From an uncultured delta proteobacterium (lineage in GTDB: Bacteria > Desulfobacterota > Desulfobulbia > Desulfobulbales > Desulfurivibrionaceae): a stretch of 64,000 nucleotides of DNA. Below the pieces are notes generated by a model. That model did not search any database and had not been told where the DNA came from. It saw only the letters and a list, made by a program, of their open reading frames with translations. The DNA is taken from contig CAIPYE010000014.1 in assembly GCA_903869265.1 (NCBI GenBank), positions 248,001 through 312,000 on the forward strand, given 5' to 3'. The stretch's first letter is position 1. Each line of letters begins with the position of its first letter. The position numbers were made by a program, and so were the translations under genes. Below, in pieces: positions 1 to 64,000 of this stretch.

Positions 1-90
1 CCCACCACGGAACAGCTCGTGGTCTATACCTCGCCGCCCGTCGCCTTCTCCGATGCCATCCTTTTCATCCCGGTGGATTTGATCCGGTGA
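1..90 (+). CDS. C-terminal end of an unidentified protein (partial)
   Basis: The first 90 bases form an open frame from the window edge to a TGA stop, giving 29 residues ending in FIPVDLIR. It lies where yidD or rnpA is often found upstream of yidC, but the residues do not look like the end of either. I do not recognise the family. Only the tail is visible, so no function is proposed. A 90-base gap without further features separates it from yidC. Confidence 0.4.
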
Positions 91-180
91 ACAAATCTTT
101 TTGAGGCAGCCGAAGGTGGCGTTGTCCGGGTGCTTCAGGCCTGCATCCAAAACTTAATAAGCCTGACAAGGATTGATTTC

Positions 181-1821
181 ATGGACACACAGAGAATGTT
201 TTTGGCCATTTTCCTTTCGTTGGCCATCTTGCTTGGGTATCAGTATTTTTTTGTTCCCCCTACCCCTCCGGTCACGGAAAGCAGTGTTGCATCCTCTCCC
301 CAAAACGGCAAGACTGAAGAGAAAAGCGTTGCTAGCGCGCCAGCTCCCGTTGCCGCAGCCAGCCTGTTGGCTGCCCAGCCTGCTGGGTCGGCCATCAAGC
401 AAGGCCGCGAGATTCCGGTGACAACCAGCCTATACTCCGCAGTGGTGATGGAGTCTGGCGGCATGGTGAAAAGCTTTCAATTGAAGAATTACCGGGAAGC
501 TTTGCCCAAGGATTCCGGCAATAAAGAGCTTTTCCAGCCAAAAGCCGACGACAATCTGCCCCTGAATTTTTCCTGGGGGACCGAACCGGGCAGCATCCCT
601 CCGCTGATGTATGAGGCCGCCCCGATCAAGGAGGAGCAAGGTAGCGCGGTCCTGACCCTGCGGGGCAAGTTGCCCTCGGGTCTTGAGATTGTTCGCACCA
701 TGCGGTTTCTTGACCAGCAGTATCTGGTGGAGCTGACCATCGATGTGGTCAATCATACGGCCACTCCCCTACAGGGCGCACCGTATCTGACTCTTGACAA
801 CCGGCCGTTTTCCCATGAGAAACAGATGGTTTTTGTTGGACCCGCTGTTTTGCACGATGGGGTGCTGGAGGAAATCAAGGCCGCCGACTTGAAAAAGGGG
901 GGCAGAAGCTTCACCGGCAAGATCGGTTGGGCGGCCTACGAGGATAATTATTTCCTGTGTGGCATTGTCCCGCGCACCGGCGAGCAGCACACGGCCCATT
1001 TTTCCTTGCAGGATGAAAACAGGGTGACCACGGTGTTGGCCGGGGCCAGCGATGTCATTCAGCCTGGACAGCGGCAGCAATATACCTATTCGGTGTATTT
1101 CGGACCGAAGACCATGGAGGCTCTCAAGTCAGTCGGTCACGAACTGGAACGCAGCATCAATTTCGGTTGGTTTGACGTGATGGCTAAGCCGACGCTCTAT
1201 ATGCTCAAATTTCTCCATAAATATGTGGGCAACTATGGTGTGGCCATTATTTTGGTGACTGTGCTCATCAAGCTGCTTTTTTGGCCGGTTTCCCAGAAAG
1301 GCATGAAGTCCATGAAGACCATGCAGAAGCTGCAGCCCAAGATGGCCAAGCTGCGGGAGAAATACAAAGACGACAAGCAACTGCAGCAGCAGGAAATGAT
1401 CAAACTGTACCAGACTTACAAGGTGAATCCGGTGGGCGGCTGTCTGCCCATGGTCATACAGATTCCGGTATTTTTTGCGCTGTACAAGGTGCTGCTCCAG
1501 ACCATCGAGCTACGGCACGCACCTTTTTTTCTTTGGATTACGGATCTGTCCGCGCCGGACCGGTTGTTCATCGGCTTTGATCTTCCGTTTGTCGGGGGAA
1601 TCCCGGTGTTGACCCTGCTGATGGGGGCAACCATGTTCCTGCAGCAGAAGATGACCCCGGCCACAGGGGATCCCACCCAGCAGAAGGTCATGATGTTCAT
1701 GCCGGTGATCTTTACCTTCATGTTTCTCAATTTTGCTTCGGGGCTGGTCTTGTACTGGTTTGTCAACAACCTGCTGTCCATTGGCCAGCAGTATCTCGTG
1801 AATCGGCATGAGGTCGCGTAG
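181..1821 (+). CDS. yidC: Membrane protein insertase YidC
   Basis: This inner-membrane insertase places proteins in the membrane alone or with SecYEG. I chose the ATG at 181 because it directly precedes the N-terminal membrane segment (MDTQRMFLAIFLSLAIL) and has an AAGGA ribosome site just upstream; the frame stays open further upstream. The product is 546 residues, the usual Gram-negative length: an N-terminal anchor, a large periplasmic beta domain (about residues 60-330), then the conserved 60 kDa insertase domain with several membrane segments and the basic cytoplasmic loop (KGMKSMKTMQKLQPKMAKL). The jag gene follows, as in many genomes, and suggests co-expression. Confidence 0.97.
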   Translation: MDTQRMFLAIFLSLAILLGYQYFFVPPTPPVTESSVASSPQNGKTEEKSVASAPAPVAAASLLAAQPAGSAIKQGREIPVTTSLYSAVVMESGGMVKSFQLKNYREALPKDSGNKELFQPKADDNLPLNFSWGTEPGSIPPLMYEAAPIKEEQGSAVLTLRGKLPSGLEIVRTMRFLDQQYLVELTIDVVNHTATPLQGAPYLTLDNRPFSHEKQMVFVGPAVLHDGVLEEIKAADLKKGGRSFTGKIGWAAYEDNYFLCGIVPRTGEQHTAHFSLQDENRVTTVLAGASDVIQPGQRQQYTYSVYFGPKTMEALKSVGHELERSINFGWFDVMAKPTLYMLKFLHKYVGNYGVAIILVTVLIKLLFWPVSQKGMKSMKTMQKLQPKMAKLREKYKDDKQLQQQEMIKLYQTYKVNPVGGCLPMVIQIPVFFALYKVLLQTIELRHAPFFLWITDLSAPDRLFIGFDLPFVGGIPVLTLLMGATMFLQQKMTPATGDPTQQKVMMFMPVIFTFMFLNFASGLVLYWFVNNLLSIGQQYLVNRHEVA

Positions 1822-1923
1822 AACGGGTTGAAAGAGGGGATCGTGCCCCTGGGGCCACAATTGCCAAGAAAAGACAAAGACGCCGGGCTGCCAGAGAATG
1901 GCCTGAGACGGAGGAATCACACC

Positions 1924-2775
1924 ATGTCTGCCAAGATGGAATATAAGGGTACGGATGTTGAAGAGGCGATCGGCAATGCCTGCGCCGCGCTTAATGTGGT
2001 GCGGGAAGAGCTAGATATCCGCATAATCTCCACCGGTTCCACAGGTATTTTCGGCTTGGGACGGAAAAAGGCGGCGGTGCAGGTGTCTCTCAAAAAAGAG
2101 GGCGGACGCGAGCAGAGGCGACCGGTTCAGGAGAAAAAAACAAGCACGCCAAGGGGCAATTCTGAAAAGCCTGCTTCGGACAGGCAACCGAGTCCGCCGA
2201 AAGCCAGGGCAGAACAGCCTGCGGACAGCGAGGAGTTGACAGAGGAGGTGGTGGGGGATCCTGTCAGCCCAGAAGAGATGGAGGCGATCCGGGCGGATAT
2301 CGCCAAGATTCTGCAACTCATGGGCTGCCCATCGGAAATAAGCATGGAGCAGGATCAGAACAACAAGGTCCATGCCAAGATCACCGGGGAATTTGTCGAT
2401 ATTCTTGTCGGGCCTGAGGGGCAGACCCTTGACGGCTTGCAATATGTGTTGCGCAAGATTATTACCAGAAAATTTCCGCAGAAGGTTCTTTTTGCCCTTG
2501 ATGCCGCAGGGTTTAGGGAAAACAGGATGGGTGAGCTCCAGGAGCGGGCCTTGCGCCTGGCTCAGGAAGTCAAGGAAACCGGCAAGACCCGAACCATTCC
2601 GGCCATCAATCCTGCGGAAAGACGCATGGTGCATATGGCCTTGCAGGACGATACCGAGATCAGAAGCCGTAGCGTTGGAGAGGGGTTGTTTAAAAAAGTC
2701 CTTATCTATTTGCCAGGCAAAGGGCGACGCCGTTCTCCCCGGAAAAAGAAAAGCGGAGAAAAGAGCCCGGAGTAA
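1924..2775 (+). CDS. jag: Jag/KhpB-type RNA-binding protein (Jag_N, KH, R3H)
   Basis: This is a cytoplasmic RNA-binding protein of the SpoIIIJ-associated family. The ATG at 1924 has GGAG upstream and starts exactly at the Jag_N domain (EYKGTDVEEAIGNACAALNV); the same frame is open upstream but has no family similarity there. Order in the 283 residues: Jag_N (about 1-55, with STGSTGIFGLGRK), a charged Pro/Lys/Glu-rich linker (about 60-130), a KH domain (with ILVGPEGQTLDGLQYVLRKI) and a C-terminal R3H motif (NPAERRMVHMALQDD) followed by a basic tail. It lies about 100 bp downstream of yidC, its usual neighbour. Family work links it to RNA binding and cell-wall control in Gram-positives; its target here is unknown. 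Confidence 0.93.
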   Translation: MSAKMEYKGTDVEEAIGNACAALNVVREELDIRIISTGSTGIFGLGRKKAAVQVSLKKEGGREQRRPVQEKKTSTPRGNSEKPASDRQPSPPKARAEQPADSEELTEEVVGDPVSPEEMEAIRADIAKILQLMGCPSEISMEQDQNNKVHAKITGEFVDILVGPEGQTLDGLQYVLRKIITRKFPQKVLFALDAAGFRENRMGELQERALRLAQEVKETGKTRTIPAINPAERRMVHMALQDDTEIRSRSVGEGLFKKVLIYLPGKGRRRSPRKKKSGEKSPE

Positions 2776-2948
2776 TAGGCCTGGAAAAGGGCAAGAAGGC
2801 GCCGGTTCGGAACAGGCACTCAGCAGCGCAACAGCCTTTGTGATCGTGGGTTGTCGAAGTCTGCGCGGATCTGCCATTGCAGCAAGAATAGTTTTTTGGG
2901 TCGGCTAGGCATCGGTGTCGCCGCCGGATTTTACAAGGCAAGAAACCT

Positions 2949-4355
2949 ATGGTAATGCCGGATTTCCCGGATTTCAACGAGGCGACCATTGCCGCCATAG
3001 CGACGCCGCCCGGTGCTGGCGGCATCGGCATCATCCGGGTGAGCGGCCCCCAGTCCCACGTAATCCTCCAGCAGTTTTTTCAACCGAAGAATCCTCCGCA
3101 CAAGTTTATCAGTCACCGGCTTTATTTTGGCGCCATTGTCCATCCGAAAACCAGAGTGGTCATTGACGAGGTGCTCGCCGTGTACATGCGGGCCCCGCAG
3201 ACCTACACCAGGGAAGATGTGGTGGAAATCCACGGTCACGGCAGTTACTTGCTGTTGCAGGAAATCCTTGCCCAAATCGTGACCTTTCCGGCCACCCGTT
3301 TGGCAGAGCCTGGAGAGTTCACCAAGCGGGCCTTTCTCAATGGCCGGATCGATTTGACCCAGGCGGAGGCGGTTGCCGAGCTGCTGGGCGCCAAAACCAA
3401 AGAGGGCGCTAGTCTTGCGGTGAGTCAGCTCCGTGGGGGATTGCACGGAGAAATCTGGAAAATTCGTGACGCGCTGGTCGCGGTTCGTGCTATCATGGAG
3501 GTGGCCATCGATTTTCCCGATGAGGATGTGGATATTCTCGACACCCCCGCGCTCACGGCCAGACTGGCGCGGGAGGTGCAGGAGCCCTTGATCCGATTGC
3601 TGGCCAGGGCGGACGGGGGGAAAATCATTCGAGAAGGGATCTCCGTGGTCATCCTCGGCAGGCCCAATGTCGGCAAATCCAGTCTGCTCAACTGTCTTCT
3701 TCGGGAAGAACGGGCCATTGTCACGGATCTTCCCGGAACAACCAGGGACACCATTGAGGAGTGTCTGGACATCAAGGGGGTTCCGGTGCGCATTGTCGAT
3801 ACGGCGGGCATCCGGGAAACCATCGAAGCGGTGGAAGAGATCGGCATCCGCCGCGCCCGGCAAAAACTGGGAGAGGCGGATCTGGTTTTGCTGGTGCTTG
3901 ACGGGGCGGAAGGTTTACAGGCTGAAGACCGCGTCCTGTTTGAGGTGGCTGCGGACAAGAAGGTCGTGGTGGTGGTCAACAAGATCGACCGGGCGACCTC
4001 CTTGGATATTGGTTTGTGTGCAGAGGCCTTCCCTGGGGTGCCCATTGTCGCCATTTCCGCCACAACCGGCGAGGGCATCCACAGCCTGGAGGATGCGGTG
4101 TACGATGCGGCCACCGGCGGGCATGGCCTTCAGGAACCTGGAGTCGCCGCGCCGAATGTCCGTCATGTCGCAGCCTTACAGCGTGCCCTTGCCGCAGTGC
4201 AACAGGTTGGCGAGGGGCTGGCCGCAGATCTGCCGCCGGACCTTTTGGCCATTGATCTTCAAGCCGCGCTGGCTTTTTTGGGAGACATCATCGGGGAAAC
4301 AACCACAGATGATGTGCTGGATATGATTTTTGCGGAGTTTTGTCTCGGAAAATAG
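2949..4355 (+). CDS. mnmE: tRNA uridine-5-carboxymethylaminomethyl(34) synthesis GTPase MnmE
   Basis: MnmE works with MnmG to modify the wobble uridine of certain tRNAs. The 468-residue product has the folate-binding N-terminal domain (IAAIATPPGAGGIGIIRVSG), a helical domain, and an inserted G domain with GRPNVGKSSLLN (G1), DLPGTTRDT (G2), DTAG (G3) and NKID (G4). It ends in the catalytic C-terminal motif FCLGK, so it is complete. A start at 2955 (second Met) is also possible. The yidC-jag-mnmE order is typical of origin-proximal DNA. Confidence 0.97.
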   Translation: MVMPDFPDFNEATIAAIATPPGAGGIGIIRVSGPQSHVILQQFFQPKNPPHKFISHRLYFGAIVHPKTRVVIDEVLAVYMRAPQTYTREDVVEIHGHGSYLLLQEILAQIVTFPATRLAEPGEFTKRAFLNGRIDLTQAEAVAELLGAKTKEGASLAVSQLRGGLHGEIWKIRDALVAVRAIMEVAIDFPDEDVDILDTPALTARLAREVQEPLIRLLARADGGKIIREGISVVILGRPNVGKSSLLNCLLREERAIVTDLPGTTRDTIEECLDIKGVPVRIVDTAGIRETIEAVEEIGIRRARQKLGEADLVLLVLDGAEGLQAEDRVLFEVAADKKVVVVVNKIDRATSLDIGLCAEAFPGVPIVAISATTGEGIHSLEDAVYDAATGGHGLQEPGVAAPNVRHVAALQRALAAVQQVGEGLAADLPPDLLAIDLQAALAFLGDIIGETTTDDVLDMIFAEFCLGK

Positions 4356-4397
4356 TTGGCAGTGCAACGGCGACAGTGAAACGGCGAAGGAAAAGGC

Positions 4398-5939
4398 ATG
4401 ACTTCAGGGAAGAAACACAAAGAGATCGATCTTGACGAGCAGATTGAATTCTTGAAAAAGGTAAGTTTTTTTCATGGATTCGATGATCATGAACTCAAGC
4501 AGTTCCTCCAGGTGAGCAAATGGCTCCGGGTTCCTCCCAATACGGTGATCATCAAGGAAAACACGACCGAACGGGCTTTTTACATTCTGGTCAGGGGCGA
4601 GGTCCGGGTTGAAAAACAGCTGCCCGGAAAAGCAAAGCCCATCCAACTCACCACTCTTGTCACCGGGGATTGTTTCGGAGAAATGGCCCTGGTCACTGAA
4701 ATAAAACGAACCGCCGATGTGGTGGCAAGCACGGAATCCTTTATTCTGCGGGTTGAGCCCGAGATTGTCAGTACTTCAAATGTTTTTCTGCAACTGAAAT
4801 TTTATAAGCGGTTCTGTGAACGGCTGGTCAGCAGGCTGGATCTGGCCAATAAAAAAGTTGCCGGGCGCGATGGCGAAGAGGCGAATCCTTCTATTTTGCA
4901 GAAGGTGCTTTCCGATGGCGACCTGCCTGAAGCAGAAGAGAAACCGCGCAAGCCTTCCGTCAAGCCGGATTTGGGTATGGAACGGCCCGCGAAACCGGAA
5001 AAAGCCAGAATATCCATTTCTCTTCCCCCCCTGCCAGACAAGGATTTCCGGCAGACTCCCGCCAAGCTCCATCATCGGGTGCATCCAGAGGCTGTTTTGC
5101 CGGTGAACCCTGCGGTTGCCACCGAGTTGAGCGCCATGATGAAGAGCGGCGGGGGCATTGACAATACCCGGCGGCTGGCCGACTTGATCTCCCTTGATCC
5201 TGTGCTGAGTTGCCGAGTGATCCAGACCGCTAATTCGCCATTCTACAGAAGGGCCAACACGGTGGGGACAGTTCCGCTGGCCATGGTTATTGTCGGAGTC
5301 AAGCAGGTCCAAGAGGTGCTGGTCAATACCATCAGGGCGGCCAGGTCAACCCAGGCCTTCAGCGGTTTTGGTGCGGTCTCCAGGGATTTTTGGCAACATG
5401 CGGTGGTGGTGGGCAGAATTGCCGAAATGCTGCGGGATGTGATTCGGATAAACACCTCAGCCGATCTTTATTTATGTGGTCTTCTCCATGATCTTGGCAT
5501 GCTGGTGCTGGATGGCATGTCGCCGAATTTTTACCCACAGTGCGCTCAGCCGTCCGAGGAGATGCAGGATATTGTCAGGGCAGAAAAAGAGTATATCGGC
5601 GTGGATCATGGTCAGGCGGGTGTCTGGCTTGCCGAAGGCATTGGCCTGCCGCAGCCCTATCTGGACGTGATGCGCTTCCATCATCAGCCGGAGAAGGCGA
5701 CGACCAATCCGGTGCCCGTGGCCCTGGTGAATCTGGCGAATATTTTCGCCTCAATGAAGGGGGCGTGCATGGGGCAGCCCCAAGTGACAAAGCGGGAGGC
5801 CCTGCACTCTTTTTCCTGGGCGTTGATCGAAGAACACCACCGCCCGTTCCAGGAGGTCAATGTGCCGCAGTTTGTCGATTCGTTTTCCGCAGAGCTTGAC
5901 AAAACCTGGGCCAGCATCACAGGAGATATTCTGCTCTAG
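4398..5939 (+). CDS. Cyclic-nucleotide-binding domain plus HDOD domain protein
   Basis: This 513-residue cytoplasmic regulator has two recognisable parts. Residues about 15-140 form a CRP-type cyclic-nucleotide-binding fold (PPNTVIIKENTTERAFYILV and GDCFGEMALVTEIKRTADVV). Residues about 230-430 form an HDOD domain, a degenerate HD-hydrolase fold, with LISLDPVLSCRVIQTANSPF and LLHDLGMLVLD. A Pro/Lys-rich linker joins them. No DNA-binding domain is visible. HDOD proteins commonly act in signalling cascades, so a role in cNMP-responsive regulation is inferred. The start has a strong AAGGAAAAGG site. It is convergent with the rubredoxin gene, and the two stop codons are only three bases apart. 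Confidence 0.85.
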   Translation: MTSGKKHKEIDLDEQIEFLKKVSFFHGFDDHELKQFLQVSKWLRVPPNTVIIKENTTERAFYILVRGEVRVEKQLPGKAKPIQLTTLVTGDCFGEMALVTEIKRTADVVASTESFILRVEPEIVSTSNVFLQLKFYKRFCERLVSRLDLANKKVAGRDGEEANPSILQKVLSDGDLPEAEEKPRKPSVKPDLGMERPAKPEKARISISLPPLPDKDFRQTPAKLHHRVHPEAVLPVNPAVATELSAMMKSGGGIDNTRRLADLISLDPVLSCRVIQTANSPFYRRANTVGTVPLAMVIVGVKQVQEVLVNTIRAARSTQAFSGFGAVSRDFWQHAVVVGRIAEMLRDVIRINTSADLYLCGLLHDLGMLVLDGMSPNFYPQCAQPSEEMQDIVRAEKEYIGVDHGQAGVWLAEGIGLPQPYLDVMRFHHQPEKATTNPVPVALVNLANIFASMKGACMGQPQVTKREALHSFSWALIEEHHRPFQEVNVPQFVDSFSAELDKTWASITGDILL

Positions 5940-5942
5940 CTT

Positions 5943-6104
5943 TCAGTCGATGGGGGTGAACTGATCCTTGCTGGCTCCGCAGATGGGGCAGGCCCAGTTG
6001 TCTGGCAGATCCTCAAAAGGAGTGCCCGGGGCGATGCCTGAGTCCGGGTCTCCGTCCGTCGGATCGTAGATATAACCACAGACCGAACATTCATAGCGTT
6101 TCAT
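5943..6104 (-). CDS. Rubredoxin
   Basis: This small gene encodes 53 residues: [15 protein letters not shown] at the N-terminus and [15 protein letters not shown] at the C-terminus. The two CxxCG motifs supply the four Cys ligands of a single iron. The spacing and the aromatic core (Y, W, F) match standard rubredoxins. The start is preceded by AAGGAG. Rubredoxins are small cytoplasmic electron carriers, common in anaerobes, where they serve superoxide reductase, rubredoxin:oxygen oxidoreductase or related enzymes. No partner gene is adjacent. Confidence 0.95.
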
Positions 6105-6252
6105 GCGGGGCTCCTTTTTCTATTTTGGCAAGCGAGGCTACACCATTATTTATAGGTGTTCCCCTTGGCCAGCGTCAATGATTTTTATCGACAATGTCCG
6201 AAGCCTTTCGGCATGGAGCTTGTTTTGTGTGGGTGTAGAAAAAGAGGGAGAG

Positions 6253-6777
6253 ATGATCGAAAAGGAAGAGGTAGTTTCTAGAAAAGAAATCGCCAAGAGA
6301 GTCAAAGAGCTTGGCCAGGCCATTACCCGTGAGTATTCCGGGCGCCAGTTGGTTGTGATCGGCATTTTAAACGGGGCCTTCATCTTTCTCGCCGATCTGG
6401 TCCGGGAAATCGAGCTGCCCATTGAGATAGACTTTATTCGGGTGTCGAGTTACGGCTCGTCCACTTGCTCTTCCGGCGCCGTCCAGTGTGCCAAGGACAC
6501 CGAGCTTGATTTGGCCGGGAAGGATGTTATTCTGGTGGAGGATATTGTCGATACCGGGAGAACTCTTGCCTGCCTTAAGGAACATCTGGCAGCCCGGAAG
6601 ACCAAATCCGTGCGGATCTGTGCCCTGATCGACAAGAAGGAACGGCGAGAGGTCGAGGTGACGGTGGATTATGCAGGGTTTGTGGTGGCGGAGGGTTTTT
6701 TGGTTGGCTATGGCCTTGATTACGCGGAACAGCACCGCCAGTATCCGGCAATTTATAAGATTGTCAGCGGCGTGTGA
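6253..6777 (+). CDS. hpt: Hypoxanthine phosphoribosyltransferase
   Basis: Purine-salvage enzyme that joins hypoxanthine (or guanine) to PRPP. The ATG at 6253 follows GGGAGAG and gives 174 residues, the family length; the open frame extends upstream without similarity. The PRPP loop is ILVEDIVDTGRTL. The conserved SSYGSST flexible loop and the C-terminal VGYGLDYAEQHR complete the active site. bioA starts three bases after the stop, so the two are probably co-transcribed. Confidence 0.95.
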   Translation: MIEKEEVVSRKEIAKRVKELGQAITREYSGRQLVVIGILNGAFIFLADLVREIELPIEIDFIRVSSYGSSTCSSGAVQCAKDTELDLAGKDVILVEDIVDTGRTLACLKEHLAARKTKSVRICALIDKKERREVEVTVDYAGFVVAEGFLVGYGLDYAEQHRQYPAIYKIVSGV

Positions 6778-6780
6778 GCC

Positions 6781-8133
6781 ATGCCTTCCCTGCAGGAAAA
6801 AGACAAACGGTTCCTCTGGCATCCTTACACCCAGATGCAGGATTATGCCCAGCGCGATCTGCTCCTGATCGACAGGGCGGAAGGTCTTTGCCTGTTCGAT
6901 CAGCAGGGTAAAAAGTATTTCGACACTATTTCCTCCTGGTGGTGCATTGTCCACGGGCATAACCATCCAACCATAACCGAAAAAATTCGTTTGCAGCTGG
7001 CACGGCTTGATCAGGTGCTGCTGGCCGGCACCAGCCATGAGGGGGCGATCCTGCTGGCGGAGGAGTTGGTGCGCCTCACGCCGCCCGAACTTTCCAGGGT
7101 GTTTTATTCGGATAATGGCTCCACGGCCTGCGAGATCGCGATCAAGATGTCGCTCCAGTACTGGCGGCAGATCGGACAGCCGAGCCGCTGCCAACTGGTG
7201 GGAATAGAGCGCGGCTATCATGGCGACACCATCGGCACCATGAGCTTGGGCGGGGTGCCGGAATTTCACGGCCCTTTTTCCCAACTGCTTTTTCCCTCGC
7301 ATCGGCTGCCGTCCCCTTATTGTTACCGATGTCCGGTCGGCCTGAGACAAGACTCCTGCGACTGCCAGTGTCTACAGCCGTTTGTTGAACTTCTGACCGG
7401 GCAAGGAACGCAAATTGCCGCCTTGATCATCGAGCCGCTTATCCAGGCAGCCGGAGGCATGATCGTCTATCCCGCGAAGTACCTGCGCAAGTTGGCCGCC
7501 TTGGCCAGGGAATATGGGGTGCATCTGATTTTTGACGAAGTGGCCACCGGCTTTGGCCGCACCGGGACCATGTTTGCCCTGGAGCAGGCCGGGGTGGCGC
7601 CTGATTTTCTCTGTTTGTCAAAGGGGTTGACTGCTGGTATGTTGCCCATGGCTGCGACGCTGACCAGCGAGGAGATTTTTCAGGCCTTTTATGCCGACTA
7701 TGGCGCGGGAAAAACCTTTTTCCATGGCCATACCTTCAGCGGCAATCCCTTGGCTGCTGCTGCGGCCCTTGGTTCGTTGCAGGTCTTTGCCGAAGAGCAG
7801 ACCATGGCCGGGCTACCGAACAAGATCAGCCATCTCCAGGTGCGGATGCGCCGTTTTGCCGACCTGCCATGGGTCGGGGATCTCAGGCAGATTGGCTTGG
7901 TCTGCGCTATGGAGCTGGTGAAGGATAGGGAAACCAAGGCCGCCTATGGGTTGCACGAACGGGTCGGCTGGCCGATCTATCTGGCCGGGCTTGAGCAGGG
8001 GCTTTTGTTGCGGCCCATTGGCAATGTCATTTATCTTTGGTTGCCGCTTTCCGTGACTCTGGCCGAGATAGACGAGATCACGGAACGGGCTTGGCAGGTG
8101 CTTTCCGATCCGCGGAATATTGCGGGGTGGTAG
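6781..8133 (+). CDS. bioA: Adenosylmethionine-8-amino-7-oxononanoate aminotransferase
   Basis: PLP-dependent class III aminotransferase of biotin synthesis; it converts KAPA to DAPA with SAM as amino donor. The 450-residue sequence begins with KRFLWHPYTQMQDY, has SWWCIVHGHNHP, the PLP-site IFDEVATGFGRTG and the lysine motif LCLSKGLTAGMLPMAATL (Schiff-base Lys in SKG). Length and motifs fit BioA rather than other class III enzymes. No other bio genes are adjacent; the partner is hpt upstream. The tRNA-Arg gene follows at 28 bp. Confidence 0.95.
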   Translation: MPSLQEKDKRFLWHPYTQMQDYAQRDLLLIDRAEGLCLFDQQGKKYFDTISSWWCIVHGHNHPTITEKIRLQLARLDQVLLAGTSHEGAILLAEELVRLTPPELSRVFYSDNGSTACEIAIKMSLQYWRQIGQPSRCQLVGIERGYHGDTIGTMSLGGVPEFHGPFSQLLFPSHRLPSPYCYRCPVGLRQDSCDCQCLQPFVELLTGQGTQIAALIIEPLIQAAGGMIVYPAKYLRKLAALAREYGVHLIFDEVATGFGRTGTMFALEQAGVAPDFLCLSKGLTAGMLPMAATLTSEEIFQAFYADYGAGKTFFHGHTFSGNPLAAAAALGSLQVFAEEQTMAGLPNKISHLQVRMRRFADLPWVGDLRQIGLVCAMELVKDRETKAAYGLHERVGWPIYLAGLEQGLLLRPIGNVIYLWLPLSVTLAEIDEITERAWQVLSDPRNIAGW

Positions 8134-8161
8134 ACTGTCTGTTTACAAGAATGGCGTGTGT

Positions 8162-8238
8162 GCGCCTGTAGCTCAGCTGGATAGAGCATCGGCCTTCGAA
8201 GCCGAGAGTCGGGGGTTCGAATCCCTCCGGGCGCACCA
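8162..8238 (+). tRNA. tRNA-Arg (anticodon TCG)
   Basis: A complete cloverleaf can be drawn. The acceptor stem GCGCCTG pairs with CGGGCGC (one T-G pair), the D stem is GCTC/GAGC, the anticodon stem TCGGC/GCCGA encloses loop CTTCGAA with anticodon TCG, and the T-loop is TTCGAAT. A is the discriminator base and CCA is encoded. It reads CGA codons. The 3' end is the integration site of the island that follows: the last 14 bases plus AATAAA are repeated exactly 37.3 kb downstream. Confidence 0.97.
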
Positions 8239-8244
8239 ATAAAA
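8225..8244 (+). repeat. attL-like 20-bp repeat at the 3' end of tRNA-Arg
   Basis: The sequence CTCCGGGCGCACCAATAAAA covers part of the T-stem side, the acceptor stem, CCA and six following bases. It recurs exactly at 45507-45526 in the same orientation. This is the typical core of a tyrosine-integrase attachment site in a tRNA gene. The left copy restores a full tRNA. Confidence 0.85.
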
Positions 8245-8246
8245 TC

Positions 8247-8279
8247 AAGGGGTTAGCGATATTCCGCTCACCCCTTTTT
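8247..8279 (+). terminator. Rho-independent terminator after tRNA-Arg
   Basis: AAGGGGT (8247-8253) pairs with ACCCCTT (8270-8276), extended by AGCG/CGCT, and is followed by a short T-run. It lies nine bases after the tRNA. Since it is inside the island boundary, it was probably supplied by the element; the ancestral terminator is likely the one at 45533. Confidence 0.75.
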
Positions 8280-8310
8280 CTATGCAAAACCCCCCATTTT
8301 TGTCCCATAC

Positions 8311-8538
8311 TAATAAGTTCATAAATTACTAGACATTACCTGGGGCCACTTCTCTTGTCTGGGCGAATCTCAAGAGGAATATCGGACGACGGGTGCTCAA
8401 GGGCAAAGGAAATTTAAAGGCTCGTGTCATAAGCCACCCCCGATCGCTCCAGAACATGGCGGATAAGATCGCCAAGTTTTTCCATCATCCGCTCGTTAAA
8501 TATGCCTTCACTGTGTCTAGTATCTTATGAACTTATTA
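8311..8538. repeat. 228-bp segment with 25-bp terminal inverted repeats (MITE-like)
   Basis: Bases 8311-8335 and 8514-8538 are inverted repeats matching at 23 of 25 positions, including 14 identical outer bases (TAATAAGTTCATAA). The interior (178 bp) has no full gene; on the minus strand it holds a short open stretch (about 8418-8520) ending in RSGVAYDTSL and a stop. The right arm begins where the integrase remnant loses similarity. It could be a small non-autonomous transposable element that helped disrupt the integrase. Flanking TA dinucleotides are possible but not clear target duplications. Confidence 0.5.
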
Positions 8539-8911
8539 ATAAGTCTTTATGGCCTGTCACTGTTGCTACCTCCACCTGATTCCAGCCCCTTTCAAAAAGT
8601 CGGCTGGTGGCCTCATGTCTCAGGTCATGCTGGCTATTTCGCCACATCGTGCGGCAGTCTCGAGAGCTATTATGATAATAGCTCTAATATCCTCCCTTTT
8701 AGAGTTCTTCCCGGCGGCTAAGAGTAGCTCTTCTTCGTTGTCTTCCAAGCGCTGGTCCCGACCAGGCGGAAGGGACGGTTTCCGAACCAGTGCTGTGGCG
8801 ATCCCGCGAGGGAGGGGGATGCCCCAATCCATCACGCAATGCTTGAGTACTCGGTTGAGTAAACCGATTTCATGCTTGACGGTTTGCGGGGCAGCTCCGG
8901 TTTTCAGTCAG
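8525..8911 (-). pseudogene. Decayed tyrosine recombinase (integrase)
   Basis: On the minus strand the first part reads as a phage-integrase core-binding region (TVKHEIGLLNRVLKHCVMDW, then KPSLPPGRDQRLEDNEEELL) and the start of the catalytic domain (ALETAARCGEIASM, which holds the first catalytic Arg). A stop follows at once. In another frame, overlapping the break, the distal catalytic region continues (HDLRHEATSRLFERG, then VEVATVTGHKDL, i.e. the HxxR and GHK boxes). The middle of the catalytic domain, the C-terminal nucleophile Tyr and the N-terminal arm are missing. This is an internal deletion with frameshift plus truncation at both ends. Its position beside tRNA-Arg marks it as the island integrase. 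Confidence 0.85.
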
Positions 8912-8921
8912 AGATAGCGAA

Positions 8922-9953
8922 TCAGAAATCTTTTTGCGCCTCAAATATATCAGCAAAGATATTTACTGATTTTTTAAAGGCCGACAGTATCTCCGGATCA
9001 AAATGATAAGGCATGGTCCGCCCATCGCCCTTGGTGATAATTGACACGGCTTTTTCATGATCAAAAGAGGGTTTATAGGGTCTTTTGCTGCGTAAGGCAT
9101 CATACTGATCAGCAATATTCATGATTCGGGAAGTGATTGGACTTTCCTCACCCCTGAGCCCCCTTGGATACCCACTTCCATCCCATCGTTCATGGTGACA
9201 TTTGGCAATATCGACAGCCATTTGGAGTAATGGAGATTCGGACCCCTCGAGAATTTTTGCGCCAATTTCGGCATGGGTTTTCATGGTCTTCCATTCGGCA
9301 TCACCAAGTGGCCCATTTTTAAGTAAAATAGAATCAAGAATTGCTATCTTGCCGATATCATGCATAGGAGAGGCATAAAAGATGGAATCGCAAAAATCAC
9401 CATCCATCCCCATCTGCTGAGACAGTTCCCTGGTGTAGTAGCTGATACGTTTGATGTGCGCGCCAGTTTCTTCATCTTTGTATTCCGAAGCTAGGGTCAA
9501 TCGATACACTGTGTCGATGTATCCAACACGAAGTTGTTTGGTTCGTTGAGATACCAGGTCTTCTAAATGTTCCTGGTAGAGATGAAGTTTTATGTGATTC
9601 CTTACCCTGGCAAGGATAATGGCGGAACTGATTGGCTTGGCAATGTAATCTACAGCACCCAGATTCAAGCCCTTTTTTTCATCTTCAATTTCATTCTTTG
9701 CAGTGACAAAAATAATTGGAATGTTCTTTGTCTTCTCATATTCTTTCAAACTTTTACACACATCATATCCGTCTATTTCAGGCATCATTATATCGAGAAG
9801 GATAAGATCAATACGTTCACTATTGCAAATTTCTATTGCCTTAACACTGTCAGTAGTTGTGAATACTTTGTATTCTTTGCGTAAAATTATCTCAAGAAGC
9901 TTAAGGTTGGTGGGATTGTCATCTACGACTAAAATTACGTGTTTTTCGTTCAT
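8922..9953 (-). CDS. Response regulator with HD-GYP domain (c-di-GMP phosphodiesterase type)
   Basis: This 343-residue protein is built like RpfG. An N-terminal receiver domain (residues 1-120; phospho-acceptor Asp in LILLDIMMPEIDGYDV; conserved FVTAK) is joined by a short helical linker to an HD-GYP domain (about 150-340; HDIGKIAILD and HHERWDGSGYPRGL). HD-GYP enzymes hydrolyse cyclic di-GMP. No histidine kinase is adjacent, so its partner is unknown. It is the last minus-strand gene of the export module, and a GGDEF-PilZ gene sits at the opposite end, so it probably sets local c-di-GMP control of polysaccharide output. Confidence 0.92.
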   Translation of the reverse strand: MNEKHVILVVDDNPTNLKLLEIILRKEYKVFTTTDSVKAIEICNSERIDLILLDIMMPEIDGYDVCKSLKEYEKTKNIPIIFVTAKNEIEDEKKGLNLGAVDYIAKPISSAIILARVRNHIKLHLYQEHLEDLVSQRTKQLRVGYIDTVYRLTLASEYKDEETGAHIKRISYYTRELSQQMGMDGDFCDSIFYASPMHDIGKIAILDSILLKNGPLGDAEWKTMKTHAEIGAKILEGSESPLLQMAVDIAKCHHERWDGSGYPRGLRGEESPITSRIMNIADQYDALRSKRPYKPSFDHEKAVSIITKGDGRTMPYHFDPEILSAFKKSVNIFADIFEAQKDF

Positions 9954-9976
9954 AAAAGGCCCCCTGCCAAAGGCTG

Positions 9977-10017
9977 TGGAAATAATATTTCACCCTCTCT
10001 CAGGAGAGCATTTCAAT
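9977..10017. repeat. Island repeat, copy 1 (41 bp)
   Basis: This 41-bp stretch matches 39236-39276 at 35 of 41 positions (shared TGGAAAT, ATATTT, CTCTCTC, CATTTCAAT). On the minus strand each copy sits just downstream of a gene stop and upstream of the next gene. Each can fold with GAAAT pairing to ATTTC, and this copy also has CTCTC/GAGAG. It may be an RNA-processing or regulatory element, or the end of a mobile element; no function is shown. Confidence 0.5.
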
Positions 10018-10041
10018 ATTAAGAGGACAGCAAAAAAACGG

Positions 10042-10581
10042 CTAGTCGTTCACATGCGCCTCTGCGAACTGGGCCAGCATCTCATGAATCTTGTAGGGAG
10101 GACGGACCTGAAAATAGTGGTCGACAACAATATGGCCGACCTCATGGGCCAGCACGCTTAAGTTCACATCCCTTACCGACAGGTAAATGGTTTTTTCGCC
10201 CAGGGAATAATAGGCAACGTGATCGACGCGTTTGCCGTACTTCTGAAAGTAGACTTCTTGTACTTCCTTAGATGAGGGTAGAAGGACTATTGTGACGTAA
10301 AGTTTGGCTGGAAACATGTCGAGCACCGTTTCCACTTTTTCCACAATGATATTCAGTTTGTTTTGCAGTTCATCCTGGATGGTGAAAGCCTTCTGCTGGC
10401 GGACTTGTAAACTAAGCTGGCGGCCCAGGTAGAGCTCGTCGTTGAACTTTTGCAGAAGAGCAATGTCATCATACTGCACCGTTGCATAACGTGTTTTCAA
10501 TTCCTCGCACAGGGAGGGGGATACGGTCCCGACAAGCAGGAAAAATAATATAACCAGACTGGCACATACTCTACTGGTCAT
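10042..10581 (-). CDS. Secreted zinc metalloprotease-like protein (HExxH type)
   Basis: The 179-residue product begins with a signal peptide (hydrophobic residues 5-22, then SLCEELK). Near its C-terminus it carries VLAHEVGHIVVDHYF, a HExxH-type zinc motif with a following His (HEVGHIVVDH), as in small gluzincin or peptidase-MA-like proteins. The protein is short, with about 35 residues after the motif, and a clear third zinc ligand could be the Glu in KIHEMLAQFAEAH. Its first codons overlap the end of the upstream HAMP-like gene by 11 bp, so translation is probably coupled. It may cleave a periplasmic or membrane partner encoded next to it. The substrate is unknown. Confidence 0.65.
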   Translation of the reverse strand: MTSRVCASLVILFFLLVGTVSPSLCEELKTRYATVQYDDIALLQKFNDELYLGRQLSLQVRQQKAFTIQDELQNKLNIIVEKVETVLDMFPAKLYVTIVLLPSSKEVQEVYFQKYGKRVDHVAYYSLGEKTIYLSVRDVNLSVLAHEVGHIVVDHYFQVRPPYKIHEMLAQFAEAHVND

Positions 10582-11146
10582 TCACCACCGTGAAAAATCT
10601 GGCTGATTGTTGCAAGTTTTTATTTAAGGCTTCTATCTTCTGTAGCTTTATCTCAAGGGGTTCCGCTCCTTGCGCAGTATCGTCGATTTGCTGCGCAAGA
10701 AGGGATATGTTACTGATTTTTTTCGCATAAATTGTGTTTAATATATTAATTTTTTCGGCCAGAGCCTTACAATGGTCCTTTTGGCGCAGATAAATTCGAT
10801 CTCCAATTTTCCCCAGGCACATCTCGTCTAGGTTTTTTTCAAGCTTGAAGAGAGGTCCTGCCATTCTGTGGGATACCAAGATGGTTCGCACGGTAATCCA
10901 GATGCCGCCAGGAATCAAAAGAATCCAGGCAATCAGGAGAATCTTTTTTAAAAGAATCAGCGGGGTGCGCTCAAGCTGTAGGTCGTTCTGGGCATAGACG
11001 ATGGTCAAGGCATCGGAGGTGAGAAAAGTGAATAGGCCTATAAAAAGGATGATTACCATCAGTGCCAGGATGTAACTATTAAATACGTGCTGTCCCTGAA
11101 AATTGCGGTCGATGAAATAGTGCTTTCTTGTGTACTTTGGCTTCAT
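10571..11146 (-). CDS. Two-pass membrane protein with HAMP-like/coiled-coil tail
   Basis: This 191-residue protein has two membrane segments (about residues 25-46 and 68-90) separated by a short loop with LTIVYAQNDLQLERTP. A HAMP-like segment (HRMAGPLFKLEKNLDEMCLG) and a long charged helical tail (about 130-185) follow. It resembles the membrane and HAMP part of chemoreceptor-type sensors but has no signalling output domain. It overlaps its upstream neighbour by four bases (ATGA) and its downstream neighbour by 11, so the three genes form a tightly coupled set. I do not recognise a named family; a role as membrane adaptor for the polysaccharide machinery is inference. Confidence 0.6.
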   Translation of the reverse strand: MKPKYTRKHYFIDRNFQGQHVFNSYILALMVIILFIGLFTFLTSDALTIVYAQNDLQLERTPLILLKKILLIAWILLIPGGIWITVRTILVSHRMAGPLFKLEKNLDEMCLGKIGDRIYLRQKDHCKALAEKINILNTIYAKKISNISLLAQQIDDTAQGAEPLEIKLQKIEALNKNLQQSARFFTVVNDQ

Positions 11147-11892
11147 TGGGGGACCTCTATTGTGTGAGTGTTTACCTCAACGTGAGCTTTTTGCACAAGT
11201 TCGGCTATCCATTTTCGCAACAACTGTTCCCGATTGAAGTCCTCGATGAGGGCCGCAACTTTTTCGTGGTTTTCCGGGGAACCATTTTGGGCGGTCTTTG
11301 ATACTGTGTCAAGCCTGATGGTGTAGCTACAACCCATAAAGTCTATTTTATCCGACACGTCTCCCTCGTGCAGGTGGAGTAAATTCATGCGTAAGGAGAA
11401 TGCAAGATTCTGGAAAAGAGATTCAATCGTTTCAGCCTGGCATACCTCACTGCTTCCTTGAGAAGAAGCGCTGACTGGCTGTAAGCGGATCTTCACCTTT
11501 TTGTTGTGGAGATTCAGGTACGCGGAAATGTCCGCCTCTGTCGGCTTGGGGGGGGGTTTTTCCAGCTGGCGGTCCAGCAGGGTCTTTACCAGGGACTGCT
11601 CGTAAAAGTTTTTGATGGACTGCCGGAACGCTTCTTCTTGGTCGATTTTCCTCTCCATCGCTTCGTGAATTAATACTTCTTTGGTAATCAACGAGTTGAT
11701 AAACTCATACTTGATATCATGTGAGTCCAAAGAAACATTCCGTCCCTTGGTAAGGTCCGATTTTAGAATATACCGGTCATTTACCTTGGCGATATAGTCG
11801 CCAGGAGGTTGCTTCCCGTCACGGGCTGTGAGGGTTATTACCCCTGCGGTCAGAAGCAGCATAAAGATAATAATATAAAACAAGTAACGCAT
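11143..11892 (-). CDS. SurA/EpsD-like periplasmic chaperone, membrane-anchored
   Basis: The 249 residues start with a single N-terminal membrane segment (YLFYIIIFMLLLTAGVITL). A SurA-N-type region follows (DYIAKVNDRYILKSDL, then EFINSLITKEVLIHEAMER and EEAFRQSIKNFYEQSLVKTL). The later part corresponds in place to a peptidyl-prolyl isomerase domain but has no clear parvulin motifs. Proteins called EpsD in exopolysaccharide loci have this plan. A nine-C run (plus-strand G9 at 11548-11556) encodes the Pro stretch EKPPPKP and is in frame. It probably helps assemble outer-membrane or periplasmic parts of the exporter. Confidence 0.7.
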   Translation of the reverse strand: MRYLFYIIIFMLLLTAGVITLTARDGKQPPGDYIAKVNDRYILKSDLTKGRNVSLDSHDIKYEFINSLITKEVLIHEAMERKIDQEEAFRQSIKNFYEQSLVKTLLDRQLEKPPPKPTEADISAYLNLHNKKVKIRLQPVSASSQGSSEVCQAETIESLFQNLAFSLRMNLLHLHEGDVSDKIDFMGCSYTIRLDTVSKTAQNGSPENHEKVAALIEDFNREQLLRKWIAELVQKAHVEVNTHTIEVPQ

Positions 11893-11951
11893 GGTAGATT
11901 TCCCTCCCCCTAAAGGTGAATCAAGCTTGGCCGAAATTTTTCAGCTTAATT

Positions 11952-14303
11952 TCACATCTGATTGATCAACTGGGCAAGATGCTGGCTGGCACCCTTGTCT
12001 TCCGGATCCAATAAAAGTGCCTGTTCGAATTCTTCCTTGGCCCGATAGTAGATGCCGAGTTCTTGATATGCCAACCCGGACATCGTCCTGAGATGGCTGT
12101 CTTTTGGCAGGAGAGCCGATCCTTTCAGGGATACGGCCAAGGCATCTTCCGTTTTTTTGTGCTTGAGCAGCGCCCAAAACACCTTGGAAAAAAGCCAGGG
12201 GGTAATTTTTGCTTCGTTCTCAATATAGCGCAGAGAGTTTTTATATGTGGACAAGGCTTCTTCCGTGTTGCCAAACTCCATAAGTATATCGCCGTAGGCT
12301 TGATGTGCTTCTACCCTGTCCGGCAGCAAAGTAACGAGTTCTTTACTTTTCAGGCCATGGCCCATGGCAAGGGCAAAATATGTTTTTGTTTCGGCCGGTT
12401 CCATGGCAATGGCGATCTTGAGGTAGGCAAGGGCCTCTTCTTTTTTCCCTCCGGCAAGAAGCCACGAGCCATATGCGCGCATGGGAACAGGGTCATTTGG
12501 CGCAAGCCTTTTTGCGGCCAGTAGTATTTTCTGGGCCCGCTCCGGGGCGGCAGACGAGGTGTATAGGGCATATTGTCCGAGAAACTTGCCGTTTGTTGGG
12601 GACAGTAAGATTGCCCGCTCATAATTCTGCTGTGCCGCAGGGAAATTGTTGGAAAAGGCCTCAATATTGGCCAGCGCGAACCAATATTCTCCCTCCAGCG
12701 GATCGGAGGCGGCAGCTGCCTCGGCCGTGTCTCTAATCTCCTGCATTTTTTTCTGGGGGATATTTTTGTTCAGGTACAGAGAGCTGATCTGGCCGTATAG
12801 GTATCTGCCTCTGGCAATGTCGAAGTTGTGTGTTGTTCCGACAATGAGTAGCAACAGGGCGGCTAGCGCGCACCAGTGTTTATGCCAGAGGTTGCTTGGG
12901 GGCAGAAGGCTTTCTTGGGCTGTGGCCTGTCTTCGGGTATGGCTTGCCGAAACAAGGAGTCCGCAGAGCAGAAAAAAGTAGAGGCCATTGGCGCCGTTGT
13001 ATATGTTGAAGTCGGTTACTGAGTGGAAAAAAATTGCGACAATTCCCGACATGCTGCCGAGGGTAAGCAAGGTTGCAAAATGATCGCGCCTTTTGGCCAG
13101 AACCTTCAGGGTATCTCGGAAAAGAACAGCGATGAAGAGGGCGATCAGCAAAAAGCCGACCAGCCCGCCGTCTGTCAGGATTTCAATGTAGTCGTTATGG
13201 GCGTGGTCATAAATAAAATTGCCGGGAACGGTACGGTAGGCAGGATAGGTCGTGAGGAAAGAGCCGAAGCCGCTGCCGAAAAGGGGGAAGTCCTTGATCA
13301 TCTGCCAGGAGTCATGCCAAACCGTGAAGCGGGATTCCTGGATTTCACCGGCGGCGTTGGCGAAGCGATCAAAGCGGCCAAAGATCGGCTCCCAGCCGAA
13401 CCAGGAGACAGTGGCAACGCTCACCAGGAGGAAAAGCAGGAGATATTTCCCCTTTGTTGAGTGGGAAAAGCTGCCCTTGCTTCTGGTCAGAAGGAAAAAG
13501 AAAAAGAGCAGGGAAAGGGTCGAGCTTATGATGCCGCCCCGGGACAGACTCACGAAGATGGAAGCGTACATCAGAATGGCGCACAGGCCCAGGATGATGT
13601 GTATATTGGCCTTGGGCAAAGTGAAAACCGAGACAACCTTTTCCCGCAAGGGCAAGTTGTAGGAGAAGGTGGGTCGGTAGTAGAGAAACAGGGCCAAACA
13701 GATGGGGAGCAGCATCTCCATGTAACCGGCAAAATGGTTATGGTACACCCAGGGTCCGGTCGGTATAGCGTTGTCGGGGGTTATGAGAAACCAATAGATC
13801 TTGGCGGGTGAGCCGAATTTTTGAATGATCCCCTCAAAGGCGATGAATCCAGCGAGAAGGCAGAGAGTCAGCAGGACTTTTTTGAAATACCGGTAGCGGC
13901 TCAGCAGTTGGACTGCGGCTATGTAGCACAGGCCATAGGTGGTAAAACGAAAAAACTCATCGAGGGTGGCTTTGGGGTTCAGGGTGAGGGGATGCCAGGC
14001 ACTGTCTCCTGCGCCTGTTGTTATCGAATAAACGGTAAAAGTTTGCGGCGAGAGCAGTTTGAGAAGAAACGGCGGCAGGGGCAGCAGTTGGAAAAGCATA
14101 TACCCCAGCAGGGCAAAAAGGGGGACGAGTCCAGGCACGGTGTACCAGCAGGCTTCTTTCCTTTGAGTCCCCCAGAAAAAGGCCAACACGGCCAGGCAGA
14201 TGAGAACAGTATTGGTGGCCTGGGACCACAGTTCGACACTGCCGAAGGCCAGGGGGGCAAAGATCAGGGTGGTGAGGAAAATATACAGGGCCGACTTGGA
14301 CAT
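11952..14303 (-). CDS. O-antigen ligase/polymerase-type membrane protein fused to TPR repeats
   Basis: This 783-residue protein has about ten or more membrane segments in residues 1-470 and a Wzy_C/WaaL signature in the large periplasmic loop (RFTVWHDSWQMIKDFPLFGS and DHAHNDYIEILTDGGLVGFL). From about residue 500 to the end are tetratricopeptide repeats (for example EEALAYLKIAIAMEPAETKT and RAKEEFEQALLLDPEDKGAS). It either polymerises repeat units or transfers the finished chain. The island has a second protein of this class at 34976-36295. Because this one lies with the conserved export genes rather than in the variable sugar cassette, the ligase-like role is slightly more likely here (inference). 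Confidence 0.85.
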   Translation of the reverse strand: MSKSALYIFLTTLIFAPLAFGSVELWSQATNTVLICLAVLAFFWGTQRKEACWYTVPGLVPLFALLGYMLFQLLPLPPFLLKLLSPQTFTVYSITTGAGDSAWHPLTLNPKATLDEFFRFTTYGLCYIAAVQLLSRYRYFKKVLLTLCLLAGFIAFEGIIQKFGSPAKIYWFLITPDNAIPTGPWVYHNHFAGYMEMLLPICLALFLYYRPTFSYNLPLREKVVSVFTLPKANIHIILGLCAILMYASIFVSLSRGGIISSTLSLLFFFFLLTRSKGSFSHSTKGKYLLLFLLVSVATVSWFGWEPIFGRFDRFANAAGEIQESRFTVWHDSWQMIKDFPLFGSGFGSFLTTYPAYRTVPGNFIYDHAHNDYIEILTDGGLVGFLLIALFIAVLFRDTLKVLAKRRDHFATLLTLGSMSGIVAIFFHSVTDFNIYNGANGLYFFLLCGLLVSASHTRRQATAQESLLPPSNLWHKHWCALAALLLLIVGTTHNFDIARGRYLYGQISSLYLNKNIPQKKMQEIRDTAEAAAASDPLEGEYWFALANIEAFSNNFPAAQQNYERAILLSPTNGKFLGQYALYTSSAAPERAQKILLAAKRLAPNDPVPMRAYGSWLLAGGKKEEALAYLKIAIAMEPAETKTYFALAMGHGLKSKELVTLLPDRVEAHQAYGDILMEFGNTEEALSTYKNSLRYIENEAKITPWLFSKVFWALLKHKKTEDALAVSLKGSALLPKDSHLRTMSGLAYQELGIYYRAKEEFEQALLLDPEDKGASQHLAQLINQM

Positions 14304-14317
14304 ACTCTTCTCACCGT

Positions 14318-15016
14318 TTAGATTGGTCGGTTTTCCAGCACAGCGGCCGGGTTATTTTTCACTAGAGATTCGCCGTTGCCCTTGCCCAGGATTTTTTCCG
14401 CCGTTTTCAGACCGGCAGCAAGGCGCGGCTGGCGATTGGGCATGGGATGGCCGTCCGTGGCAATGAAATGGACCAGGTTGCGACGCAGCAGGTAGTGGGC
14501 ACATTGCTGGATGGCAGGCCCGAAGGTGCCGGTGATGCTATCTGCGGTGATCTGGGTTTTGACCCCCATTTTGATCAGAGGTTCGAGCAGGTCCGGATTG
14601 CGTATCACCCCAGGGTTTCTTTCCGGATGGGCAATGATCGGCCAAAAGTCCAGTTTCAACCCCTCTTTGAGAAGTCGGGTGGACATGGAGGGAAAATGGC
14701 TGTGTGGAAATTCGATCAGGATGTACTTGCCGTTATTGATGGTAAAGTCGCCCCACGCCCCAAGGTCATAATGGCTGGGAAGCTCAGCGCCGGAATAGAT
14801 GGTAAGAGGGATTCCTTCCTGTTTCAGTGCCTGATTGAGATCCTTGGTGCGTTTGACAATTTCCTCGGCATTCTGGAAGGAGTCTGAAATGTGCGGGGTG
14901 GCGATCATGTCAGTAATGCCATCCTTGACTGCCGTTCTGGCCATGGCAAGGGCCTGTTCTGTGTCGACAGGGCCGTCGTCCACCCCTGGCAGGATGTGGC
15001 AATGGATGTCGATCAT
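14318..15016 (-). CDS. CpsB/YwqE-type tyrosine-protein phosphatase (PHP fold)
   Basis: A 232-residue metal-dependent phosphatase of the PHP family with the ordered motifs IDIHCHILPGVDDGP, ATPHIS, AHPERN and ATDGHP. In polysaccharide loci this enzyme dephosphorylates the C-terminal tyrosines of the BY-kinase. That kinase is the gene immediately upstream, and the two overlap by four bases. The length (about 230-250) matches the family. Confidence 0.92.
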   Translation of the reverse strand: MIDIHCHILPGVDDGPVDTEQALAMARTAVKDGITDMIATPHISDSFQNAEEIVKRTKDLNQALKQEGIPLTIYSGAELPSHYDLGAWGDFTINNGKYILIEFPHSHFPSMSTRLLKEGLKLDFWPIIAHPERNPGVIRNPDLLEPLIKMGVKTQITADSITGTFGPAIQQCAHYLLRRNLVHFIATDGHPMPNRQPRLAAGLKTAEKILGKGNGESLVKNNPAAVLENRPI

Positions 15017-17208
15017 GCCGCAGACTGTTCCTGCGGTTCAGGTTCAGGAGCAGCATAGTAATGCTGATAGTACCCGCCGTAGTAATAGTCGCCACTTACC
15101 TTTTCGTTCATACCGTTGATCACGACGCCAAGCAGAGAGGCATGGATTGACTGAAGCATCTTGAGCCCGCGGCCCAGCAATTCATAGTTTGTCTTCCCAG
15201 CTCTGGTAACCATGACCACTCCGGCAACAAGATGGCTTAAAACTAAACTGTCCGTCACACTCAAGATTGGCGGGGTATCCATGATAATGTAGTCAAACTT
15301 CACAGCCAGCCCTTTGAGCAGGTTGGCCATCCGCTCAGAGCCCAGCAACTCGGAGGGATTGGGCGGAATAGGGCCAGCGGGGATGACGGTCACATGACCC
15401 TCTTCGAGTTTGGCCGCAATTTCCTTGTCTGTGTTTCCGGACAGATAGGTAGACAACCCTACACGGTTGGAGATGCCTAGAAGGGTGTGCAGTCGTGGCT
15501 TGCGCATGTCGCAGTCCAGCAGAATGACCTTGCTGCCGGTCTGGGCTAGGGTGCGGGCAATGTTGAGGGAGGTGGTAGTCTTGCCTTCCTGTGGCTCCAC
15601 ACTGGTTATCAGTAAGGTTTTGGGTGGATGATCTGGAGAGGAAAGCAACAGCGAAGAGCGGATGGATTTGTAACACTCTGCGGTTGGTGATCGTGGATCA
15701 TCAATGATGATGCTCTCAATGGACTTGCCTTTCTCGTCCAGCTGTCCCACCGCTCCGAGCACCGGAACCTTGAAGCGGCGTTCCACCTCTTCACTGCTCT
15801 TGACCGTATTGTCCAGATATTCGATGAAAAAAGCACAGCCAATTCCCCCAAACAGCCCCAACACCAGGCCGAGCAGGATGTTGCGGATTTTCTTTGGAGT
15901 AGCCGGGGATCCAGGGGGCTGCGCCTGTTTGACCACCCAGACATTGACCATCTGCGACTGTTCGGTGGCCCCTTGTTGTTTTATGTTTTTTATCAGGGCG
16001 TCATAGAGGGCACGGTTCGTTTCGGATTCCCGTTGCATGATGTCGTACTGGATCATTTTTTCATTGACGGCGAGCATCTCCTGTTTGGACCCCTCCAACA
16101 GGTTTGCGATATTCTGTTCCTGGGATCTGGCCAGGGTGTATTGATTTTTGATGGTTTGAACAATGCGTTTGATTTCTCTTCCTTTTTCCTGGTTCAGAAT
16201 TTCCTTATCGCTAAGAGCCTTGATCATCACTGGATGTTTGGCCCCATATTTAGCGGTAAGTTCGGCGATTTTCTGGTCTGCTAAGAGTATTTGGTCGCGG
16301 ATGCGTTGCAGGGCCAGATTGCTTGCCAATAAAGGATGCGACTCAATGGCTTCAGGATTGTTCTCCTGGACGTGCAGCTGGTTGTAAAGATCTTCGGATT
16401 CCTTCCGCAAGGCTTGTGCCTTGGAGAGCTGGACGGAAAATTCGGCAAGCTTTCCGGGCACAACCACCTGTTTGTTTTCAACGGTCACAATGTTATTGTC
16501 TTGCCGATATTTTTGCAGGGTCATTTCTGATTTTTGGAGTTTTTTCCTTTCCTCCTCTGCCTTGGCGGTCATCCACTGTAATGCGTAGTTGCTGGCATGC
16601 ATTTTTATTTCCAGCAACTCGGCCATGTAAGAGTCAACCATGGCATTCACCACCATGCTGGACATGATCGGGTTAGGATCCCGGTAGGTCACCGAAACAA
16701 TCTTGGTGTTGCGCAGAGGTGTGGTCTGGATTCTCTTCTGGATAATCGCGGCGATGCGATCGGCATCGGTTTGTTCTTTTCCTTGCAGGGAGAGATTTTC
16801 GCCCTTGCCACTGCTGGAGAAGAAACCCTTGATGTCGGCCATGGCAGCAGAGAGAAAGCCCTCCTTATCACCAAGAAAGTACCGGCGGTATTTGGTGTCG
16901 AGTTTGAGCCGATCTATGACCCGGTATACCACGTTGTTGCTCTTGATGATCTCAAATTGGGTCTGGAGAAATTCGGGGTCATAGCTGAGCATTCCCGTTG
17001 TCACGGTCAGGTCGTTGTCCTTGGTTTTCTCGATAAGAACCTGGGTATCTGCCTCATAGAGCGGAGTCACGGCAAAGGTGCCAAGAAAAACAAGGGTGAA
17101 GGTGATGGCGGCAAAGAGACCGATCACCTGTCTGCGTTTTTTGATAACATGGTAGTAATCGCGAAGGTGGATTTCCTGGTCAATGGTTTCAAGCTGTTGT
17201 TCTTGCAT
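15013..17208 (-). CDS. Wzc-type chain-length regulator and tyrosine autokinase
   Basis: This 731-residue inner-membrane protein fuses a Wzz/GNVR polysaccharide co-polymerase region (membrane segments near residues 35 and 440, coiled coil between them) to a cytoplasmic BY-kinase domain. The kinase has Walker A SVEPQEGKTTTSLNIA, Walker A' VILLDCDMRKPRLH and Walker B YIIMDTPP. The C-terminus carries the autophosphorylation cluster, seven Tyr in YYYGGYYQHYY. It controls chain length and couples polymerisation to export together with the Wza-like protein and the phosphatase encoded next to it. Confidence 0.94.
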   Translation of the reverse strand: MQEQQLETIDQEIHLRDYYHVIKKRRQVIGLFAAITFTLVFLGTFAVTPLYEADTQVLIEKTKDNDLTVTTGMLSYDPEFLQTQFEIIKSNNVVYRVIDRLKLDTKYRRYFLGDKEGFLSAAMADIKGFFSSSGKGENLSLQGKEQTDADRIAAIIQKRIQTTPLRNTKIVSVTYRDPNPIMSSMVVNAMVDSYMAELLEIKMHASNYALQWMTAKAEEERKKLQKSEMTLQKYRQDNNIVTVENKQVVVPGKLAEFSVQLSKAQALRKESEDLYNQLHVQENNPEAIESHPLLASNLALQRIRDQILLADQKIAELTAKYGAKHPVMIKALSDKEILNQEKGREIKRIVQTIKNQYTLARSQEQNIANLLEGSKQEMLAVNEKMIQYDIMQRESETNRALYDALIKNIKQQGATEQSQMVNVWVVKQAQPPGSPATPKKIRNILLGLVLGLFGGIGCAFFIEYLDNTVKSSEEVERRFKVPVLGAVGQLDEKGKSIESIIIDDPRSPTAECYKSIRSSLLLSSPDHPPKTLLITSVEPQEGKTTTSLNIARTLAQTGSKVILLDCDMRKPRLHTLLGISNRVGLSTYLSGNTDKEIAAKLEEGHVTVIPAGPIPPNPSELLGSERMANLLKGLAVKFDYIIMDTPPILSVTDSLVLSHLVAGVVMVTRAGKTNYELLGRGLKMLQSIHASLLGVVINGMNEKVSGDYYYGGYYQHYYAAPEPEPQEQSAA

Positions 17209-17268
17209 AGTGATGGTTTCTTTGCTCTTTGATTAATTAATGAGTTAGGGGAGGGAGATAACAGGAAA

Positions 17269-17347
17269 AGGTTGAAGGCTAAAGGATTCAATAATTTCTC
17301 TCGCGGCAGCACATGGGGCCTTGGTCTTACACTTCTGCCTTCAACCT
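17269..17347. other. Long-range inverted repeat between the wza-like and wzc-like genes
   Basis: AGGTTGAAGGC (17269-17279) and GCCTTCAACCT (17337-17347) are exact 11-bp inverted repeats separated by 57 bp, in the 169-bp gap between the two genes. The structure would lie in the transcript between the start of wzc-like and the end of wza-like coding sequence. It has no U-run, so it is not a classical terminator; it may influence relative expression. Confidence 0.35.
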
Positions 17348-17377
17348 GTAACCGTTCTTTCAGTTGCCCCACCTTCT

Positions 17378-17914
17378 TTAAAAGAAACTTTCCAGCACAA
17401 CCACCACATCGTTTTTTTGCACAAATGTATCCAGGGGGACGTCTTTCATGATGATCTCCTTTTCGCCAGCCTTGCGAATGATTGTGACGCCACCCTTGGC
17501 AGCCTTGCCGTTGAAGCCGCCGGCAAGGGTGATTGCCTTGATCACCGTTGTGTCATCACTGATGACGTATGCATCAGGTTTCATCACCTCGCCGGTTACA
17601 TAGCATTTGCTGCCATAAGCCTCGATGAAAACGTTGATCTGGGGGGCAACTATATAGCCATCCGCCAGCTTTGCCGCGAGAAGGTCCGAGATTTCCCCGA
17701 TGGTTTTGCCTTTCACTGCAACAGGGCCCAAAAGTGGCATTAGAATATGACCGGTATCATTGACATTGACCTTGGTTTCAAGATCCGGGTGGTCATAGAC
17801 TGTGATTCTGAGCACGTCACCGTATCCCACCGTGTAGGAGTCAGCATTGGCGGAAAAGGGGAGGACAAGAAGGGAGAGCAAGGCGAGGCAGAAAAAAGAG
17901 AATTGTTTCTTCAC
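17378..17914 (-). CDS. Wza-like polysaccharide export protein (short form)
   Basis: This 178-residue secreted protein has a signal peptide (residues 1-24, ending FSANA), then the Poly_export domain (YTVGYGDVLRITVYDHPDLE) and one SLBB-type domain (CYVTGEVMKPDAYVISDDTT). It is much shorter than E. coli Wza and lacks a lipobox Cys, as do many short versions in deltaproteobacterial loci. It forms or caps the periplasmic and outer-membrane channel. The beta-barrel gene upstream may supply the actual outer-membrane pore (inference). Confidence 0.9.
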   Translation of the reverse strand: MKKQFSFFCLALLSLLVLPFSANADSYTVGYGDVLRITVYDHPDLETKVNVNDTGHILMPLLGPVAVKGKTIGEISDLLAAKLADGYIVAPQINVFIEAYGSKCYVTGEVMKPDAYVISDDTTVIKAITLAGGFNGKAAKGGVTIIRKAGEKEIIMKDVPLDTFVQKNDVVVVLESFF

Positions 17915-17951
17915 TGCAAATTACCTGTAGGTAAATAGAATGGTGGAAGAA

Positions 17952-17991
17952 CAACCATCTTTGCCGGTTTGCAGATCGGCAAAGATGGTTG
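17952..17991. other. Perfect 15-bp intergenic hairpin
   Basis: CAACCATCTTTGCCG (17952-17966) pairs perfectly with CGGCAAAGATGGTTG (17977-17991) around a 10-base loop, in the gap between the beta-barrel gene and the wza-like gene. No long T-run follows on either strand. It may be a weak terminator, an attenuator or an RNA-stabilising hairpin at the 3' end of the barrel transcript. Confidence 0.5.
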
Positions 17992-18021
17992 CGAGAAGCC
18001 ACAAAATAATACGGCAAACGG

Positions 18022-19347
18022 CTAAAATCCAGAGCTCAGTCGGATGAATACCTTGTTTGCTGCGTAATCATAAACGTCCTGGTTGGAATTGCGCTCCGAA
18101 TACTCATAGCCGAGGTCGGCCATGAGCCATTCTTTGAACATGTACCTCAGGGAGGGACTCAGCGAGTACATGTTGTCGGTTCTTCCCGGTTCCCCTGCAT
18201 TTTCCTGGAAGTCCATTTTGGTATAGGAAAGGCGAAGGGATGCCCCGATCTTTTCAGTGAACTGCTCCAGCACAGTGAAGGCAACGTTGGAGTCGTTAGA
18301 GTAGGACGCTGTGGACACCGTGGACTCGCTGACCTTCTGGGAGGCAACAAGCTGAAGTCCGGTTTTCTCCGTGAGCTGATGGGTTGCGGAGAGTTCGATC
18401 ACGGGTTCCGTCGTATCGCCGACGGTGGTGTTGTCGCTGTTGCGCTCCACCACGCCAACCTTGGCTCTGAGGCTGGTTTTCTCGGTGGGTTTCCATTGGA
18501 TGCCGAGGCTGTAGTGGTGCTGCTCATTGTTTTCTCTGGTGTTGATGTCGTAGTTGACGTTGACAAACTCGTATTGGGCAAAGAGATTGGTTTTTTGCGA
18601 GTATTTGTAGAAGAGATAGCCGCTGTATGAGTTGTCGTCGCGGTTCTTGCCAAGGCTATCCGCCAGATTGTAGCTCAGGTGGAACTTGGTGTAATCAAAC
18701 CGGATATTGAATTTTGTGCCGAGATCGTAGTCGATCATCGTGCCGGTGAGATTGCTTTTGAATTTGTCAAGCTCAGTGGTGTCGCCGGTGCCGAGGGGGT
18801 CTGCTGAGCTGATATACTTGTCAAACACATCAATGGAAAGCCCGCCGCGCAGGTTGTATTGGAAATAGCCCACGCCTGCCTGTTTTACAGTGTTTAGCTC
18901 GGTATGGGTATGGTACTCCTCTATGTCCGCGCCGTAAAAGGCATAGCCCTGGTAGCGGTTGAAGGATTTCGGCTTGTCCATGAACATCTGGCGACCACCG
19001 GGAGCGGTGTTTGAGGAAACAATCTCCAATTGGGTCTGCTGACTTCTCGGCAGTGCCAGCCAGATGCTGGGGGAGTAAATGGTGCTCCAATCGCCGATTT
19101 TGTCATTTTTTGTATTGTTGATGTTGTCCGAGGTAACTCCGGAGACGGACATGGAGGGATGGATAAAACCGCCCCTGGAGCCAAAAATTTCGCTGGTTGA
19201 AGATGAAGAAGCCGCGGGTGTGGTTGCTTGGGCAGTACTGTTTGCCACTGGTTGGTTGTCCTCTGCGGAAAAAGCAAGCGGTGGTGAGAGCAGGCAGACC
19301 CCTGTGCTAAAGGCCAACGCGGTGAGTTTGTAAACATTCTTGTTCAT
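18022..19347 (-). CDS. Outer-membrane beta-barrel protein of the polysaccharide locus
   Basis: The ATG at 19347 has AGGAAG upstream and begins a clear signal peptide (MNKNVYKLTALAFSTGVCLL, cleaved after FSA); the upstream extension of the frame is not coding-like. The mature part is a series of alternating amphipathic strands ending in an aromatic residue (VFIRLSSGF), typical of an outer-membrane barrel. It contains GGFIHPSMSVSGVTSDNINN near the start, as seen in barrel proteins of EPS loci (EpsL/BBP2-like). At 441 residues it could be a 16-18-stranded export pore. It is flanked by the wza-like gene and the small secreted protein gene. Confidence 0.8.
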   Translation of the reverse strand: MNKNVYKLTALAFSTGVCLLSPPLAFSAEDNQPVANSTAQATTPAASSSSTSEIFGSRGGFIHPSMSVSGVTSDNINNTKNDKIGDWSTIYSPSIWLALPRSQQTQLEIVSSNTAPGGRQMFMDKPKSFNRYQGYAFYGADIEEYHTHTELNTVKQAGVGYFQYNLRGGLSIDVFDKYISSADPLGTGDTTELDKFKSNLTGTMIDYDLGTKFNIRFDYTKFHLSYNLADSLGKNRDDNSYSGYLFYKYSQKTNLFAQYEFVNVNYDINTRENNEQHHYSLGIQWKPTEKTSLRAKVGVVERNSDNTTVGDTTEPVIELSATHQLTEKTGLQLVASQKVSESTVSTASYSNDSNVAFTVLEQFTEKIGASLRLSYTKMDFQENAGEPGRTDNMYSLSPSLRYMFKEWLMADLGYEYSERNSNQDVYDYAANKVFIRLSSGF

Positions 19348-19393
19348 TTTGGCTTCCTGTTGAAAAATTAAGCAAAAAGGGGGAAATACAAAA

Positions 19394-19426
19394 AAGAGGC
19401 ATGCTCGTGAAGGCCGCATGCCTCTT
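19394..19426 (-). terminator. Terminator of the small secreted-protein gene
   Basis: AAGAGGCATGC (19394-19404) pairs exactly with GCATGCCTCTT (19416-19426). Read on the minus strand the hairpin is followed by a run of T (plus-strand AAAAA before it). It lies 16 bases past the stop of the gene at 19442-19897 and separates it from the beta-barrel gene. Confidence 0.85.
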
Positions 19427-19441
19427 ATGCAAATTTAATAT

Positions 19442-19897
19442 TTATCTCAAGCGAGAAGGGCTTGCGTAGCGCCCTGCCGGAGCGCCACCGCCACTGCCGC
19501 CAGGAACTCCGGACACAGGGATACTTGCCACGAAGGAGGCCGGGCGTGCTGCCGGGGTGTAGGCTTGGGTGTCCGTGGTTCCTTTGCTGACAAACTGCTG
19601 GGTAGCCCGGGCGATAATCTGGGCGCTCACGCCGTTATTTGCCGCGACTGTAGCTACTGCGCCGACATCCGCCCCAGCAGTGAGCAGGGCGATGATCACC
19701 GCCTGGGGGTTCATTCCCTCAATGGCCAAGGCTTGTGTCATAATTACATCAAGGCTGGTTCCTTCAGCCATTGCCTCGACTACAGCCTGGTCCAGGCCCT
19801 GGGTGTTGAGCGTGTTTTCAAACCTTGCTGTATTTGCTGCAAAGGCAACGTTACAGAACAATACGGAAACCGCGAGGACAGACATGATTTTTTTCAT
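19442..19897 (-). CDS. Small secreted protein of unknown family
   Basis: The 151-residue product has a clean signal peptide (MKKIMSVLAVSVLFCNVAFA). An Ala/Val-rich, probably helical body follows with two related stretches (LDQAVVEAMAEGTSLDVIMT and VGAVATVAANNGVSAQIIAR), and the tail is low-complexity Gly/Pro/Ser ending SPSRLR. There is no PEP-CTERM motif, lipobox or enzyme signature. It has a strong AAGGAGAA ribosome site, a recognisable promoter (19938-19967) and its own terminator (19394-19426), so it is a separate, probably well-expressed unit inside the polysaccharide locus. I do not recognise it. It could be a matrix or structural protein, or an accessory of the neighbouring barrel. Confidence 0.8.
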   Translation of the reverse strand: MKKIMSVLAVSVLFCNVAFAANTARFENTLNTQGLDQAVVEAMAEGTSLDVIMTQALAIEGMNPQAVIIALLTAGADVGAVATVAANNGVSAQIIARATQQFVSKGTTDTQAYTPAARPASFVASIPVSGVPGGSGGGAPAGRYASPSRLR

Positions 19898-19937
19898 TTT
19901 CGTTCTCCTTTTGATTTTTCAATTGCCCATTTTTTTT

Positions 19938-19967
19938 ATTATATATCATCTATATCATCTAATGCAA
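19938..19967 (-). promoter_or_regulatory. Predicted sigma-70 promoter of the small secreted-protein gene
   Basis: On the minus strand TTGCAT (plus 19962-19967) and TATAAT (plus 19938-19943) are separated by 18 bp, about 40 bp upstream of the start at 19897. The -10 box is a consensus match and the -35 box matches four of six. Confidence 0.55.
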
Positions 19968-19980
19968 ATCGTGCTGCATT

Positions 19981-21210
19981 TTACTGGTTTGGTTGCGAAT
20001 AGCACTCGGTTCTTTCAAACACATGCAGGGTCGGTTGGCAGAGTTGCCCCATCCTTTCAAACTGCTGACAGATATAGTTGCTTAAGGTATGCATGACATT
20101 GCCTCTTATGCCTTGGAAAGAAACACCGATGTCGTATTTTCCGTTTTCCAGTTTTTCAACCCGGACTACTTTGCCATACAGCGACAAGGGTGATCCAGCG
20201 TCAAGGTCAATCTTGATTTCAAGGTAGGTGTCGATCTCTATCGCCGCATTGCTTTCAAAGAGGATGCCGCCGATACAGAGATTCTTGCCTTGCGAGGCAA
20301 AGGTCTGCGCGTTGTTGTTCTTTTCTTTCCCGGTGATTTTCACCTCCAGGGACCGCATGAAGTCGATCCGCAGATATCTGCGCTTTTCCGCTTGGTAGAG
20401 AGAGGCAAGATTTTTACCGTTCCGTTTTGCCGAATACAGCGCATGGTCGGCACTGCTGATCAGTGCGGTTCTGCCCACGGCATCTATCGGGTATGCGGCG
20501 ATACCTGCGCTAATGGTTATCCGAATTTCGTGTTCTGCAAAGTTGATCCGCGCTTTTTCAACCTGGGTTCGGATATGTTCGGCAAGAATCAAGGCCTGGT
20601 ATTTGTCTGTATCCGGCAGGACGATGGCGATTTCTTCCCCACCGTATCGAGATGCCGTATCCTCAACCCGTTTCAGGGTCTCAATAATACTACTTACCCG
20701 TTTCAGGACCAAGTCTCCGGCCTGGTGGCCAAAGGTGTCGTTAACGTGCTTGAAGTCGTCTAGGTCCAGAAAGATCAGAGCGAGGGGCCGCCCACGTCTT
20801 TCCGCCTTGGCGAACTCCTGCTGCAGATGGCGTTCAAACTCTTTCCTGTTTGAGAGGCCGGTAAGGTAGTCAATGGAGAGATCCTGCAGCGCCTTTTCAA
20901 AGAAATGCGCTTCAACGATTTTGGGATGCTTGATGTACTTGTTGGCAGAGCTGAAATAGTCGCACATGGCGGTCTGCAGGCTGAGAGGTCGGCCGACCAG
21001 GTCGGATAGTTCGCCGTGATGCTGGGCAATCTCTTTCCAGCAGGTTTCCGCCTCTTCACTGGAAAGATCCAGATGGGACAAGACACGAAAAATGACCTTG
21101 TAGAAATGCTTTCCCTCTTGCTTGATCAGTTCGTTGAGCGAGGCTATCTGCTGGCTAGGAAAAGAACAGTCCTGCAGGTGGTCCAATATTGTGTGTTGCG
21201 ACTGATCCAT
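19981..21210 (-). CDS. Diguanylate cyclase-type protein with C-terminal PilZ domain
   Basis: The 409 residues comprise an unassigned helical N-terminal region (1-150), a GGDEF domain (about 155-290) and a PilZ domain (about 295-400). The GGDEF signature is RYGGEEIAIVLP: GGEEI instead of GGEEF. The inhibitory I-site RVED sits five residues before RYGGEE's Gly pair, as in product-inhibited cyclases. PilZ has the binding motif KRRYLRIDF and a variant second motif (NLCIGGILFES). It may both make and sense c-di-GMP. It opens the minus-strand export module whose last gene is an HD-GYP phosphodiesterase, so synthesis and breakdown bracket the locus. Confidence 0.9.
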   Translation of the reverse strand: MDQSQHTILDHLQDCSFPSQQIASLNELIKQEGKHFYKVIFRVLSHLDLSSEEAETCWKEIAQHHGELSDLVGRPLSLQTAMCDYFSSANKYIKHPKIVEAHFFEKALQDLSIDYLTGLSNRKEFERHLQQEFAKAERRGRPLALIFLDLDDFKHVNDTFGHQAGDLVLKRVSSIIETLKRVEDTASRYGGEEIAIVLPDTDKYQALILAEHIRTQVEKARINFAEHEIRITISAGIAAYPIDAVGRTALISSADHALYSAKRNGKNLASLYQAEKRRYLRIDFMRSLEVKITGKEKNNNAQTFASQGKNLCIGGILFESNAAIEIDTYLEIKIDLDAGSPLSLYGKVVRVEKLENGKYDIGVSFQGIRGNVMHTLSNYICQQFERMGQLCQPTLHVFERTECYSQPNQ

Positions 21211-21423
21211 TTGATCTGTTGGTCATCCCCGGAGAAGCAGTGCCGATAATCGGATTCCTACACAATCCAGTAATTTTTGTAGTTTTTATAATTTTATAAC
21301 TGGGCGATCTCACATTTATCTGACATCTCTTTAAAAGAAGGCGTCGCCATAGCTGGCACCGGATCATCAGGCCGAGGCCTGCCCTCTACCCCCCAGATGC
21401 TCTCCAGAAGTAGGTGGATGCCA
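21211..21423. other. Intergenic junction between export module and sugar cassette
   Basis: These 213 bp have no complete gene. The left half is AT-rich; the right half is GC-richer and on the minus strand stays open as a continuation of a possible coding remnant (GVEGRPRP...SFKEMSDKCEIAQL and stop). The composition changes here, and a GC-richer gene block begins. It may be an old insertion-sequence or recombination scar. Confidence 0.4.
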
Positions 21424-22536
21424 TCACTTGGCCTGCAGTGCCGCCTTATAAACATTGATAGTTTGCTGCGCGATTCGGTGCCAATCGTATTGCGCACCAA
21501 CCCAGCATCGCCGCGTTTCCCGATCTTCAGCTGTAAGTGGTCTTGCGGCGAATTCTGTAAGGCGAGCCGCAAGTGCGTCCATGTTCCCAAGCGGGAAATA
21601 GCTTTCCGTCGGCAAACCGACTTCCAGATTTGCAGGGATGTCACTGGCAATCACCGGCAGACCGTAACTCAAGGCCTCCAGTAAAGAAATCGGCAAGCCT
21701 TCGTGAGACGAAGGCAAAACGAACAGCCCTGCGTGTCCGAAAAGCTCCGCGAGTTGCTTCCCACCTTGAAAACCAGTGCAAACCACCCCCGGCGTTTCTT
21801 TTGCCGCATCCAGCACACTTTGCACATAGGTGTCCGGATGATCCGATGCACCAACGATAGCCAGCTTCCAACCCGGCAAATTGGTCTTGCGAAAAGCCGC
21901 GATCAAATCCAGATGTCGTTTCTCTGGCACCAGGCGGCTGATCAATACAACGTAACGGCCCGGCTCAAGACCAAACGCACCCAACGCCTCGTGACTGTCA
22001 GGCAGCGACGGCAAGACCACGCCATTAGGAATCAGCACCGATTCACAACCGTGCTTCTCACGTACCAAGCAGCGAATCACCTCCGAGATCACGATACGGC
22101 CGTTGGACCAACGCATGCCAAAGCGTTCGCCAAGCCTCAGCATTAACCTCGCGAAACGCCCCCACTTCTGCCGGTCATAATCTGGCCCGTGGTGGGTCAC
22201 CACAACCTTGAGGCCAAGCAACCGAGCCAATGGCACCATTAGAGCCGGCCCGATGGCTTGAATATGCAAAATATCCGGCCGTCGCACTGCGGCCAGCAGC
22301 ACCCCGAAAAAGGTGTGAATTATCGCTTCCAGCCCTTTAGATTTCGGCGCCCACACACGCACAAAGTGTACCCCGCGCCATGCCTTACCCTTCGCAACTG
22401 GCAGGTAGGGTGACCGCACAATCACCTCGACCGTGCAGCCCAATTCAACCAGCAGCGGGCATAAATGCTCGGCATGGGTCTCGACGCCCCCCTGCACTTT
22501 TGGAAAACCACGCAACCCAAGAAACATGACGCGCAT
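21424..22536 (-). CDS. Glycosyltransferase family 4
   Basis: The Met at 22536 starts the family N-terminus (MRVMFLGLRGFPKVQGGVET); the longer frame overlaps the upstream gene and is unlikely. The 370-residue protein is a GT-B retaining glycosyltransferase with VVLISRLVPEKRHLDLIAAF and the C-terminal E-x7-E motif SHEGLPISLLEALSYG. It adds one sugar of the repeat unit on the cytoplasmic face of the membrane. It is the last minus-strand gene of the variable cassette. Confidence 0.9.
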   Translation of the reverse strand: MRVMFLGLRGFPKVQGGVETHAEHLCPLLVELGCTVEVIVRSPYLPVAKGKAWRGVHFVRVWAPKSKGLEAIIHTFFGVLLAAVRRPDILHIQAIGPALMVPLARLLGLKVVVTHHGPDYDRQKWGRFARLMLRLGERFGMRWSNGRIVISEVIRCLVREKHGCESVLIPNGVVLPSLPDSHEALGAFGLEPGRYVVLISRLVPEKRHLDLIAAFRKTNLPGWKLAIVGASDHPDTYVQSVLDAAKETPGVVCTGFQGGKQLAELFGHAGLFVLPSSHEGLPISLLEALSYGLPVIASDIPANLEVGLPTESYFPLGNMDALAARLTEFAARPLTAEDRETRRCWVGAQYDWHRIAQQTINVYKAALQAK

Positions 22537-22556
22537 TGGCTTATCCCCCAGATGAC

Positions 22557-23738
22557 TCAATCTGTTCGCAGCATGTCGGACATATCCGCCTCTGTGAGGG
22601 CGGCGACCTCCAGCTGCTTCATCACGCGATTCTGACGCGCCCCAGGTATTTCCCGCAAATCGCCTTGTCTTGAATCCTGTCCGACATCGCACTTTGGGAT
22701 ATCGTCAATGCAGACGGGTTTACCAAGGAGCGAGTTGAGTTTGTTCCTTACCACCCAGCGTAGCGGATGTTTAATGTACTTCTTCATCACCGGCGCAGCG
22801 GTGCCGACCATCCAGCAATTCTTCGGGCAGGTGCGTACCAGACTGCGCACTTTTTGTGCCTGCTCACTACACCAGAGATCGTCGAAACTGTCAGCCGCCC
22901 GGATATTACCCATCGACTCTTTCCAGTACCGATCTTCAAGCCCGTTGCACGGATACACCTCGCCATAGGGGTCGATAAAGAAATTGGTCGATCCTGCCTC
23001 GCAAGGCAGCATGCGTGGATTACCGCGGATGTAATTGATCAACCCCAGGTTGAAAAACGCTCGGAACCAGCTTTTCGGGGTGTTTTCTTTTAACAGCAGT
23101 TCGATCAGTTTGTGGAAGTTGCCGATTACCTCGTCTTTGTTGGTGATCTCGTTGTCATCCTTGTGAAAATAATAGGAATTGTGAAATGCCGCCGTCGCAA
23201 ATTCCATTCCCAATTCGCGCGAAAGCTTGTATAGCCAAAGCATATCGGCAGAATTGTGATTTGAAACGGTGCAACCGTATCCAATATCCTTGATGCCCAT
23301 TTCCTTGAGGGTGAGCAGCACCCGCAGACCCCGATCAAAACTCCCCTCCCTGCCGCGCAAATCGTCATTCTTTTCCGAAAGCCCCTCGATGCTGACGCGA
23401 ATACCGATATCAGGAAATCTCTCCGCCAGACGGAAGATCCGCTCGGTATGCCAGCCCGAGGTTGAAATCACGATGCGCGGCGATTTGCGCATCATCACCT
23501 CGACAATATCTTCCAGATCGTGCCGGACGAACGACTCTCCGCCGGTGATATTTACGAACTTGAAATTGGGCAGAATTTCCAATTCCTTGGCCGTAATTTC
23601 CTGTTGTTTGTCGGTAGGGTTTTTCCAGATGTTGCACATCTTGCAACGCATCTGGCAACGATACGTTGTAATAATCGATACGTCGGTTGGCACCGGTGGC
23701 GCGCCGCCTGATAAAGATTTTTCTTGTTCTGACATCAT
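22557..23738 (-). CDS. Radical SAM protein with SPASM-like C-terminus
   Basis: The 393 residues contain the radical SAM cluster motif CQMRCKMC (CxxxCxxC) within TDVSIITTYRCQMRCKMCNI, the SAM-binding NITGGESFVRHD, and a C-terminal Cys-containing region (GSTNFFIDPYGEVYPCNGLE plus later Cys residues, CPKNCWM) like a SPASM/twitch domain. Such enzymes modify peptides, sugars or other substrates; the substrate here cannot be read from the sequence. It overlaps the upstream hydrolase gene by four bases, and the next glycosyltransferase follows 20 bp downstream, which points to a role in building or modifying the glycan. Confidence 0.85.
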   Translation of the reverse strand: MMSEQEKSLSGGAPPVPTDVSIITTYRCQMRCKMCNIWKNPTDKQQEITAKELEILPNFKFVNITGGESFVRHDLEDIVEVMMRKSPRIVISTSGWHTERIFRLAERFPDIGIRVSIEGLSEKNDDLRGREGSFDRGLRVLLTLKEMGIKDIGYGCTVSNHNSADMLWLYKLSRELGMEFATAAFHNSYYFHKDDNEITNKDEVIGNFHKLIELLLKENTPKSWFRAFFNLGLINYIRGNPRMLPCEAGSTNFFIDPYGEVYPCNGLEDRYWKESMGNIRAADSFDDLWCSEQAQKVRSLVRTCPKNCWMVGTAAPVMKKYIKHPLRWVVRNKLNSLLGKPVCIDDIPKCDVGQDSRQGDLREIPGARQNRVMKQLEVAALTEADMSDMLRTD

Positions 23739-25798
23739 TGTTTCTTCCTTGTCTGTTCGGGGAGGTCAAATTCGATTACGGAAAACGAATGGGGCGGAAG
23801 CACCGCCCGCAGCGCATCACCAGTCGTCTCTACGGCGAGACCATCAACTTTCACGTTTACGGGATCTGTTTCATTGGTTGCATCGACGGAGGGGCCACTG
23901 AGTGACCATCCCCTGGCCTGGATGCCTTTCGTGATATCGATGCGTACCGGACTCGTCCCATCGATGCGCCGATTGACGAGGAACAGCGCAATCCTGTTGC
24001 CCTTTCGCGTTGCAATAGCTCCGACGAAGGGGATTTTCGGCAAGGTAAATGGTTGAAAGCGCTGTACCCGCACGTTGCGAATCCAGAACCTGCCCCGCTC
24101 GGGCGAGCTTCCCAGCCGGCGCGCCATGATCTGGATCTCCTTCGTGTCCGGCAAGGTTACGTAATCAGCGTGGACTTCCGTCCATCGATCGTCGTTGACC
24201 ATGTTCGACAAAGTGGACGATTTGGTCGCCCCCCAGCCGCGCGCATCGCCCACCTGCAACTGTGCGCCGAGTCGTGTCAGTCCCACCGCTCGAATTTCCG
24301 CAGTTATGCGATAGCCGGTGTTTGGTTGGGCTGGCATCGTCATCTGTGCAGCATGGTAGTTGAGATCACCATCCGTCGTGATCTCAACTCCGAGCGTACC
24401 ATCTGCTTCTTGCTTCGCATTAGCCCCAATCACCCAACCGAATTTCCAGTTCGGCACAAGCAACTGCTGAGTCCCGAGTAACTCGAAGCTGGAACCTTTG
24501 CCACGCGCCGGAACGACGCGAAAGCCACCGCCCTGCTCATACCCCACGCCGTCGATTTTTGTTTCCAGCAACCGGTCGCCAAGATGATCATGATAAAGTC
24601 GGAACACATGATAAGCGGGACGCAGCGTATACGGCGCGGTATAGCCTTTAATCATGCCCCAGTACTCGTTGGCAAATTGCCAGTATTGTGCATGGGCGAT
24701 GTTGTTGCGTGGATCGAGCAAGACCTGAACGAGATCGGCTACCTGGACCGCTGTGCCCAAGCTCAACCGGTAAGGTACAGGCTTGTCCTGAACGAAAAGG
24801 CTGTTGTACTCCGTGGCCGCCAGGGGAATATGCCGCCCGGTTTCGTTCAGTATATATTCGTTCAGACGCTTGAAAACCGCATCGAACTGGCGAGATGATG
24901 CGAAAGCGATCCTGAACAATTCTGTTGCGTTCGGCTTCCCATCATTCCCCGAATAGACGGGCAGATATGGATGCTGGATGAAAAAATCTGCCACATCACC
25001 CGTTTGCTTGATCACCGTCTCGGTCCATCGTGAAAAGACTGGCGTTTCATCGTTATTCAATACAGCGCCTAACCGAATCGAAGAATCCACCGCCTTCATC
25101 GCCGTACGGAAGGCTCGATAGCGTAGTGCATACTCGTCCGCAGCATACCGACGCGTGCCGCTATACGTTGCTGCTCCAACACGATGCGTACCATGCGCCG
25201 TTTCATTGCCGTACTCGAACCACACCACCCGATATGGCTCAGGGTGGCCATCGGAGGCGCGTACAGCCGCCCAGTCTCTGCTGCCGTTGGGGTTCTTGCC
25301 CAGCGGACCGTTTAGGTACTCCACAAGGTCGGCCGCATCCTCGGGTTCGCCCCAATAATCGGCAAGGGTAATGACCGGCTCAGCCCCGATTTCCTCGGCA
25401 ACCCGCAAAAATTCTGGCAGGCCGAATGGCTGTTGGGGACGATTTTCCTTGGGGCCGACAGTCAACTTCCAGTTGTATTCATGAACCCCACAGCCGCCGG
25501 GCCAGCGCAGCGTGGAAACGCCACTCTCACGTGCCAAGCGAATCATTTCCGGAACGCTACGGTTTTCCTTTGGGTTCCACATGCCTGCGCCTTCGGCTGA
25601 ATAATGCGGATCCGCATACAGGTAGGCCAGCGCATTGCTGCCGAGCACACGTCTATTCACCGCACCAATATCCGAAGCAGCGCTGCTGACATGAATGACA
25701 GTCTCCGCAGCCAAGCCAGCCTTGCCGTATGGCAACACCAACAAGCTCGCCGCTACAGTGAGAGACGAGACAGTCAACCAGTGGCCAAGACGTTTCAT
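23735..25798 (-). CDS. Secreted glycoside hydrolase, clan GH-A (alpha-L-arabinofuranosidase-like)
   Basis: This 687-residue protein has a signal peptide (1-29, ending GLAAE) and a TIM-barrel catalytic part like GH51-type arabinofuranosidases: RESGVSTLRWPGGCGVHEYN near the first strands, the likely acid/base Glu in VVWFEYGNETAHG, and the likely nucleophile Glu in PLAATEYNSLF. Residues about 480-600 look like a carbohydrate-binding jelly-roll, and a short beta domain ends the protein. Polysaccharide loci often encode a periplasmic or outer hydrolase that trims or releases the polymer. It overlaps the genes on both sides by four bases. Confidence 0.8.
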   Translation of the reverse strand: MKRLGHWLTVSSLTVAASLLVLPYGKAGLAAETVIHVSSAASDIGAVNRRVLGSNALAYLYADPHYSAEGAGMWNPKENRSVPEMIRLARESGVSTLRWPGGCGVHEYNWKLTVGPKENRPQQPFGLPEFLRVAEEIGAEPVITLADYWGEPEDAADLVEYLNGPLGKNPNGSRDWAAVRASDGHPEPYRVVWFEYGNETAHGTHRVGAATYSGTRRYAADEYALRYRAFRTAMKAVDSSIRLGAVLNNDETPVFSRWTETVIKQTGDVADFFIQHPYLPVYSGNDGKPNATELFRIAFASSRQFDAVFKRLNEYILNETGRHIPLAATEYNSLFVQDKPVPYRLSLGTAVQVADLVQVLLDPRNNIAHAQYWQFANEYWGMIKGYTAPYTLRPAYHVFRLYHDHLGDRLLETKIDGVGYEQGGGFRVVPARGKGSSFELLGTQQLLVPNWKFGWVIGANAKQEADGTLGVEITTDGDLNYHAAQMTMPAQPNTGYRITAEIRAVGLTRLGAQLQVGDARGWGATKSSTLSNMVNDDRWTEVHADYVTLPDTKEIQIMARRLGSSPERGRFWIRNVRVQRFQPFTLPKIPFVGAIATRKGNRIALFLVNRRIDGTSPVRIDITKGIQARGWSLSGPSVDATNETDPVNVKVDGLAVETTGDALRAVLPPHSFSVIEFDLPEQTRKKQ

Positions 25799-27114
25799 CT
25801 GGTCGACTCCAGAGGGGCAGCCCAGGCGGCCGAAAGAGGGCGGGATTGAGTTAATTCTCCGAACAAAGCCTCAAGAGCCGGAACATGTTCCGGCTCCGAG
25901 TACTGGGTCTCGGCAACCCGCCTTGCCTCGCTGGACATTGCCGCGATTAATTCCGGGTGATCCCACGCCTTGGCAAGTCGATCAGCCAGGGCCTGCGGGT
26001 TGCCTGCCTCGAACCGATATCCGGTGATGTCGTCAACAACAGCACCGTCAAGCGACCCAATCGCAGAGGCCATGACTGGCGTTCCGCACGCATAGCTTTC
26101 GAGCAGCACATTCGGCAGATTCTCATAGCAAAGTGAGGGGATAACCGTCAGCCGCGCCCGTGCTAAAAACTCGGCGAGAGCGGACGTGTTCAGATCGCCG
26201 ACAAAGTCCACGGAGTCCTGAATGCCTAGATCCTGCGTTCTTTGCCTGAGCGACTTCATGTAGCACTCATCCCCAGAACCGGCGAGCTTAAGAACCCAGT
26301 TCACATCCGCTCGCGTCTGCCGCAAGTTAGCAAAGGCTTCTAGAAGCACATGCGCGCCCTTGATGAACTCCAGACGCCCGGCAAAAGCAATATAGTTTCC
26401 CCGGGCCGAGGCCGGTACCGGTCGAAACGTCTCCGTATCGACAAACGTTGGAATCAGCCGCAGCCGTTTTTCCGGGTATCCCGCCGACAACATCATATGT
26501 TTCATAAAAGGGTTTGTAACGACGAACACATCGATCAGGTCGAAATAGCCGCGCATCCGATGAAACCATGTCGCTGCGGCATTGATCGCAGACGCGGCGA
26601 AACTGCCTTGAACGCAGCGATGGCGGATACTGGGCAGCAGATTCCCACCCATGCACAACCGACAGGGCTTGGAATCCTTGAGCAAATGCGCTTGCGGACA
26701 CAGCATCTGGTAGTCGGAAAGCCTGACCACAATGGGCAGGCCGGCCTTCTTCAAGCCGACTAGCAACGAGGGTGAAAGCTTGCGGAGGTAATGCAGGACA
26801 TAAGCCACGTCCGGTTGTGTTTCATGGACAAGTCGTGTCACCGCGCGTTCGACGTCCGGTGCATAGAAAACCCGCGATAGAGTTTTCAGGACTGTCTTTG
26901 GCGTATTCCGTTGCTCCTTGAAATAGACTGCATCGCGGCCACCGGACGGATCAACGAAATACCTTGAGTACGGTGTGGCGACATTGCGCGTGTAATCCAC
27001 GGAGAAGGGAATCAGCTCATGCCCGCGCGCCTCCAGCGCAGCGCTTGCATTGAAGAGGTAACGCTCCGGGCCACCGGAAACGAAATAGCGATAGTTGGCG
27101 AAAAGAATACGCAT
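25795..27114 (-). CDS. Glycosyltransferase family 4
   Basis: I chose the Met at 27114 (MRILFANYRYFVSGGPERYL), which fits the family N-terminus and begins four bases after the flippase stop. The 439 residues include the Cys-containing segment LCPQAHLLKDSKPCRLC found in one branch of GT4 enzymes, the donor-site region AFAGRLEFIKGAHVLLEAF, and the E-x7-E motif CYENLPNVLLESYACGTPV. Probable function: transfer of a sugar to the lipid-linked repeat unit. Confidence 0.9.
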   Translation of the reverse strand: MRILFANYRYFVSGGPERYLFNASAALEARGHELIPFSVDYTRNVATPYSRYFVDPSGGRDAVYFKEQRNTPKTVLKTLSRVFYAPDVERAVTRLVHETQPDVAYVLHYLRKLSPSLLVGLKKAGLPIVVRLSDYQMLCPQAHLLKDSKPCRLCMGGNLLPSIRHRCVQGSFAASAINAAATWFHRMRGYFDLIDVFVVTNPFMKHMMLSAGYPEKRLRLIPTFVDTETFRPVPASARGNYIAFAGRLEFIKGAHVLLEAFANLRQTRADVNWVLKLAGSGDECYMKSLRQRTQDLGIQDSVDFVGDLNTSALAEFLARARLTVIPSLCYENLPNVLLESYACGTPVMASAIGSLDGAVVDDITGYRFEAGNPQALADRLAKAWDHPELIAAMSSEARRVAETQYSEPEHVPALEALFGELTQSRPLSAAWAAPLESTR

Positions 27115-27118
27115 TGCC

Positions 27119-28375
27119 TCACTGCCCCTTTGCCACCAGTTTGCCCCGGAAAGCGAATAAGAGAAAAAAGAACACGACGACATGACTCGTTGCGTAAGCC
27201 GCCGGGGCCGCTTGTGTTCCGAATAAGGGCAGCCAGACATGAGCAAGGAGGGCAAAGAGCGTCGGCCCACCTGCCGCCTGCGTGATGTACCAAGACATCC
27301 TCCGCTGGGAAACAAGCGCCATCTGAAGCGGATAATCCATCATCTTGAAGACATCGCCAAGCAAATGCAGCGGAAGCAGGTCGCCCATTGGCAGGAACTT
27401 CGGCGTCAGTACCACCCGAATGATCATTTCCCGCAGCACATAGATCGACGAAGCAGCCACGGCAGTCATGGCCAGTAACTGCAGCACGGTACGGCGCAGC
27501 ATCGTAGCGCGATCGGCGTCATTCGGCAGGGACGCATAATGCGCCATGAAATAAAACCCCAAAGCTGTTGTCATCACCCCGCTATACATATTCGAGAGGC
27601 GCCAGGTCGCTTGTAGGTAACCAGCCGCCTCCAACCCCAGGCCATTGATGACGCTGTCGCGCACCAGAATTTCCGCCAGTGTAGGAACGATGGCATTCAC
27701 CAACAACATCGGATAGAAGTGCGCGATCTCGCGGGCCGTGCCGGAATCGAAGGTACCCGTGAGCATGCGCGGCGTAACGAGCCCGGATCGTATGGCGACG
27801 ATACAAGTAATCGTCAACTTGACGGCGCAGATGGCTGCCATACCCAATAGTCCGCCCCAGAGACCAAAGGTGTAAACCAATGATGCAAACGCACAAACCT
27901 CGAAGACCGCCGATCCGATTCCGGTTTTCGCGATGAGGTTGACCTGTTTGAGCCCGTTCAGTGCGCCAAGAATCACCCTGTCTGCCACAGCCATTATGAT
28001 TGCCAGTCCTGCGACGATGATCACCGGCCAGTATTTTTTGTCCGCCAGCAGCCAAGCGGCCAAGGGCGCGGATGCCAACGTGACCACGAGCGCGAGCGCA
28101 CCGGCCAGCACCAAAACTAGGTGCATCGCCGTGCCCCAGAGCACGGGCAACCCGCCCCGAGCGGTTCGCTTTTCGGCGGTCAGGCTAACCACAGCCGTAT
28201 CAGCCCCGCTGCCTATGGCCCCCGCTGTCATTTGAATGAAACTGTTGATCTGGCCAACCAAGGCCATGCCGGCCGGTCCGAGGTAGACCGCAGAGATCTT
28301 CGCGCTGAAAAAAGCAAGTACCATGCGCGTGCTCGTCTGCGCGCCGGCCCAGCCAAGCGCCCTTCGCAGTGCCAT
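27119..28375 (-). CDS. Polysaccharide flippase (Wzx/MOP family)
   Basis: The start at 28375 (MALRRALGWAGAQTSTRMVL) overlaps the stop of the upstream glycosyltransferase (TGATG), a usual coupled arrangement; the longer frame is out of place. The 418 residues form about 12 membrane segments without other domains, with KISAVYLGPAGMALVGQINS near the first segments, typical of Wzx-like exporters. It flips the undecaprenyl-linked repeat unit to the periplasmic face. With Wzy (34976) and Wzc (15013) it defines a Wzx/Wzy-dependent pathway. Confidence 0.88.
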   Translation of the reverse strand: MALRRALGWAGAQTSTRMVLAFFSAKISAVYLGPAGMALVGQINSFIQMTAGAIGSGADTAVVSLTAEKRTARGGLPVLWGTAMHLVLVLAGALALVVTLASAPLAAWLLADKKYWPVIIVAGLAIIMAVADRVILGALNGLKQVNLIAKTGIGSAVFEVCAFASLVYTFGLWGGLLGMAAICAVKLTITCIVAIRSGLVTPRMLTGTFDSGTAREIAHFYPMLLVNAIVPTLAEILVRDSVINGLGLEAAGYLQATWRLSNMYSGVMTTALGFYFMAHYASLPNDADRATMLRRTVLQLLAMTAVAASSIYVLREMIIRVVLTPKFLPMGDLLPLHLLGDVFKMMDYPLQMALVSQRRMSWYITQAAGGPTLFALLAHVWLPLFGTQAAPAAYATSHVVVFFFLLFAFRGKLVAKGQ

Positions 28376-29547
28376 CAGTCGCGCCCTCCCGATCCAACGA
28401 GTTGCCCGATCAGCCGACCATAGCGTGCCATCACAATGTCGACGGTGTGGTGGGCCAGGAAATGCTGGCGCGCACGGGCTCCTTCTTGGGCCCATACCGC
28501 ATCGTCCTCGCACAAACGCGAAACAACCTTCTTCATCTCCGCTAGATCGCCACACACGTAACCCACCTGCCTGTCTCCTTCCCTCGCACCGCAATCGACG
28601 AACGACACCGTCGGAATTCCCCGCGCCCACGATTGCAAAAATGTATTCGGAAAACCCTCGTATTCCGAGGTATTGACGAACAATCGCGCATCATTGAAAT
28701 GTGCTTCCACCTCGGGAAAAGGAACAAAGCCGACAAATTCCACGTTTGGCAGTTTGGCGGCGGCCTGCCTGATCCTCATAAACACGTCAGCTTCTTTCTC
28801 CGGGCCAACCCCACCAACCATCCTGAAGCGCAGGTGTGGAAGTGCGCGCGCCAAGTCGAGGAACAACTCGGGGCGCTTCAGCGACTTCACCGAGGAGACC
28901 CACAGCACGACCCCTTCCCGAGTAGCTACCGCATCCGGCGGTAGCGTGTAACAGTTTGGAATTTCCATCGCCTCGCGCCAGTACCAGCGTCGACAGGCAT
29001 CCACCTGTCCCGCATGCTGCGCCACGATCGCATCCGCCAGCCTCAGGCCCCATTGGTACATCACCCGATTACGCCAACCACCACGTCCTTGGAATTTCTT
29101 CCAAAGCTGGTCGCGCTGGAAATCCGGATCGCTCGCGCCGGAGTAAATGAACCGCCGCCCGTAACGACGGGAGAACAAACCAACAACCAGGGTATTCGCT
29201 CCAGCGCAGCGTTGATAATAGATATCCGCATCGGCACGGTACAACGCGTTCCATATACTCGTCAAACGCGGATGGATATTGCGGAGAAGAGGAATTTCCT
29301 TGCCGCTTCGGTCGATCCTGACGATACGGATGCCGTCGAGGTCGAATTCGTCAGGTTGCCCGGCGGCATGGGTAATGACCGTGACCGGAAAACCAGCGTC
29401 GAGCAATCCGCGCGCAACAAAACTCTGCTGCACCTCGGCGCCGCCGGCGGACTGGACCGGCGCATTGCGAGCCACCACGGAAAAAAAATCGGGCGCCACG
29501 AAACAAATATGCGGTTTGCCGCAGAATATCCGATGCCGTAGTGCCAT
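28375..29547 (-). CDS. Glycosyltransferase family 4, tandem paralogue A
   Basis: The 390-residue GT-B enzyme has an N-terminal HICFVAPDFFSVVARNAPVQ followed by SAGGAEVQQ, and the C-terminal motif SEYEGFPNTFLQSWARG (E-x7-E-like position with Gln). It is closely related to the next gene upstream (29547-30692): both share PDFQRDQLWKKF, DAIVAQHAGQV, PNVEFVGFVPF and LFVNTSEYEGFPNTFL, and long stretches also match at DNA level. The start could be the next Met-like position after FCGK, but the start used overlaps the upstream stop by one base, which suggests coupling. Confidence 0.88.
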   Translation of the reverse strand: MALRHRIFCGKPHICFVAPDFFSVVARNAPVQSAGGAEVQQSFVARGLLDAGFPVTVITHAAGQPDEFDLDGIRIVRIDRSGKEIPLLRNIHPRLTSIWNALYRADADIYYQRCAGANTLVVGLFSRRYGRRFIYSGASDPDFQRDQLWKKFQGRGGWRNRVMYQWGLRLADAIVAQHAGQVDACRRWYWREAMEIPNCYTLPPDAVATREGVVLWVSSVKSLKRPELFLDLARALPHLRFRMVGGVGPEKEADVFMRIRQAAAKLPNVEFVGFVPFPEVEAHFNDARLFVNTSEYEGFPNTFLQSWARGIPTVSFVDCGAREGDRQVGYVCGDLAEMKKVVSRLCEDDAVWAQEGARARQHFLAHHTVDIVMARYGRLIGQLVGSGGRD

Positions 29548-30692
29548 CAGTCGTGCCTTCCTGAACCGACTAACTGGTCGATCAGCCTGCTATAGCGTGC
29601 CACGACAGTATCGACGGTATGATGGGCCAGAAAATGTCGTCGCGCTCGATCACCCTCCTGTGCCGACAATACGTCGTCCTCACACAAACGCGAAACAACC
29701 TCCTTCATCTCTGCGATATCCCGGCACACGTAACCTACCGGCCGGTCACCTTCGCGCGCGCCGCAATCGACGAACGATACCGTTGGAATCCCGCGCGCCC
29801 ACGATTGCAGAAACGTGTTCGGAAATCCCTCGTATTCCGAGGTGTTGACGAACAATCGCGCATCATTGAAATGTGCCTCCACCTCGACAAAGGGAACGAA
29901 GCCAACGAATTCCACGTTCGGTAGCCCCGCGGCGACCTGCCGCATTAATTCAAACACTTCGGCTTCATTTCCCCGAGCCGGCCCGCCCACCATTCGAAAA
30001 CGCTGGCGGGGGAGCGCACGCGCTAATTCCAGGAACAGCTCCGGACGCTTTAGCGCCCTCATTGTGGCTACCCACAACACGACACCATCCGAAGATGCTT
30101 TTGCTCCTGCCGGGGGCGCGTAACAATTGGCAATCTCCACCGCCTCGCGGCCGTACCAGCGCCGACAGGCCTCTACCTGGCCCGCATGCTGCGCCACGAT
30201 CGCGTCCGCCCGTTCGAGGCCCCAAAGGTACATGGGTTGGTCACGCCAGCGGCTACGCCGCCGAAACTTTTTCCAAAGCTGGTCGCGCTGGAAATCCGGA
30301 TTGCTCGCGCCCGAGTAGATGAAACATCGTCCCTGGCTGCGGCAAAATGCGCCGACGACTGCGGTCAGATAAGCCGCCGTGCTCTGCAAATAAATGTCAG
30401 CATTGGCACGTTTCATGGCTCGCCACCAGGAAGTCAAGCGAGGATGAAAAAAACGCAGAACCGGAAGACCACCGTTTGGCTTGTGTGCGCGCAAAATGGT
30501 GACACCATCCACCTCCACACCTTCGGGCTGCCCAAAATCCAGCGTAATGACGGACACGCGAAAGCCGGCGCGAACAAGGGCACGGGCCAGGATGGCTTGT
30601 CGCATTTCGGCGCCACCGACGGATCGAATCACCCTGTCACCCGATAGAGTGGGCCAGATGTAGGGAGCAACAAAACAAATGTGCTTACTCAT
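29547..30692 (-). CDS. Glycosyltransferase family 4, tandem paralogue B
   Basis: I placed the start at 30692 (MSKHICFVAPYIWPTLSGDR), which overlaps the upstream stop as ATGA; the open frame extends nine codons further. The 381 residues align with the downstream gene through most of their length, including the SGASNPDFQRDQLWKKF segment and the C-terminal NTSEYEGFPNTFLQSWARG. The differing acceptor-side N-terminal halves suggest different acceptors after duplication. Likely role: consecutive addition of the same or similar sugars. Confidence 0.88.
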   Translation of the reverse strand: MSKHICFVAPYIWPTLSGDRVIRSVGGAEMRQAILARALVRAGFRVSVITLDFGQPEGVEVDGVTILRAHKPNGGLPVLRFFHPRLTSWWRAMKRANADIYLQSTAAYLTAVVGAFCRSQGRCFIYSGASNPDFQRDQLWKKFRRRSRWRDQPMYLWGLERADAIVAQHAGQVEACRRWYGREAVEIANCYAPPAGAKASSDGVVLWVATMRALKRPELFLELARALPRQRFRMVGGPARGNEAEVFELMRQVAAGLPNVEFVGFVPFVEVEAHFNDARLFVNTSEYEGFPNTFLQSWARGIPTVSFVDCGAREGDRPVGYVCRDIAEMKEVVSRLCEDDVLSAQEGDRARRHFLAHHTVDTVVARYSRLIDQLVGSGRHD

Positions 30693-31459
30693 CGTTTGCC
30701 TGCCCGAGTTTGCTGCCACATGGTTTTCATCTGTTTCGCATATAACATCAATTGGCCTTTGGCAGACGTAGGATAGGTACAGTTGAATTCACTCACCAAA
30801 CGCCCGCCAAATCCCTCTTTGAAGGCATTGATGCGTAGTTTTTCAACGTCGCCGAGTTCTGGTGAACTCCAGCCACCGAAATCATAGAGACGATAGCCGC
30901 GATCCTTAAACGCCAGAATATCCAGCCAATGCAGGTATCGGTTAGCCCGGCCGATCAGATTGCGTCGGGCGTTGTCTTGTTCCCTGAACAGTGAGGCCGA
31001 GTGCAATAGGCGAGCCCGGCCCGCCGCGCATATGTAGGCATGCCAGACAAGAGGCTCGTCATCCTTGACGATTCTGGTCAGCAACAAGTGCCCGGCATCG
31101 GCATATCGCCAAAAATGTTCTACGCGCGCAGGAGAAAGCCCCTTCATCTTGGCGAAGGCATCGTAAAAAATACAGAATGCGTTGAGGTGCATCTGGGGTT
31201 CAATGTCAAATTCAAATGCCAGGCCATCACTTTTTTCTGCCCGCCTCACCTCATAACGGGTGCCTTCATTGAAAGCCTTGAATATGTCCTCCGGAGGAAG
31301 TCCCAGATCGATAACCAAGGTATGGAAAGGTGTTAATTTAGCTCCTTGCGGGCACCCAATCCGCTGGCAACCAACGACGATGTCCTGTCCACCCGTCACC
31401 AGCTCGTCGAACCAGACTTCCCGATAGCGGATACCCCACCTGTTCGAAAAAACGATCAT
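30689..31459 (-). CDS. FemAB/GNAT-like acyl- or aminoacyltransferase
   Basis: The 256-residue protein has the GNAT/FemAB-type core: FNEGTRYEVRRAEKSDGLAF, then FYDAFAKMKG, then ARRNLIGRANRYLHWLDILA and GYRLYDFGGWSSPELGDVEK followed by FKEGFGGRL. Similar proteins are annotated as FemAB-family proteins in polysaccharide and exosortase loci. It probably attaches an acyl or amino-acyl group to a sugar amine. It overlaps the downstream glycosyltransferase by four bases. Confidence 0.7.
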   Translation of the reverse strand: MIVFSNRWGIRYREVWFDELVTGGQDIVVGCQRIGCPQGAKLTPFHTLVIDLGLPPEDIFKAFNEGTRYEVRRAEKSDGLAFEFDIEPQMHLNAFCIFYDAFAKMKGLSPARVEHFWRYADAGHLLLTRIVKDDEPLVWHAYICAAGRARLLHSASLFREQDNARRNLIGRANRYLHWLDILAFKDRGYRLYDFGGWSSPELGDVEKLRINAFKEGFGGRLVSEFNCTYPTSAKGQLMLYAKQMKTMWQQTRAGKR

Positions 31460-31479
31460 TCGTTACTCCCCCCGCGTCT

Positions 31480-31984
31480 TCATTTCAAGAATTCGCTAAA
31501 CATCTTTGTAAGGACGACCTTCTTATCTTGCGGTGGGACACGCTGTCCCTCGGTAACGCATTTTTCGATATATTCTTGGCGTGTCATAAGCACACGCGCC
31601 GGGACTCCAGCAGCAACTGAGTCTGGAGGAATATCGCGGACAACGACCGACCCGGCACCTATTAAACTGCGTTCCCCGATGCGCACGCCGGGCAGAATGA
31701 TGGATCGTGCGCCGATAAAACAACCATCATCGATCCGAATCGGGGCATAACGAGTAATACCACGATATTCGGCTTCATCGCGAAAGATCCAAGTGCCGCC
31801 ATCGTGGGTGATACATACAACGCCGGAAGAGATGGTGACGTTGTTCCCGATACGAATCAAATAGGGCTCACTGCCGAAAGTAGACCCCCCCCATAATGCG
31901 GACGTTGCGGCCAAGGCGAAGGCCGTTCTTGACGGCGCGCCGAATGTACAGACGGTTGCGTAAGTTAGCCAGCCAATTCAGCAT
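31480..31984 (-). CDS. Hexapeptide acyltransferase, frameshifted at a G8 run
   Basis: The natural start is the ATG at 31984 (MLNWLANLRNRLYIRRAV), with AGGAG seven bases upstream and overlapping the deacetylase stop. That frame runs through NGLRLGRNVRIMGG and stops soon after; the rest of the protein continues in the next frame as STFGSEPYLIRIGNN, so one extra base is present. The shift falls in eight G (plus C8 at 31885-31892); seven would restore the frame. The distal part has left-handed beta-helix repeats (IRIDDGCFIGARSIILPGVR and IGERSLIGAGSVVVRDIP) like WbbJ/maltose acetyltransferase enzymes. Restored length is about 167 residues. As assembled it is broken; slippage or sequencing error are both possible. 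Confidence 0.8.
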
Positions 31985-32997
31985 GATTCATCTCCTGTTG
32001 TTTGGGCCCGATTTTCTGCAACCGGCGCTCGAAACTTGCCGCGATACTCCGCGAGAGTAACGCCGGTGAAACAGGTGGCGATCCCCTCAAACACGCACTC
32101 TAAATCATCGAAAAGCCTTTCGATGGCATCCCCATCAGGAAATGCCGGGCTCCCGCCCGGCATGAACTCGGAAGAGTGCAGCATGAATTCGATGTAAGGT
32201 TGCGTGCGCCGGGATGCCTCTCGAACGATTTCCAACATCGCTGGCCGATCCCAACCATTCCTCGGTAACAGCCGTAGCCAAACTGGCGGCGGGTCCAACC
32301 TGTTGGCAATTTTCGTAACAAGTCCTCGTTCGTATAGCCAAGGCAAAGCCCGACGAAGTCGTGAGCGAGAAATGGTCATCGGCAGTTCCAGCAAGGGCGA
32401 GTTCCCGGGCCGCGAGATATCGTCGAGGTCGAGAAAATATGCGCCGTCGGGAAAACGACGGTAATCCGAGCCGCCATTGCCGCCCGGCACACCCGCCTGC
32501 TTCCGCCAGGAAACGCCCGGCGTAACCGAGCAGTCGACCGTGTAACCATGCTTCACCAGAAGACGGGCATAGCGCTCATCGAAAGCCCATCGACCAGCGC
32601 GATGGCTCACCATCTTGACGCCAAACTGCTCCTCGAGAAGCTCCGTCATGAACGAGATTTTCTCGTCCATAATCGAGTCAGGATATTCGATCAGATAAGG
32701 GTGATGCGACAGGTCATCGGTAGTCAGCGGTACGAGCGGCGGGCTGTTCCATGCATGCAGATGCATACCGATTTCCCCAGTTCCGCGCCGAACGATATCC
32801 CGGCCGAAATCAAGGAAAAAGGGATCCACGGCCATCTCGTAGTTGGTCAAGTAAGTCGGCTTGAAATTATAACGCTCACACAGGCTCTGAAAGCGCGGCA
32901 GAAAACGTGAGTTCTCGGTTGAAATTTCCCTCGGGCTAGCCCAAAGATTGTCGCCTTCGGTGTCGATGGTTATTAGGAAAGCCGGAGTCGTTAGCAT
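31978..32997 (-). CDS. Polysaccharide deacetylase-like protein
   Basis: The 339 residues begin FLITIDTEGDNLWASPREIS, where the Asp-Glu-type metal site of NodB-fold deacetylases is expected. They include KPTYLTNYEMAVDP, EIGMHLHAWNSPPL (His ligands), VSHRAGRWAFDERY and a C-terminal EFMLHSSEFMPGGS. This matches the WalW/carbohydrate-esterase-4-like group found in polysaccharide loci. It would remove an acetyl group from a HexNAc residue. No signal peptide is seen, so it may act in the cytoplasm on the lipid-linked unit. Confidence 0.75.
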   Translation of the reverse strand: MLTTPAFLITIDTEGDNLWASPREISTENSRFLPRFQSLCERYNFKPTYLTNYEMAVDPFFLDFGRDIVRRGTGEIGMHLHAWNSPPLVPLTTDDLSHHPYLIEYPDSIMDEKISFMTELLEEQFGVKMVSHRAGRWAFDERYARLLVKHGYTVDCSVTPGVSWRKQAGVPGGNGGSDYRRFPDGAYFLDLDDISRPGNSPLLELPMTISRSRLRRALPWLYERGLVTKIANRLDPPPVWLRLLPRNGWDRPAMLEIVREASRRTQPYIEFMLHSSEFMPGGSPAFPDGDAIERLFDDLECVFEGIATCFTGVTLAEYRGKFRAPVAENRAQTTGDESC

Positions 32998-33050
32998 GGC
33001 GGTATTCCTTTGAAAACGTGGGGCGTTTTTTTAAAAATGATGCACATTCT

Positions 33051-34976
33051 TCACCCCCACCGCCGCAGCCACATGTGAAACGTGAGCAGGGACCAGACCA
33101 TTTCGGCCGCGTCGGGATCACCCGCCCGAAATGTACGGACGACCATCTCCACCCCACGGGGGTCGAGCAATCCTTGGTTCCGGATAGCCTGCGGATCGAG
33201 ATACTCGTCAAGCAGATGAGCGAGATCGCCACGCAGCCATTCCGACTGCGGGAGCCCGAATCCCATCTTGGGCCGATCAACGAGTTCCCGCGGGACGTAT
33301 TTGTAAAGCACCTTGCGCAACAAATGTTTAGGACCCAACGTGCCCCGCCGCAAGTCAAGCGGAAGACGAAAGGCGAATTCGACAAGGCGGTGATCGAGTA
33401 GCGGCTCGCGCCCTTCTATGCTAGCAGCCATCGTTGCTCGATCCACCTTGGCGAGGATGCAACCGGGCAGATAATTGTGTAAATCCCACAGGCACATCTG
33501 CTCGGCGAAGGTCCCAGGGTAAGCATCCGCGAGCTCGCGCACCCGTTCGGGGGCATGGCCAAGAATTGCCGCCAGATGATGGTTACCGTGCGAGAGAGAG
33601 ACCCCGGTCTCGTAGAACAGGCCCTGGCCCTTGTCGGTAAAATAATAGTCGCGCGCACGTCTTGCGCGGAGGGTCACCTTGTTCCGTACCCAAGTTCGCA
33701 AACCCGCCGGGAGTGCCGCCAGCGGGGGGAAGGAATCAATGCGATCGACCGGCAGCAAACGCAACAACGTAGCCCCCGCTCCGCGAAGCGGCGATGGAAT
33801 CCGTTCCCTTTTGTTCAATAGCTCCAACATGCTGGCGTATGCCCGATAGCCGGAAAAAAGCTCGTCACCTCCATCCGCAGACAAGACAACCTTAACCTGC
33901 TCTCCGGCGATCTTAGAGACGAGATATGTCGGAATGCCGGATGAATCGGCGAACGGTTCGTCATAAAGTGCCGCCCATTCCGGCAGGATGCGCTTGGCCT
34001 CGCCGACGTCCAGAATCCGTTCGGTATGATTCGTTCCCAGATATTCGGCCACCTGGCGCGCATGGGGCGCCTCGTTGTACTTGGGCTCGTTGAAGCCGAT
34101 AGTGAAGGTATGAATGTTGCCGTGGTGTTTTTGAAGCAGCGCCGTCACCAGCGAGGAATCGATGCCACCGGAAAGAAATACGCCAACCGGAACATCCGAC
34201 ACCATGCGCAGGCGAAAGGCATCGACCATCTGTGTTTCGAGCTGTTCGGCGAGTTCGTCTTCGCTGCCGGAGAACGGCGTGTCAAGCACATCGAGTACGG
34301 ACCAGTAGCGGCGGACAACGGGTTCGCCACCGCTTTTTAGTTCCAGCCAGTGACCGGGCAGCAGCTTGAATACTTGGCAGTAGATGCTGCGCGGGGCGTT
34401 GATGTAACCAAATTGGAAATATTCGGCCAGCGCGGTTCGGTCGATTTCCGGCTGCCAGTGGCGATAGGCGCGCAGTGCCTTGAGCTCCGAGCCGAAACAA
34501 AGCGTCTTGCCATCCCATCCGTAATAGAGCGGCTTGACTCCCAGTCGGTCGCGAATCAACATCAGACGACGATCCAGCTTGTCCCAGATTGCGATCGCGA
34601 ACATGCCGATGAAGCGCCGCACCGCATCTTCGACACCCCATTGTTCGATTGCGGCCAGCACAACTTCGGAGTCGCTACTCGTATGAAACTGCAGACCTCT
34701 GGCTTCCAGTTCGCGTCGAATATCGTGAAAGTTGTAAACCTCGCCATTGAAAATCATGGCAAAGCGGCCGCTCTGTGAATGCATGGGCTGGTGACCACCC
34801 GGCGAGAGATCGAGGATGGACAAGCGTCGATGGGCCAAGCCAACGCCTTCGCCCAGCCAGATACCTTCATCGTCGGGGCCACGGTGGGTCAGTGAGCGAA
34901 CCGCCTGCTCGATATTGTGCCGCAGTTGATCTGCGACGGCAGACTCACGTGTATGGAATCCGGTAATGCCGCACAT
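33051..34976 (-). CDS. Asparagine synthase-type glutamine amidotransferase
   Basis: The Met at 34976 starts MCGITGFHTRES, placing the catalytic Cys at position 2 as needed for a class II glutaminase; the longer frame is rejected. The 641 residues contain the glutaminase domain (RGPDDEGIWL, IFNGEVYNFHDIRRELEARG) and the synthetase domain with the ATP loop FLSGGIDSSLVTALL and VLSADGGDELFSGYRAY. In sugar loci such enzymes often amidate a uronic acid rather than make asparagine. The HexNAc-uronic acid pathway encoded at 36.6-39.1 kb would supply a suitable substrate (inference). It overlaps the polymerase gene as TAATG. Confidence 0.9.
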   Translation of the reverse strand: MCGITGFHTRESAVADQLRHNIEQAVRSLTHRGPDDEGIWLGEGVGLAHRRLSILDLSPGGHQPMHSQSGRFAMIFNGEVYNFHDIRRELEARGLQFHTSSDSEVVLAAIEQWGVEDAVRRFIGMFAIAIWDKLDRRLMLIRDRLGVKPLYYGWDGKTLCFGSELKALRAYRHWQPEIDRTALAEYFQFGYINAPRSIYCQVFKLLPGHWLELKSGGEPVVRRYWSVLDVLDTPFSGSEDELAEQLETQMVDAFRLRMVSDVPVGVFLSGGIDSSLVTALLQKHHGNIHTFTIGFNEPKYNEAPHARQVAEYLGTNHTERILDVGEAKRILPEWAALYDEPFADSSGIPTYLVSKIAGEQVKVVLSADGGDELFSGYRAYASMLELLNKRERIPSPLRGAGATLLRLLPVDRIDSFPPLAALPAGLRTWVRNKVTLRARRARDYYFTDKGQGLFYETGVSLSHGNHHLAAILGHAPERVRELADAYPGTFAEQMCLWDLHNYLPGCILAKVDRATMAASIEGREPLLDHRLVEFAFRLPLDLRRGTLGPKHLLRKVLYKYVPRELVDRPKMGFGLPQSEWLRGDLAHLLDEYLDPQAIRNQGLLDPRGVEMVVRTFRAGDPDAAEMVWSLLTFHMWLRRWG

Positions 34977-36295
34977 TATGTTCGGGATCTCATTCCGGAA
35001 ACGGCAGCGTGTCCAGATTTTGCATTCCGCTTCTTTAGCCAATGGATTCGGCCAAGCATTACGCCGGCGACAATCCAAAAAAGGGCTTGGCTTGAGGTCG
35101 GTGTCAACCGCTCATTGGTTAGTCCAGTCAAGGCCATTGAAATTAAGGCGAGTTGGCCTCCATAGCATAGACCGCGATATTTGGGCTCAGGATCAATTTT
35201 GGACAAGAGCTTGAAGCCCCGCCAGAGATATACATAGAACGCGAGTACGAACAAAGTGCCGATGATGCCAACATCGAGCATCAAATCGAGGTAGGCATTG
35301 TGTGCCTGCCCCACCGGGAAAATCTTCATATATTGCTGAGCTTCGGACCACATGATGGATTGAATGCCATTACCCAAAACGATGTGATTAAACATATCCG
35401 GTAACAAGGGCAACCAGATGCGTTCTATTCTTCCTGCGGAAATATCATTGCCCACAGCACCTGTCCCATAGCTGAGCCGCTGGATGAGTGCGTCCTGAAA
35501 AACAAACAACACAACAAGAAGCACAATGCCTTGTATGATCTTTATTTTAATTGATCCGCGCAGGGCAAATATCCCGGTACATATCACCAGCGGAAGTAAG
35601 GCCCCGCGTGAAAACGTCAATATGGTAGCCAAAAATGTCAGCGCAATCATAACCCACAGCATTGAGTGTGCCTTTCTGATCTCAGTTCCCTGCCACATTC
35701 CAAGCAGCAGTGCGTAACCCGTAGTCAGCATCGCAGCAAGCGTATTGGAGTGAAAACCGGAAGCTGTCAGATGTTCGTTTCGATCAGCCAACGCTAGACC
35801 TGATAACGACTGCCCAGACACCACGGCCATGCCAATAACAGCCAAATCAATACACAGCAGTAGCGCAACAATTGCGGTGTTAACCGAAGGGACCGTGTAT
35901 CCTTCGGCGTAAACGGCTGCGATCAGCGAGCTCAATAGCAACAGCAATATACCCGGAAGGATAAAAGTCCTGAAATATACCCAACTTTGCCTGTAGTCGG
36001 CTTCCGGAGGTGCAAGCCATGGGGGAATTTCAGCCGAAGACATTGCCCCATGAATACCTGCTATCACGAAGATGCCCATGAACAGCCAGATCCAATTGCC
36101 GCCAAGAAAACCACTGCCAGCGTAACTTGGCTTAATTACCCGCCGCAATAGGTGCATTGCCAAACAAATGCCAATGCTTGCATAAACAACGTAGCTGAAC
36201 TTGGAGAAGTCAAATAACAGCACAAAAATGCGTGACATCCAGATCAGGGTCGCCCATGCAGCCACGGCCACGGCAATTCGAAAATCTTGTGACAT
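34976..36295 (-). CDS. Wzy/O-antigen ligase-type polysaccharide polymerase
   Basis: The Met at 36295 (MSQDFRIAVAVAAWATLIWM) begins just before the first membrane segment. The frame extends to 36439 but that part covers a repeated, non-coding-like stretch. The 439 residues hold about 11 membrane segments and a Wzy_C-like loop (RIERIWLPLLPDMFNHIVLG, then AHNAYLDLMLDVGIIGTL). It is the second protein of this class in the island. As it lies in the sugar-specific cassette it is the better candidate for the repeat-unit polymerase. Confidence 0.85.
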   Translation of the reverse strand: MSQDFRIAVAVAAWATLIWMSRIFVLLFDFSKFSYVVYASIGICLAMHLLRRVIKPSYAGSGFLGGNWIWLFMGIFVIAGIHGAMSSAEIPPWLAPPEADYRQSWVYFRTFILPGILLLLLSSLIAAVYAEGYTVPSVNTAIVALLLCIDLAVIGMAVVSGQSLSGLALADRNEHLTASGFHSNTLAAMLTTGYALLLGMWQGTEIRKAHSMLWVMIALTFLATILTFSRGALLPLVICTGIFALRGSIKIKIIQGIVLLVVLFVFQDALIQRLSYGTGAVGNDISAGRIERIWLPLLPDMFNHIVLGNGIQSIMWSEAQQYMKIFPVGQAHNAYLDLMLDVGIIGTLFVLAFYVYLWRGFKLLSKIDPEPKYRGLCYGGQLALISMALTGLTNERLTPTSSQALFWIVAGVMLGRIHWLKKRNAKSGHAAVSGMRSRT

Positions 36296-36611
36296 GCTCC
36301 GAAGATCGCTCAAAATGCCGTTGCAGCTTCGGACAGATCTGGGGTCAGGCTTGACTGACTGACATTTTCGGAGAAACTCTGGGCTTGACTGACTGACATT
36401 CCCGCGAACCTCATGGTTTAAATGTAACTGGTTAGGCATGAAAGCTGAAGCATATCAACCACTACGCATCACTCGGATCAAGAACTTTATGGCCGTCTTG
36501 ATATTTCTAGACCACTACCTTGTCAACCTTATTCTCTGAAAAGCTTTAACTGGTCAAGCGTGAACGGGGAGTGGAGGGGAGATCGGAACCATTGGGGTCA
36601 AGGTTTGGCAT
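36296..36611. repeat. Junction region with duplicated 19-bp motif; no gene
   Basis: These 316 bp separate the polymerase from the epimerase. GGCTTGACTGACTGACATT occurs twice (36348-36366 and 36382-36400; period 34 bp), and a related GGGGTCAAGG stretch follows near 36595. I see no gene. The duplicated motif and change of composition mark the right edge of the sugar cassette, probably a recombination or insertion scar. Confidence 0.6.
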
Positions 36612-37739
36612 TCAGATATTCCCCTCATACCATTCCAACGCCTCACCCAGACCCTGCCTGATCGTATGAGTCGGCTGATACCCAAGTAACTTTACGGCCT
36701 TGCTGATATCCGCCTGGGAATGCATGACATCACCGGCCCGAAAATCGCGGTACACCGGTTGGACATTTTCCAGAGAAGGGTGTCTGGCAGCTAGCCCATC
36801 CCGCAGGAGGGCAAAGAGTTCGTTTAAGTCGGTGCGATCGCCGACCGCGACGTTATAGACCTGATTGACGGCTTCTGGATTTTCCGAGGTGGCGGCTAGC
36901 AGGTTGATCTGGCGCACATTTTCGATGTAACAGAAGTCGCGGCTGGTTTCTCCTGTCCCATTGATATATACGGGCTCGTTCTTGATCAGGGCCGCGATCC
37001 ACTTGGGGATAACCGCCGCGTAGGCACCGTTGGGATCTTGCCGCTGGCCGAAGATATTGAAATAGCGCAGGCCGATGGTCTTGAAGCCATAAGTGCGGGC
37101 AAAGACGTCGGCGTAGAGTTCGTTGACCAGTTTGGTAACCGCGTAAGGGGAGAGAGGCTTGCCGATTCGCTCTTCCACTTTGGGCAGGCCGGGGTGGTCG
37201 CCATAAGTGGAACTGCTGGCGGCGTAAACGAAGCGCTTGACCTTGGCATCGCGGGCGGCAACGAGCATGTTGAGAAAACCGTCGATATTGTTCTGGTTGG
37301 TGGTGATTGGATCTTCCAGCGAGCGGGGGACTGAGCCAAGGGCAGCCTGGTGGAGGACGTAATCGACTGCCCCCTCAACCCGGCCCTCTGATGGAACTAC
37401 CAAGCGAACGTCTACGCCAGCAAGCTGGCAAGACGCTGCTTGTCTCGTGAGGGGGGAGGGAGCAAAGTGCATGGCAGTGCGACAATCATCCAGGTTGCAG
37501 ATGTCGCCTTTGATGAAATTGAAGTTGGCCCATTGTTCGGGGGTGACGAGGGTTTGGACTTCATCGAGGTTGTGCTGATGGCCGGTGGCGAAGTTGTCGA
37601 GCCCAACCACGCGCTGGTTGAGCTTGAGCAGGGTTTCAAGCAGATTGCTGCCGATAAAACCAGCCACCCCGGTGATGAGCCAGGTTTTAGGGATGGAGCG
37701 CAGTTGTTCCTGTACTTGTTGAAAAGATTTTGTACTCAT
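36612..37739 (-). CDS. UDP-N-acetylglucosamine 4-epimerase-like (WbpP/TviC type) with an in-frame insertion
   Basis: The 375-residue short-chain dehydrogenase/epimerase has the Rossmann motif [14 protein letters not shown], the YxxxK site ([16 protein letters not shown], after [16 protein letters not shown]) and the WbpP-like segments [15 protein letters not shown] and [13 protein letters not shown]. It interconverts the C4 epimers of UDP-HexNAc or the corresponding uronic acid. It overlaps the dehydrogenase gene by four bases. About 32 residues not expected in the family sit between DDCRTAM and VDYVLHQA; they are encoded by a palindromic insert (37370-37456) that keeps the frame. The insert lies in a surface-loop position, so activity may survive. 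Confidence 0.88.
37370..37456. repeat. In-frame palindromic mini-insertion inside the epimerase gene
   Basis: About 87-96 bp interrupt the epimerase without breaking its frame. The ends are inverted repeats CCCCCTCA (37370-37377) and TGAGGGGG (37448-37455), and the middle holds the palindrome GCCAGCAAGCTGGC (37416-37429). The encoded peptide ([20 protein letters not shown]...) has no place in the enzyme family. This looks like a REP/MITE-type element tolerated in coding sequence. Confidence 0.7.
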
Positions 37740-39055
37740 GCTTTGTATACCTTATCGGAAGTATTCTGCAGATTTGCAAAAAGGTTGCGGGGGTCTACGA
37801 TCAGCCGGGCGTGTTGAAGGATAAACGCAGGATTGTAGGCATCGTGGTCGGTGGCAATCAGCACGCAATCGGCCTGGGTCAGATTGGCCTCGGTAAGGGG
37901 CGTACTTGTCAGGCCAAAATTATACTTTCTGCCCGGTCGCAGAGCTGGGATGTGGGGATCGTTATAACTGACTGTAGCACCCTTGGCGCTTAATAGTTCC
38001 ATCAGCTTATAGGAAGGAGACTCCCGGTCGTCATCGACATTCTTTTTGTAGGCCGCGCCCAACACCAGTATCTTGGCCCCTTTCAGGGGTTTACCGTGGT
38101 CATTCAGGGCCTCCATGACCCGTTGCACCACGAAATAGGGCATGGCGGCATTTACTTCTCCAGCCAGCTCGATAAAACGGGTAGAGATATCGTATTCGCG
38201 GGCCTTGAAGGTGAGATAAAAAGGGTCGATGGGAATACAATGACCGCCAAGACCGGGGCCGGGATAAAAGGGCATGAATCCAAAAGGTTTGGTAGCGGCG
38301 GCGCGGATAACCTCATGAATGTCGATGCCCATCCGAAGGCAGAGAACCTTCAACTCGTTGACCAGGGCGATATTGACGCTACGGAAAATATTTTCCAGCA
38401 GTTTGGTCATCTCCGCCGCTCCGGTTGAACTGACCGGCACCAGAAGCTCAATAGCCCCGGAATAGAGGGCCTTTCCCACTTCAAGACAAGCGGGAGTATG
38501 ACCGCCGATCACCTTGGGGATATTGCCGGGATTGAAGTCCTTACTGCCGGGGTCTTCCCGCTCCGGGGAATAGACCAAGAAAAAGTTCTCTCCAACCTTG
38601 AGTCCGGTCTTTTCGACGCGGGGTAGCAGTTCTTCCTTTGTGGTGCCGGGATAGGTGGTACTCTCCAGCGAAAGCACCTGGCCCGGACGGAGATGCGGGG
38701 CTAAGCCCTCGACGGTGCCGGTGACGTAGGAGAGGTCCGGCTCGCGATTTTTGTTGAGGGGGGTGGGGACACAAATGATCAGTGCGTCTGCTTCGGCAGC
38801 CCGGCTGAAATTCGTTGTGGCTTCAAAGCCGCGTTGAAGCGCCTCTCTAATTTTTTCAGAAGAAATATGTTCGATGTAGGTCTTGCCGGAACTCAGCTTG
38901 TCCACTTTATTCTGGTCAATATCGATGCCCAACACCCGGAAGCCCGCAGATTGAAAGCGCAACATGAGGGGGAGGCCGACGTAGCCCAGGCCGACAATAC
39001 CAATCACCGCTTGACGGCTTGTAAAGCGCTGAATCAATGTGTTCTGAATGCTCAT
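37736..39055 (-). CDS. UDP-N-acetylhexosamine 6-dehydrogenase (WbpA-like)
   Basis: The 439-residue nucleotide-sugar dehydrogenase has an N-terminal NAD site ([17 protein letters not shown]), [32 protein letters not shown] and the catalytic-Cys motif [15 protein letters not shown]. It oxidises C6 of UDP-GlcNAc (or its epimer) to the uronic acid with two NAD+. Together with the epimerase downstream it would give UDP-GalNAcA or UDP-GlcNAcA, acidic building blocks of capsule-like polymers. Close relatives act in P. aeruginosa O-antigen and Vi-type pathways. Confidence 0.9.
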
Positions 39056-39235
39056 TTTCTCTTTTCCTTTAGGTATGCTTCAGTGATGGACCTCATCAAG
39101 CTCATCAAAGGGGGTCTGGCCAAACTAACCTGGTGATTATTCTTGATATGTATCCGTAAGCAACCCTCTCTAATGCTGGAATCAGAGCGTTAAGAGTAGG
39201 CTGGCCCTCGCAAAACGTACCTTATCAAAGTGTTA

Positions 39236-39276
39236 TGGAAATGATATTTGACTCTCTCTCGGAAGAACATTTCAAT
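39236..39276. repeat. Island repeat, copy 2 (41 bp)
   Basis: This copy matches 9977-10017 at 35 of 41 bases and lies in the 268-bp gap between galE and the dehydrogenase gene, again just downstream of a minus-strand stop. Here GAAATG can pair with CATTTC across the element. Nothing else of note is seen in this gap. Confidence 0.5.
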
Positions 39277-39323
39277 TAGATATTCCCACTTGCGTCTGTT
39301 TTTTGACGACCGAAAAGGTACCC

Positions 39324-40298
39324 TTAATATCTCGGTTTTTGGTGCCAGTTCCAAGCGGTGCTAATGATTTCCTCAATTCCTGTGTACTGAGTCTTCCAGC
39401 CAAGAAGCCTTCTAGTGAGGGAGCTGTCTGCAACCAGGCGGGCTGGGTCTCCTTCCCGTGGAGGAGCATATTCAAATTTTATTTTATGGCCTGTGACCTG
39501 TTCGGCAGCGGCGATGACTTCTAAAATGGAGAAGCCATTGCCATTGCCAAGGTTGAAACCAAAGACCCCGTCATTATTATCCAAAAAGTTCAGGGCTAAG
39601 AGATGGGCGCTGCACAGATCGTTGATGTGGATATAGTCTCGGATACAGGTGCCATCGGGTGTTTCGTAAGAGTTGCCGAAAATTTTCAGACCGCCATGTC
39701 CGTTTATCAGAGATTTTAAAATGTTGGGGATAAGATGAGTTTCCGGGGTGTGGGACTCGCCTAATTTCCCTTCAGGGTCGGCGCCTGCAGCATTAAAATA
39801 TCGAAGGCTTACCGAGCGGATGCCATACGCATGGTGGTAGTCCTTGAGGATGTGTTCTACCATAAGTTTTGTCCGGCCGTAGGGGTTTATCGGCCGGCAG
39901 GGATGTTCTTCATTGATTGTCTTCTGCTGGGGGGGGCCGAAAATGGCGGCAGAAGAGGAAAAGATAAAGCGGTGGACCTGGTGAGCCTGCATGGCATCAA
40001 GCAGGTTGATGGTGCCGATGACATTATTTGTGTAATAGGCGGAGGGGTTGGTCATGGACTCGCCTACCAGTGATTTGGCGGAAAAATGCATGACTGCCTC
40101 AAAGTTGTGGGCCTTGAAAAGTCTGGCTAGAGATTCTTTGTCCAGGAGATCACCGGCGAAAAGTTGGGCGGCTGGGGCAGCCTGGGCATGGCCGGTGGAA
40201 AGATTATCAAAAATTGTAACCGTGTGACCCTGGCTGTTAAGTATTTTGACCATATGTGAGCCAATATAACCGGCCCCGCCGCAAACAAGAATCCGCAT
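39324..40298 (-). CDS. galE: UDP-glucose 4-epimerase
   Basis: The start at 40298 (MRILVCGGAGYIGSHMVKIL) has AAGGAAA upstream and gives 324 residues. It carries the NAD motif GGAGYIGSH, the catalytic Ser/Thr region FSSSAAIFG, YxxxK in NPYGRTKLMVEHIL, and RYFNAAGADPEGKLGE, all typical of GalE. It makes UDP-galactose for the polymer. An eight-G run on the plus strand (39929-39936) encodes GPPQQ in frame, so this homopolymer has not shifted the gene. Confidence 0.95.
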   Translation of the reverse strand: MRILVCGGAGYIGSHMVKILNSQGHTVTIFDNLSTGHAQAAPAAQLFAGDLLDKESLARLFKAHNFEAVMHFSAKSLVGESMTNPSAYYTNNVIGTINLLDAMQAHQVHRFIFSSSAAIFGPPQQKTINEEHPCRPINPYGRTKLMVEHILKDYHHAYGIRSVSLRYFNAAGADPEGKLGESHTPETHLIPNILKSLINGHGGLKIFGNSYETPDGTCIRDYIHINDLCSAHLLALNFLDNNDGVFGFNLGNGNGFSILEVIAAAEQVTGHKIKFEYAPPREGDPARLVADSSLTRRLLGWKTQYTGIEEIISTAWNWHQKPRY

Positions 40299-40332
40299 CA
40301 ATATTTCCTTATGATTCTGATAAGTCAATGGG

Positions 40333-40372
40333 GGCAGCAGAGAAGCAGACCGATTTTCTGCTGCCTTTTTTT
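40333..40372 (+). terminator. Plus-strand-oriented terminator between galE and the initiating transferase
   Basis: GGCAGCAGA (40333-40341) pairs exactly with TCTGCTGCC (40357-40365) and a T7 run follows on the plus strand. The flanking genes run on the minus strand, so it would stop antisense transcription. On the minus strand it is a stem without a U-run. Confidence 0.55.
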
Positions 40373-40493
40373 GTTTTATACTCTTAATGCTGGTGGAGGG
40401 GGAAGATCCAGATGAAGAAATCTAAAACAAACAGTTTCCCTAAAGATATATAGCGCAGTTCTGTTGAGCTAAACAGCTCTAAATTTTTAAAAA

Positions 40494-41927
40494 TCAGTGC
40501 CCGGTACCCATCACCACCGCCCGCACCGTCTGGACAAGCAGTTTGCAATCGAGCCAGAGGGACCAGTTGTCTATATATTTAAGATCAAGCTTCATCCACT
40601 GTTCAAAGCTGGTGTTATTGCGGCCACTCACCTGCCAGATACAGGTTATGCCGGGCTTCATTGAGAGGCGGCGGCGTTGGCTGGGCTGATATTTTTCTAC
40701 TTCGCCGGGCAATGGCGGGCGGGGGCCGACCAGACTCATCTCGCCCTTCAAAACGTTGAAGAGTTGCGGCAGCTCGTCGAGGCTGGTTTTGCGCAGGAAT
40801 CTGCCGAGGGCGGTGACGCGCGGGTCATTCTTGATTTTAAACACCGGTCCGTCCATCTCGTTGGCCGCCTTGAGCTGGGCTTTCAGATCTTCGGCATTTT
40901 CAATCATAGTACTGAACTTGTAGACTTGGAAGCGTCTGCCATTGACCCCGCATCGGGTCTGTTTGAAAAAAACAGGCCCATTTGCGCTAACCTTTATGGC
41001 AAGGATTATGAGGAGAAAAAGTGGGGAAAGAATGATCAGCCCGGCCAGCGAGAGGGTGAAATCCATAATCCCTTTGATCAAAAGACAGAGATCCTTTGGG
41101 GGGGATGAAGAGAGAATGAGGGTGGGCCGCCCCATGAAATTTTCAAAAGAGAGGCTGGCAGTCTCGGGCCGGAACATGATCTTCTGAATCTGCCAGTCTG
41201 GCATGATGCGTATCCCTACGCCAAGTTCTTCGGCAAAGGAGATCTGTTCCGCGGCATTGTGGATTTCATTGAGAGGGATGGCAAAAATCACCTCGTCAAT
41301 GACCTGGTTGAGGAGCATATTTTTAAAATCTTTCATCCCGCCGATTATCGAAACATTCCGGTATACGGTTTTGCCGATGTCTGCACCGGTTACTTCAAGG
41401 CAGCCGATTACCTTGTAAAATTTATTGTGACTGGCATAGATGGCCTTGATGGTATCTTTGGCCCTTTCTCGGCTGCCGATCACCAAGAGCTTTAGCGCTT
41501 TTTCTTGCAGGTTGGAACTCCGGGAGATCATGTGGCGCATAACCAGATAGCGGCCCAGGATGAGAGTTGTTGCAAGGCCGCAGGACAGGAAAAGAAAAAT
41601 TCGGCTTACGTTTTGGATGTGAAAGATATACAGGCCGACAATGAGCAGTCCCAACGCGGAAAGATTGGCAATAATGATTTGGGAAGCTTTTTTGCTGAAT
41701 TTTCCCTGATCGTAAAGCACATGGGTTTTGAGGGAGTCGAAGGTAAAAAAGCTGACAAAGAGCAGTAGCAGAAAAACAATATAATAGTTGGGCGCAGTGG
41801 CAAGACCTTGGATGGGACTGGGTAAAAACTTTTTTAGGCCGTAGGCGGCGATGAAACCCGTCGCCACGAGGAGCAAGTCCAGAGTCATGATGGCCTGTTT
41901 TAGGTTTCTGTTGTGCCAGACGTTCAT
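40494..41927 (-). CDS. Polyprenyl-phosphate sugar phosphotransferase (WcaJ/WbaP-like initiating enzyme)
   Basis: The Met at 41927 (MNVWHNRNLKQAIMTLDLLL) follows GGGGAGAG. The 477 residues have four or five N-terminal membrane segments, a CoA-binding-like Rossmann region (KALKLLVIGSRERAKDTIKA), a further membrane segment near 290 and the C-terminal bacterial sugar transferase domain (FKQTRCGVNGRRFQVYKF, TSLDELPQLFNVLKGEMSLV, GPRPPLPGE, KPGITCIWQVSGRN). It transfers the first sugar-1-phosphate to undecaprenyl phosphate. It is the first gene of the minus-strand locus here and is divergent from the activator gene, the usual place for a controlled committed step. Confidence 0.93.
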   Translation of the reverse strand: MNVWHNRNLKQAIMTLDLLLVATGFIAAYGLKKFLPSPIQGLATAPNYYIVFLLLLFVSFFTFDSLKTHVLYDQGKFSKKASQIIIANLSALGLLIVGLYIFHIQNVSRIFLFLSCGLATTLILGRYLVMRHMISRSSNLQEKALKLLVIGSRERAKDTIKAIYASHNKFYKVIGCLEVTGADIGKTVYRNVSIIGGMKDFKNMLLNQVIDEVIFAIPLNEIHNAAEQISFAEELGVGIRIMPDWQIQKIMFRPETASLSFENFMGRPTLILSSSPPKDLCLLIKGIMDFTLSLAGLIILSPLFLLIILAIKVSANGPVFFKQTRCGVNGRRFQVYKFSTMIENAEDLKAQLKAANEMDGPVFKIKNDPRVTALGRFLRKTSLDELPQLFNVLKGEMSLVGPRPPLPGEVEKYQPSQRRRLSMKPGITCIWQVSGRNNTSFEQWMKLDLKYIDNWSLWLDCKLLVQTVRAVVMGTGH

Positions 41928-42017
41928 AGCGTCTCTCCCCGGAGGGCAAATAGCGGACATGGATGTTATTTAGTTTAAAGATTCTTTATGGTTAAAATGT
42001 ACAAAAAAAGTCTCACT

Positions 42018-42067
42018 TTTTTCTCACAGAAATCATTTGACGTTGAATTTTTGTGAGAAAATATAAT
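42018..42067 (+). promoter_or_regulatory. Promoter overlapped by a 16-bp inverted repeat (operator-like)
   Basis: The arms 42018-42033 and 42047-42062 are inverted repeats matching at 14 of 16 bases (core TTCTCACA / TGTGAGAA), with a further TCTCAC half-site at 42011. A possible promoter, TTGACG (42037-42042) and TATAAT (42062-42067) with 19-bp spacing, lies within and beside the palindrome, facing the activator gene. The 19-bp spacing is not optimal, which is common in activator-dependent promoters. It lies in the divergent region controlling both the activator and the initiating transferase. Confidence 0.6.
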
Positions 42068-42185
42068 ACGGGAAAATACCTAATTGTTTTTTGCGGATTG
42101 ATTTTGTCCCTAATTAATATTTAGGTGTAAAGTATGAGAAAAGAAGTTCCTTCGGCTCTCTGGCGCGTCTTGGGGGAAGTTATTG

Positions 42186-44360
42186 ATGGGTATGGACAAA
42201 AAGAGCAAAGAAAGGCGGCATGATTTTGTGTCGCGGCTTCATTATACGGTTTCAATTAACAAATTTTCCCCACCCCGTGTAACATCATCGCACCATTTGT
42301 TTCGTGCCAATTTGATCCGTGAAGTTCTTCAGGCACGGGGGCAGGCGAAAAAGGTGCTTTTGTTAGAAGCTCAGGGCGGCCAAGGGAAAACGACTCTTGC
42401 TGCTCAATTTTTGGGTGATTCTCACCACAGTTTTGCCTGGTATCAGTTGGGTCCGGAAGACAACGATCCTATTTTTTTTCTCACTTCAATCCTGGTATGC
42501 TTGAAGGAGGCTGTTCCATCTTTTTCCTCCCTCCTTCTCGAAGATATGGTTGTTAATGGCGAACTTAATGCCAACGATCTGTCTCATCTTGTCAATTTCC
42601 TGTTTGTCGATTTGTTGAAATATCTGTCCAGTGATTTCTTTATGGTTTTTGATGATATTCATCTCCTGGAAAATGGGGGGAGTAGTTTTAATTTGTTGAA
42701 CTTTTTTATCGAATCATCTCCACCTCAGCTCCGTTTCATTTTATTATCCCGTCGTCCGGTAGGGCTGCAGAGCAGACAGTTCCGTTATGGCAATGATGTG
42801 CTGCGGTTGGACAATAAAGATCTTTCTCTTTCTGTCGATGAAACGGAAGCACTCATGATGGATATCTTTGGTTTGCAGCTTCAGAGAGATGCCGTCGTGG
42901 AAATTAATCAAATCACGGATGGCTGGCTCATGGGACTGTTAATGGCTGCCCATGTCTTGGGTTTAAATAAAAATAACCCGTTGAGCAGGGAAGAAGTCAG
43001 GCAGTGCTTTAGCAATCAGACCATCTTGGATTTTTTTCAGGAAGAGGTTTTCGCTCAAATACCTGCTGATTATAGAAATTCGATCATGAAACTTTCGCTC
43101 CTTGAAGAGGTGCCCCTTGATCTTGCGGTGAAAATTTCCGGAGACAGCGACATTGGAACAAAATTGTGTCTGTTGGCTGATGGAAATTATTTTGCTTTAA
43201 ACTGTGATAAAGATACCCAGGTTTTTGGCTTTCATCATCTTTTCAGGGAATTTTTACGCAAAGAAGCCAACAAGGTGTTCACTGCTCAGGAGAAATTACA
43301 AATATACCAGACGGCTATTGAGCACAGCATGTCCCAAAAACGTATAGCTGAAGCATTGCGGTATTGTTTGAATGCTGAAAACTATACGGCCATGGAACAA
43401 ATTCTGATGACCGATGGAATTGGTTTTTTGGCCACGAATCGGGGCGCAACCCTGCTCTCTATCCTGTTGGCAGTGCCCCGTGAAATTCAGTTTAGTAATG
43501 GTTGGGTGGCTCTGTTTATAGGACTAGCTTACAGCGAACTTTATCCGGATCAATGCTATGAGCATCTTGAGCAGTCGCGTAAGATTTTTGTGGCCAGCCA
43601 GGAGGAGATGGGGGAACTCCTAGCATTGAGTCAGCTTATCTTTTTTTATTGGGTTGTAGCGGCTAGCCCCAAAACAGGCGGTGTCCTACTTGCCCGTGCT
43701 GAAGAAATTTACCCAAGTGCAGAGGCTAAATTGCCTGTCTTCGCCAAGGTGGTTGTCGCAAAAAACATTGCGGCCGGATATTGCTACTTTCGCTGTGACA
43801 TGATTACAGCACACCGCTACTCTTCCCAGGCATATGAACTTGCCAAAAAAATTAAAAGCAAAGGGCTTGAAGCCTCTGTGATTTTGGTTCAGAATTACGA
43901 AAATTTTCTCCTGGGGCGGAAAAAATTGAATCTTGGTGAACTTGAAAAAGCTTACCGACTGCTATTTGATCCGCAAGTGGCCACTGTTTACAAAATGGCT
44001 CTTGTCACCATGCATATAGATGACCTGCAGCTCCACGGAGACTTTGCAAACTATTTTGTCCAGAAAGAGCAATTGTTTGCCCTGATAAACACAGAAACAC
44101 TTTTCCAGACCATAGTGGGGCCCTTTCTCTATGTCTGGGACATTGGAATTCTCGTCTCTCTGGGCAAGCTCCGTGATGCGCTTGCCAAAATGGATGAGGG
44201 CATCCGAAGCGGGCCTGTAGCAGGGACTCCCCATATGCTGAGTCAGTTTCTGCACTGGAAGGCATATATCCTCGCGTATCTTGATGAACCGGAGGCGGCC
44301 CTGAAGGCAGCTAGAAAGTCCCTGCTTCTCCGGGGGGGATGCCGGCGGGCCTTTTTATGA
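42186..44360 (+). CDS. STAND/SARP-type activator, N-terminal part (frameshifted)
   Basis: The ATG at 42186 follows GGGGGAAG. This part encodes a MalT-like STAND regulator: Walker A EAQGGQGKTTLAAQF near residue 60, Walker B FFMVFDDIHLL, RFILLSRRPVGLQSRQ, and then a TPR-like helical region. The frame ends soon after LLLRGG at 44360. The other ORF, starting at 44377, is its natural continuation: removing one G from the run at 44332-44338 joins them (LLLRGDAGGPFYEILNGILL). The joined protein would be about 1,098 residues with the DNA-binding domain in the second part. As assembled, this half has no DNA-binding domain. Confidence 0.85.
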   Translation: MGMDKKSKERRHDFVSRLHYTVSINKFSPPRVTSSHHLFRANLIREVLQARGQAKKVLLLEAQGGQGKTTLAAQFLGDSHHSFAWYQLGPEDNDPIFFLTSILVCLKEAVPSFSSLLLEDMVVNGELNANDLSHLVNFLFVDLLKYLSSDFFMVFDDIHLLENGGSSFNLLNFFIESSPPQLRFILLSRRPVGLQSRQFRYGNDVLRLDNKDLSLSVDETEALMMDIFGLQLQRDAVVEINQITDGWLMGLLMAAHVLGLNKNNPLSREEVRQCFSNQTILDFFQEEVFAQIPADYRNSIMKLSLLEEVPLDLAVKISGDSDIGTKLCLLADGNYFALNCDKDTQVFGFHHLFREFLRKEANKVFTAQEKLQIYQTAIEHSMSQKRIAEALRYCLNAENYTAMEQILMTDGIGFLATNRGATLLSILLAVPREIQFSNGWVALFIGLAYSELYPDQCYEHLEQSRKIFVASQEEMGELLALSQLIFFYWVVAASPKTGGVLLARAEEIYPSAEAKLPVFAKVVVAKNIAAGYCYFRCDMITAHRYSSQAYELAKKIKSKGLEASVILVQNYENFLLGRKKLNLGELEKAYRLLFDPQVATVYKMALVTMHIDDLQLHGDFANYFVQKEQLFALINTETLFQTIVGPFLYVWDIGILVSLGKLRDALAKMDEGIRSGPVAGTPHMLSQFLHWKAYILAYLDEPEAALKAARKSLLLRGGCRRAFL

Positions 44361-44376
44361 GATACTCAACGGTATT

Positions 44377-45480
44377 TTGCTGGGGACTATGTATGGTTGT
44401 GTCGGTATGCCTGATAAAGCCGAAGAATTATTGACCCAGGCTTTATCAGAGGCAAAAAGATATAAGATAAATTATTTAATAGCGGCTAGCTTTTTGCACC
44501 GGGCAAATGCTTACAGCCGTGCAGGGAAGATTGAGGCTGCGGTGTTTGATGTAGGGGAAGGTCTCCGTTGTATGCGGGAGAATGACTACCAGTATGTGCT
44601 TGGGTTGACGCCGGAGAAATTGGAGCATGTTCTGCAGATAGCGGCTCAACATAATATCGAAGCTGAATATGTCCGTGTCATGGCCCAGGAGCGGTTAAAA
44701 ATTACATTTGTGAAAAAGGGGCGTGTTGTGCCGCTGCTCTCTGTTCATATGCTTGGCGGATGTCATCTTGAGCTTGGCGGACAGGTTGTTCTGATGGAAG
44801 AGGAAATGACTCCTTTGCAATGTCGCCTGTTGAAACTCCTTCTCACCTCAAATAATATGAAAATGGAGCAGGAGGCAATACAGCTTGCTTTCTGGCCGGA
44901 AAGCCCACCAGAAAAGGCACGATCCAATTTCGATAGCCTGGTTTCACGTTTAAGGAAAACTCTGCGCAGTGCCATGAGGCAATATCCTGTCGGGGATTAT
45001 CTTGTTTTGCGGCAGGGCATTCTCTGCCTACAGAACTGTGTGCTGGATGCAAAAATTTTTCAGCAGGTGGCCGCAGAAGGCTTGCGGCATGCCAAGAAAA
45101 ATGAGTGGTGGCAAGCGGGTAACTGTTTTCATGTTGCGGTGGGTCTCTGGCATGATTGTGTGGATGCAGAGGCGATTGTAGATGATCAAGTGCACAATTT
45201 TGTCTGGGACGTTCAACTCCTAATGATTAAGATTGCCTCTGTTTGGGGCGAACACCTGATCTCTGCATCCCGCGCTGAGCAGGCCCTGGCTATTTTGCAG
45301 AGGGGGCTGAGGCTTGATCCGACTGATGTAACCTTGCTTCGGCTGACATATCGTCTCCATTGCGGGAGGGGAGACCGGACTAAGGCGAAAATGCTGTTGA
45401 AGGAATATGAGAAAAAACTTGTTGCGGAAGGCCTCGATTCTTCGGAACTGCAGTTGATGATAAGCGAGGTTGTTGCTTGA
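44377..45480 (+). CDS. STAND/SARP-type activator, C-terminal part (winged helix + BTAD)
   Basis: This frame holds the rest of the regulator: TPR-like repeats (residues 1-110), then an OmpR/SARP-type winged helix (LSVHMLGGCHLELGG, MTPLQCRLLKLLL, EKARSNFDSLVSRLRKTLR) and a bacterial transcriptional activator domain (about 220-360; AEQALAILQRGLRLDPTDVT). SARP-like proteins bind direct repeats and activate nearby operons. It ends 26 bp before the right attachment repeat. It probably controls the polysaccharide island; its real N-terminus is in the preceding frame. Confidence 0.85.
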   Translation: MLGTMYGCVGMPDKAEELLTQALSEAKRYKINYLIAASFLHRANAYSRAGKIEAAVFDVGEGLRCMRENDYQYVLGLTPEKLEHVLQIAAQHNIEAEYVRVMAQERLKITFVKKGRVVPLLSVHMLGGCHLELGGQVVLMEEEMTPLQCRLLKLLLTSNNMKMEQEAIQLAFWPESPPEKARSNFDSLVSRLRKTLRSAMRQYPVGDYLVLRQGILCLQNCVLDAKIFQQVAAEGLRHAKKNEWWQAGNCFHVAVGLWHDCVDAEAIVDDQVHNFVWDVQLLMIKIASVWGEHLISASRAEQALAILQRGLRLDPTDVTLLRLTYRLHCGRGDRTKAKMLLKEYEKKLVAEGLDSSELQLMISEVVA

Positions 45481-45506
45481 GGGCGGTTGTGAATAAGCAG
45501 GATCAT

Positions 45507-45526
45507 CTCCGGGCGCACCAATAAAA
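45507..45526 (+). repeat. attR-like repeat of the tRNA-Arg 3' end
   Basis: CTCCGGGCGCACCAATAAAA is identical to 8225-8244 and carries the tRNA acceptor end and CCA without the rest of a tRNA. Bases immediately outside differ (GATCAT before it, ACATAA after it). It marks the right end of the island, and a terminator for the ancestral tRNA follows. Confidence 0.85.
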
Positions 45527-45532
45527 ACATAA

Positions 45533-45570
45533 AAAAAACCCGATCAGCTATATTGCTTGTCGGGTTTTTT
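45533..45570 (+). terminator. Terminator, probably the ancestral one of tRNA-Arg
   Basis: AAAAAACCCGA (45533-45543) pairs with TCGGGTTTTTT (45560-45570), ending in a T-run. It lies seven bases after the right attachment repeat, where the tRNA terminator would be before insertion. It also ends activator transcription. It could work in both directions, facing dus. Confidence 0.8.
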
Positions 45571-45630
45571 CATGATCTGAATTCTCAGGCTATTCCCTTT
45601 TCCTGTTATTCCCGTAATAGTTCAGGCAGG

Positions 45631-46584
45631 TCACTGCTGAAGCACCCGTTCGGCAAGGGTGTGGATGAATCCTCTCAATTCAGAGTAAGTGGTGGTGGCG
45701 TCGATCTGTTTGCGGAGGGCGGCGCCAGTGGTTGTACCGCGAAAGTATTTCCAGGCATGATTTCTGATTTTGGAGAGGTTTGGTTGTGGGGCAAGATGGA
45801 TCTCGGCGAGTTCAAGGTGGCGCAGTAGGGCTTTGATTCTGTAGGCCATGGAGGGATGCTGATTCACACCCCCGGAAAAGATCCAGGGCGCGCCCAAGGC
45901 GGCCCTGCCAATCATCACTCCGGCGCAGCCGATTTTTTTAAGCAGAGTCTGGCCTTGCTCGTGCGTGGTGATGTCGCCATTTGCAAAAACAGGGATGGAA
46001 ACGCTTTCCATGGTTTGCAGGATTATCCTGTGGTCAACGGGGCCGGTGAAGCCGTCGCTCCAGGTGCGGGCATGTATGGCAATGGCTTGCGCGCCTGCAC
46101 CTTCCGCTATCTTGGCAATCTTCGGCGCGGTAATGGTGTGCTGGTTCCAGCCCGAGCGGATCTTGACAGTTACCGGCTTTGTTGAATTTTTGCAGATGGC
46201 GGTGATAATTTTTTCAGCCAGCCGCGGGTTTTTCATCAACGCGGCTCCGGCGCCTGTCTGGACGATTTTTTCCATGGGGCAGCCCATATTGATATCGATA
46301 CAGGCAATGGGGTATTCACTCAGGATTGCCGCGGCTTTTCCCATGGCGCCGGGATCACTGCCGTAAAGTTGCATGATCACTGGTTGCTCTTCGGTGTTGG
46401 TGAGGAGCAGTTCCAGGCAGTCTTGCTGTTGTGATACCAGGCCATGGCAGTCGATCATCTCGGAATAGCAGAGACCAGCACCATGCTCTCTACAAAGCAG
46501 ACGGAAGGGCAGGTCGGTGCAACCGGCCATGGGCGCTAAAATAAAGGGGGATTTTATGGGGATTGGCCCCAAGGAAAAGGTCAT
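45631..46584 (-). CDS. dusB: tRNA-dihydrouridine synthase (DusB-like)
   Basis: The Met at 46584 (MTFSLGPIPIKSPFILAPMA) begins the TIM-barrel FMN enzyme; the longer open frame has no similarity. The 317 residues show APMAGCTDLPFRLLC, IDINMGCPMEKI, VTVKIRSGWNQH, IAIHARTW and GDITTHEQ with MIGRAALGAPWIF, the FMN and catalytic pattern of DusB (catalytic Cys in NMGCP is shifted by family). It reduces specific uridines in tRNA. It is the first core gene past the island. Confidence 0.92.
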   Translation of the reverse strand: MTFSLGPIPIKSPFILAPMAGCTDLPFRLLCREHGAGLCYSEMIDCHGLVSQQQDCLELLLTNTEEQPVIMQLYGSDPGAMGKAAAILSEYPIACIDINMGCPMEKIVQTGAGAALMKNPRLAEKIITAICKNSTKPVTVKIRSGWNQHTITAPKIAKIAEGAGAQAIAIHARTWSDGFTGPVDHRIILQTMESVSIPVFANGDITTHEQGQTLLKKIGCAGVMIGRAALGAPWIFSGGVNQHPSMAYRIKALLRHLELAEIHLAPQPNLSKIRNHAWKYFRGTTTGAALRKQIDATTTYSELRGFIHTLAERVLQQ

Positions 46585-46849
46585 CGTGGGTTCACGGTTT
46601 CGGATGGTCTTATTAAAGAGGAAAGAACGGGTTGAAGGGGTAAATGGCGAGTAAACCAAACCCCCTTGCCGGGTTCGGGAGGGTTGGCTGTGGAGTCTTT
46701 ATTGACGGGCAAGGCGCCGACGACCACAGGGTTCGCACTATATCGGGCTTTGCCGCAGAGTGCAAACAGCAAAAAAAATTGTGGGGGAAATGTTTGGCCG
46801 GGGAAAAAGCGTGTCGGGATTTTTCTGGTTCGCCAGGTCTGGGCAAAAA
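46585..46849. other. Non-coding, structured region upstream of dus; possible ncRNA
   Basis: No convincing gene lies in this stretch. On the plus strand CCTTGCC (about 46664-46670) can pair with GGCAAGG (about 46708-46714), and GGCTGTGG pairs with CCACAG downstream. A strong terminator follows at 46850. A plus-strand small RNA of about 200 bases is possible, but I cannot match it to a known family. Confidence 0.3.
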
Positions 46850-46887
46850 AAAAGAAGACCGACTCTGCGGGGAGTCGGTCTTCTTTT
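46850..46887 (+). terminator. Strong bidirectional terminator
   Basis: AAGAAGACCGACTC (46852-46865) pairs perfectly over 14 bp with GAGTCGGTCTTCTT (46872-46885), with A-run before and T after, so it can work on both strands. No coding gene ends here, which is the reason to suspect a small RNA upstream. The next 500 bp up to the chemoreceptor hold no recognised feature other than its likely promoter (TATAAT at 47347-47352). Confidence 0.8.
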
Positions 46888-47402
46888 AAGGAGAAAGGAG
46901 ATAAGAGTTGTTTTACTGTCTTGGTGTTAAAGCAACAAGCGTGCCAGTGATTTTGTTTTTAATGTAATTGTGTTTTTCGTTGTGATCATGGGCTGTTCAG
47001 GGCGATGGCGACAGGAGTGAAAAAACAGGTGGGGTACAAAATTTTGAACGGAGGGGGAGGGGTTGAACTGATGGGTATGAGTTTTGCGTTGTTATTTTAA
47101 GGCGTTGTATGGACGCAAGTTTTTTTTACCCGTGGAGAAGGGATTTTTTTTGAGGGTCTTTAGGTTGGGAGGGGTATTCTGCCGGAGGGGGTACAAAAAA
47201 TTATATTTTTCTGGGGAAAATATCAGTCACAAGCCAAGGAGGCTTTCCGCCGATTTTCTTGCCTGTGAAATGCTTGTTGCTCTTCTTTTTTTGCAACCAG
47301 CTGGAATGTGAGAAAAATATATGGTAAAAAAAACGAGAGTATACAATATAATGAAACATCGTTGGATATGGTTTGAACGATTTGCGCATGAAGGGAGAGG
47401 CT

Positions 47403-48896
47403 ATGAAAGATTGGTTTGACGGCTTGAGTCTGCGGGTAAAGCTTTTTCTTATCGTTGGTTTTGTCGCCTTGTCCATGGTTTCAAGCGTTGCCATTGGGCA
47501 GTTCATTATCCACCGGGTGCAGATCGGGGGCAAGTTGTACACCGGCATCGAACTCAAGATGGACTACATCGACAAGGTTGCCCGGATCCGCCTCAATCTC
47601 AATCTCCTCAACAGTATCCTCAAGGGCCAGATCATGGATTATGATCCGGAAACCTTGAGCGGCTTGAAAACCACCACTAAGAAGTTTGACGAGGCCATTG
47701 CCGAAATGCGGGAAAGCCTCAACAATCCCGGAGGTAAAAAACTGTACTGCGGGTCATGCCATGCAGTGGATCATGCTCAGGCGGTGGTGGCCTCCTATGA
47801 CGAGCTGGCCGCCTCCTGGCCGAAGATGGACGAGATGATCAATAAAAAAATTCTGCCCGCTCTGGCAAAAGGGGATAAAGCCACGGCCCTGGAGGCCTTT
47901 GACGGGGAATTTTTTGAAAAGTATTACAGCCTGATGGCAAGCACCAAGGCTGCGGTTGACGAGTTGCGCGCGGGGCAGGAGGCGACCAAGGAAAAGGCCA
48001 TGCGCGAGGTGAAAAATTTTGGCCTGTTCTTCATCATTGGCGGGATCATCTCTCTTATTGCCGTGGGTCTGTTCGCCTTTCTTGTCGTACAGATGCTCGT
48101 TCGGTCCATCAATACCATTGTCAGTGATCTGGACGAGAGTGCCGATCGCATCTCCGCAGAGGCCCAGGCCACGGCCAGCACCTCCCAGATGGTGGCGGAA
48201 ATGGCTTCGGAGATGTCGGCATCGTTGGAGGAGACCAGCGCCTCCCTTGAAGAGATCACCGCCATGGTCCAGCAGAACGACACCAACTCCGCCGAGGCCA
48301 ATTCCGGGATGAAACAGAATGAGGCGATTGGCTCCAGGGCAAACGTCAATGTTGCGGCCATGCAGCTTTCCATGCAGAATATCAAAAAGGACAGCGACGC
48401 CATCGCCACCATCATTCGCGAGATCGAGGCGATCGCTTTTCAGACCAATCTCCTCGCCTTGAATGCGGCGGTGGAAGCGGCCAGGGCTGGGGAACAGGGC
48501 GCGGGTTTTGCCGTGGTTGCCGATGAGGTGCGCAATCTTGCGCAACGCACCGCCCAATCGGCAAGAAACTCCAGTGATCTGATTGAGCGGGCCATCGGCA
48601 ATGTCAATGACGGCCTGAAAAAGGTGAATGAGGTTGTGGCGGAATCCACGGATGTGGTGGAGGGCTCACGGAAGGTGGCGATTCTGGTGGAAGAGATTTC
48701 CACCGCCTCCCATGAGCAGACCCAGGGTGTTATCCAGATCAACAAGGCAGTAACCGAGATGGATACCGGCACGCAGCAGATGGCGGCCAATGCCGAGGAA
48801 CTGGCCGCAGCCTCCGAGGCGGTCACCTCCCAAACCATGATGCTCCGTGACAATATTGGGCATCTTACCCGGCTGGTTGAGGGGAGAAAGAATTGA
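47403..48896 (+). CDS. Methyl-accepting chemotaxis protein with a c-type heme motif
   Basis: The ATG at 47403 follows GGGAGAGG. The 497 residues have a first membrane segment (about 12-35), a periplasmic sensor region (36-200), a second membrane segment (about 205-235, [20 protein letters not shown]) and the signalling domain with the conserved tip region [20 protein letters not shown]. The periplasmic region holds CGSCH at residues 116-120, a covalent heme c attachment motif. Heme-containing sensor domains of chemoreceptors are known in Geobacter and relatives and are thought to sense redox or gases. No HAMP is obvious. No che genes are adjacent, and the 3' end is followed by a hairpin. Confidence 0.93.
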
Positions 48897-48955
48897 AATA
48901 GGTAAAGGGGGCTGAGCTTCCTTGCCTGAAGATATCCTGAAATTGTAAGCTTATG

Positions 48956-48988
48956 AAGAGGCCGCACCCTGCATGGATGCGGCCTCTT
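48956..48988 (+). terminator. Hairpin after the chemoreceptor gene
   Basis: AAGAGGCCGCA (48956-48966) pairs exactly with TGCGGCCTCTT (48978-48988). A short pyrimidine stretch follows. It lies about 60 bp after the chemoreceptor stop and before glk. Confidence 0.6.
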
Positions 48989-49049
48989 CTGCTAGGGCAA
49001 AGTCGGTTTTGGCTAAAAAGGATTTCCACCCCATGTTCGGGAGAGGATA

Positions 49050-50057
49050 ATGGGCTATTTTCTGGCAGGAGATCTGGGCGGGACAAAAGCCCTCCTTGCC
49101 CTGTATGCCACAATAGGGCAGGGGTATGCCCTGGTCCGGGAGCAGCGCTTTGCCTGTGGCGGCTATGACGATTTCTCCGCAATAATTGCTGATTTTTTGA
49201 GCGATTCTTCGGAGCAGCCCCAAATGGCCGCCTTTGGCGTGGCCGGGCCAGTCGCCGACGGGCGGGTCTGGATGACCAACCTGGGTTGGCTCATTGACCA
49301 GGAGGCATTGCGGGAGCAATTTCAGCTGGCCGAGGTACTCGTGCTGAACGACCTGGTGGCTGTGGCCCAGGCAGTGTCAATCTTGCCGCCGGAAGACCTT
49401 CTGGTGATAAATGCCGGAACGCCGGTTCCTCACGGGAGCATGGCGGTTCTTGCCCCTGGGACAGGGCTGGGCGAGGCGTATCTCTGCTGGAATGGTAGGG
49501 ACTATACACCGTTTCCCTCGGAAGGCGGGCATGCCGATTTTGCGCCAACCTCTGAGGTGGAGCAGGGGCTGCTTTCCTTTTTGCGGGCGGAACACGGCCA
49601 TGTGAGCTACGAGTTGGTCTGCTCTGGAAAAGGAATCCCCAATATTTATCGGTATCTGACTGAAGGGGCAGGCATGAAGGTTCCTTCTGGTTTACAGGGG
49701 GCGTTGGACGCGGCCATGGATATTACCCCGGTTCTCATGGGCCAGGCCCTGGAAAAAGAGGGCGAAGTCGCCCGTCTGACCCTGGAGATATTTTTCTCTG
49801 TCCTGGCGGCCGAGGCCGGAAACATGGCGCTCAAGTTCCTCTCCACTGGAGGGCTCTATCTGGGCGGCGGCATGCTTCCCAGGCTCCTTGCCGTCTTTGC
49901 CCCCAAGGTATTCATGGAGCGCTTTATCGGCAAAGGGCGCATGGCCGGGATACTTTCCGCCATCCCGATCAGAATGATCACGACAGACAGGGCGGGGCTC
50001 AATGGCGCGGCCTTGAGCGCCTTTCGGGCAATGCAGAAACAGCAGGCAAACAGGTAG
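49050..50057 (+). CDS. glk: Glucokinase
   Basis: The 335-residue enzyme of the Glk family phosphorylates glucose with ATP. Motifs: N-terminal phosphate loop FLAGDLGGTKALLALY, FGVAGPVADGRVWMTNLGW, the sugar-site LVLNDLVAVAQAV, LAPGTGLGEAYL, PSEGGHADFAP, and GLYLGGGMLPRL. The length is usual. The start follows GGGAGAGG at a normal distance. A short coiled-coil ORF begins three bases after the stop, which suggests one transcript. Confidence 0.93.
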   Translation: MGYFLAGDLGGTKALLALYATIGQGYALVREQRFACGGYDDFSAIIADFLSDSSEQPQMAAFGVAGPVADGRVWMTNLGWLIDQEALREQFQLAEVLVLNDLVAVAQAVSILPPEDLLVINAGTPVPHGSMAVLAPGTGLGEAYLCWNGRDYTPFPSEGGHADFAPTSEVEQGLLSFLRAEHGHVSYELVCSGKGIPNIYRYLTEGAGMKVPSGLQGALDAAMDITPVLMGQALEKEGEVARLTLEIFFSVLAAEAGNMALKFLSTGGLYLGGGMLPRLLAVFAPKVFMERFIGKGRMAGILSAIPIRMITTDRAGLNGAALSAFRAMQKQQANR

Positions 50058-50060
50058 CAC

Positions 50061-50261
50061 ATGTCTTTACGGGATCTGGCACGGGAACTCTATCGGGCGC
50101 AGCAGCAGGTTGAACGCTTGGAAAAGTTGCTGCTCGCCGCAGCGCCGGAGGAGGAGACGGCGATCCAGAGCGAGCTGCAGGATGCGCGGGCTGCACGCCA
50201 GCAACTCCAGAAGATGATCGATGGCCGCAAGGATTCCTCCTCTCTGCCGCGAAGATTCTGA
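50061..50261 (+). CDS. Small predicted coiled-coil protein
   Basis: The 66-residue product (LARELYRAQQQVERLEKLLL, then ALQ-type heptads rich in Glu/Gln/Arg) is mostly a predicted coiled coil with a basic tail. The start is three bases after the glk stop, so translation is probably coupled. I do not recognise a family. A regulatory or structural role beside glucokinase is only a guess. Confidence 0.6.
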   Translation: MSLRDLARELYRAQQQVERLEKLLLAAAPEEETAIQSELQDARAARQQLQKMIDGRKDSSSLPRRF

Positions 50262-50328
50262 AAACTCCGATTGGCTGGCGGATGGCATCAGAAATCCGAA
50301 AACAAGTTAAGAAAAATAGAGGAACCAG

Positions 50329-50772
50329 ATGTGCATCGATGTGCGAAAAACCTGTGAATGCGGCGCTAGAACCGTCCAGTTTCATCTGCGTGACAACCTT
50401 CTGCAATCAGACGTTATCCAGCGGGTGTTCTGTCCGAAATGTCCAGGGGATGCGGGGTTTGATGCACGCTCCATGCTCAACGACAATGGCTGGGTGGTTG
50501 AGTATGACATGATCCTCGCCACCATGCTGCTCACGGCCAAATTGCAGGTGGACCCCGAGGCGGTGCACCCGGAATTTCTCTTTGATCAGGGCTATGCCTG
50601 CTGGCTGGAGATGTATCCCGGCGAACGGGAGGAAATCCGGGAAGAGAAGGAAAAGATCATGGCCCTTTTGCGTGAGGACCAGCGGAAGTATCTTCAGGCA
50701 ATCCAGAGCTGGAATATCGAGCGCATTAACCGCCTCAAGGCGGCGGGGTGGCGTAAGGCTCAGCAGGCCTAA
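50329..50772 (+). CDS. Conserved-looking protein with N-terminal Cys pairs
   Basis: The 147 residues start MCIDVRKTCECGARTVQFHL and include CPKCPGDAGF, giving a CxC ... CxxC set typical of a small zinc ribbon. The rest is a helical region rich in Glu/Lys/Arg (PGEREEIREEKEKIMALLRE). It has a proper ribosome site (AGGAACC) upstream. No family is recognised; a metal-binding or nucleic-acid-associated role is possible. It is convergent with the solute-binding protein gene. Confidence 0.65.
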   Translation: MCIDVRKTCECGARTVQFHLRDNLLQSDVIQRVFCPKCPGDAGFDARSMLNDNGWVVEYDMILATMLLTAKLQVDPEAVHPEFLFDQGYACWLEMYPGEREEIREEKEKIMALLREDQRKYLQAIQSWNIERINRLKAAGWRKAQQA

Positions 50773-50787
50773 GGTCTGGCAAGGCGC

Positions 50788-51576
50788 TCATTGCGGCAGC
50801 CATTTCTTGAGGAGTCTCTCCAGGGTGCCATCTTCTTTCCAGGCGGCAAGAGCGGAGTTCACTTCATCGAGCAGGGCTGGATCATCCCGGCGGACCGCCC
50901 AGGCAAGCTCTTCGCTGGTCAAAGGGGTCTGGAGCAGCACCAGATCGTCCGCACCGGTTGCATAGGCGCGGAGCACCGGGTCATCGTGGATGAAGAGGTC
51001 GATGCGTTTGTCACGGAGTGCTTGCACGGCGGCATCCGGAGACGAGAAAAAAAGCGGTTCGGCCGCAAGGCAATAGCGCTGGACAAAGATATCCCCGGTG
51101 GTTCCCTTTTCCACGCCGATGGCCTTGCCGGTGGCAATAATTTCCTGGGCGGACGTGAATTTCTCTGCCCCGGCCTTGGTGGTCAGGGCCATCTGGCTGA
51201 TGGTGAGATATGGCTCGCTGAAGGCCACCTGGAGCTTGCGCATCTCGGTGATGGACATGGCGGACATGATGATGTCAACCTTCTTGCGCTCCAGGGCGGG
51301 GATCTGATCTTCCCAGTCCAACTCAACAAACTGAAGCCGGCTCTGGAGGCGTTTGGCAAGCAGGGCGGCGCATTCGGCTTCAAAGCCGCAAATCTGGCCA
51401 GTTCCTGTCTCTTTATCGATGAGGCAGGGATAATTCGGCGTAACCCCCACCCGCAGCACCCCGTTTTCCCAAGAGGGACGTACGCTTCTTTCCTTGAGGA
51501 TACAGGCCGCGAGGCTCAGCAGCAGGCAGCCGCCCAGAACGGCCATGATTTTTTTTGCCATTGTTTTGGTAGACAT
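50788..51576 (-). CDS. Periplasmic amino-acid-type solute-binding lipoprotein (family 3)
   Basis: The 262 residues begin with a lipoprotein signal (hydrophobic residues, lipobox SLAAC near position 25). The extracellular solute-binding family 3 fold follows: LRVGVTPNYPCLIDKETG, ICGFEAECAALLAKRLQSRL, VDIIMSAMSITEMRKLQVAF and AIGVEKGTTGDIFVQRY. Such proteins bind polar amino acids for ABC uptake or as sensor inputs; no permease or ATPase is next to it. It ends near the convergent gene and begins 15 bp after ackA. Confidence 0.88.
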   Translation of the reverse strand: MSTKTMAKKIMAVLGGCLLLSLAACILKERSVRPSWENGVLRVGVTPNYPCLIDKETGTGQICGFEAECAALLAKRLQSRLQFVELDWEDQIPALERKKVDIIMSAMSITEMRKLQVAFSEPYLTISQMALTTKAGAEKFTSAQEIIATGKAIGVEKGTTGDIFVQRYCLAAEPLFFSSPDAAVQALRDKRIDLFIHDDPVLRAYATGADDLVLLQTPLTSEELAWAVRRDDPALLDEVNSALAAWKEDGTLERLLKKWLPQ

Positions 51577-51590
51577 AATGCGCTCCTTGA

Positions 51591-52796
51591 CTAATCAGCC
51601 TCCAGACAGGCTACCGTCTGTTCGGCAATCTCCAGCTCTTCGTTGGTGGGAATAACCAGGATTTTCACCCGGCTTGCTCCGCTCTCGATAGCGGAACAGC
51701 CTTCCCGTTGCCCACGGTTTTTTCCAGTATCCATCTCCAGGCCCAAATGGGCAAGGCCTTGGCAGCACCCTGCCCGGATAAAGTCGGCGTTCTCCCCGAT
51801 GCCGCCGGTGAAGATCAGCCCGTCCAACCCTCCCAGCGCCGCATGGTAGGCGCCGATGTATTTTTTGATCCGGTAGCAGTACATATCGATGGCAAGTTGC
51901 GCCTCCGGATCGTCCGCCTGGGCCATCTCCCCCACGGTGCGCATGTCGTTGGCCCCGCAGATTCCCTTGAGGCCGCTTTCCTTGTTGAGGATCGATTCGA
52001 TCTCTCCGGAGGAAAGCCCGGTTTCCCGCCCAAGATAAAAGATGATTGCCGGGTCGAGATCCCCGCAGCGGGTGCCCATGATCAGCCCCTCCAGCGGGGT
52101 CAGGCCCATGGAGGTGTCGATGCAGCGCCCCTGCTGGATGGCGGCGGCGCTGGCCCCGTTGCCCAGGTGCAGGCTGATCAGGTTGAGCGAATCCAGCGGT
52201 TTTTTAAGAAACTCGGCACCCTTTTTTGCCACATAGCGGTGCGAGGTGCCGTGGAAGCCGTAGCGGCGGACCTGATGCGCCTCGTACAGCCTTTTGGGAA
52301 TGGCGTAGTGGTAGGCGTGGGGTGGAATGGATTGGTGGAAGGCAGTGTCGAACACCGCCACCTGGGGTACGGCAGGAGCGCTCTCCATGGCCACCTCCAT
52401 GCCGAGGAGATTGGCTGGATTGTGCAGGGGTGCCAATGGGATCAGCGCTCGGATCGCGGCCAGAACCTCGGGGGTAATCCGGGCGGGTTCCTTGAATTTT
52501 TCGCCGCCATGCACCACCCGGTGGCCAATGCCCTTGAGTTCGCCAGTGTTGGCAAGCGCTCCTGTTTCCCGGAGGACCGAGGCGATGAGTTGAAAGCCCT
52601 GCCGGTGATCACCAATGGCCAGGGTGCGCACCGTTTCTTCCGTTCCGCCCTGGGGTGTCCGGATGCGGTGGCTGAGGTGGCTGCCCGGTTCGCCGATTTG
52701 CTCGATGCTGCCCGCAGCCAGCACCGATTCATTCCGCATGTCGAACAGCTGGTACTTGATGGACGAACTGCCGGAGTTGAGCACCAGAACCTTCAT
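51591..52796 (-). CDS. ackA: Acetate kinase
   Basis: The 401-residue enzyme converts acetyl phosphate and ADP to acetate and ATP. It has VLNSGSSSIKYQLFDM at the N-terminus, HRVVHGGEKF, VAVFDTAFHQSIPPHAYHYA, YGFHGTSHRYVA, HLGNGASAAAI and FTGGIGENADFIRA, all family landmarks. It overlaps pta by four bases (ATGA), giving the usual substrate-level phosphorylation pair. Confidence 0.96.
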   Translation of the reverse strand: MKVLVLNSGSSSIKYQLFDMRNESVLAAGSIEQIGEPGSHLSHRIRTPQGGTEETVRTLAIGDHRQGFQLIASVLRETGALANTGELKGIGHRVVHGGEKFKEPARITPEVLAAIRALIPLAPLHNPANLLGMEVAMESAPAVPQVAVFDTAFHQSIPPHAYHYAIPKRLYEAHQVRRYGFHGTSHRYVAKKGAEFLKKPLDSLNLISLHLGNGASAAAIQQGRCIDTSMGLTPLEGLIMGTRCGDLDPAIIFYLGRETGLSSGEIESILNKESGLKGICGANDMRTVGEMAQADDPEAQLAIDMYCYRIKKYIGAYHAALGGLDGLIFTGGIGENADFIRAGCCQGLAHLGLEMDTGKNRGQREGCSAIESGASRVKILVIPTNEELEIAEQTVACLEAD

Positions 52797-54907
52797 GGGT
52801 TGTTTCCTTTGCTTGTTCCGGCGGCCTGGGCCTGGATGGCGGTGATGGCCACGGTGTTGACGATGTCGGGCACGGTGCAGCCCCGGCTCAGGTCATTGAC
52901 CGGTTTGTTCAGACCCTGGAGCACCGGGCCGATGGCCACGGCGTTGGCCGAACGCTGTACGGCCTTGTACAGGTTGTTGCCGGTGTTCAGGTCCGGGAAG
53001 ATGAACACCGTGGCCTTGCCCGCCACCTGGCTGTCCGGCAGCTTGGTTTTCGCCACCCCGGCGTCCACCGCCGCGTCGTACTGGATCGGGCCTTCAATCA
53101 TGAGATCGGGCCGGAGTTCTTTTGCGATCCGGGTCGCCTCGCGCACCTTGTCCACATCGGCGCCCTTGCCCGAGGAGCCGGTGGCATAGGAGCACATGGC
53201 GACCAAGGGCTCGATGCCGTAGAGCTTGGCGGTTTGTGCCGAGCTTATGGCGATCTCCGCCAGCTGCTGGGCGTTGGGGTCGGGGTTCACCGCGCAGTCG
53301 CCGTAGACCAGGACCCGGTCGGCCAGGCACATCAAAAAAACGCTGGAAACAATGGAAACTCCCGGTTGGGTGCGGATGATCTGCAGGGCCGGGCGAATGG
53401 TGTCCCCGGTTGTGTGCACCGACCCGGAAACCATGCCGTCGGCCAACCCCTTGTGGATCATCATGGTGCCGAAGTAGTTGACATCGGCCACCGTGTCAAA
53501 GGCGGTCTTCTCGGTGATCCCCTTGTGCTGACGGAGCGCGAAGTAGGTCTGGGCAAAATCCTGGCGCAAGGCGGAGGTTGCCGGATCGATGATCTCGATG
53601 CCTTTGAGATCAAGGCCGAAGTTGCTGGCCGCGCCGCGAATTTCGGCCGGATCGCCCAGCAGGGTGATCTCCGCCACGCCGCGTCGGATAAGGATTTCAC
53701 TGGCCCGTAGAATTCGTTCCTCTGCGCCTTCGGGCAGAACGATGTGCTGTCGGTGCCTTTGGGCCATCTCCACCAGGTTGTATTCGAACATCATCGGGGT
53801 GACCCGTATGGATTTCACAAAGGAAATGCGGGTTTCCAGCTCGGGCAGGTTGACGTGCGCCTCAAAAAGCCCCAGGGCGGTGGCGATCTTGCGGTCGTTT
53901 TCCGGGGTGAGCATGGGGGGCACACCGCTGGCGTTCATGGCGGTGGTAAAGGTATCTGTCTGCACGCTGACAATGGGCAAGGTTCCCCGGTAACTCAAGC
54001 CTTGGAGAAGCAGGGATATTTGGGGGTCCGGGACGAAGCCGCCCGAAAGCAGCAGCCCGGCGATGCTCGGATAGGTGGAGGAGAAGTTGGCGGCCAGGCT
54101 GCCGAGGATGATTTCCGAGCGGTCGCCCGGCGCGATGATCAGGTCGCCTTCCACCAGATGGTCGAGAAAATGCGGCAGGCTCATGGCCGCCACCTTGAAG
54201 TCCGCCACCCCTCGGTTCATCTCCTCGGGGTCGCCCATGATGATCGTTGCGCCCAGGGCCTTGGCGATCTCGCCCACCGTTGGTTTGCCCAGAAACGGTT
54301 CCTCCGGCAGGACATAGATCGGTCCGCATTCCGTGCCGCATTCCGTGAGTTTTTCCCGCACCGTCTCCATGAGCTCGGGTTCCACCCGGTTGACCACGCT
54401 GGCCAGGATGGTGCAGCCCTTCTTGAGGAAGGATTCCTGGGCCACATGCAGGGAGTCGAGGATATCCTCCGGGGATTTGCCATGGCAGTTTAAAAGCAGC
54501 AGGATGGGGGAGCCCAGGTTGTTGACCACCTCGGCGTTGAACTCGAACTCAAAGGGAAGGGAAAGTCCACTGAAATCGGTGCCCTCGCAGAGGACAAAAT
54601 CGCACTTGCTTTCCAGGTGCTTGTACTTGTCGAGGATGGTTTTGAGGATCTGGTCGGTGGAGCCTTCGGCGGAAAGATGCTGCGCCTCGTCGTGGGACAT
54701 GGCGAACATCTCGTCGTAGTCAAAATCAAGGCGGTAGCGGGTTTTGATCAATTGCAGGTTGTTGTCCACCACCGTATGCGAGGGAATGATGGGACGGAAA
54801 TAGCCGACCCTGCGCATACGGCGGGACAGCAGCTCCATGAGGCCCAGAGCGACCACCGATTTGCCGCTCTGGGGTCCGATTGCCACGATATACATGCTTT
54901 GTGCCAT
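52793..54907 (-). CDS. pta: Phosphate acetyltransferase (long form)
   Basis: The 704-residue protein has the three-part architecture of long Pta enzymes: an N-terminal dethiobiotin-synthetase-like P-loop domain (IVAIGPQSGKSVVALGLMEL), a middle DRTGG domain (around residues 210-330) and the catalytic phosphotransacetylase domain (LPEGAEERILRASEILIRRG, VSGSVHTTGDTIRPALQII, IFPDLNTGNNLYKAVQRSAN). It makes acetyl phosphate from acetyl-CoA. Linked to ackA, this supports acetate metabolism by substrate-level phosphorylation. Acetyl phosphate could also feed response regulators. Confidence 0.96.
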   Translation of the reverse strand: MAQSMYIVAIGPQSGKSVVALGLMELLSRRMRRVGYFRPIIPSHTVVDNNLQLIKTRYRLDFDYDEMFAMSHDEAQHLSAEGSTDQILKTILDKYKHLESKCDFVLCEGTDFSGLSLPFEFEFNAEVVNNLGSPILLLLNCHGKSPEDILDSLHVAQESFLKKGCTILASVVNRVEPELMETVREKLTECGTECGPIYVLPEEPFLGKPTVGEIAKALGATIIMGDPEEMNRGVADFKVAAMSLPHFLDHLVEGDLIIAPGDRSEIILGSLAANFSSTYPSIAGLLLSGGFVPDPQISLLLQGLSYRGTLPIVSVQTDTFTTAMNASGVPPMLTPENDRKIATALGLFEAHVNLPELETRISFVKSIRVTPMMFEYNLVEMAQRHRQHIVLPEGAEERILRASEILIRRGVAEITLLGDPAEIRGAASNFGLDLKGIEIIDPATSALRQDFAQTYFALRQHKGITEKTAFDTVADVNYFGTMMIHKGLADGMVSGSVHTTGDTIRPALQIIRTQPGVSIVSSVFLMCLADRVLVYGDCAVNPDPNAQQLAEIAISSAQTAKLYGIEPLVAMCSYATGSSGKGADVDKVREATRIAKELRPDLMIEGPIQYDAAVDAGVAKTKLPDSQVAGKATVFIFPDLNTGNNLYKAVQRSANAVAIGPVLQGLNKPVNDLSRGCTVPDIVNTVAITAIQAQAAGTSKGNNP

Positions 54908-54946
54908 GGGGATGTTCCTCGTGGTGTTCGTTTTGTTGCTCTGGGA

Positions 54947-56812
54947 TTATACCTTTGGCTCCAGCAGCACCAGGATCTCGAGATTGGCCGAGCCTGGAAA
55001 CATGTCCAGAGGGGCGATGCGCCGCGCCTGGTAGCCGTTGGCCTGCCACTCCTTGAGGGAGGGCGGAATCTGGTCCACCCCGCAGAAGATATGGAGGACC
55101 TTTTTCGGTTTCCGCCGGGCCAGCGAGGCGATCACCCCTGGCAGCGTGCCCTGGCGGGGCGGGTCAAGGAGCATCACCTCGTTTGGGGCTGGCGGCGGCA
55201 GGGTTTTTTCCAGATACCCGACGGTGATCCGGTGGGCGAGAAACTTGGTTTGGCCGCCCCGGTGCTTGTTCAAACGGCTGTTGGCCTCGGCGGCCCGGAT
55301 GGACGGGCCTTCGCCGTCAACGGCCAGCACCTGCCGATACGCGGGAGCGAGATAATGGCTGAACAACCCGTAGCCGCAGTAGAGATCAAGGAGCGACTGG
55401 TCCGGGGTCGGAGCCAGCAACTCCTTGGCCCGCATTAGCATGGTTTCCACCATGGATTCGTTGATCTGGGAAAACGAGGTCGGATGGAATTGGTAGCGGC
55501 AGTCGCCGTAGGTGGCCCCCAACTGGTCCGGGCCGAAGAGCTTTTTGAAATGCAGGGTCTCCGCCGGGCGCTTGGTTTCCAGATAGTAGTCGGATTGGCT
55601 TGGGTCAAGGTAGACAAAAGCCGCAGTGACTGCAACGGGGAGCTTCTGGAGATGACCGCTGAGCAGTTTCATCTTGCGGACCAGTGGCCCGTTCATCAGG
55701 TCCACATTGAAGATCACCGCCTGTTCCGCGTAGCCGCCGCGGATGATGAGGTAGTTCAGATGCCCGGCGATCAGCCTAAAGGCTGGATCGCTGAGCTTTT
55801 GTTGGAGAAAGCGGTAGATAATCTCGTGCTCTTTGGGCTCCAGCGGCGAGGCGGTGAAATACTGTCGGTTCTTGGGCAGGGCACCCTTGTCTCCCAACAG
55901 CAGATACAGGGTGGAGCCGTGGAGGAAACCCTTGCGTTTTGAGGTGGTGCGGTATCCCCGGGCCTTGGGGGAGCGGATTACCGCTTCCGGCAGTCCGGGC
56001 AGCCGGTGCTGTTTCCAGAAACCCATCAGCCCCTGGTCCTTTATCTGCAGCTCCATGGAATAATCGAGATGGGCCAGGGGAGAGCTGTAGAGGATGGCTT
56101 GGCCTTCCGGGCCAATGGTTGAGGGGATGAGCGGTTTGAGAAAGCTGGCAAAGGAGCGATCAGTTGCCGAAGCAGGCGCCCAGAATATCTCCTCCTCGGA
56201 TTGTTCCTCCTGGGGTTTCCTGGCGCTTTTAAAGCCACGGTCGGGAGAGGCATCAGCGGCAGTCCTGCGGGTTTTTGGCCCGAAGGTTTTTTCTGGCCCT
56301 GATTTTCTCCTGCGGCTGGGTGGGCGGTCGGGTGACGAAGCAGGCGCCCGGCAGGGTTCCTCCTCAAACTCGCATCTTCCCGCCCGCGGTTTTCTGCTGC
56401 CGGTAAAACCACGACCGGGAGTGGGAGCAGCCCCTGGCCTGCGGGTCTTCTTGTCGAAGGGTCTTTCTGATGGGGATTTTCTCTTGCTGCTGGATGGGCG
56501 ATCGGTTGCCGAAGCAGGTGCCCGGAAGGTGTCTTCCTCGGATCGTTCCGCCCGAGGTTTTCTGGTGCCGGGAAACGCAAGACCGGGAGCAGAATCAGCA
56601 CCAGGTCTGCGGGTCTTTCTGCCCACGGGGTTTTCTTGTGGGGATTTGCTTTTACCGCGAGAAGGGCGACGGGCAGCCGAGGGCGTTTCCGGGCTGCTGT
56701 TTCGTGTGTGGGCTGGTTTTCGGGAAGGATTTTTTTTGCTTACAGACAAGGGGTCACCAAGAGAAAAGAAGGGAAAGAAATAAAAAAGTATACACTCCAG
56801 CAGGCAATGCAT
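54947..56812 (-). CDS. TrmA/RlmD-family RNA methyltransferase with repetitive disordered extension
   Basis: The C-terminal 350 residues form a class I SAM methyltransferase of the uridine-C5 group: FSQINESMVETMLMRAKEL, LLDLYCGYGLFSHYL, LLDPPRQGTLPG and the catalytic-Cys segment VLHIFCGVDQIPPSLKEW. The four Fe-S Cys of RlmD are not seen. Ahead of it lies about 200 residues of Lys/Arg/Pro/Ser-rich, probably disordered sequence made of three 56-58-residue repeats (56168-56680). The start is unclear: no Met has a good ribosome site; 56812 (ATG) and 56749 (TTG) are the candidates. The tail may bind RNA. The adjacent divergent gene is prfC. Confidence 0.78.
   Translation of the reverse strand: MHCLLECILFYFFPFFSLGDPLSVSKKNPSRKPAHTRNSSPETPSAARRPSRGKSKSPQENPVGRKTRRPGADSAPGLAFPGTRKPRAERSEEDTFRAPASATDRPSSSKRKSPSERPFDKKTRRPGAAPTPGRGFTGSRKPRAGRCEFEEEPCRAPASSPDRPPSRRRKSGPEKTFGPKTRRTAADASPDRGFKSARKPQEEQSEEEIFWAPASATDRSFASFLKPLIPSTIGPEGQAILYSSPLAHLDYSMELQIKDQGLMGFWKQHRLPGLPEAVIRSPKARGYRTTSKRKGFLHGSTLYLLLGDKGALPKNRQYFTASPLEPKEHEIIYRFLQQKLSDPAFRLIAGHLNYLIIRGGYAEQAVIFNVDLMNGPLVRKMKLLSGHLQKLPVAVTAAFVYLDPSQSDYYLETKRPAETLHFKKLFGPDQLGATYGDCRYQFHPTSFSQINESMVETMLMRAKELLAPTPDQSLLDLYCGYGLFSHYLAPAYRQVLAVDGEGPSIRAAEANSRLNKHRGGQTKFLAHRITVGYLEKTLPPPAPNEVMLLDPPRQGTLPGVIASLARRKPKKVLHIFCGVDQIPPSLKEWQANGYQARRIAPLDMFPGSANLEILVLLEPKV
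56168..56680 (-). repeat. Three tandem repeats of about 168-174 bp inside the methyltransferase gene
   Basis: CGAAGCAGG recurs at 56168, 56336 and 56510 (spacing 168 and 174 bp), each within a longer similar unit. Translated, the units share K(T)RRPGA...RG(F)..SRKPRA....EE...APAS(A/S)(T/P)DR. The whole multiples of three keep the frame. Confidence 0.7.
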
Positions 56813-57015
56813 AAAGCAAATTCGTCCCAAGACCCTGGGGTGCAGGGGAGGACACGTGGTCTTGCTTGTGGTGCGATTGCGCTGGGGAGGGGTGCCAGGC
56901 GGCGGTTTTCGCCGGGACTGTGGTGTGGAACTTGCTGACAAACTGCGTTTTTTGCGGTATATACGCTGTTCCGTGGGCCGAATTCCGGTCTGGAAAGCAT
57001 ACAGGAAAGGATCAG

Positions 57016-58602
57016 ATGAGCAGTATATTGGAAAAAGAAATCAAGCGCCGCCGCACCTTCGGCATCATCAGCCACCCCGACGCGGGCAAGACCACCCTCA
57101 CCGAAAAGCTCCTGCTCTTCGGCGGGGCCATCCAGATGGCCGGGGCGGTCAAGTCGCGCAAGACCGATCACCATGCGGTCAGCGACTGGATGGCCATCGA
57201 GAAGGAGCGCGGCATCTCGGTGACCACCTCGGTGATGCAGTTCAACTACCGGGATTTTGAGGTCAATCTGCTGGATACCCCAGGGCATAAGGATTTTTCC
57301 GAGGACACCTACCGGGTGCTCACCGCAGTGGACAGCGCGCTCATGGTCATCGACAGCGCCAAGGGGGTCGAGGCCCAGACCGAGAAGCTCATGGAAATTT
57401 GCCGGATGCGCAACACGCCGGTGATCACCTTCATCAACAAGCTGGACCGCGAGGGCCTTGAGCCCCTGGATATCTTAAGCGAGATCGAGGAGAAGCTGCA
57501 GATCGAGTGCACCCCGCTTTCCTGGCCCATCGGCATGGGCAAACGCTTCAAGGGGGTCTACAATATCATGCGCCAGGAGCTGAACCTTTTTACCCCCAGC
57601 AAGGACAGGCGGCCCCAGGAATCCATCATGGTCAAGAGCCTGGACGATCCGCTTTTGGATCAGATGCTGGGCAGCCAGGCAGACCGGCTCCGTGAGGATC
57701 TCGAACTCCTGGCCGGGGCGGCCAGCCCCTTTGACCATGCCGAGTATCTCAAGGCCAGCCAGAGCCCGGTGTTCTTCGGCAGCGCGGTCAACAACTTCGG
57801 GGTGAAAGAGTTGCTGGACGCCTTTGTCGAGCTGGCTCCGCCGCCCGGGCCCCGCGCCACCACCACCCGCATGGTTTCCCCGGAGGAGGAGGCATTTTCC
57901 GGCTTCACCTTTAAGATCCAGGCCAACATGAATCCGGCCCACCGCGACCGCATCGCCTTTTTCCGCATCTGCTCCGGTAAATTCACCCGGGGGATGAAGG
58001 TCATGCACCATCGGTTGGGCAAGGAGGTTTCCCTGGCCAACGCCACCATCTTCATGGCCCAGGACCGCACCAACGTGGAGGAGGCCTGGCCCGGTGACAT
58101 CATCGGCATCCACAACCACGGGACGATCAAGATCGGCGACACCTTCTCCGACAAGGAACCCCTCAAGTTCACCGGCATCCCCAACTTCGCGCCCGAGCAT
58201 TTCCGGAGGGTGCTGATCAAAAACCCGCTCAAAATCAAGCAGCTGAACAAGGGGCTGGTGCAGCTGGCCGAGGAAGGCGCGGTCCAGCTCTTTCGACCGA
58301 CCATGGGCAGCGACTACATTTTGGGTGCGGTGGGCGTGCTCCAGTTTGAGGTGACCATGTCCCGGCTCAAGGCGGAATACGGGGTGGACGCGGTGTACGA
58401 AGGGGTCAGCTACGCCACGGCCCGCTGGATCGACTGCGAGGACCGCAAGAAGCTCGATGAGTTCAAGAGCAAGAATCAGGCCCATCTCGCCCTGGATGCC
58501 GAGGGGCATCTGGCCTATCTGGCGGAAAGCGAGTGGCGGCTGGGCAGGGTGCAGGAATTGTTTCCGGATATAGTCTTTCGCAAGACCCGCGAGCATAGCT
58601 GA
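57016..58602 (+). CDS. prfC: Peptide chain release factor 3
   Basis: RF3 is a GTPase that removes RF1/RF2 from the ribosome after termination. The ATG at 57016 ([20 protein letters not shown]) follows AGGAAAGG; the frame is open upstream but without similarity. The 528 residues have [20 protein letters not shown] (G1), [25 protein letters not shown] (G3) and [10 protein letters not shown] (G4), followed by the beta-barrel domains ([20 protein letters not shown] and [16 protein letters not shown]). The length matches RF3 (about 529), not EF-G. Confidence 0.97.
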
Positions 58603-58616
58603 GCGGGCAAAAGGAA

Positions 58617-58684
58617 GCCCCGATGAGGCTTCGCCGCTGAGAAGTTGTGGGGACTTCAGGGTGGTGAAAAGCGGCCATCGGGGC
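58617..58684. other. Nested three-stem structured element between prfC and the PilZ gene
   Basis: Three stems nest: GCCCCGATG (58617-58625) with CATCGGGGC (58676-58684), GCCGCT (58633-58638) with AGCGGC (58670-58675), and GAAGT (58641-58645) with ACTTC (58653-58657). The first two stems stack directly on the right side with a seven-base bulge on the left. No T-run follows, so it is not a typical terminator. It does not match the c-di-GMP riboswitch. It may be a leader element of the PilZ gene or a prfC 3' structure. Confidence 0.5.
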
Positions 58685-58832
58685 GTGTCTATATTGTCGG
58701 TGAAAGCGGCAGGGAAAAGCAAGCGGAAAAAATGATTTTTTCCGGTGGGTGGGCAGGGCAAAAAAAGGTATGGTTAACACCGCATCCGGGTTGGTTTTTG
58801 AGAGGGCCGGATCCGCAGGAATTGTATAAATA

Positions 58833-59546
58833 ATGGAAGATTCTGACGTTGAGATTGTTCGGGATCCGGGCGCGGTCAGCCGAATCTTCGAACTGATGCT
58901 GGAGCGGCGCAAAGCCCTGAGCATTGTCCAGCACGGGTATCGCAGTGATGCCTGGGTTGTCAAGGTCTCGCCTTCGCGTCTGATCCTGGCCAAACGGGAT
59001 AAAGCCTCGAAATTCACCCCCGCTGAGGTGGAGTTTCAGTTCCGCTGCGTGTTTGGCCGCAATATCGTGGGCAAGAGCAGGATTTTGCGGCTCAAGGATG
59101 ACTACCTGGAGCTCGCGCTCCCGGCGGAGGTTATGATCATCCAGCGTCGGCATGCGTACCGGGTTGTGCCGACGGCCGACAGTGTCGCCATCTTCCAGAC
59201 CGCCACGAAATGGATTCTCTCCGGCCGGATTGAAGATCTCAGCGGCAAGGGGGTCCTTGTTCGACTGCCCCAGGCAACCCCGGTTGTTGTGCCCTGCGAT
59301 ATCCAGGCGGTCTGCCTCCAGCTCAACCATGCGGTGCCTGCCAGCGACTTCGTAGCTGCGGGAACAGTGGAAAGCGTTCTGGTCATGCTCAAGACCGCAA
59401 GCCTTGTCCGAAAAGCCGATAACGGGACAACGAAGTTCGCGACCTATGGCATGCTCTTTGAGCCACCCCTTGAGGTGGAACGGCAGTTGGCTCAAGTCAT
59501 TTTGAGCTTTGAACGGGCCGCCCGTCTGAAAGGGCTCACCTCCTAG
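58833..59546 (+). CDS. PilZ-domain (YcgR-like) c-di-GMP-binding protein
   Basis: The 237 residues have an N-terminal YcgR-N-like beta region (about 1-100) and a PilZ domain with the RxxxR motif in IIQRRHAYRVVP (about residue 108) and the second motif in RIEDLSGKGVLVRL (D-x-S-x-x-G). Such proteins bind c-di-GMP and change motility, secretion or cellulose-type polymer synthesis. It is a stand-alone gene, possibly reading the same c-di-GMP pool as the island's GGDEF-PilZ and HD-GYP proteins. No flagellar genes are nearby. Confidence 0.9.
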   Translation: MEDSDVEIVRDPGAVSRIFELMLERRKALSIVQHGYRSDAWVVKVSPSRLILAKRDKASKFTPAEVEFQFRCVFGRNIVGKSRILRLKDDYLELALPAEVMIIQRRHAYRVVPTADSVAIFQTATKWILSGRIEDLSGKGVLVRLPQATPVVVPCDIQAVCLQLNHAVPASDFVAAGTVESVLVMLKTASLVRKADNGTTKFATYGMLFEPPLEVERQLAQVILSFERAARLKGLTS

Positions 59547-59567
59547 ATAAGCGTTGTTCCTTCCTGC

Positions 59568-61196
59568 TCAGGCGGCCTGATAGCCCGCCTTGCGCAGGTA
59601 GTATTCGTAATCCCCCCCGTAGGACCGCATTTCCCCGTGATCCACCTCCATCACCCGGTTCACCAGGGAGCGGAGAAAGTGCCGGTCATGGCTGACCAGC
59701 ACCACGGTGCCGGTGAATTTTTGCAGCGCTCCCAGCAATATTTCCCGGGATTGGATGTCGAGATGGTTGGTGGGCTCGTCCAGAATCAGGAAATTGAGCG
59801 GCTTGGCCAGGAGGGTGGCCAGCACCACCCTGCTCTTTTCCCCGCCGGAAAGGAGCTTGATCTGCTTGTCCACCGTATCGCCCTGAAAGAGAAAGGCGGC
59901 GCAGAGGTTGCGGATGGTGCCGATGTTGGCCTGGGGCAGAGCGTCCTGCACGGTTTCAAACACCGTTCTTTCCGGAATCAAAACATCCATGGCATGCTGG
60001 CTGAAATACCCCAGGCTGACGTTGGCCCCGATGGTGGCGCAGCCGGAGGTGGGCTCGGTCTGGCCGGCCAGGACTTTAAGCAAGGTGGACTTGCCCGCGC
60101 CGTTGACTCCAACCACCGCCACCTTTTCTCCCCGCTGGATCACCCCGGAGATGGAGCCAAACACCGGCCTTTCCCCGCCCCCGTCCAGGGTCCAGGATTT
60201 GGCCAGACCCTCCATCCGCACCACGTCATCGCCGCTGCGGGGCGGCTCGCTGAATTCGAAGCTGATCAGCCGTTGTTCCGGGGGCAGCTCGATGCGCTCG
60301 ATCTTTTCCAGCTTCTTGACCCGGGACTGCACCTGGGAGGCGTGGGAGGCGCGGGCCGCGAAGCGGGCGATGAAATCCTCCTCCTTGGCCAGCATCTCCT
60401 GCTGACGGCGGAAGCTGGCTGCCAGCTGTTCCCGCCGGATCTCCCGCTCGCGGAGATAAAAATCGTAATTGCCGCTGTAGGTGGTGATGGTCCCGTTGGC
60501 CACCTCGATGATCCGGGAAACCAACCGGTTCATGAAATCACGGTCATGGCAGGTCATGAGCACCGCGCCCTTGAACTCCTTGGCCAGCCATTCCTCCAGC
60601 CAGACGATGGACTCCACGTCCAGATGGTTGGTGGGCTCGTCCAGCAGCAGGACATCGGGGTTCATGGTCAAGATGCGGGCCAGGGCGATGCGCATCTTCC
60701 AGCCGCCGCTGAATGATTCCACCGGCCGGTTGAAATCCTCCGGCCCGATGCCAAGCCCGGTGAGCACCGCCTGGGCGCGGGATTCCAGGTCGTAGCCGCC
60801 GCGATGCTCGAACTCCTCCATGGCGTCGCCGTACCGCTCAAGCAACGCGGTCATGGCGTCGTCCTCCATGGGCAGGGCCATGGCCGCCTCCATAACTTTG
60901 AGCTCTTCGCCCAAGCGCACCACCTCGCCCACCGCGGCCATGGTCTCCTCCAGGGCCGAGTGGCCGGACATCTCGCCCACTTCCTGGGAGAAATAGCCGA
61001 TCACTGTTTTCTTGGCGCAGGAAATCTCGCCCTTGTCCGCTTCTTCCTCGCCGGTGATCAGACGGAAGACGGTGGACTTGCCCGCGCCGTTGGGGCCGAC
61101 CAGGCCGGTGCGCTGGCCGGGAAGTATCTGAAGGCTGGCATTGGCAAAAAGGATCTGCGAGCCATGCTGTTTGCTGATGTTGCTGAGGTGTATCAT
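59568..61196 (-). CDS. ABC-F family ATPase (translation factor type)
   Basis: Two ATP-binding cassettes in one soluble protein without membrane segments define the ABC-F class. The 542 residues (start 61196, MIHLSNISKQHGSQILFANA) have LVGPNGAGKSTVFRLITG, the first signature FSGGWKMRIALARILTMNPD, LLDEPTNHLD, the inter-domain linker with KKLEKIERIELPPEQRL, then VVGVNGAGKSTLLKVLAG and LSGGEKSRVVLATLL. ABC-F proteins act on the ribosome in translation or antibiotic tolerance; the subgroup (Uup, EttA or YheS-like) is not fixed here. Confidence 0.93.
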   Translation of the reverse strand: MIHLSNISKQHGSQILFANASLQILPGQRTGLVGPNGAGKSTVFRLITGEEEADKGEISCAKKTVIGYFSQEVGEMSGHSALEETMAAVGEVVRLGEELKVMEAAMALPMEDDAMTALLERYGDAMEEFEHRGGYDLESRAQAVLTGLGIGPEDFNRPVESFSGGWKMRIALARILTMNPDVLLLDEPTNHLDVESIVWLEEWLAKEFKGAVLMTCHDRDFMNRLVSRIIEVANGTITTYSGNYDFYLREREIRREQLAASFRRQQEMLAKEEDFIARFAARASHASQVQSRVKKLEKIERIELPPEQRLISFEFSEPPRSGDDVVRMEGLAKSWTLDGGGERPVFGSISGVIQRGEKVAVVGVNGAGKSTLLKVLAGQTEPTSGCATIGANVSLGYFSQHAMDVLIPERTVFETVQDALPQANIGTIRNLCAAFLFQGDTVDKQIKLLSGGEKSRVVLATLLAKPLNFLILDEPTNHLDIQSREILLGALQKFTGTVVLVSHDRHFLRSLVNRVMEVDHGEMRSYGGDYEYYLRKAGYQAA

Positions 61197-61295
61197 CTTG
61201 CTTGGTATCTCCACGAAAAAACGTCTTTTATAGCATGATGGCCAAGGCGGTGCAACCCTATTCTCTTGCAATCATCAAGTCCGGCAGCCCTGGCA

Positions 61296-61324
61296 TTGTC
61301 AAGGGCTGGCCTGTCTGCTATGAT
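61296..61324 (+). promoter_or_regulatory. Predicted sigma-70 promoter of the CHAP-like lipoprotein gene
   Basis: TTGTCA (61296-61301) and TATGAT (61319-61324) are separated by 17 bp, the optimal spacing, in the divergent region between the ABC-F gene and the lipoprotein gene whose start is 59 bp further on. Confidence 0.6.
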
Positions 61325-61382
61325 GCGCGAAAGGATCAGGGCGCAATGCGTCGCAGAGCAAAGCGAGAAGGTGGGAGTTTTC

Positions 61383-62084
61383 ATGCAACGAAGCACAGCC
61401 CGGGTGATTGGTGAAATTTTTCTTTGCGTCCTGCTTGTTTCCGGCTGCGCCCGGCATGAACCCGTGGCAGATGTCCACTCGGATCGGGCAACGAGGCAGG
61501 AGAAAATGATTTCGGCGCCCGGTCCAAACCAGAGCAGCATCTCCGTTGCCTCGGCAAACGAAGCGCTTCCCGACCAGACCGCTGTGCCGGAGGATTTCAT
61601 CACAGCCCTTGCCAGGCAGGGACGCGCCACGGGAGAGTGCTTTCAGCTGCGTCCTGGTGGCAAGAGCAACAAGCGAGGAAAGGCGAGCCGCTGCGAACCG
61701 CAGAGCCTTCCCTTTGCCCGTTGCCGGAGCGGAATCGACAGTTGTCGTATTGGTCACGAAAACGGCCCTCTTACCTGGTTTGCCTGTGAAAAGCAACGTG
61801 GCAACACCTCGCTTGAGCCCCGGCCCGGCAGTATCCTCATCCTCGCCGCCAACGGCCGAAGAAAAATGCCCACCGGGCATGTCGCCTATGTGGAGGGGGT
61901 TGTCGCCCAAAGCGCCACGTCCTACCGGCTGATCTTTACGCACACCAACTATGATCGGAAATGCAGTCTGGAGTCGAACATCGAAGCCACTTACGACAGC
62001 GTCGCCCGGACCGTGGACATCCACGGCGGCGCTTGGCAGGCCTGGGGAAAAGGGCTGCCGGTGGCCGGGTTTATCCTCGATTGA
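61383..62084 (+). CDS. Lipoprotein with CHAP-like domain
   Basis: I use the ATG at 61383 (MQRSTARVIGEIFLCVLLVS), since it gives a lipoprotein signal with lipobox VSGC; the upstream frame is not a signal peptide. The 233-residue product ends with a segment like a CHAP cell-wall peptidase domain: GSILILAANGRRKMPTGHVA then YVEGV, FTHTNYDRKC and GGAWQAWGKGLPVAGFI. The His of GHVAYVE is in the expected place, but the catalytic Cys is uncertain. It may act on peptidoglycan from the outer membrane. Confidence 0.6.
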   Translation: MQRSTARVIGEIFLCVLLVSGCARHEPVADVHSDRATRQEKMISAPGPNQSSISVASANEALPDQTAVPEDFITALARQGRATGECFQLRPGGKSNKRGKASRCEPQSLPFARCRSGIDSCRIGHENGPLTWFACEKQRGNTSLEPRPGSILILAANGRRKMPTGHVAYVEGVVAQSATSYRLIFTHTNYDRKCSLESNIEATYDSVARTVDIHGGAWQAWGKGLPVAGFILD

Positions 62085-62104
62085 CAGCCAACAAGGAGGA
62101 ATAT

Positions 62105-62560
62105 ATGGGAAGGGTCGAAGCGGTCTGTGTTAGTGATAAAAAAGGCATGGTCAAAAAAGAGGTGCCTGAGATTATTCTGAAGGAAAATTGGGGGATCGAA
62201 GGGGACGCCCATGCCGGGGATTGGCACCGGCAGGTCTCCCTGCTTGCCGGGGAAAGCATCGATGCGGTGAAGGAAAAGATGCCCCATTTGAAGCACGGGG
62301 TGTTTGCGGAGAATATCGTCATCCGGGGGTTGGAGCTGACTGCGCTGGCCATCGGCGACCGCTTGGTTATCGACGGCCAGGTGGTGTTGGAAGTCACCCA
62401 GATCGGCAAGGAATGCCACAACGCCGGCTGTGCCATCAAAAAGGCCACCGGGGATTGCATCATGCCCAAGGAAGGGATCTTTGCCAAGGTCGTCCACGGC
62501 GGGGTTGTCAAGGCGGGCTTTGCCATTGCCAGAGAAGAAAGATCGCTGGCCGGGTCGTGA
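62105..62560 (+). CDS. MOSC domain protein
   Basis: The ATG at 62105 follows AGGAGGA. The 151-residue product is a single MOSC domain (molybdenum cofactor sulfurase C-terminal) with WGIEGDAHAGDWHRQVSLLA, HGVFAENIVIRGLEL and the Cys region IGKECHNAGCAIKKATGDCI. The domain is thought to bind a pterin cofactor or carry sulfur to it. Stand-alone forms are common in anaerobes, often near molybdenum-cofactor genes; none is adjacent here. Confidence 0.92.
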   Translation: MGRVEAVCVSDKKGMVKKEVPEIILKENWGIEGDAHAGDWHRQVSLLAGESIDAVKEKMPHLKHGVFAENIVIRGLELTALAIGDRLVIDGQVVLEVTQIGKECHNAGCAIKKATGDCIMPKEGIFAKVVHGGVVKAGFAIAREERSLAGS

Positions 62561-62611
62561 GGCAGTCAGCCCCATGTCCCACTTGCAGTTTCCTCTCTTC
62601 AGGGAAAGACA

Positions 62612-63622
62612 ATGAACCGTACCGTCGCGCCACACGCACATTCCGCCTTTCACCGCCTGACCCCGGACATGGTCCTCGGCTTGGTGGAAAAGGCCTTGGA
62701 TATTCGTTGCACCAATCTCTGTCGCCCCTTGGCCAGCTACATCAACCGGGTTTACGAGCTGGAGGGGGAGGACGGCGAAGGGTTGGTGGTCAAGTTCTAC
62801 CGGCCCGGGCGCTGGACCCGCGCCGCGCTCCAGGACGAACATGAGTTTCTCCTTGAGCTTGCCAGCCGGGAGATTCCGGTCATCGCGCCTCTGGTGTTGC
62901 AGGGCAATGGCAGCCTGGGCGAGCATGAGGGGATGTATTTCACCGTGTTTCCCAAATGCGGCGGCCGCAGCTCGGATGAATTCAGCGAGGAGCAGTGGCT
63001 GGAGATTGGCCGCTTGCTTGGCCGCACCCATGCCGTGGGCGCGGGGCGGATTCCCGAGGGGCGGATCACCATGAGCCCGGACAAGTCAACCCGGCAACAG
63101 GCGGACTATCTCCTGGCCGGCAAGTTCCTGCCCGCAGACCTTGCCCCGCAATTCGGTGAGCTGGCCTCAGCTTTGATTGCCGAAATCAGCCCGCTGTTTG
63201 AGGGCACCGAGATGATCCGCATCCACGGCGACTGCCATTTCTCCAACCTCATCTACCGGCCCGGCGAATCCTTCTATCTCATCGATTTTGACGATATGGC
63301 TCTCGGCCCACCGGTGCAGGATTTCTGGATGCTGCTGCCCGGCTACCGGGAAGAGGCATTTGCCGAGATCGATCTCTTTCTCGAGGGGTACGAGACCTTC
63401 CGGGATTTCGACCGACGGAGTCTGCGGCTGATCGAGCCGCTGAGGGCCATGCGCTATATCCACTATACGGCCTGGTGCGCCTATCAGGTGGAGGAAGAAG
63501 GTTTAAGCCGGGTGGTGCCCGATTTCGGCACCCGTGAGTATTGGCAGCGGGAGTTGCGCGACCTTGCCGAGCAGCTGGAGCGGATCAAAACGGCGATTGA
63601 ACCCCAGGGGAACTGGCTCTGA
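62612..63622 (+). CDS. srkA: Stress-response Ser/Thr protein kinase (SrkA/YihE-like)
   Basis: The 336-residue protein has the fold of the aminoglycoside-phosphotransferase/choline-kinase group: SYINRVYELEGEDGEGLVVK (nucleotide loop), FTVFPKCGGRS, MIRIHGDCHFSNLIYRPGES (catalytic loop with Asp) and YLIDFDDMALGPPVQDFWML (metal-binding D). This matches SrkA, which protects against stress-related death in E. coli. It follows the MOSC gene at 51 bp. Confidence 0.9.
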   Translation: MNRTVAPHAHSAFHRLTPDMVLGLVEKALDIRCTNLCRPLASYINRVYELEGEDGEGLVVKFYRPGRWTRAALQDEHEFLLELASREIPVIAPLVLQGNGSLGEHEGMYFTVFPKCGGRSSDEFSEEQWLEIGRLLGRTHAVGAGRIPEGRITMSPDKSTRQQADYLLAGKFLPADLAPQFGELASALIAEISPLFEGTEMIRIHGDCHFSNLIYRPGESFYLIDFDDMALGPPVQDFWMLLPGYREEAFAEIDLFLEGYETFRDFDRRSLRLIEPLRAMRYIHYTAWCAYQVEEEGLSRVVPDFGTREYWQRELRDLAEQLERIKTAIEPQGNWL

Positions 63623-63905
63623 GGCTTGTTGGCGGGTTTGGCAGGCGGAGTAGTTTGCGAGAAATTCTAGTATTTCCCCCGGAAACATGATTTTTCTTTC
63701 TGTGATCCCCCGGCGTTGCTGCGGGGAATCACCCATGCATATCTCTGCGCTCCTTTTGCCGCAGGTTTCTCCGGAACTCTCCGGCCCATCAAATTAGAAA
63801 ATATAATTTCCATCTAGTCACCAGCCTCTTTTTCCTATATCATATCTAGTAATTATTCCTATAAACGAGAGGATGTTATTAATCCATAGCGTAAGTGGAG
63901 TTAGT

Positions 63906-64000
63906 ATGTCGAAAAAAATAATGAGTTATTCTATGGCGTTGGGAGGGGTTTCCCTGGGCGCGCTCCTGCTGGTTGGCATGGGAAATGCCATGGATACGCC
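63906..64000 (+). CDS. N-terminus of a secreted protein (truncated by the window end)
   Basis: The ATG at 63906 follows GGAG and begins MSKKIMSYSMALGGVSLGAL, a signal peptide running on to a likely cleavage after GMGNA. Only about 31 codons are visible, so the function is unknown. The 283 bp before it hold an AT-rich stretch that likely includes its promoter; I see no other feature there. Confidence 0.6.
   Translation, partial: MSKKIMSYSMALGGVSLGALLLVGMGNAMDT

Follow-up and report, generated by a model that had tools for sequence, protein, structure and literature searches.

What do three short, overlapping genes beside a polysaccharide locus do together? The question arises from a 64,000-nucleotide stretch of DNA (hereafter the window) of an uncultured delta proteobacterium. 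The genes lie on the minus strand and are read in the order SUR, HAMP, PEP. SUR (11143 to 11892) encodes a 249-aa membrane-anchored SurA/EpsD-like chaperone, the HAMP gene (10571 to 11146) a 191-aa two-pass inner-membrane protein, and PEP (10042 to 10581) a 179-aa protein predicted to be a secreted gluzincin-type zinc peptidase. A sequence-only reading had regarded them as a coupled set of unknown purpose that could act in proteolytic signalling or quality control for polysaccharide export. The overlaps on which it relied, 4 bases between SUR and HAMP and 11 bases between HAMP and PEP, are confirmed by the ORF coordinates.

The EPS genes of the window share the strand of the trio. A gene for a Wzy_C protein (O-antigen ligase/polymerase) with C-terminal TPRs (11952 to 14303) ends 59 bases before SUR. 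It is preceded by genes for a CpsB/CapC-type phosphatase (14318 to 15016), a Wzz/Wzc-type chain-length protein with a tyrosine-kinase domain (15013 to 17208), a Wza/EpsE-type polysaccharide export protein (17378 to 17914) and an EpsL-type outer-membrane beta-barrel protein (18022 to 19419, with a true start possibly later), which is a candidate client of the trio. Because the trio follows the Wzy_C/TPR gene at 59 bases and on the strand of the EPS genes, it may form the tail of an EPS operon. Promoter and terminator scans were uninformative: promoter-like sites were rarer than in shuffled sequence, and terminators did not clearly exceed the shuffled level. Adjoining the EpsL gene, positions 19442 to 19897 (minus strand) encode a 151-aa secreted protein without a confident Pfam family, which many relatives keep together with the EPS locus. 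An exosortase-linked EPS system was rejected, as exosortase/EpsH (PF09721) was not found in the window's genome, which is 99% complete. GGDEF-PilZ and HD-GYP genes also lie near the trio within the window. Among them, a receiver-HD-GYP regulator (8922 to 9953, minus strand) starts 88 bases after PEP and had been suggested as a further member of the unit. It is seldom found near the trio in other genomes, and we do not count it as a fourth, conserved part.

That the trio is a real conserved module is close to certain. Neighbourhoods read with the three family profiles contain SUR, HAMP and PEP in the same order and on the same strand in 90 of 106 distinct peptidase loci, an arrangement far beyond chance, and the motif HExxH-x(15-17)-E is kept in 88 of the 90 full-trio peptidases. 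The full set is also present in 17 of 20 loci of a second order, in a sample that partly overlaps the earlier loci. In the underlying searches, the peptidase was present in 9 of 58 relatives, 54 of 258 genomes of the order and 30 of 395 genomes sampled across the phylum; the alignment of divergent peptidases contained no searchable stretch, and a closer sequence set was used instead. An initial scan of the genome collection with the HAMP protein as the query gave no matches. The remaining peptidase loci include contig ends, an interrupted HAMP gene, stand-alone peptidases and two divergent paralogues.

Several of these loci deserve mention in their own right. In locus L020, a 455-aa ORF (7394 to 8761), probably an insertion element, lies inside the HAMP gene and splits it. 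Stand-alone peptidases are found in L094, L095 and L145-L151, with L146-L151 representing distant relatives from other families of the phylum that keep HExxH...E and have neither SUR nor HAMP. L136 (6110 to 6712) and L138 (7057 to 7671) each carry a second PEP paralogue divergent from the trio, in which REMAH replaces HExxH and the downstream glutamate is lost; judged by these substitutions, it is a probable inactive copy beside an active peptidase.

Carriers of the trio include Desulfosediminicola flagellatus, Desulfofustis glycolicus, a Desulforhopalus sp. and MAGs of Desulfocapsa and Desulfobacula, and one Omnitrophota MAG (L205) has the trio with EPS genes adjoining. Within the window's own genus, the peptidase is absent from the 16 other genomes, several of them incomplete. 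SUR, PEP, Wzc, EpsL and Wza of the window have their nearest relatives in the same few loci (L127, L080 and L015), and these common relatives would fit joint inheritance or transfer of the trio and the EPS locus. The HAMP and Wzy genes are less clearly nearest to those loci, and distance-matrix correlations (0.79-0.96) do not separate the trio from the EPS genes.

We analyzed the three products individually. SUR has an N-terminal membrane anchor and matches SurA_N_3 weakly. Its AlphaFold model (pLDDT 88) resembles HP0175, PEB4 and SurA, with a SurA-type N domain, an inserted parvulin-like domain and a C-terminal helix, and the SUR family profile matches HP0175 at 3e-10. As in the earlier assignment, the protein is SurA-like, in both sequence and fold. 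The parvulin part is shortened in the alignment, Rotamase_2 is matched, weakly, by only 9 of 43 family members, and the domain is probably non-catalytic. A second SUR subclass, of about 190-200 aa, has no parvulin domain and often carries a lipobox. SUR differs from SurA, PEB4, HP0175 and EpsD in its reduced or missing parvulin domain, its membrane or lipid anchor and its coupling to HAMP and PEP. EpsD (TIGR02925) is, by name and origin, an EPS-locus family, and 26 of 43 SUR relatives match it at E<=0.01. SUR itself scores 31.3 bits (E 1.5e-7), below the curated cut-off of 108.9, and we do not assign it to that family.

The HAMP protein has the architecture anticipated from the sequence, with two hydrophobic helices around a periplasmic loop of ~20 aa, a HAMP domain and a variable coiled tail, and without an output domain. 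Its family profile aligns with the TM2-HAMP segment of E. coli Tsr, and the likeness extends to the coil; unlike Tsr, it has neither a sensory nor a signalling output domain. PF00672 is matched by 6 of 33 relatives, and a c-di-GMP-binding EAL or HD-GYP domain was found neither in the protein nor in these 33 relatives. Conservation is high in the loop (2.97 bits), the N-terminus and the HAMP domain and lowest in the C-terminal coil (1.68 bits).

PEP is likely an active zinc peptidase. The small protein carries a signal peptide and, as first noted, an HEVGH motif (codons 146-150, 10132 to 10146, minus strand) followed after 16 residues by a glutamate (Glu-167, 10081 to 10083, minus strand). His-146 and His-150 are presumed zinc ligands, with Glu-167 as the presumed third and Glu-147 as the catalytic residue, and all four are invariant in 47 sequences. 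The AlphaFold model (pLDDT 95) finds its best structural matches in the catalytic domains of M1 aminopeptidases and M9 (clostridial) collagenases (Z 7.6-8.8 over 90-129 residues), among them ERAP2 (Z 8.8, 2.8 A over 112). Foldseek matches include the minigluzincins selecase and jannalysin, with a best E-value of only 0.016. The motif and the model, whose Z scores are moderate, point to a gluzincin with a thermolysin-like catalytic fold. Gluzincins, including the minigluzincins, share with PEP the HExxH and downstream glutamate and the fold of the catalytic domain; PEP differs in being secreted, in having no confident Pfam or NCBIfam family, and in a mature protein (about 155 aa) that consists entirely of the catalytic domain. 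It also has no sequence match in the PDB. Assignment to the BepA/M48 family was rejected, as Peptidase_M48 is matched at 13.4 bits against a cut-off of 20.3 and over 16 residues only.

We next consider where the trio is found. EPS markers were defined as Wzc, Wza, Wzy, EpsL and CpsB within about 8 kb, and 80 full trios had at least 6 kb of flank. At least one marker lies beside 63 of these, at least two beside 54, and none near 17. Most commonly the genes run SUR>HAMP>PEP> Wzy< Wzc< Wza< EpsL<, with 47 of the 54 multi-marker trios convergent with the markers and 7 co-directional, and Wzy_C is the commonest immediate neighbour in other genomes. The EpsL barrel is present in 42 of 54 trio genomes versus 41 of 204 others of the order (Fisher p 6e-15, not corrected for relatedness). 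The trio is not a universal EpsL partner, given 41 genomes with EpsL and no detected trio; in some of these a contig ends at the locus, as in L214, where the HAMP gene lies at the contig end. In genus g17, which by the names of matching MAGs is Desulfocapsa-like, the nearest EPS markers are farther off, at 22 and 41 kb in two genomes, and in L059 the trio is flanked by a sugar-nucleotide transferase and a glycosyltransferase, the latter matching PilZ weakly. Of the 17 full trios in the second order, only 5 have at least two markers nearby, and most have no EPS neighbours. In other genomes the three genes mostly stay together; their linkage to polysaccharide loci holds for most trios of the larger sample and fails for the 17 unmarked ones and for much of the second order.

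Some trios have no recognisable export neighbour, and others have export genes of a different kind. An OmpH/Skp gene overlaps SUR in L142. In the second order, a secretin lies near the trio in L241, and a PqqD/M50/HlyD protein, an accessory SecA and an HlyD protein are encoded upstream of it in L243, possibly as an uncharacterised secretion system; the upstream region of L133 looks similar to that of L243 by size. The theme common to the neighbours is export across the envelope. We consider it fairly probable that the trio is an export accessory and, given the SecA/HlyD, secretin and Skp neighbours in other lineages, it looks like a general one that is mostly used by EPS loci.

Three further gene families recur next to the trio. 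In Desulfobacula-type genomes (L185, L187-L197, L200-L203), a gene for a small HAD-like protein (VDLDGTLA) lies before SUR, often 20-40 bases away, and is a possible fourth operon member there. A short thioredoxin/glutaredoxin-like protein (CPRC) is encoded upstream of SUR in several loci of family f12 (L075, L076, L078, L082 and L084). In one family, the trio is followed by a conserved secreted protein of ~175 aa that has no Pfam match (L139, 7349 to 7885; L140, 8558 to 9079; L143, 8565 to 9077).

It is likely that the three products act together. We favour a role in chaperone and proteolytic quality control of envelope export proteins, gated by the HAMP protein, and assign this reading a probability of roughly 0.45, since it gives each of the three parts a role and suits the mixed export contexts. 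The trio would then be one inner-membrane module in support of envelope export machines, above all of a Wzx/Wzy-type EPS system whose outer-membrane barrel is of the EpsL type. SUR, tethered by its N-terminal helix or, in the second subclass, by a lipid anchor, would hold newly secreted export proteins unfolded, as SurA and PEB4 do, without contributing proline-isomerase activity. PEP would cleave clients that fail to assemble, or trim one specific client. The HAMP protein, presumably a membrane dimer, would join both sides: its conserved periplasmic loop may dock SUR or PEP, and its switch may decide whether clients are held or cut. There is precedent in the periplasmic HExxH zinc peptidase BepA, which is linked to barrel export proteins and by which the barrel LptD is assembled or degraded (PMC8423444); PEP belongs to another peptidase family, lacks a TPR domain and is partnered with HAMP and SUR. 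Export and outer-membrane-protein biogenesis genes as alternative neighbours also argue for quality control. Against it stand the trios without such neighbours, the moderate Z scores (8-9) and best Foldseek E-value of PEP, and the fact that a plain chaperone/protease pair needs no HAMP protein. That EpsL itself is folded by the trio is a guess, as EpsL marks the whole EPS locus and often occurs where no trio was detected.

The main rival is inside-out signalling. A cytoplasmic cue, for example c-di-GMP acting via a partner, would shift the HAMP domain, and the loop would sequester or release PEP, which would then cut an EPS-anchoring or export protein, as in LapD/LapG or DvhD/DvhG. In those systems, too, a membrane receptor and a periplasmic protease govern surface material; LapD uses its HAMP domain to pass c-di-GMP binding on to the protease LapG (PMC3032553), and the analogue in Desulfovibrio vulgaris has an HD-GYP receptor (PMC13090378). 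The pairing of a periplasmic protease with a HAMP protein at an EPS locus, the GGDEF-PilZ and HD-GYP genes of the window and the PilZ-like glycosyltransferase in L059 are consistent with such control. The HAMP protein, however, lacks EAL, HD-GYP and GGDEF domains and has a ~20-aa loop rather than a periplasmic output domain, PEP is a metallopeptidase and no BTLCP cysteine protease, genes for c-di-GMP signalling are not among the conserved neighbours, and the SurA-like protein is left unexplained. We reject membership in the LapD/LapG system on these domain differences, retain it as an analogy, and consider inside-out control unlikely. The opposite direction, in which misfolded export proteins are sensed by SUR and PEP and the HAMP protein informs a cytoplasmic partner, would agree with the inward signal relay usual for HAMP domains (PMC3032553) and with the highly conserved cytoplasmic N-terminus, but conservation is lowest in the tail after the HAMP domain, and the conserved neighbours include no kinase, cyclase or regulator, which leaves an outside-in sensor improbable.

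The strict conservation of the catalytic residues of PEP and the frequent linkage to the same EPS genes could instead reflect maturation, with one defined cut in an EPS component presented by SUR (EpsL, Wza or the 19442-19897 protein) and the HAMP protein as a membrane scaffold; no candidate substrate is shared across the EPS, SecA/HlyD and other contexts, and we regard this account as quite doubtful. Trios without EPS markers, most of the sampled second-order ones included, and a peptidase that, of the 17 genomes of its genus, only the window genome has would suit a housekeeping unit of general function that travels with mobile EPS loci. The adjacency recurs in many genera and in both orientations as well as in Omnitrophota, however, so that we hold such incidental linkage to be very improbable.

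Quality control with HAMP gating combines parts of known fold, and we found the combination of these three known part types nowhere described in the mostly open-access literature surveyed, in agreement with the sequence-only reading. It is a tentative, rather long-odds possibility that the trio represents a new class of membrane-gated periplasmic protease system, with a minigluzincin-like peptidase under the direct switch of a HAMP protein that has neither a sensor nor an output domain, and with a SurA-like chaperone loading clients, for control of the assembly of polysaccharide and protein export machines. If the HAMP protein does gate PEP, the trio would be a metalloprotease counterpart of LapD/LapG. 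The gene order of the module is conserved, and its peptidase without a family name occurs in a large group of sulfate-/sulfur-metabolising bacteria in which biofilm formation and EPS export are poorly understood. In Desulfofustis glycolicus, Desulfosediminicola flagellatus and the Desulforhopalus strain, isolates carrying the trio, the idea of a protease, a chaperone and a relay acting together is testable.
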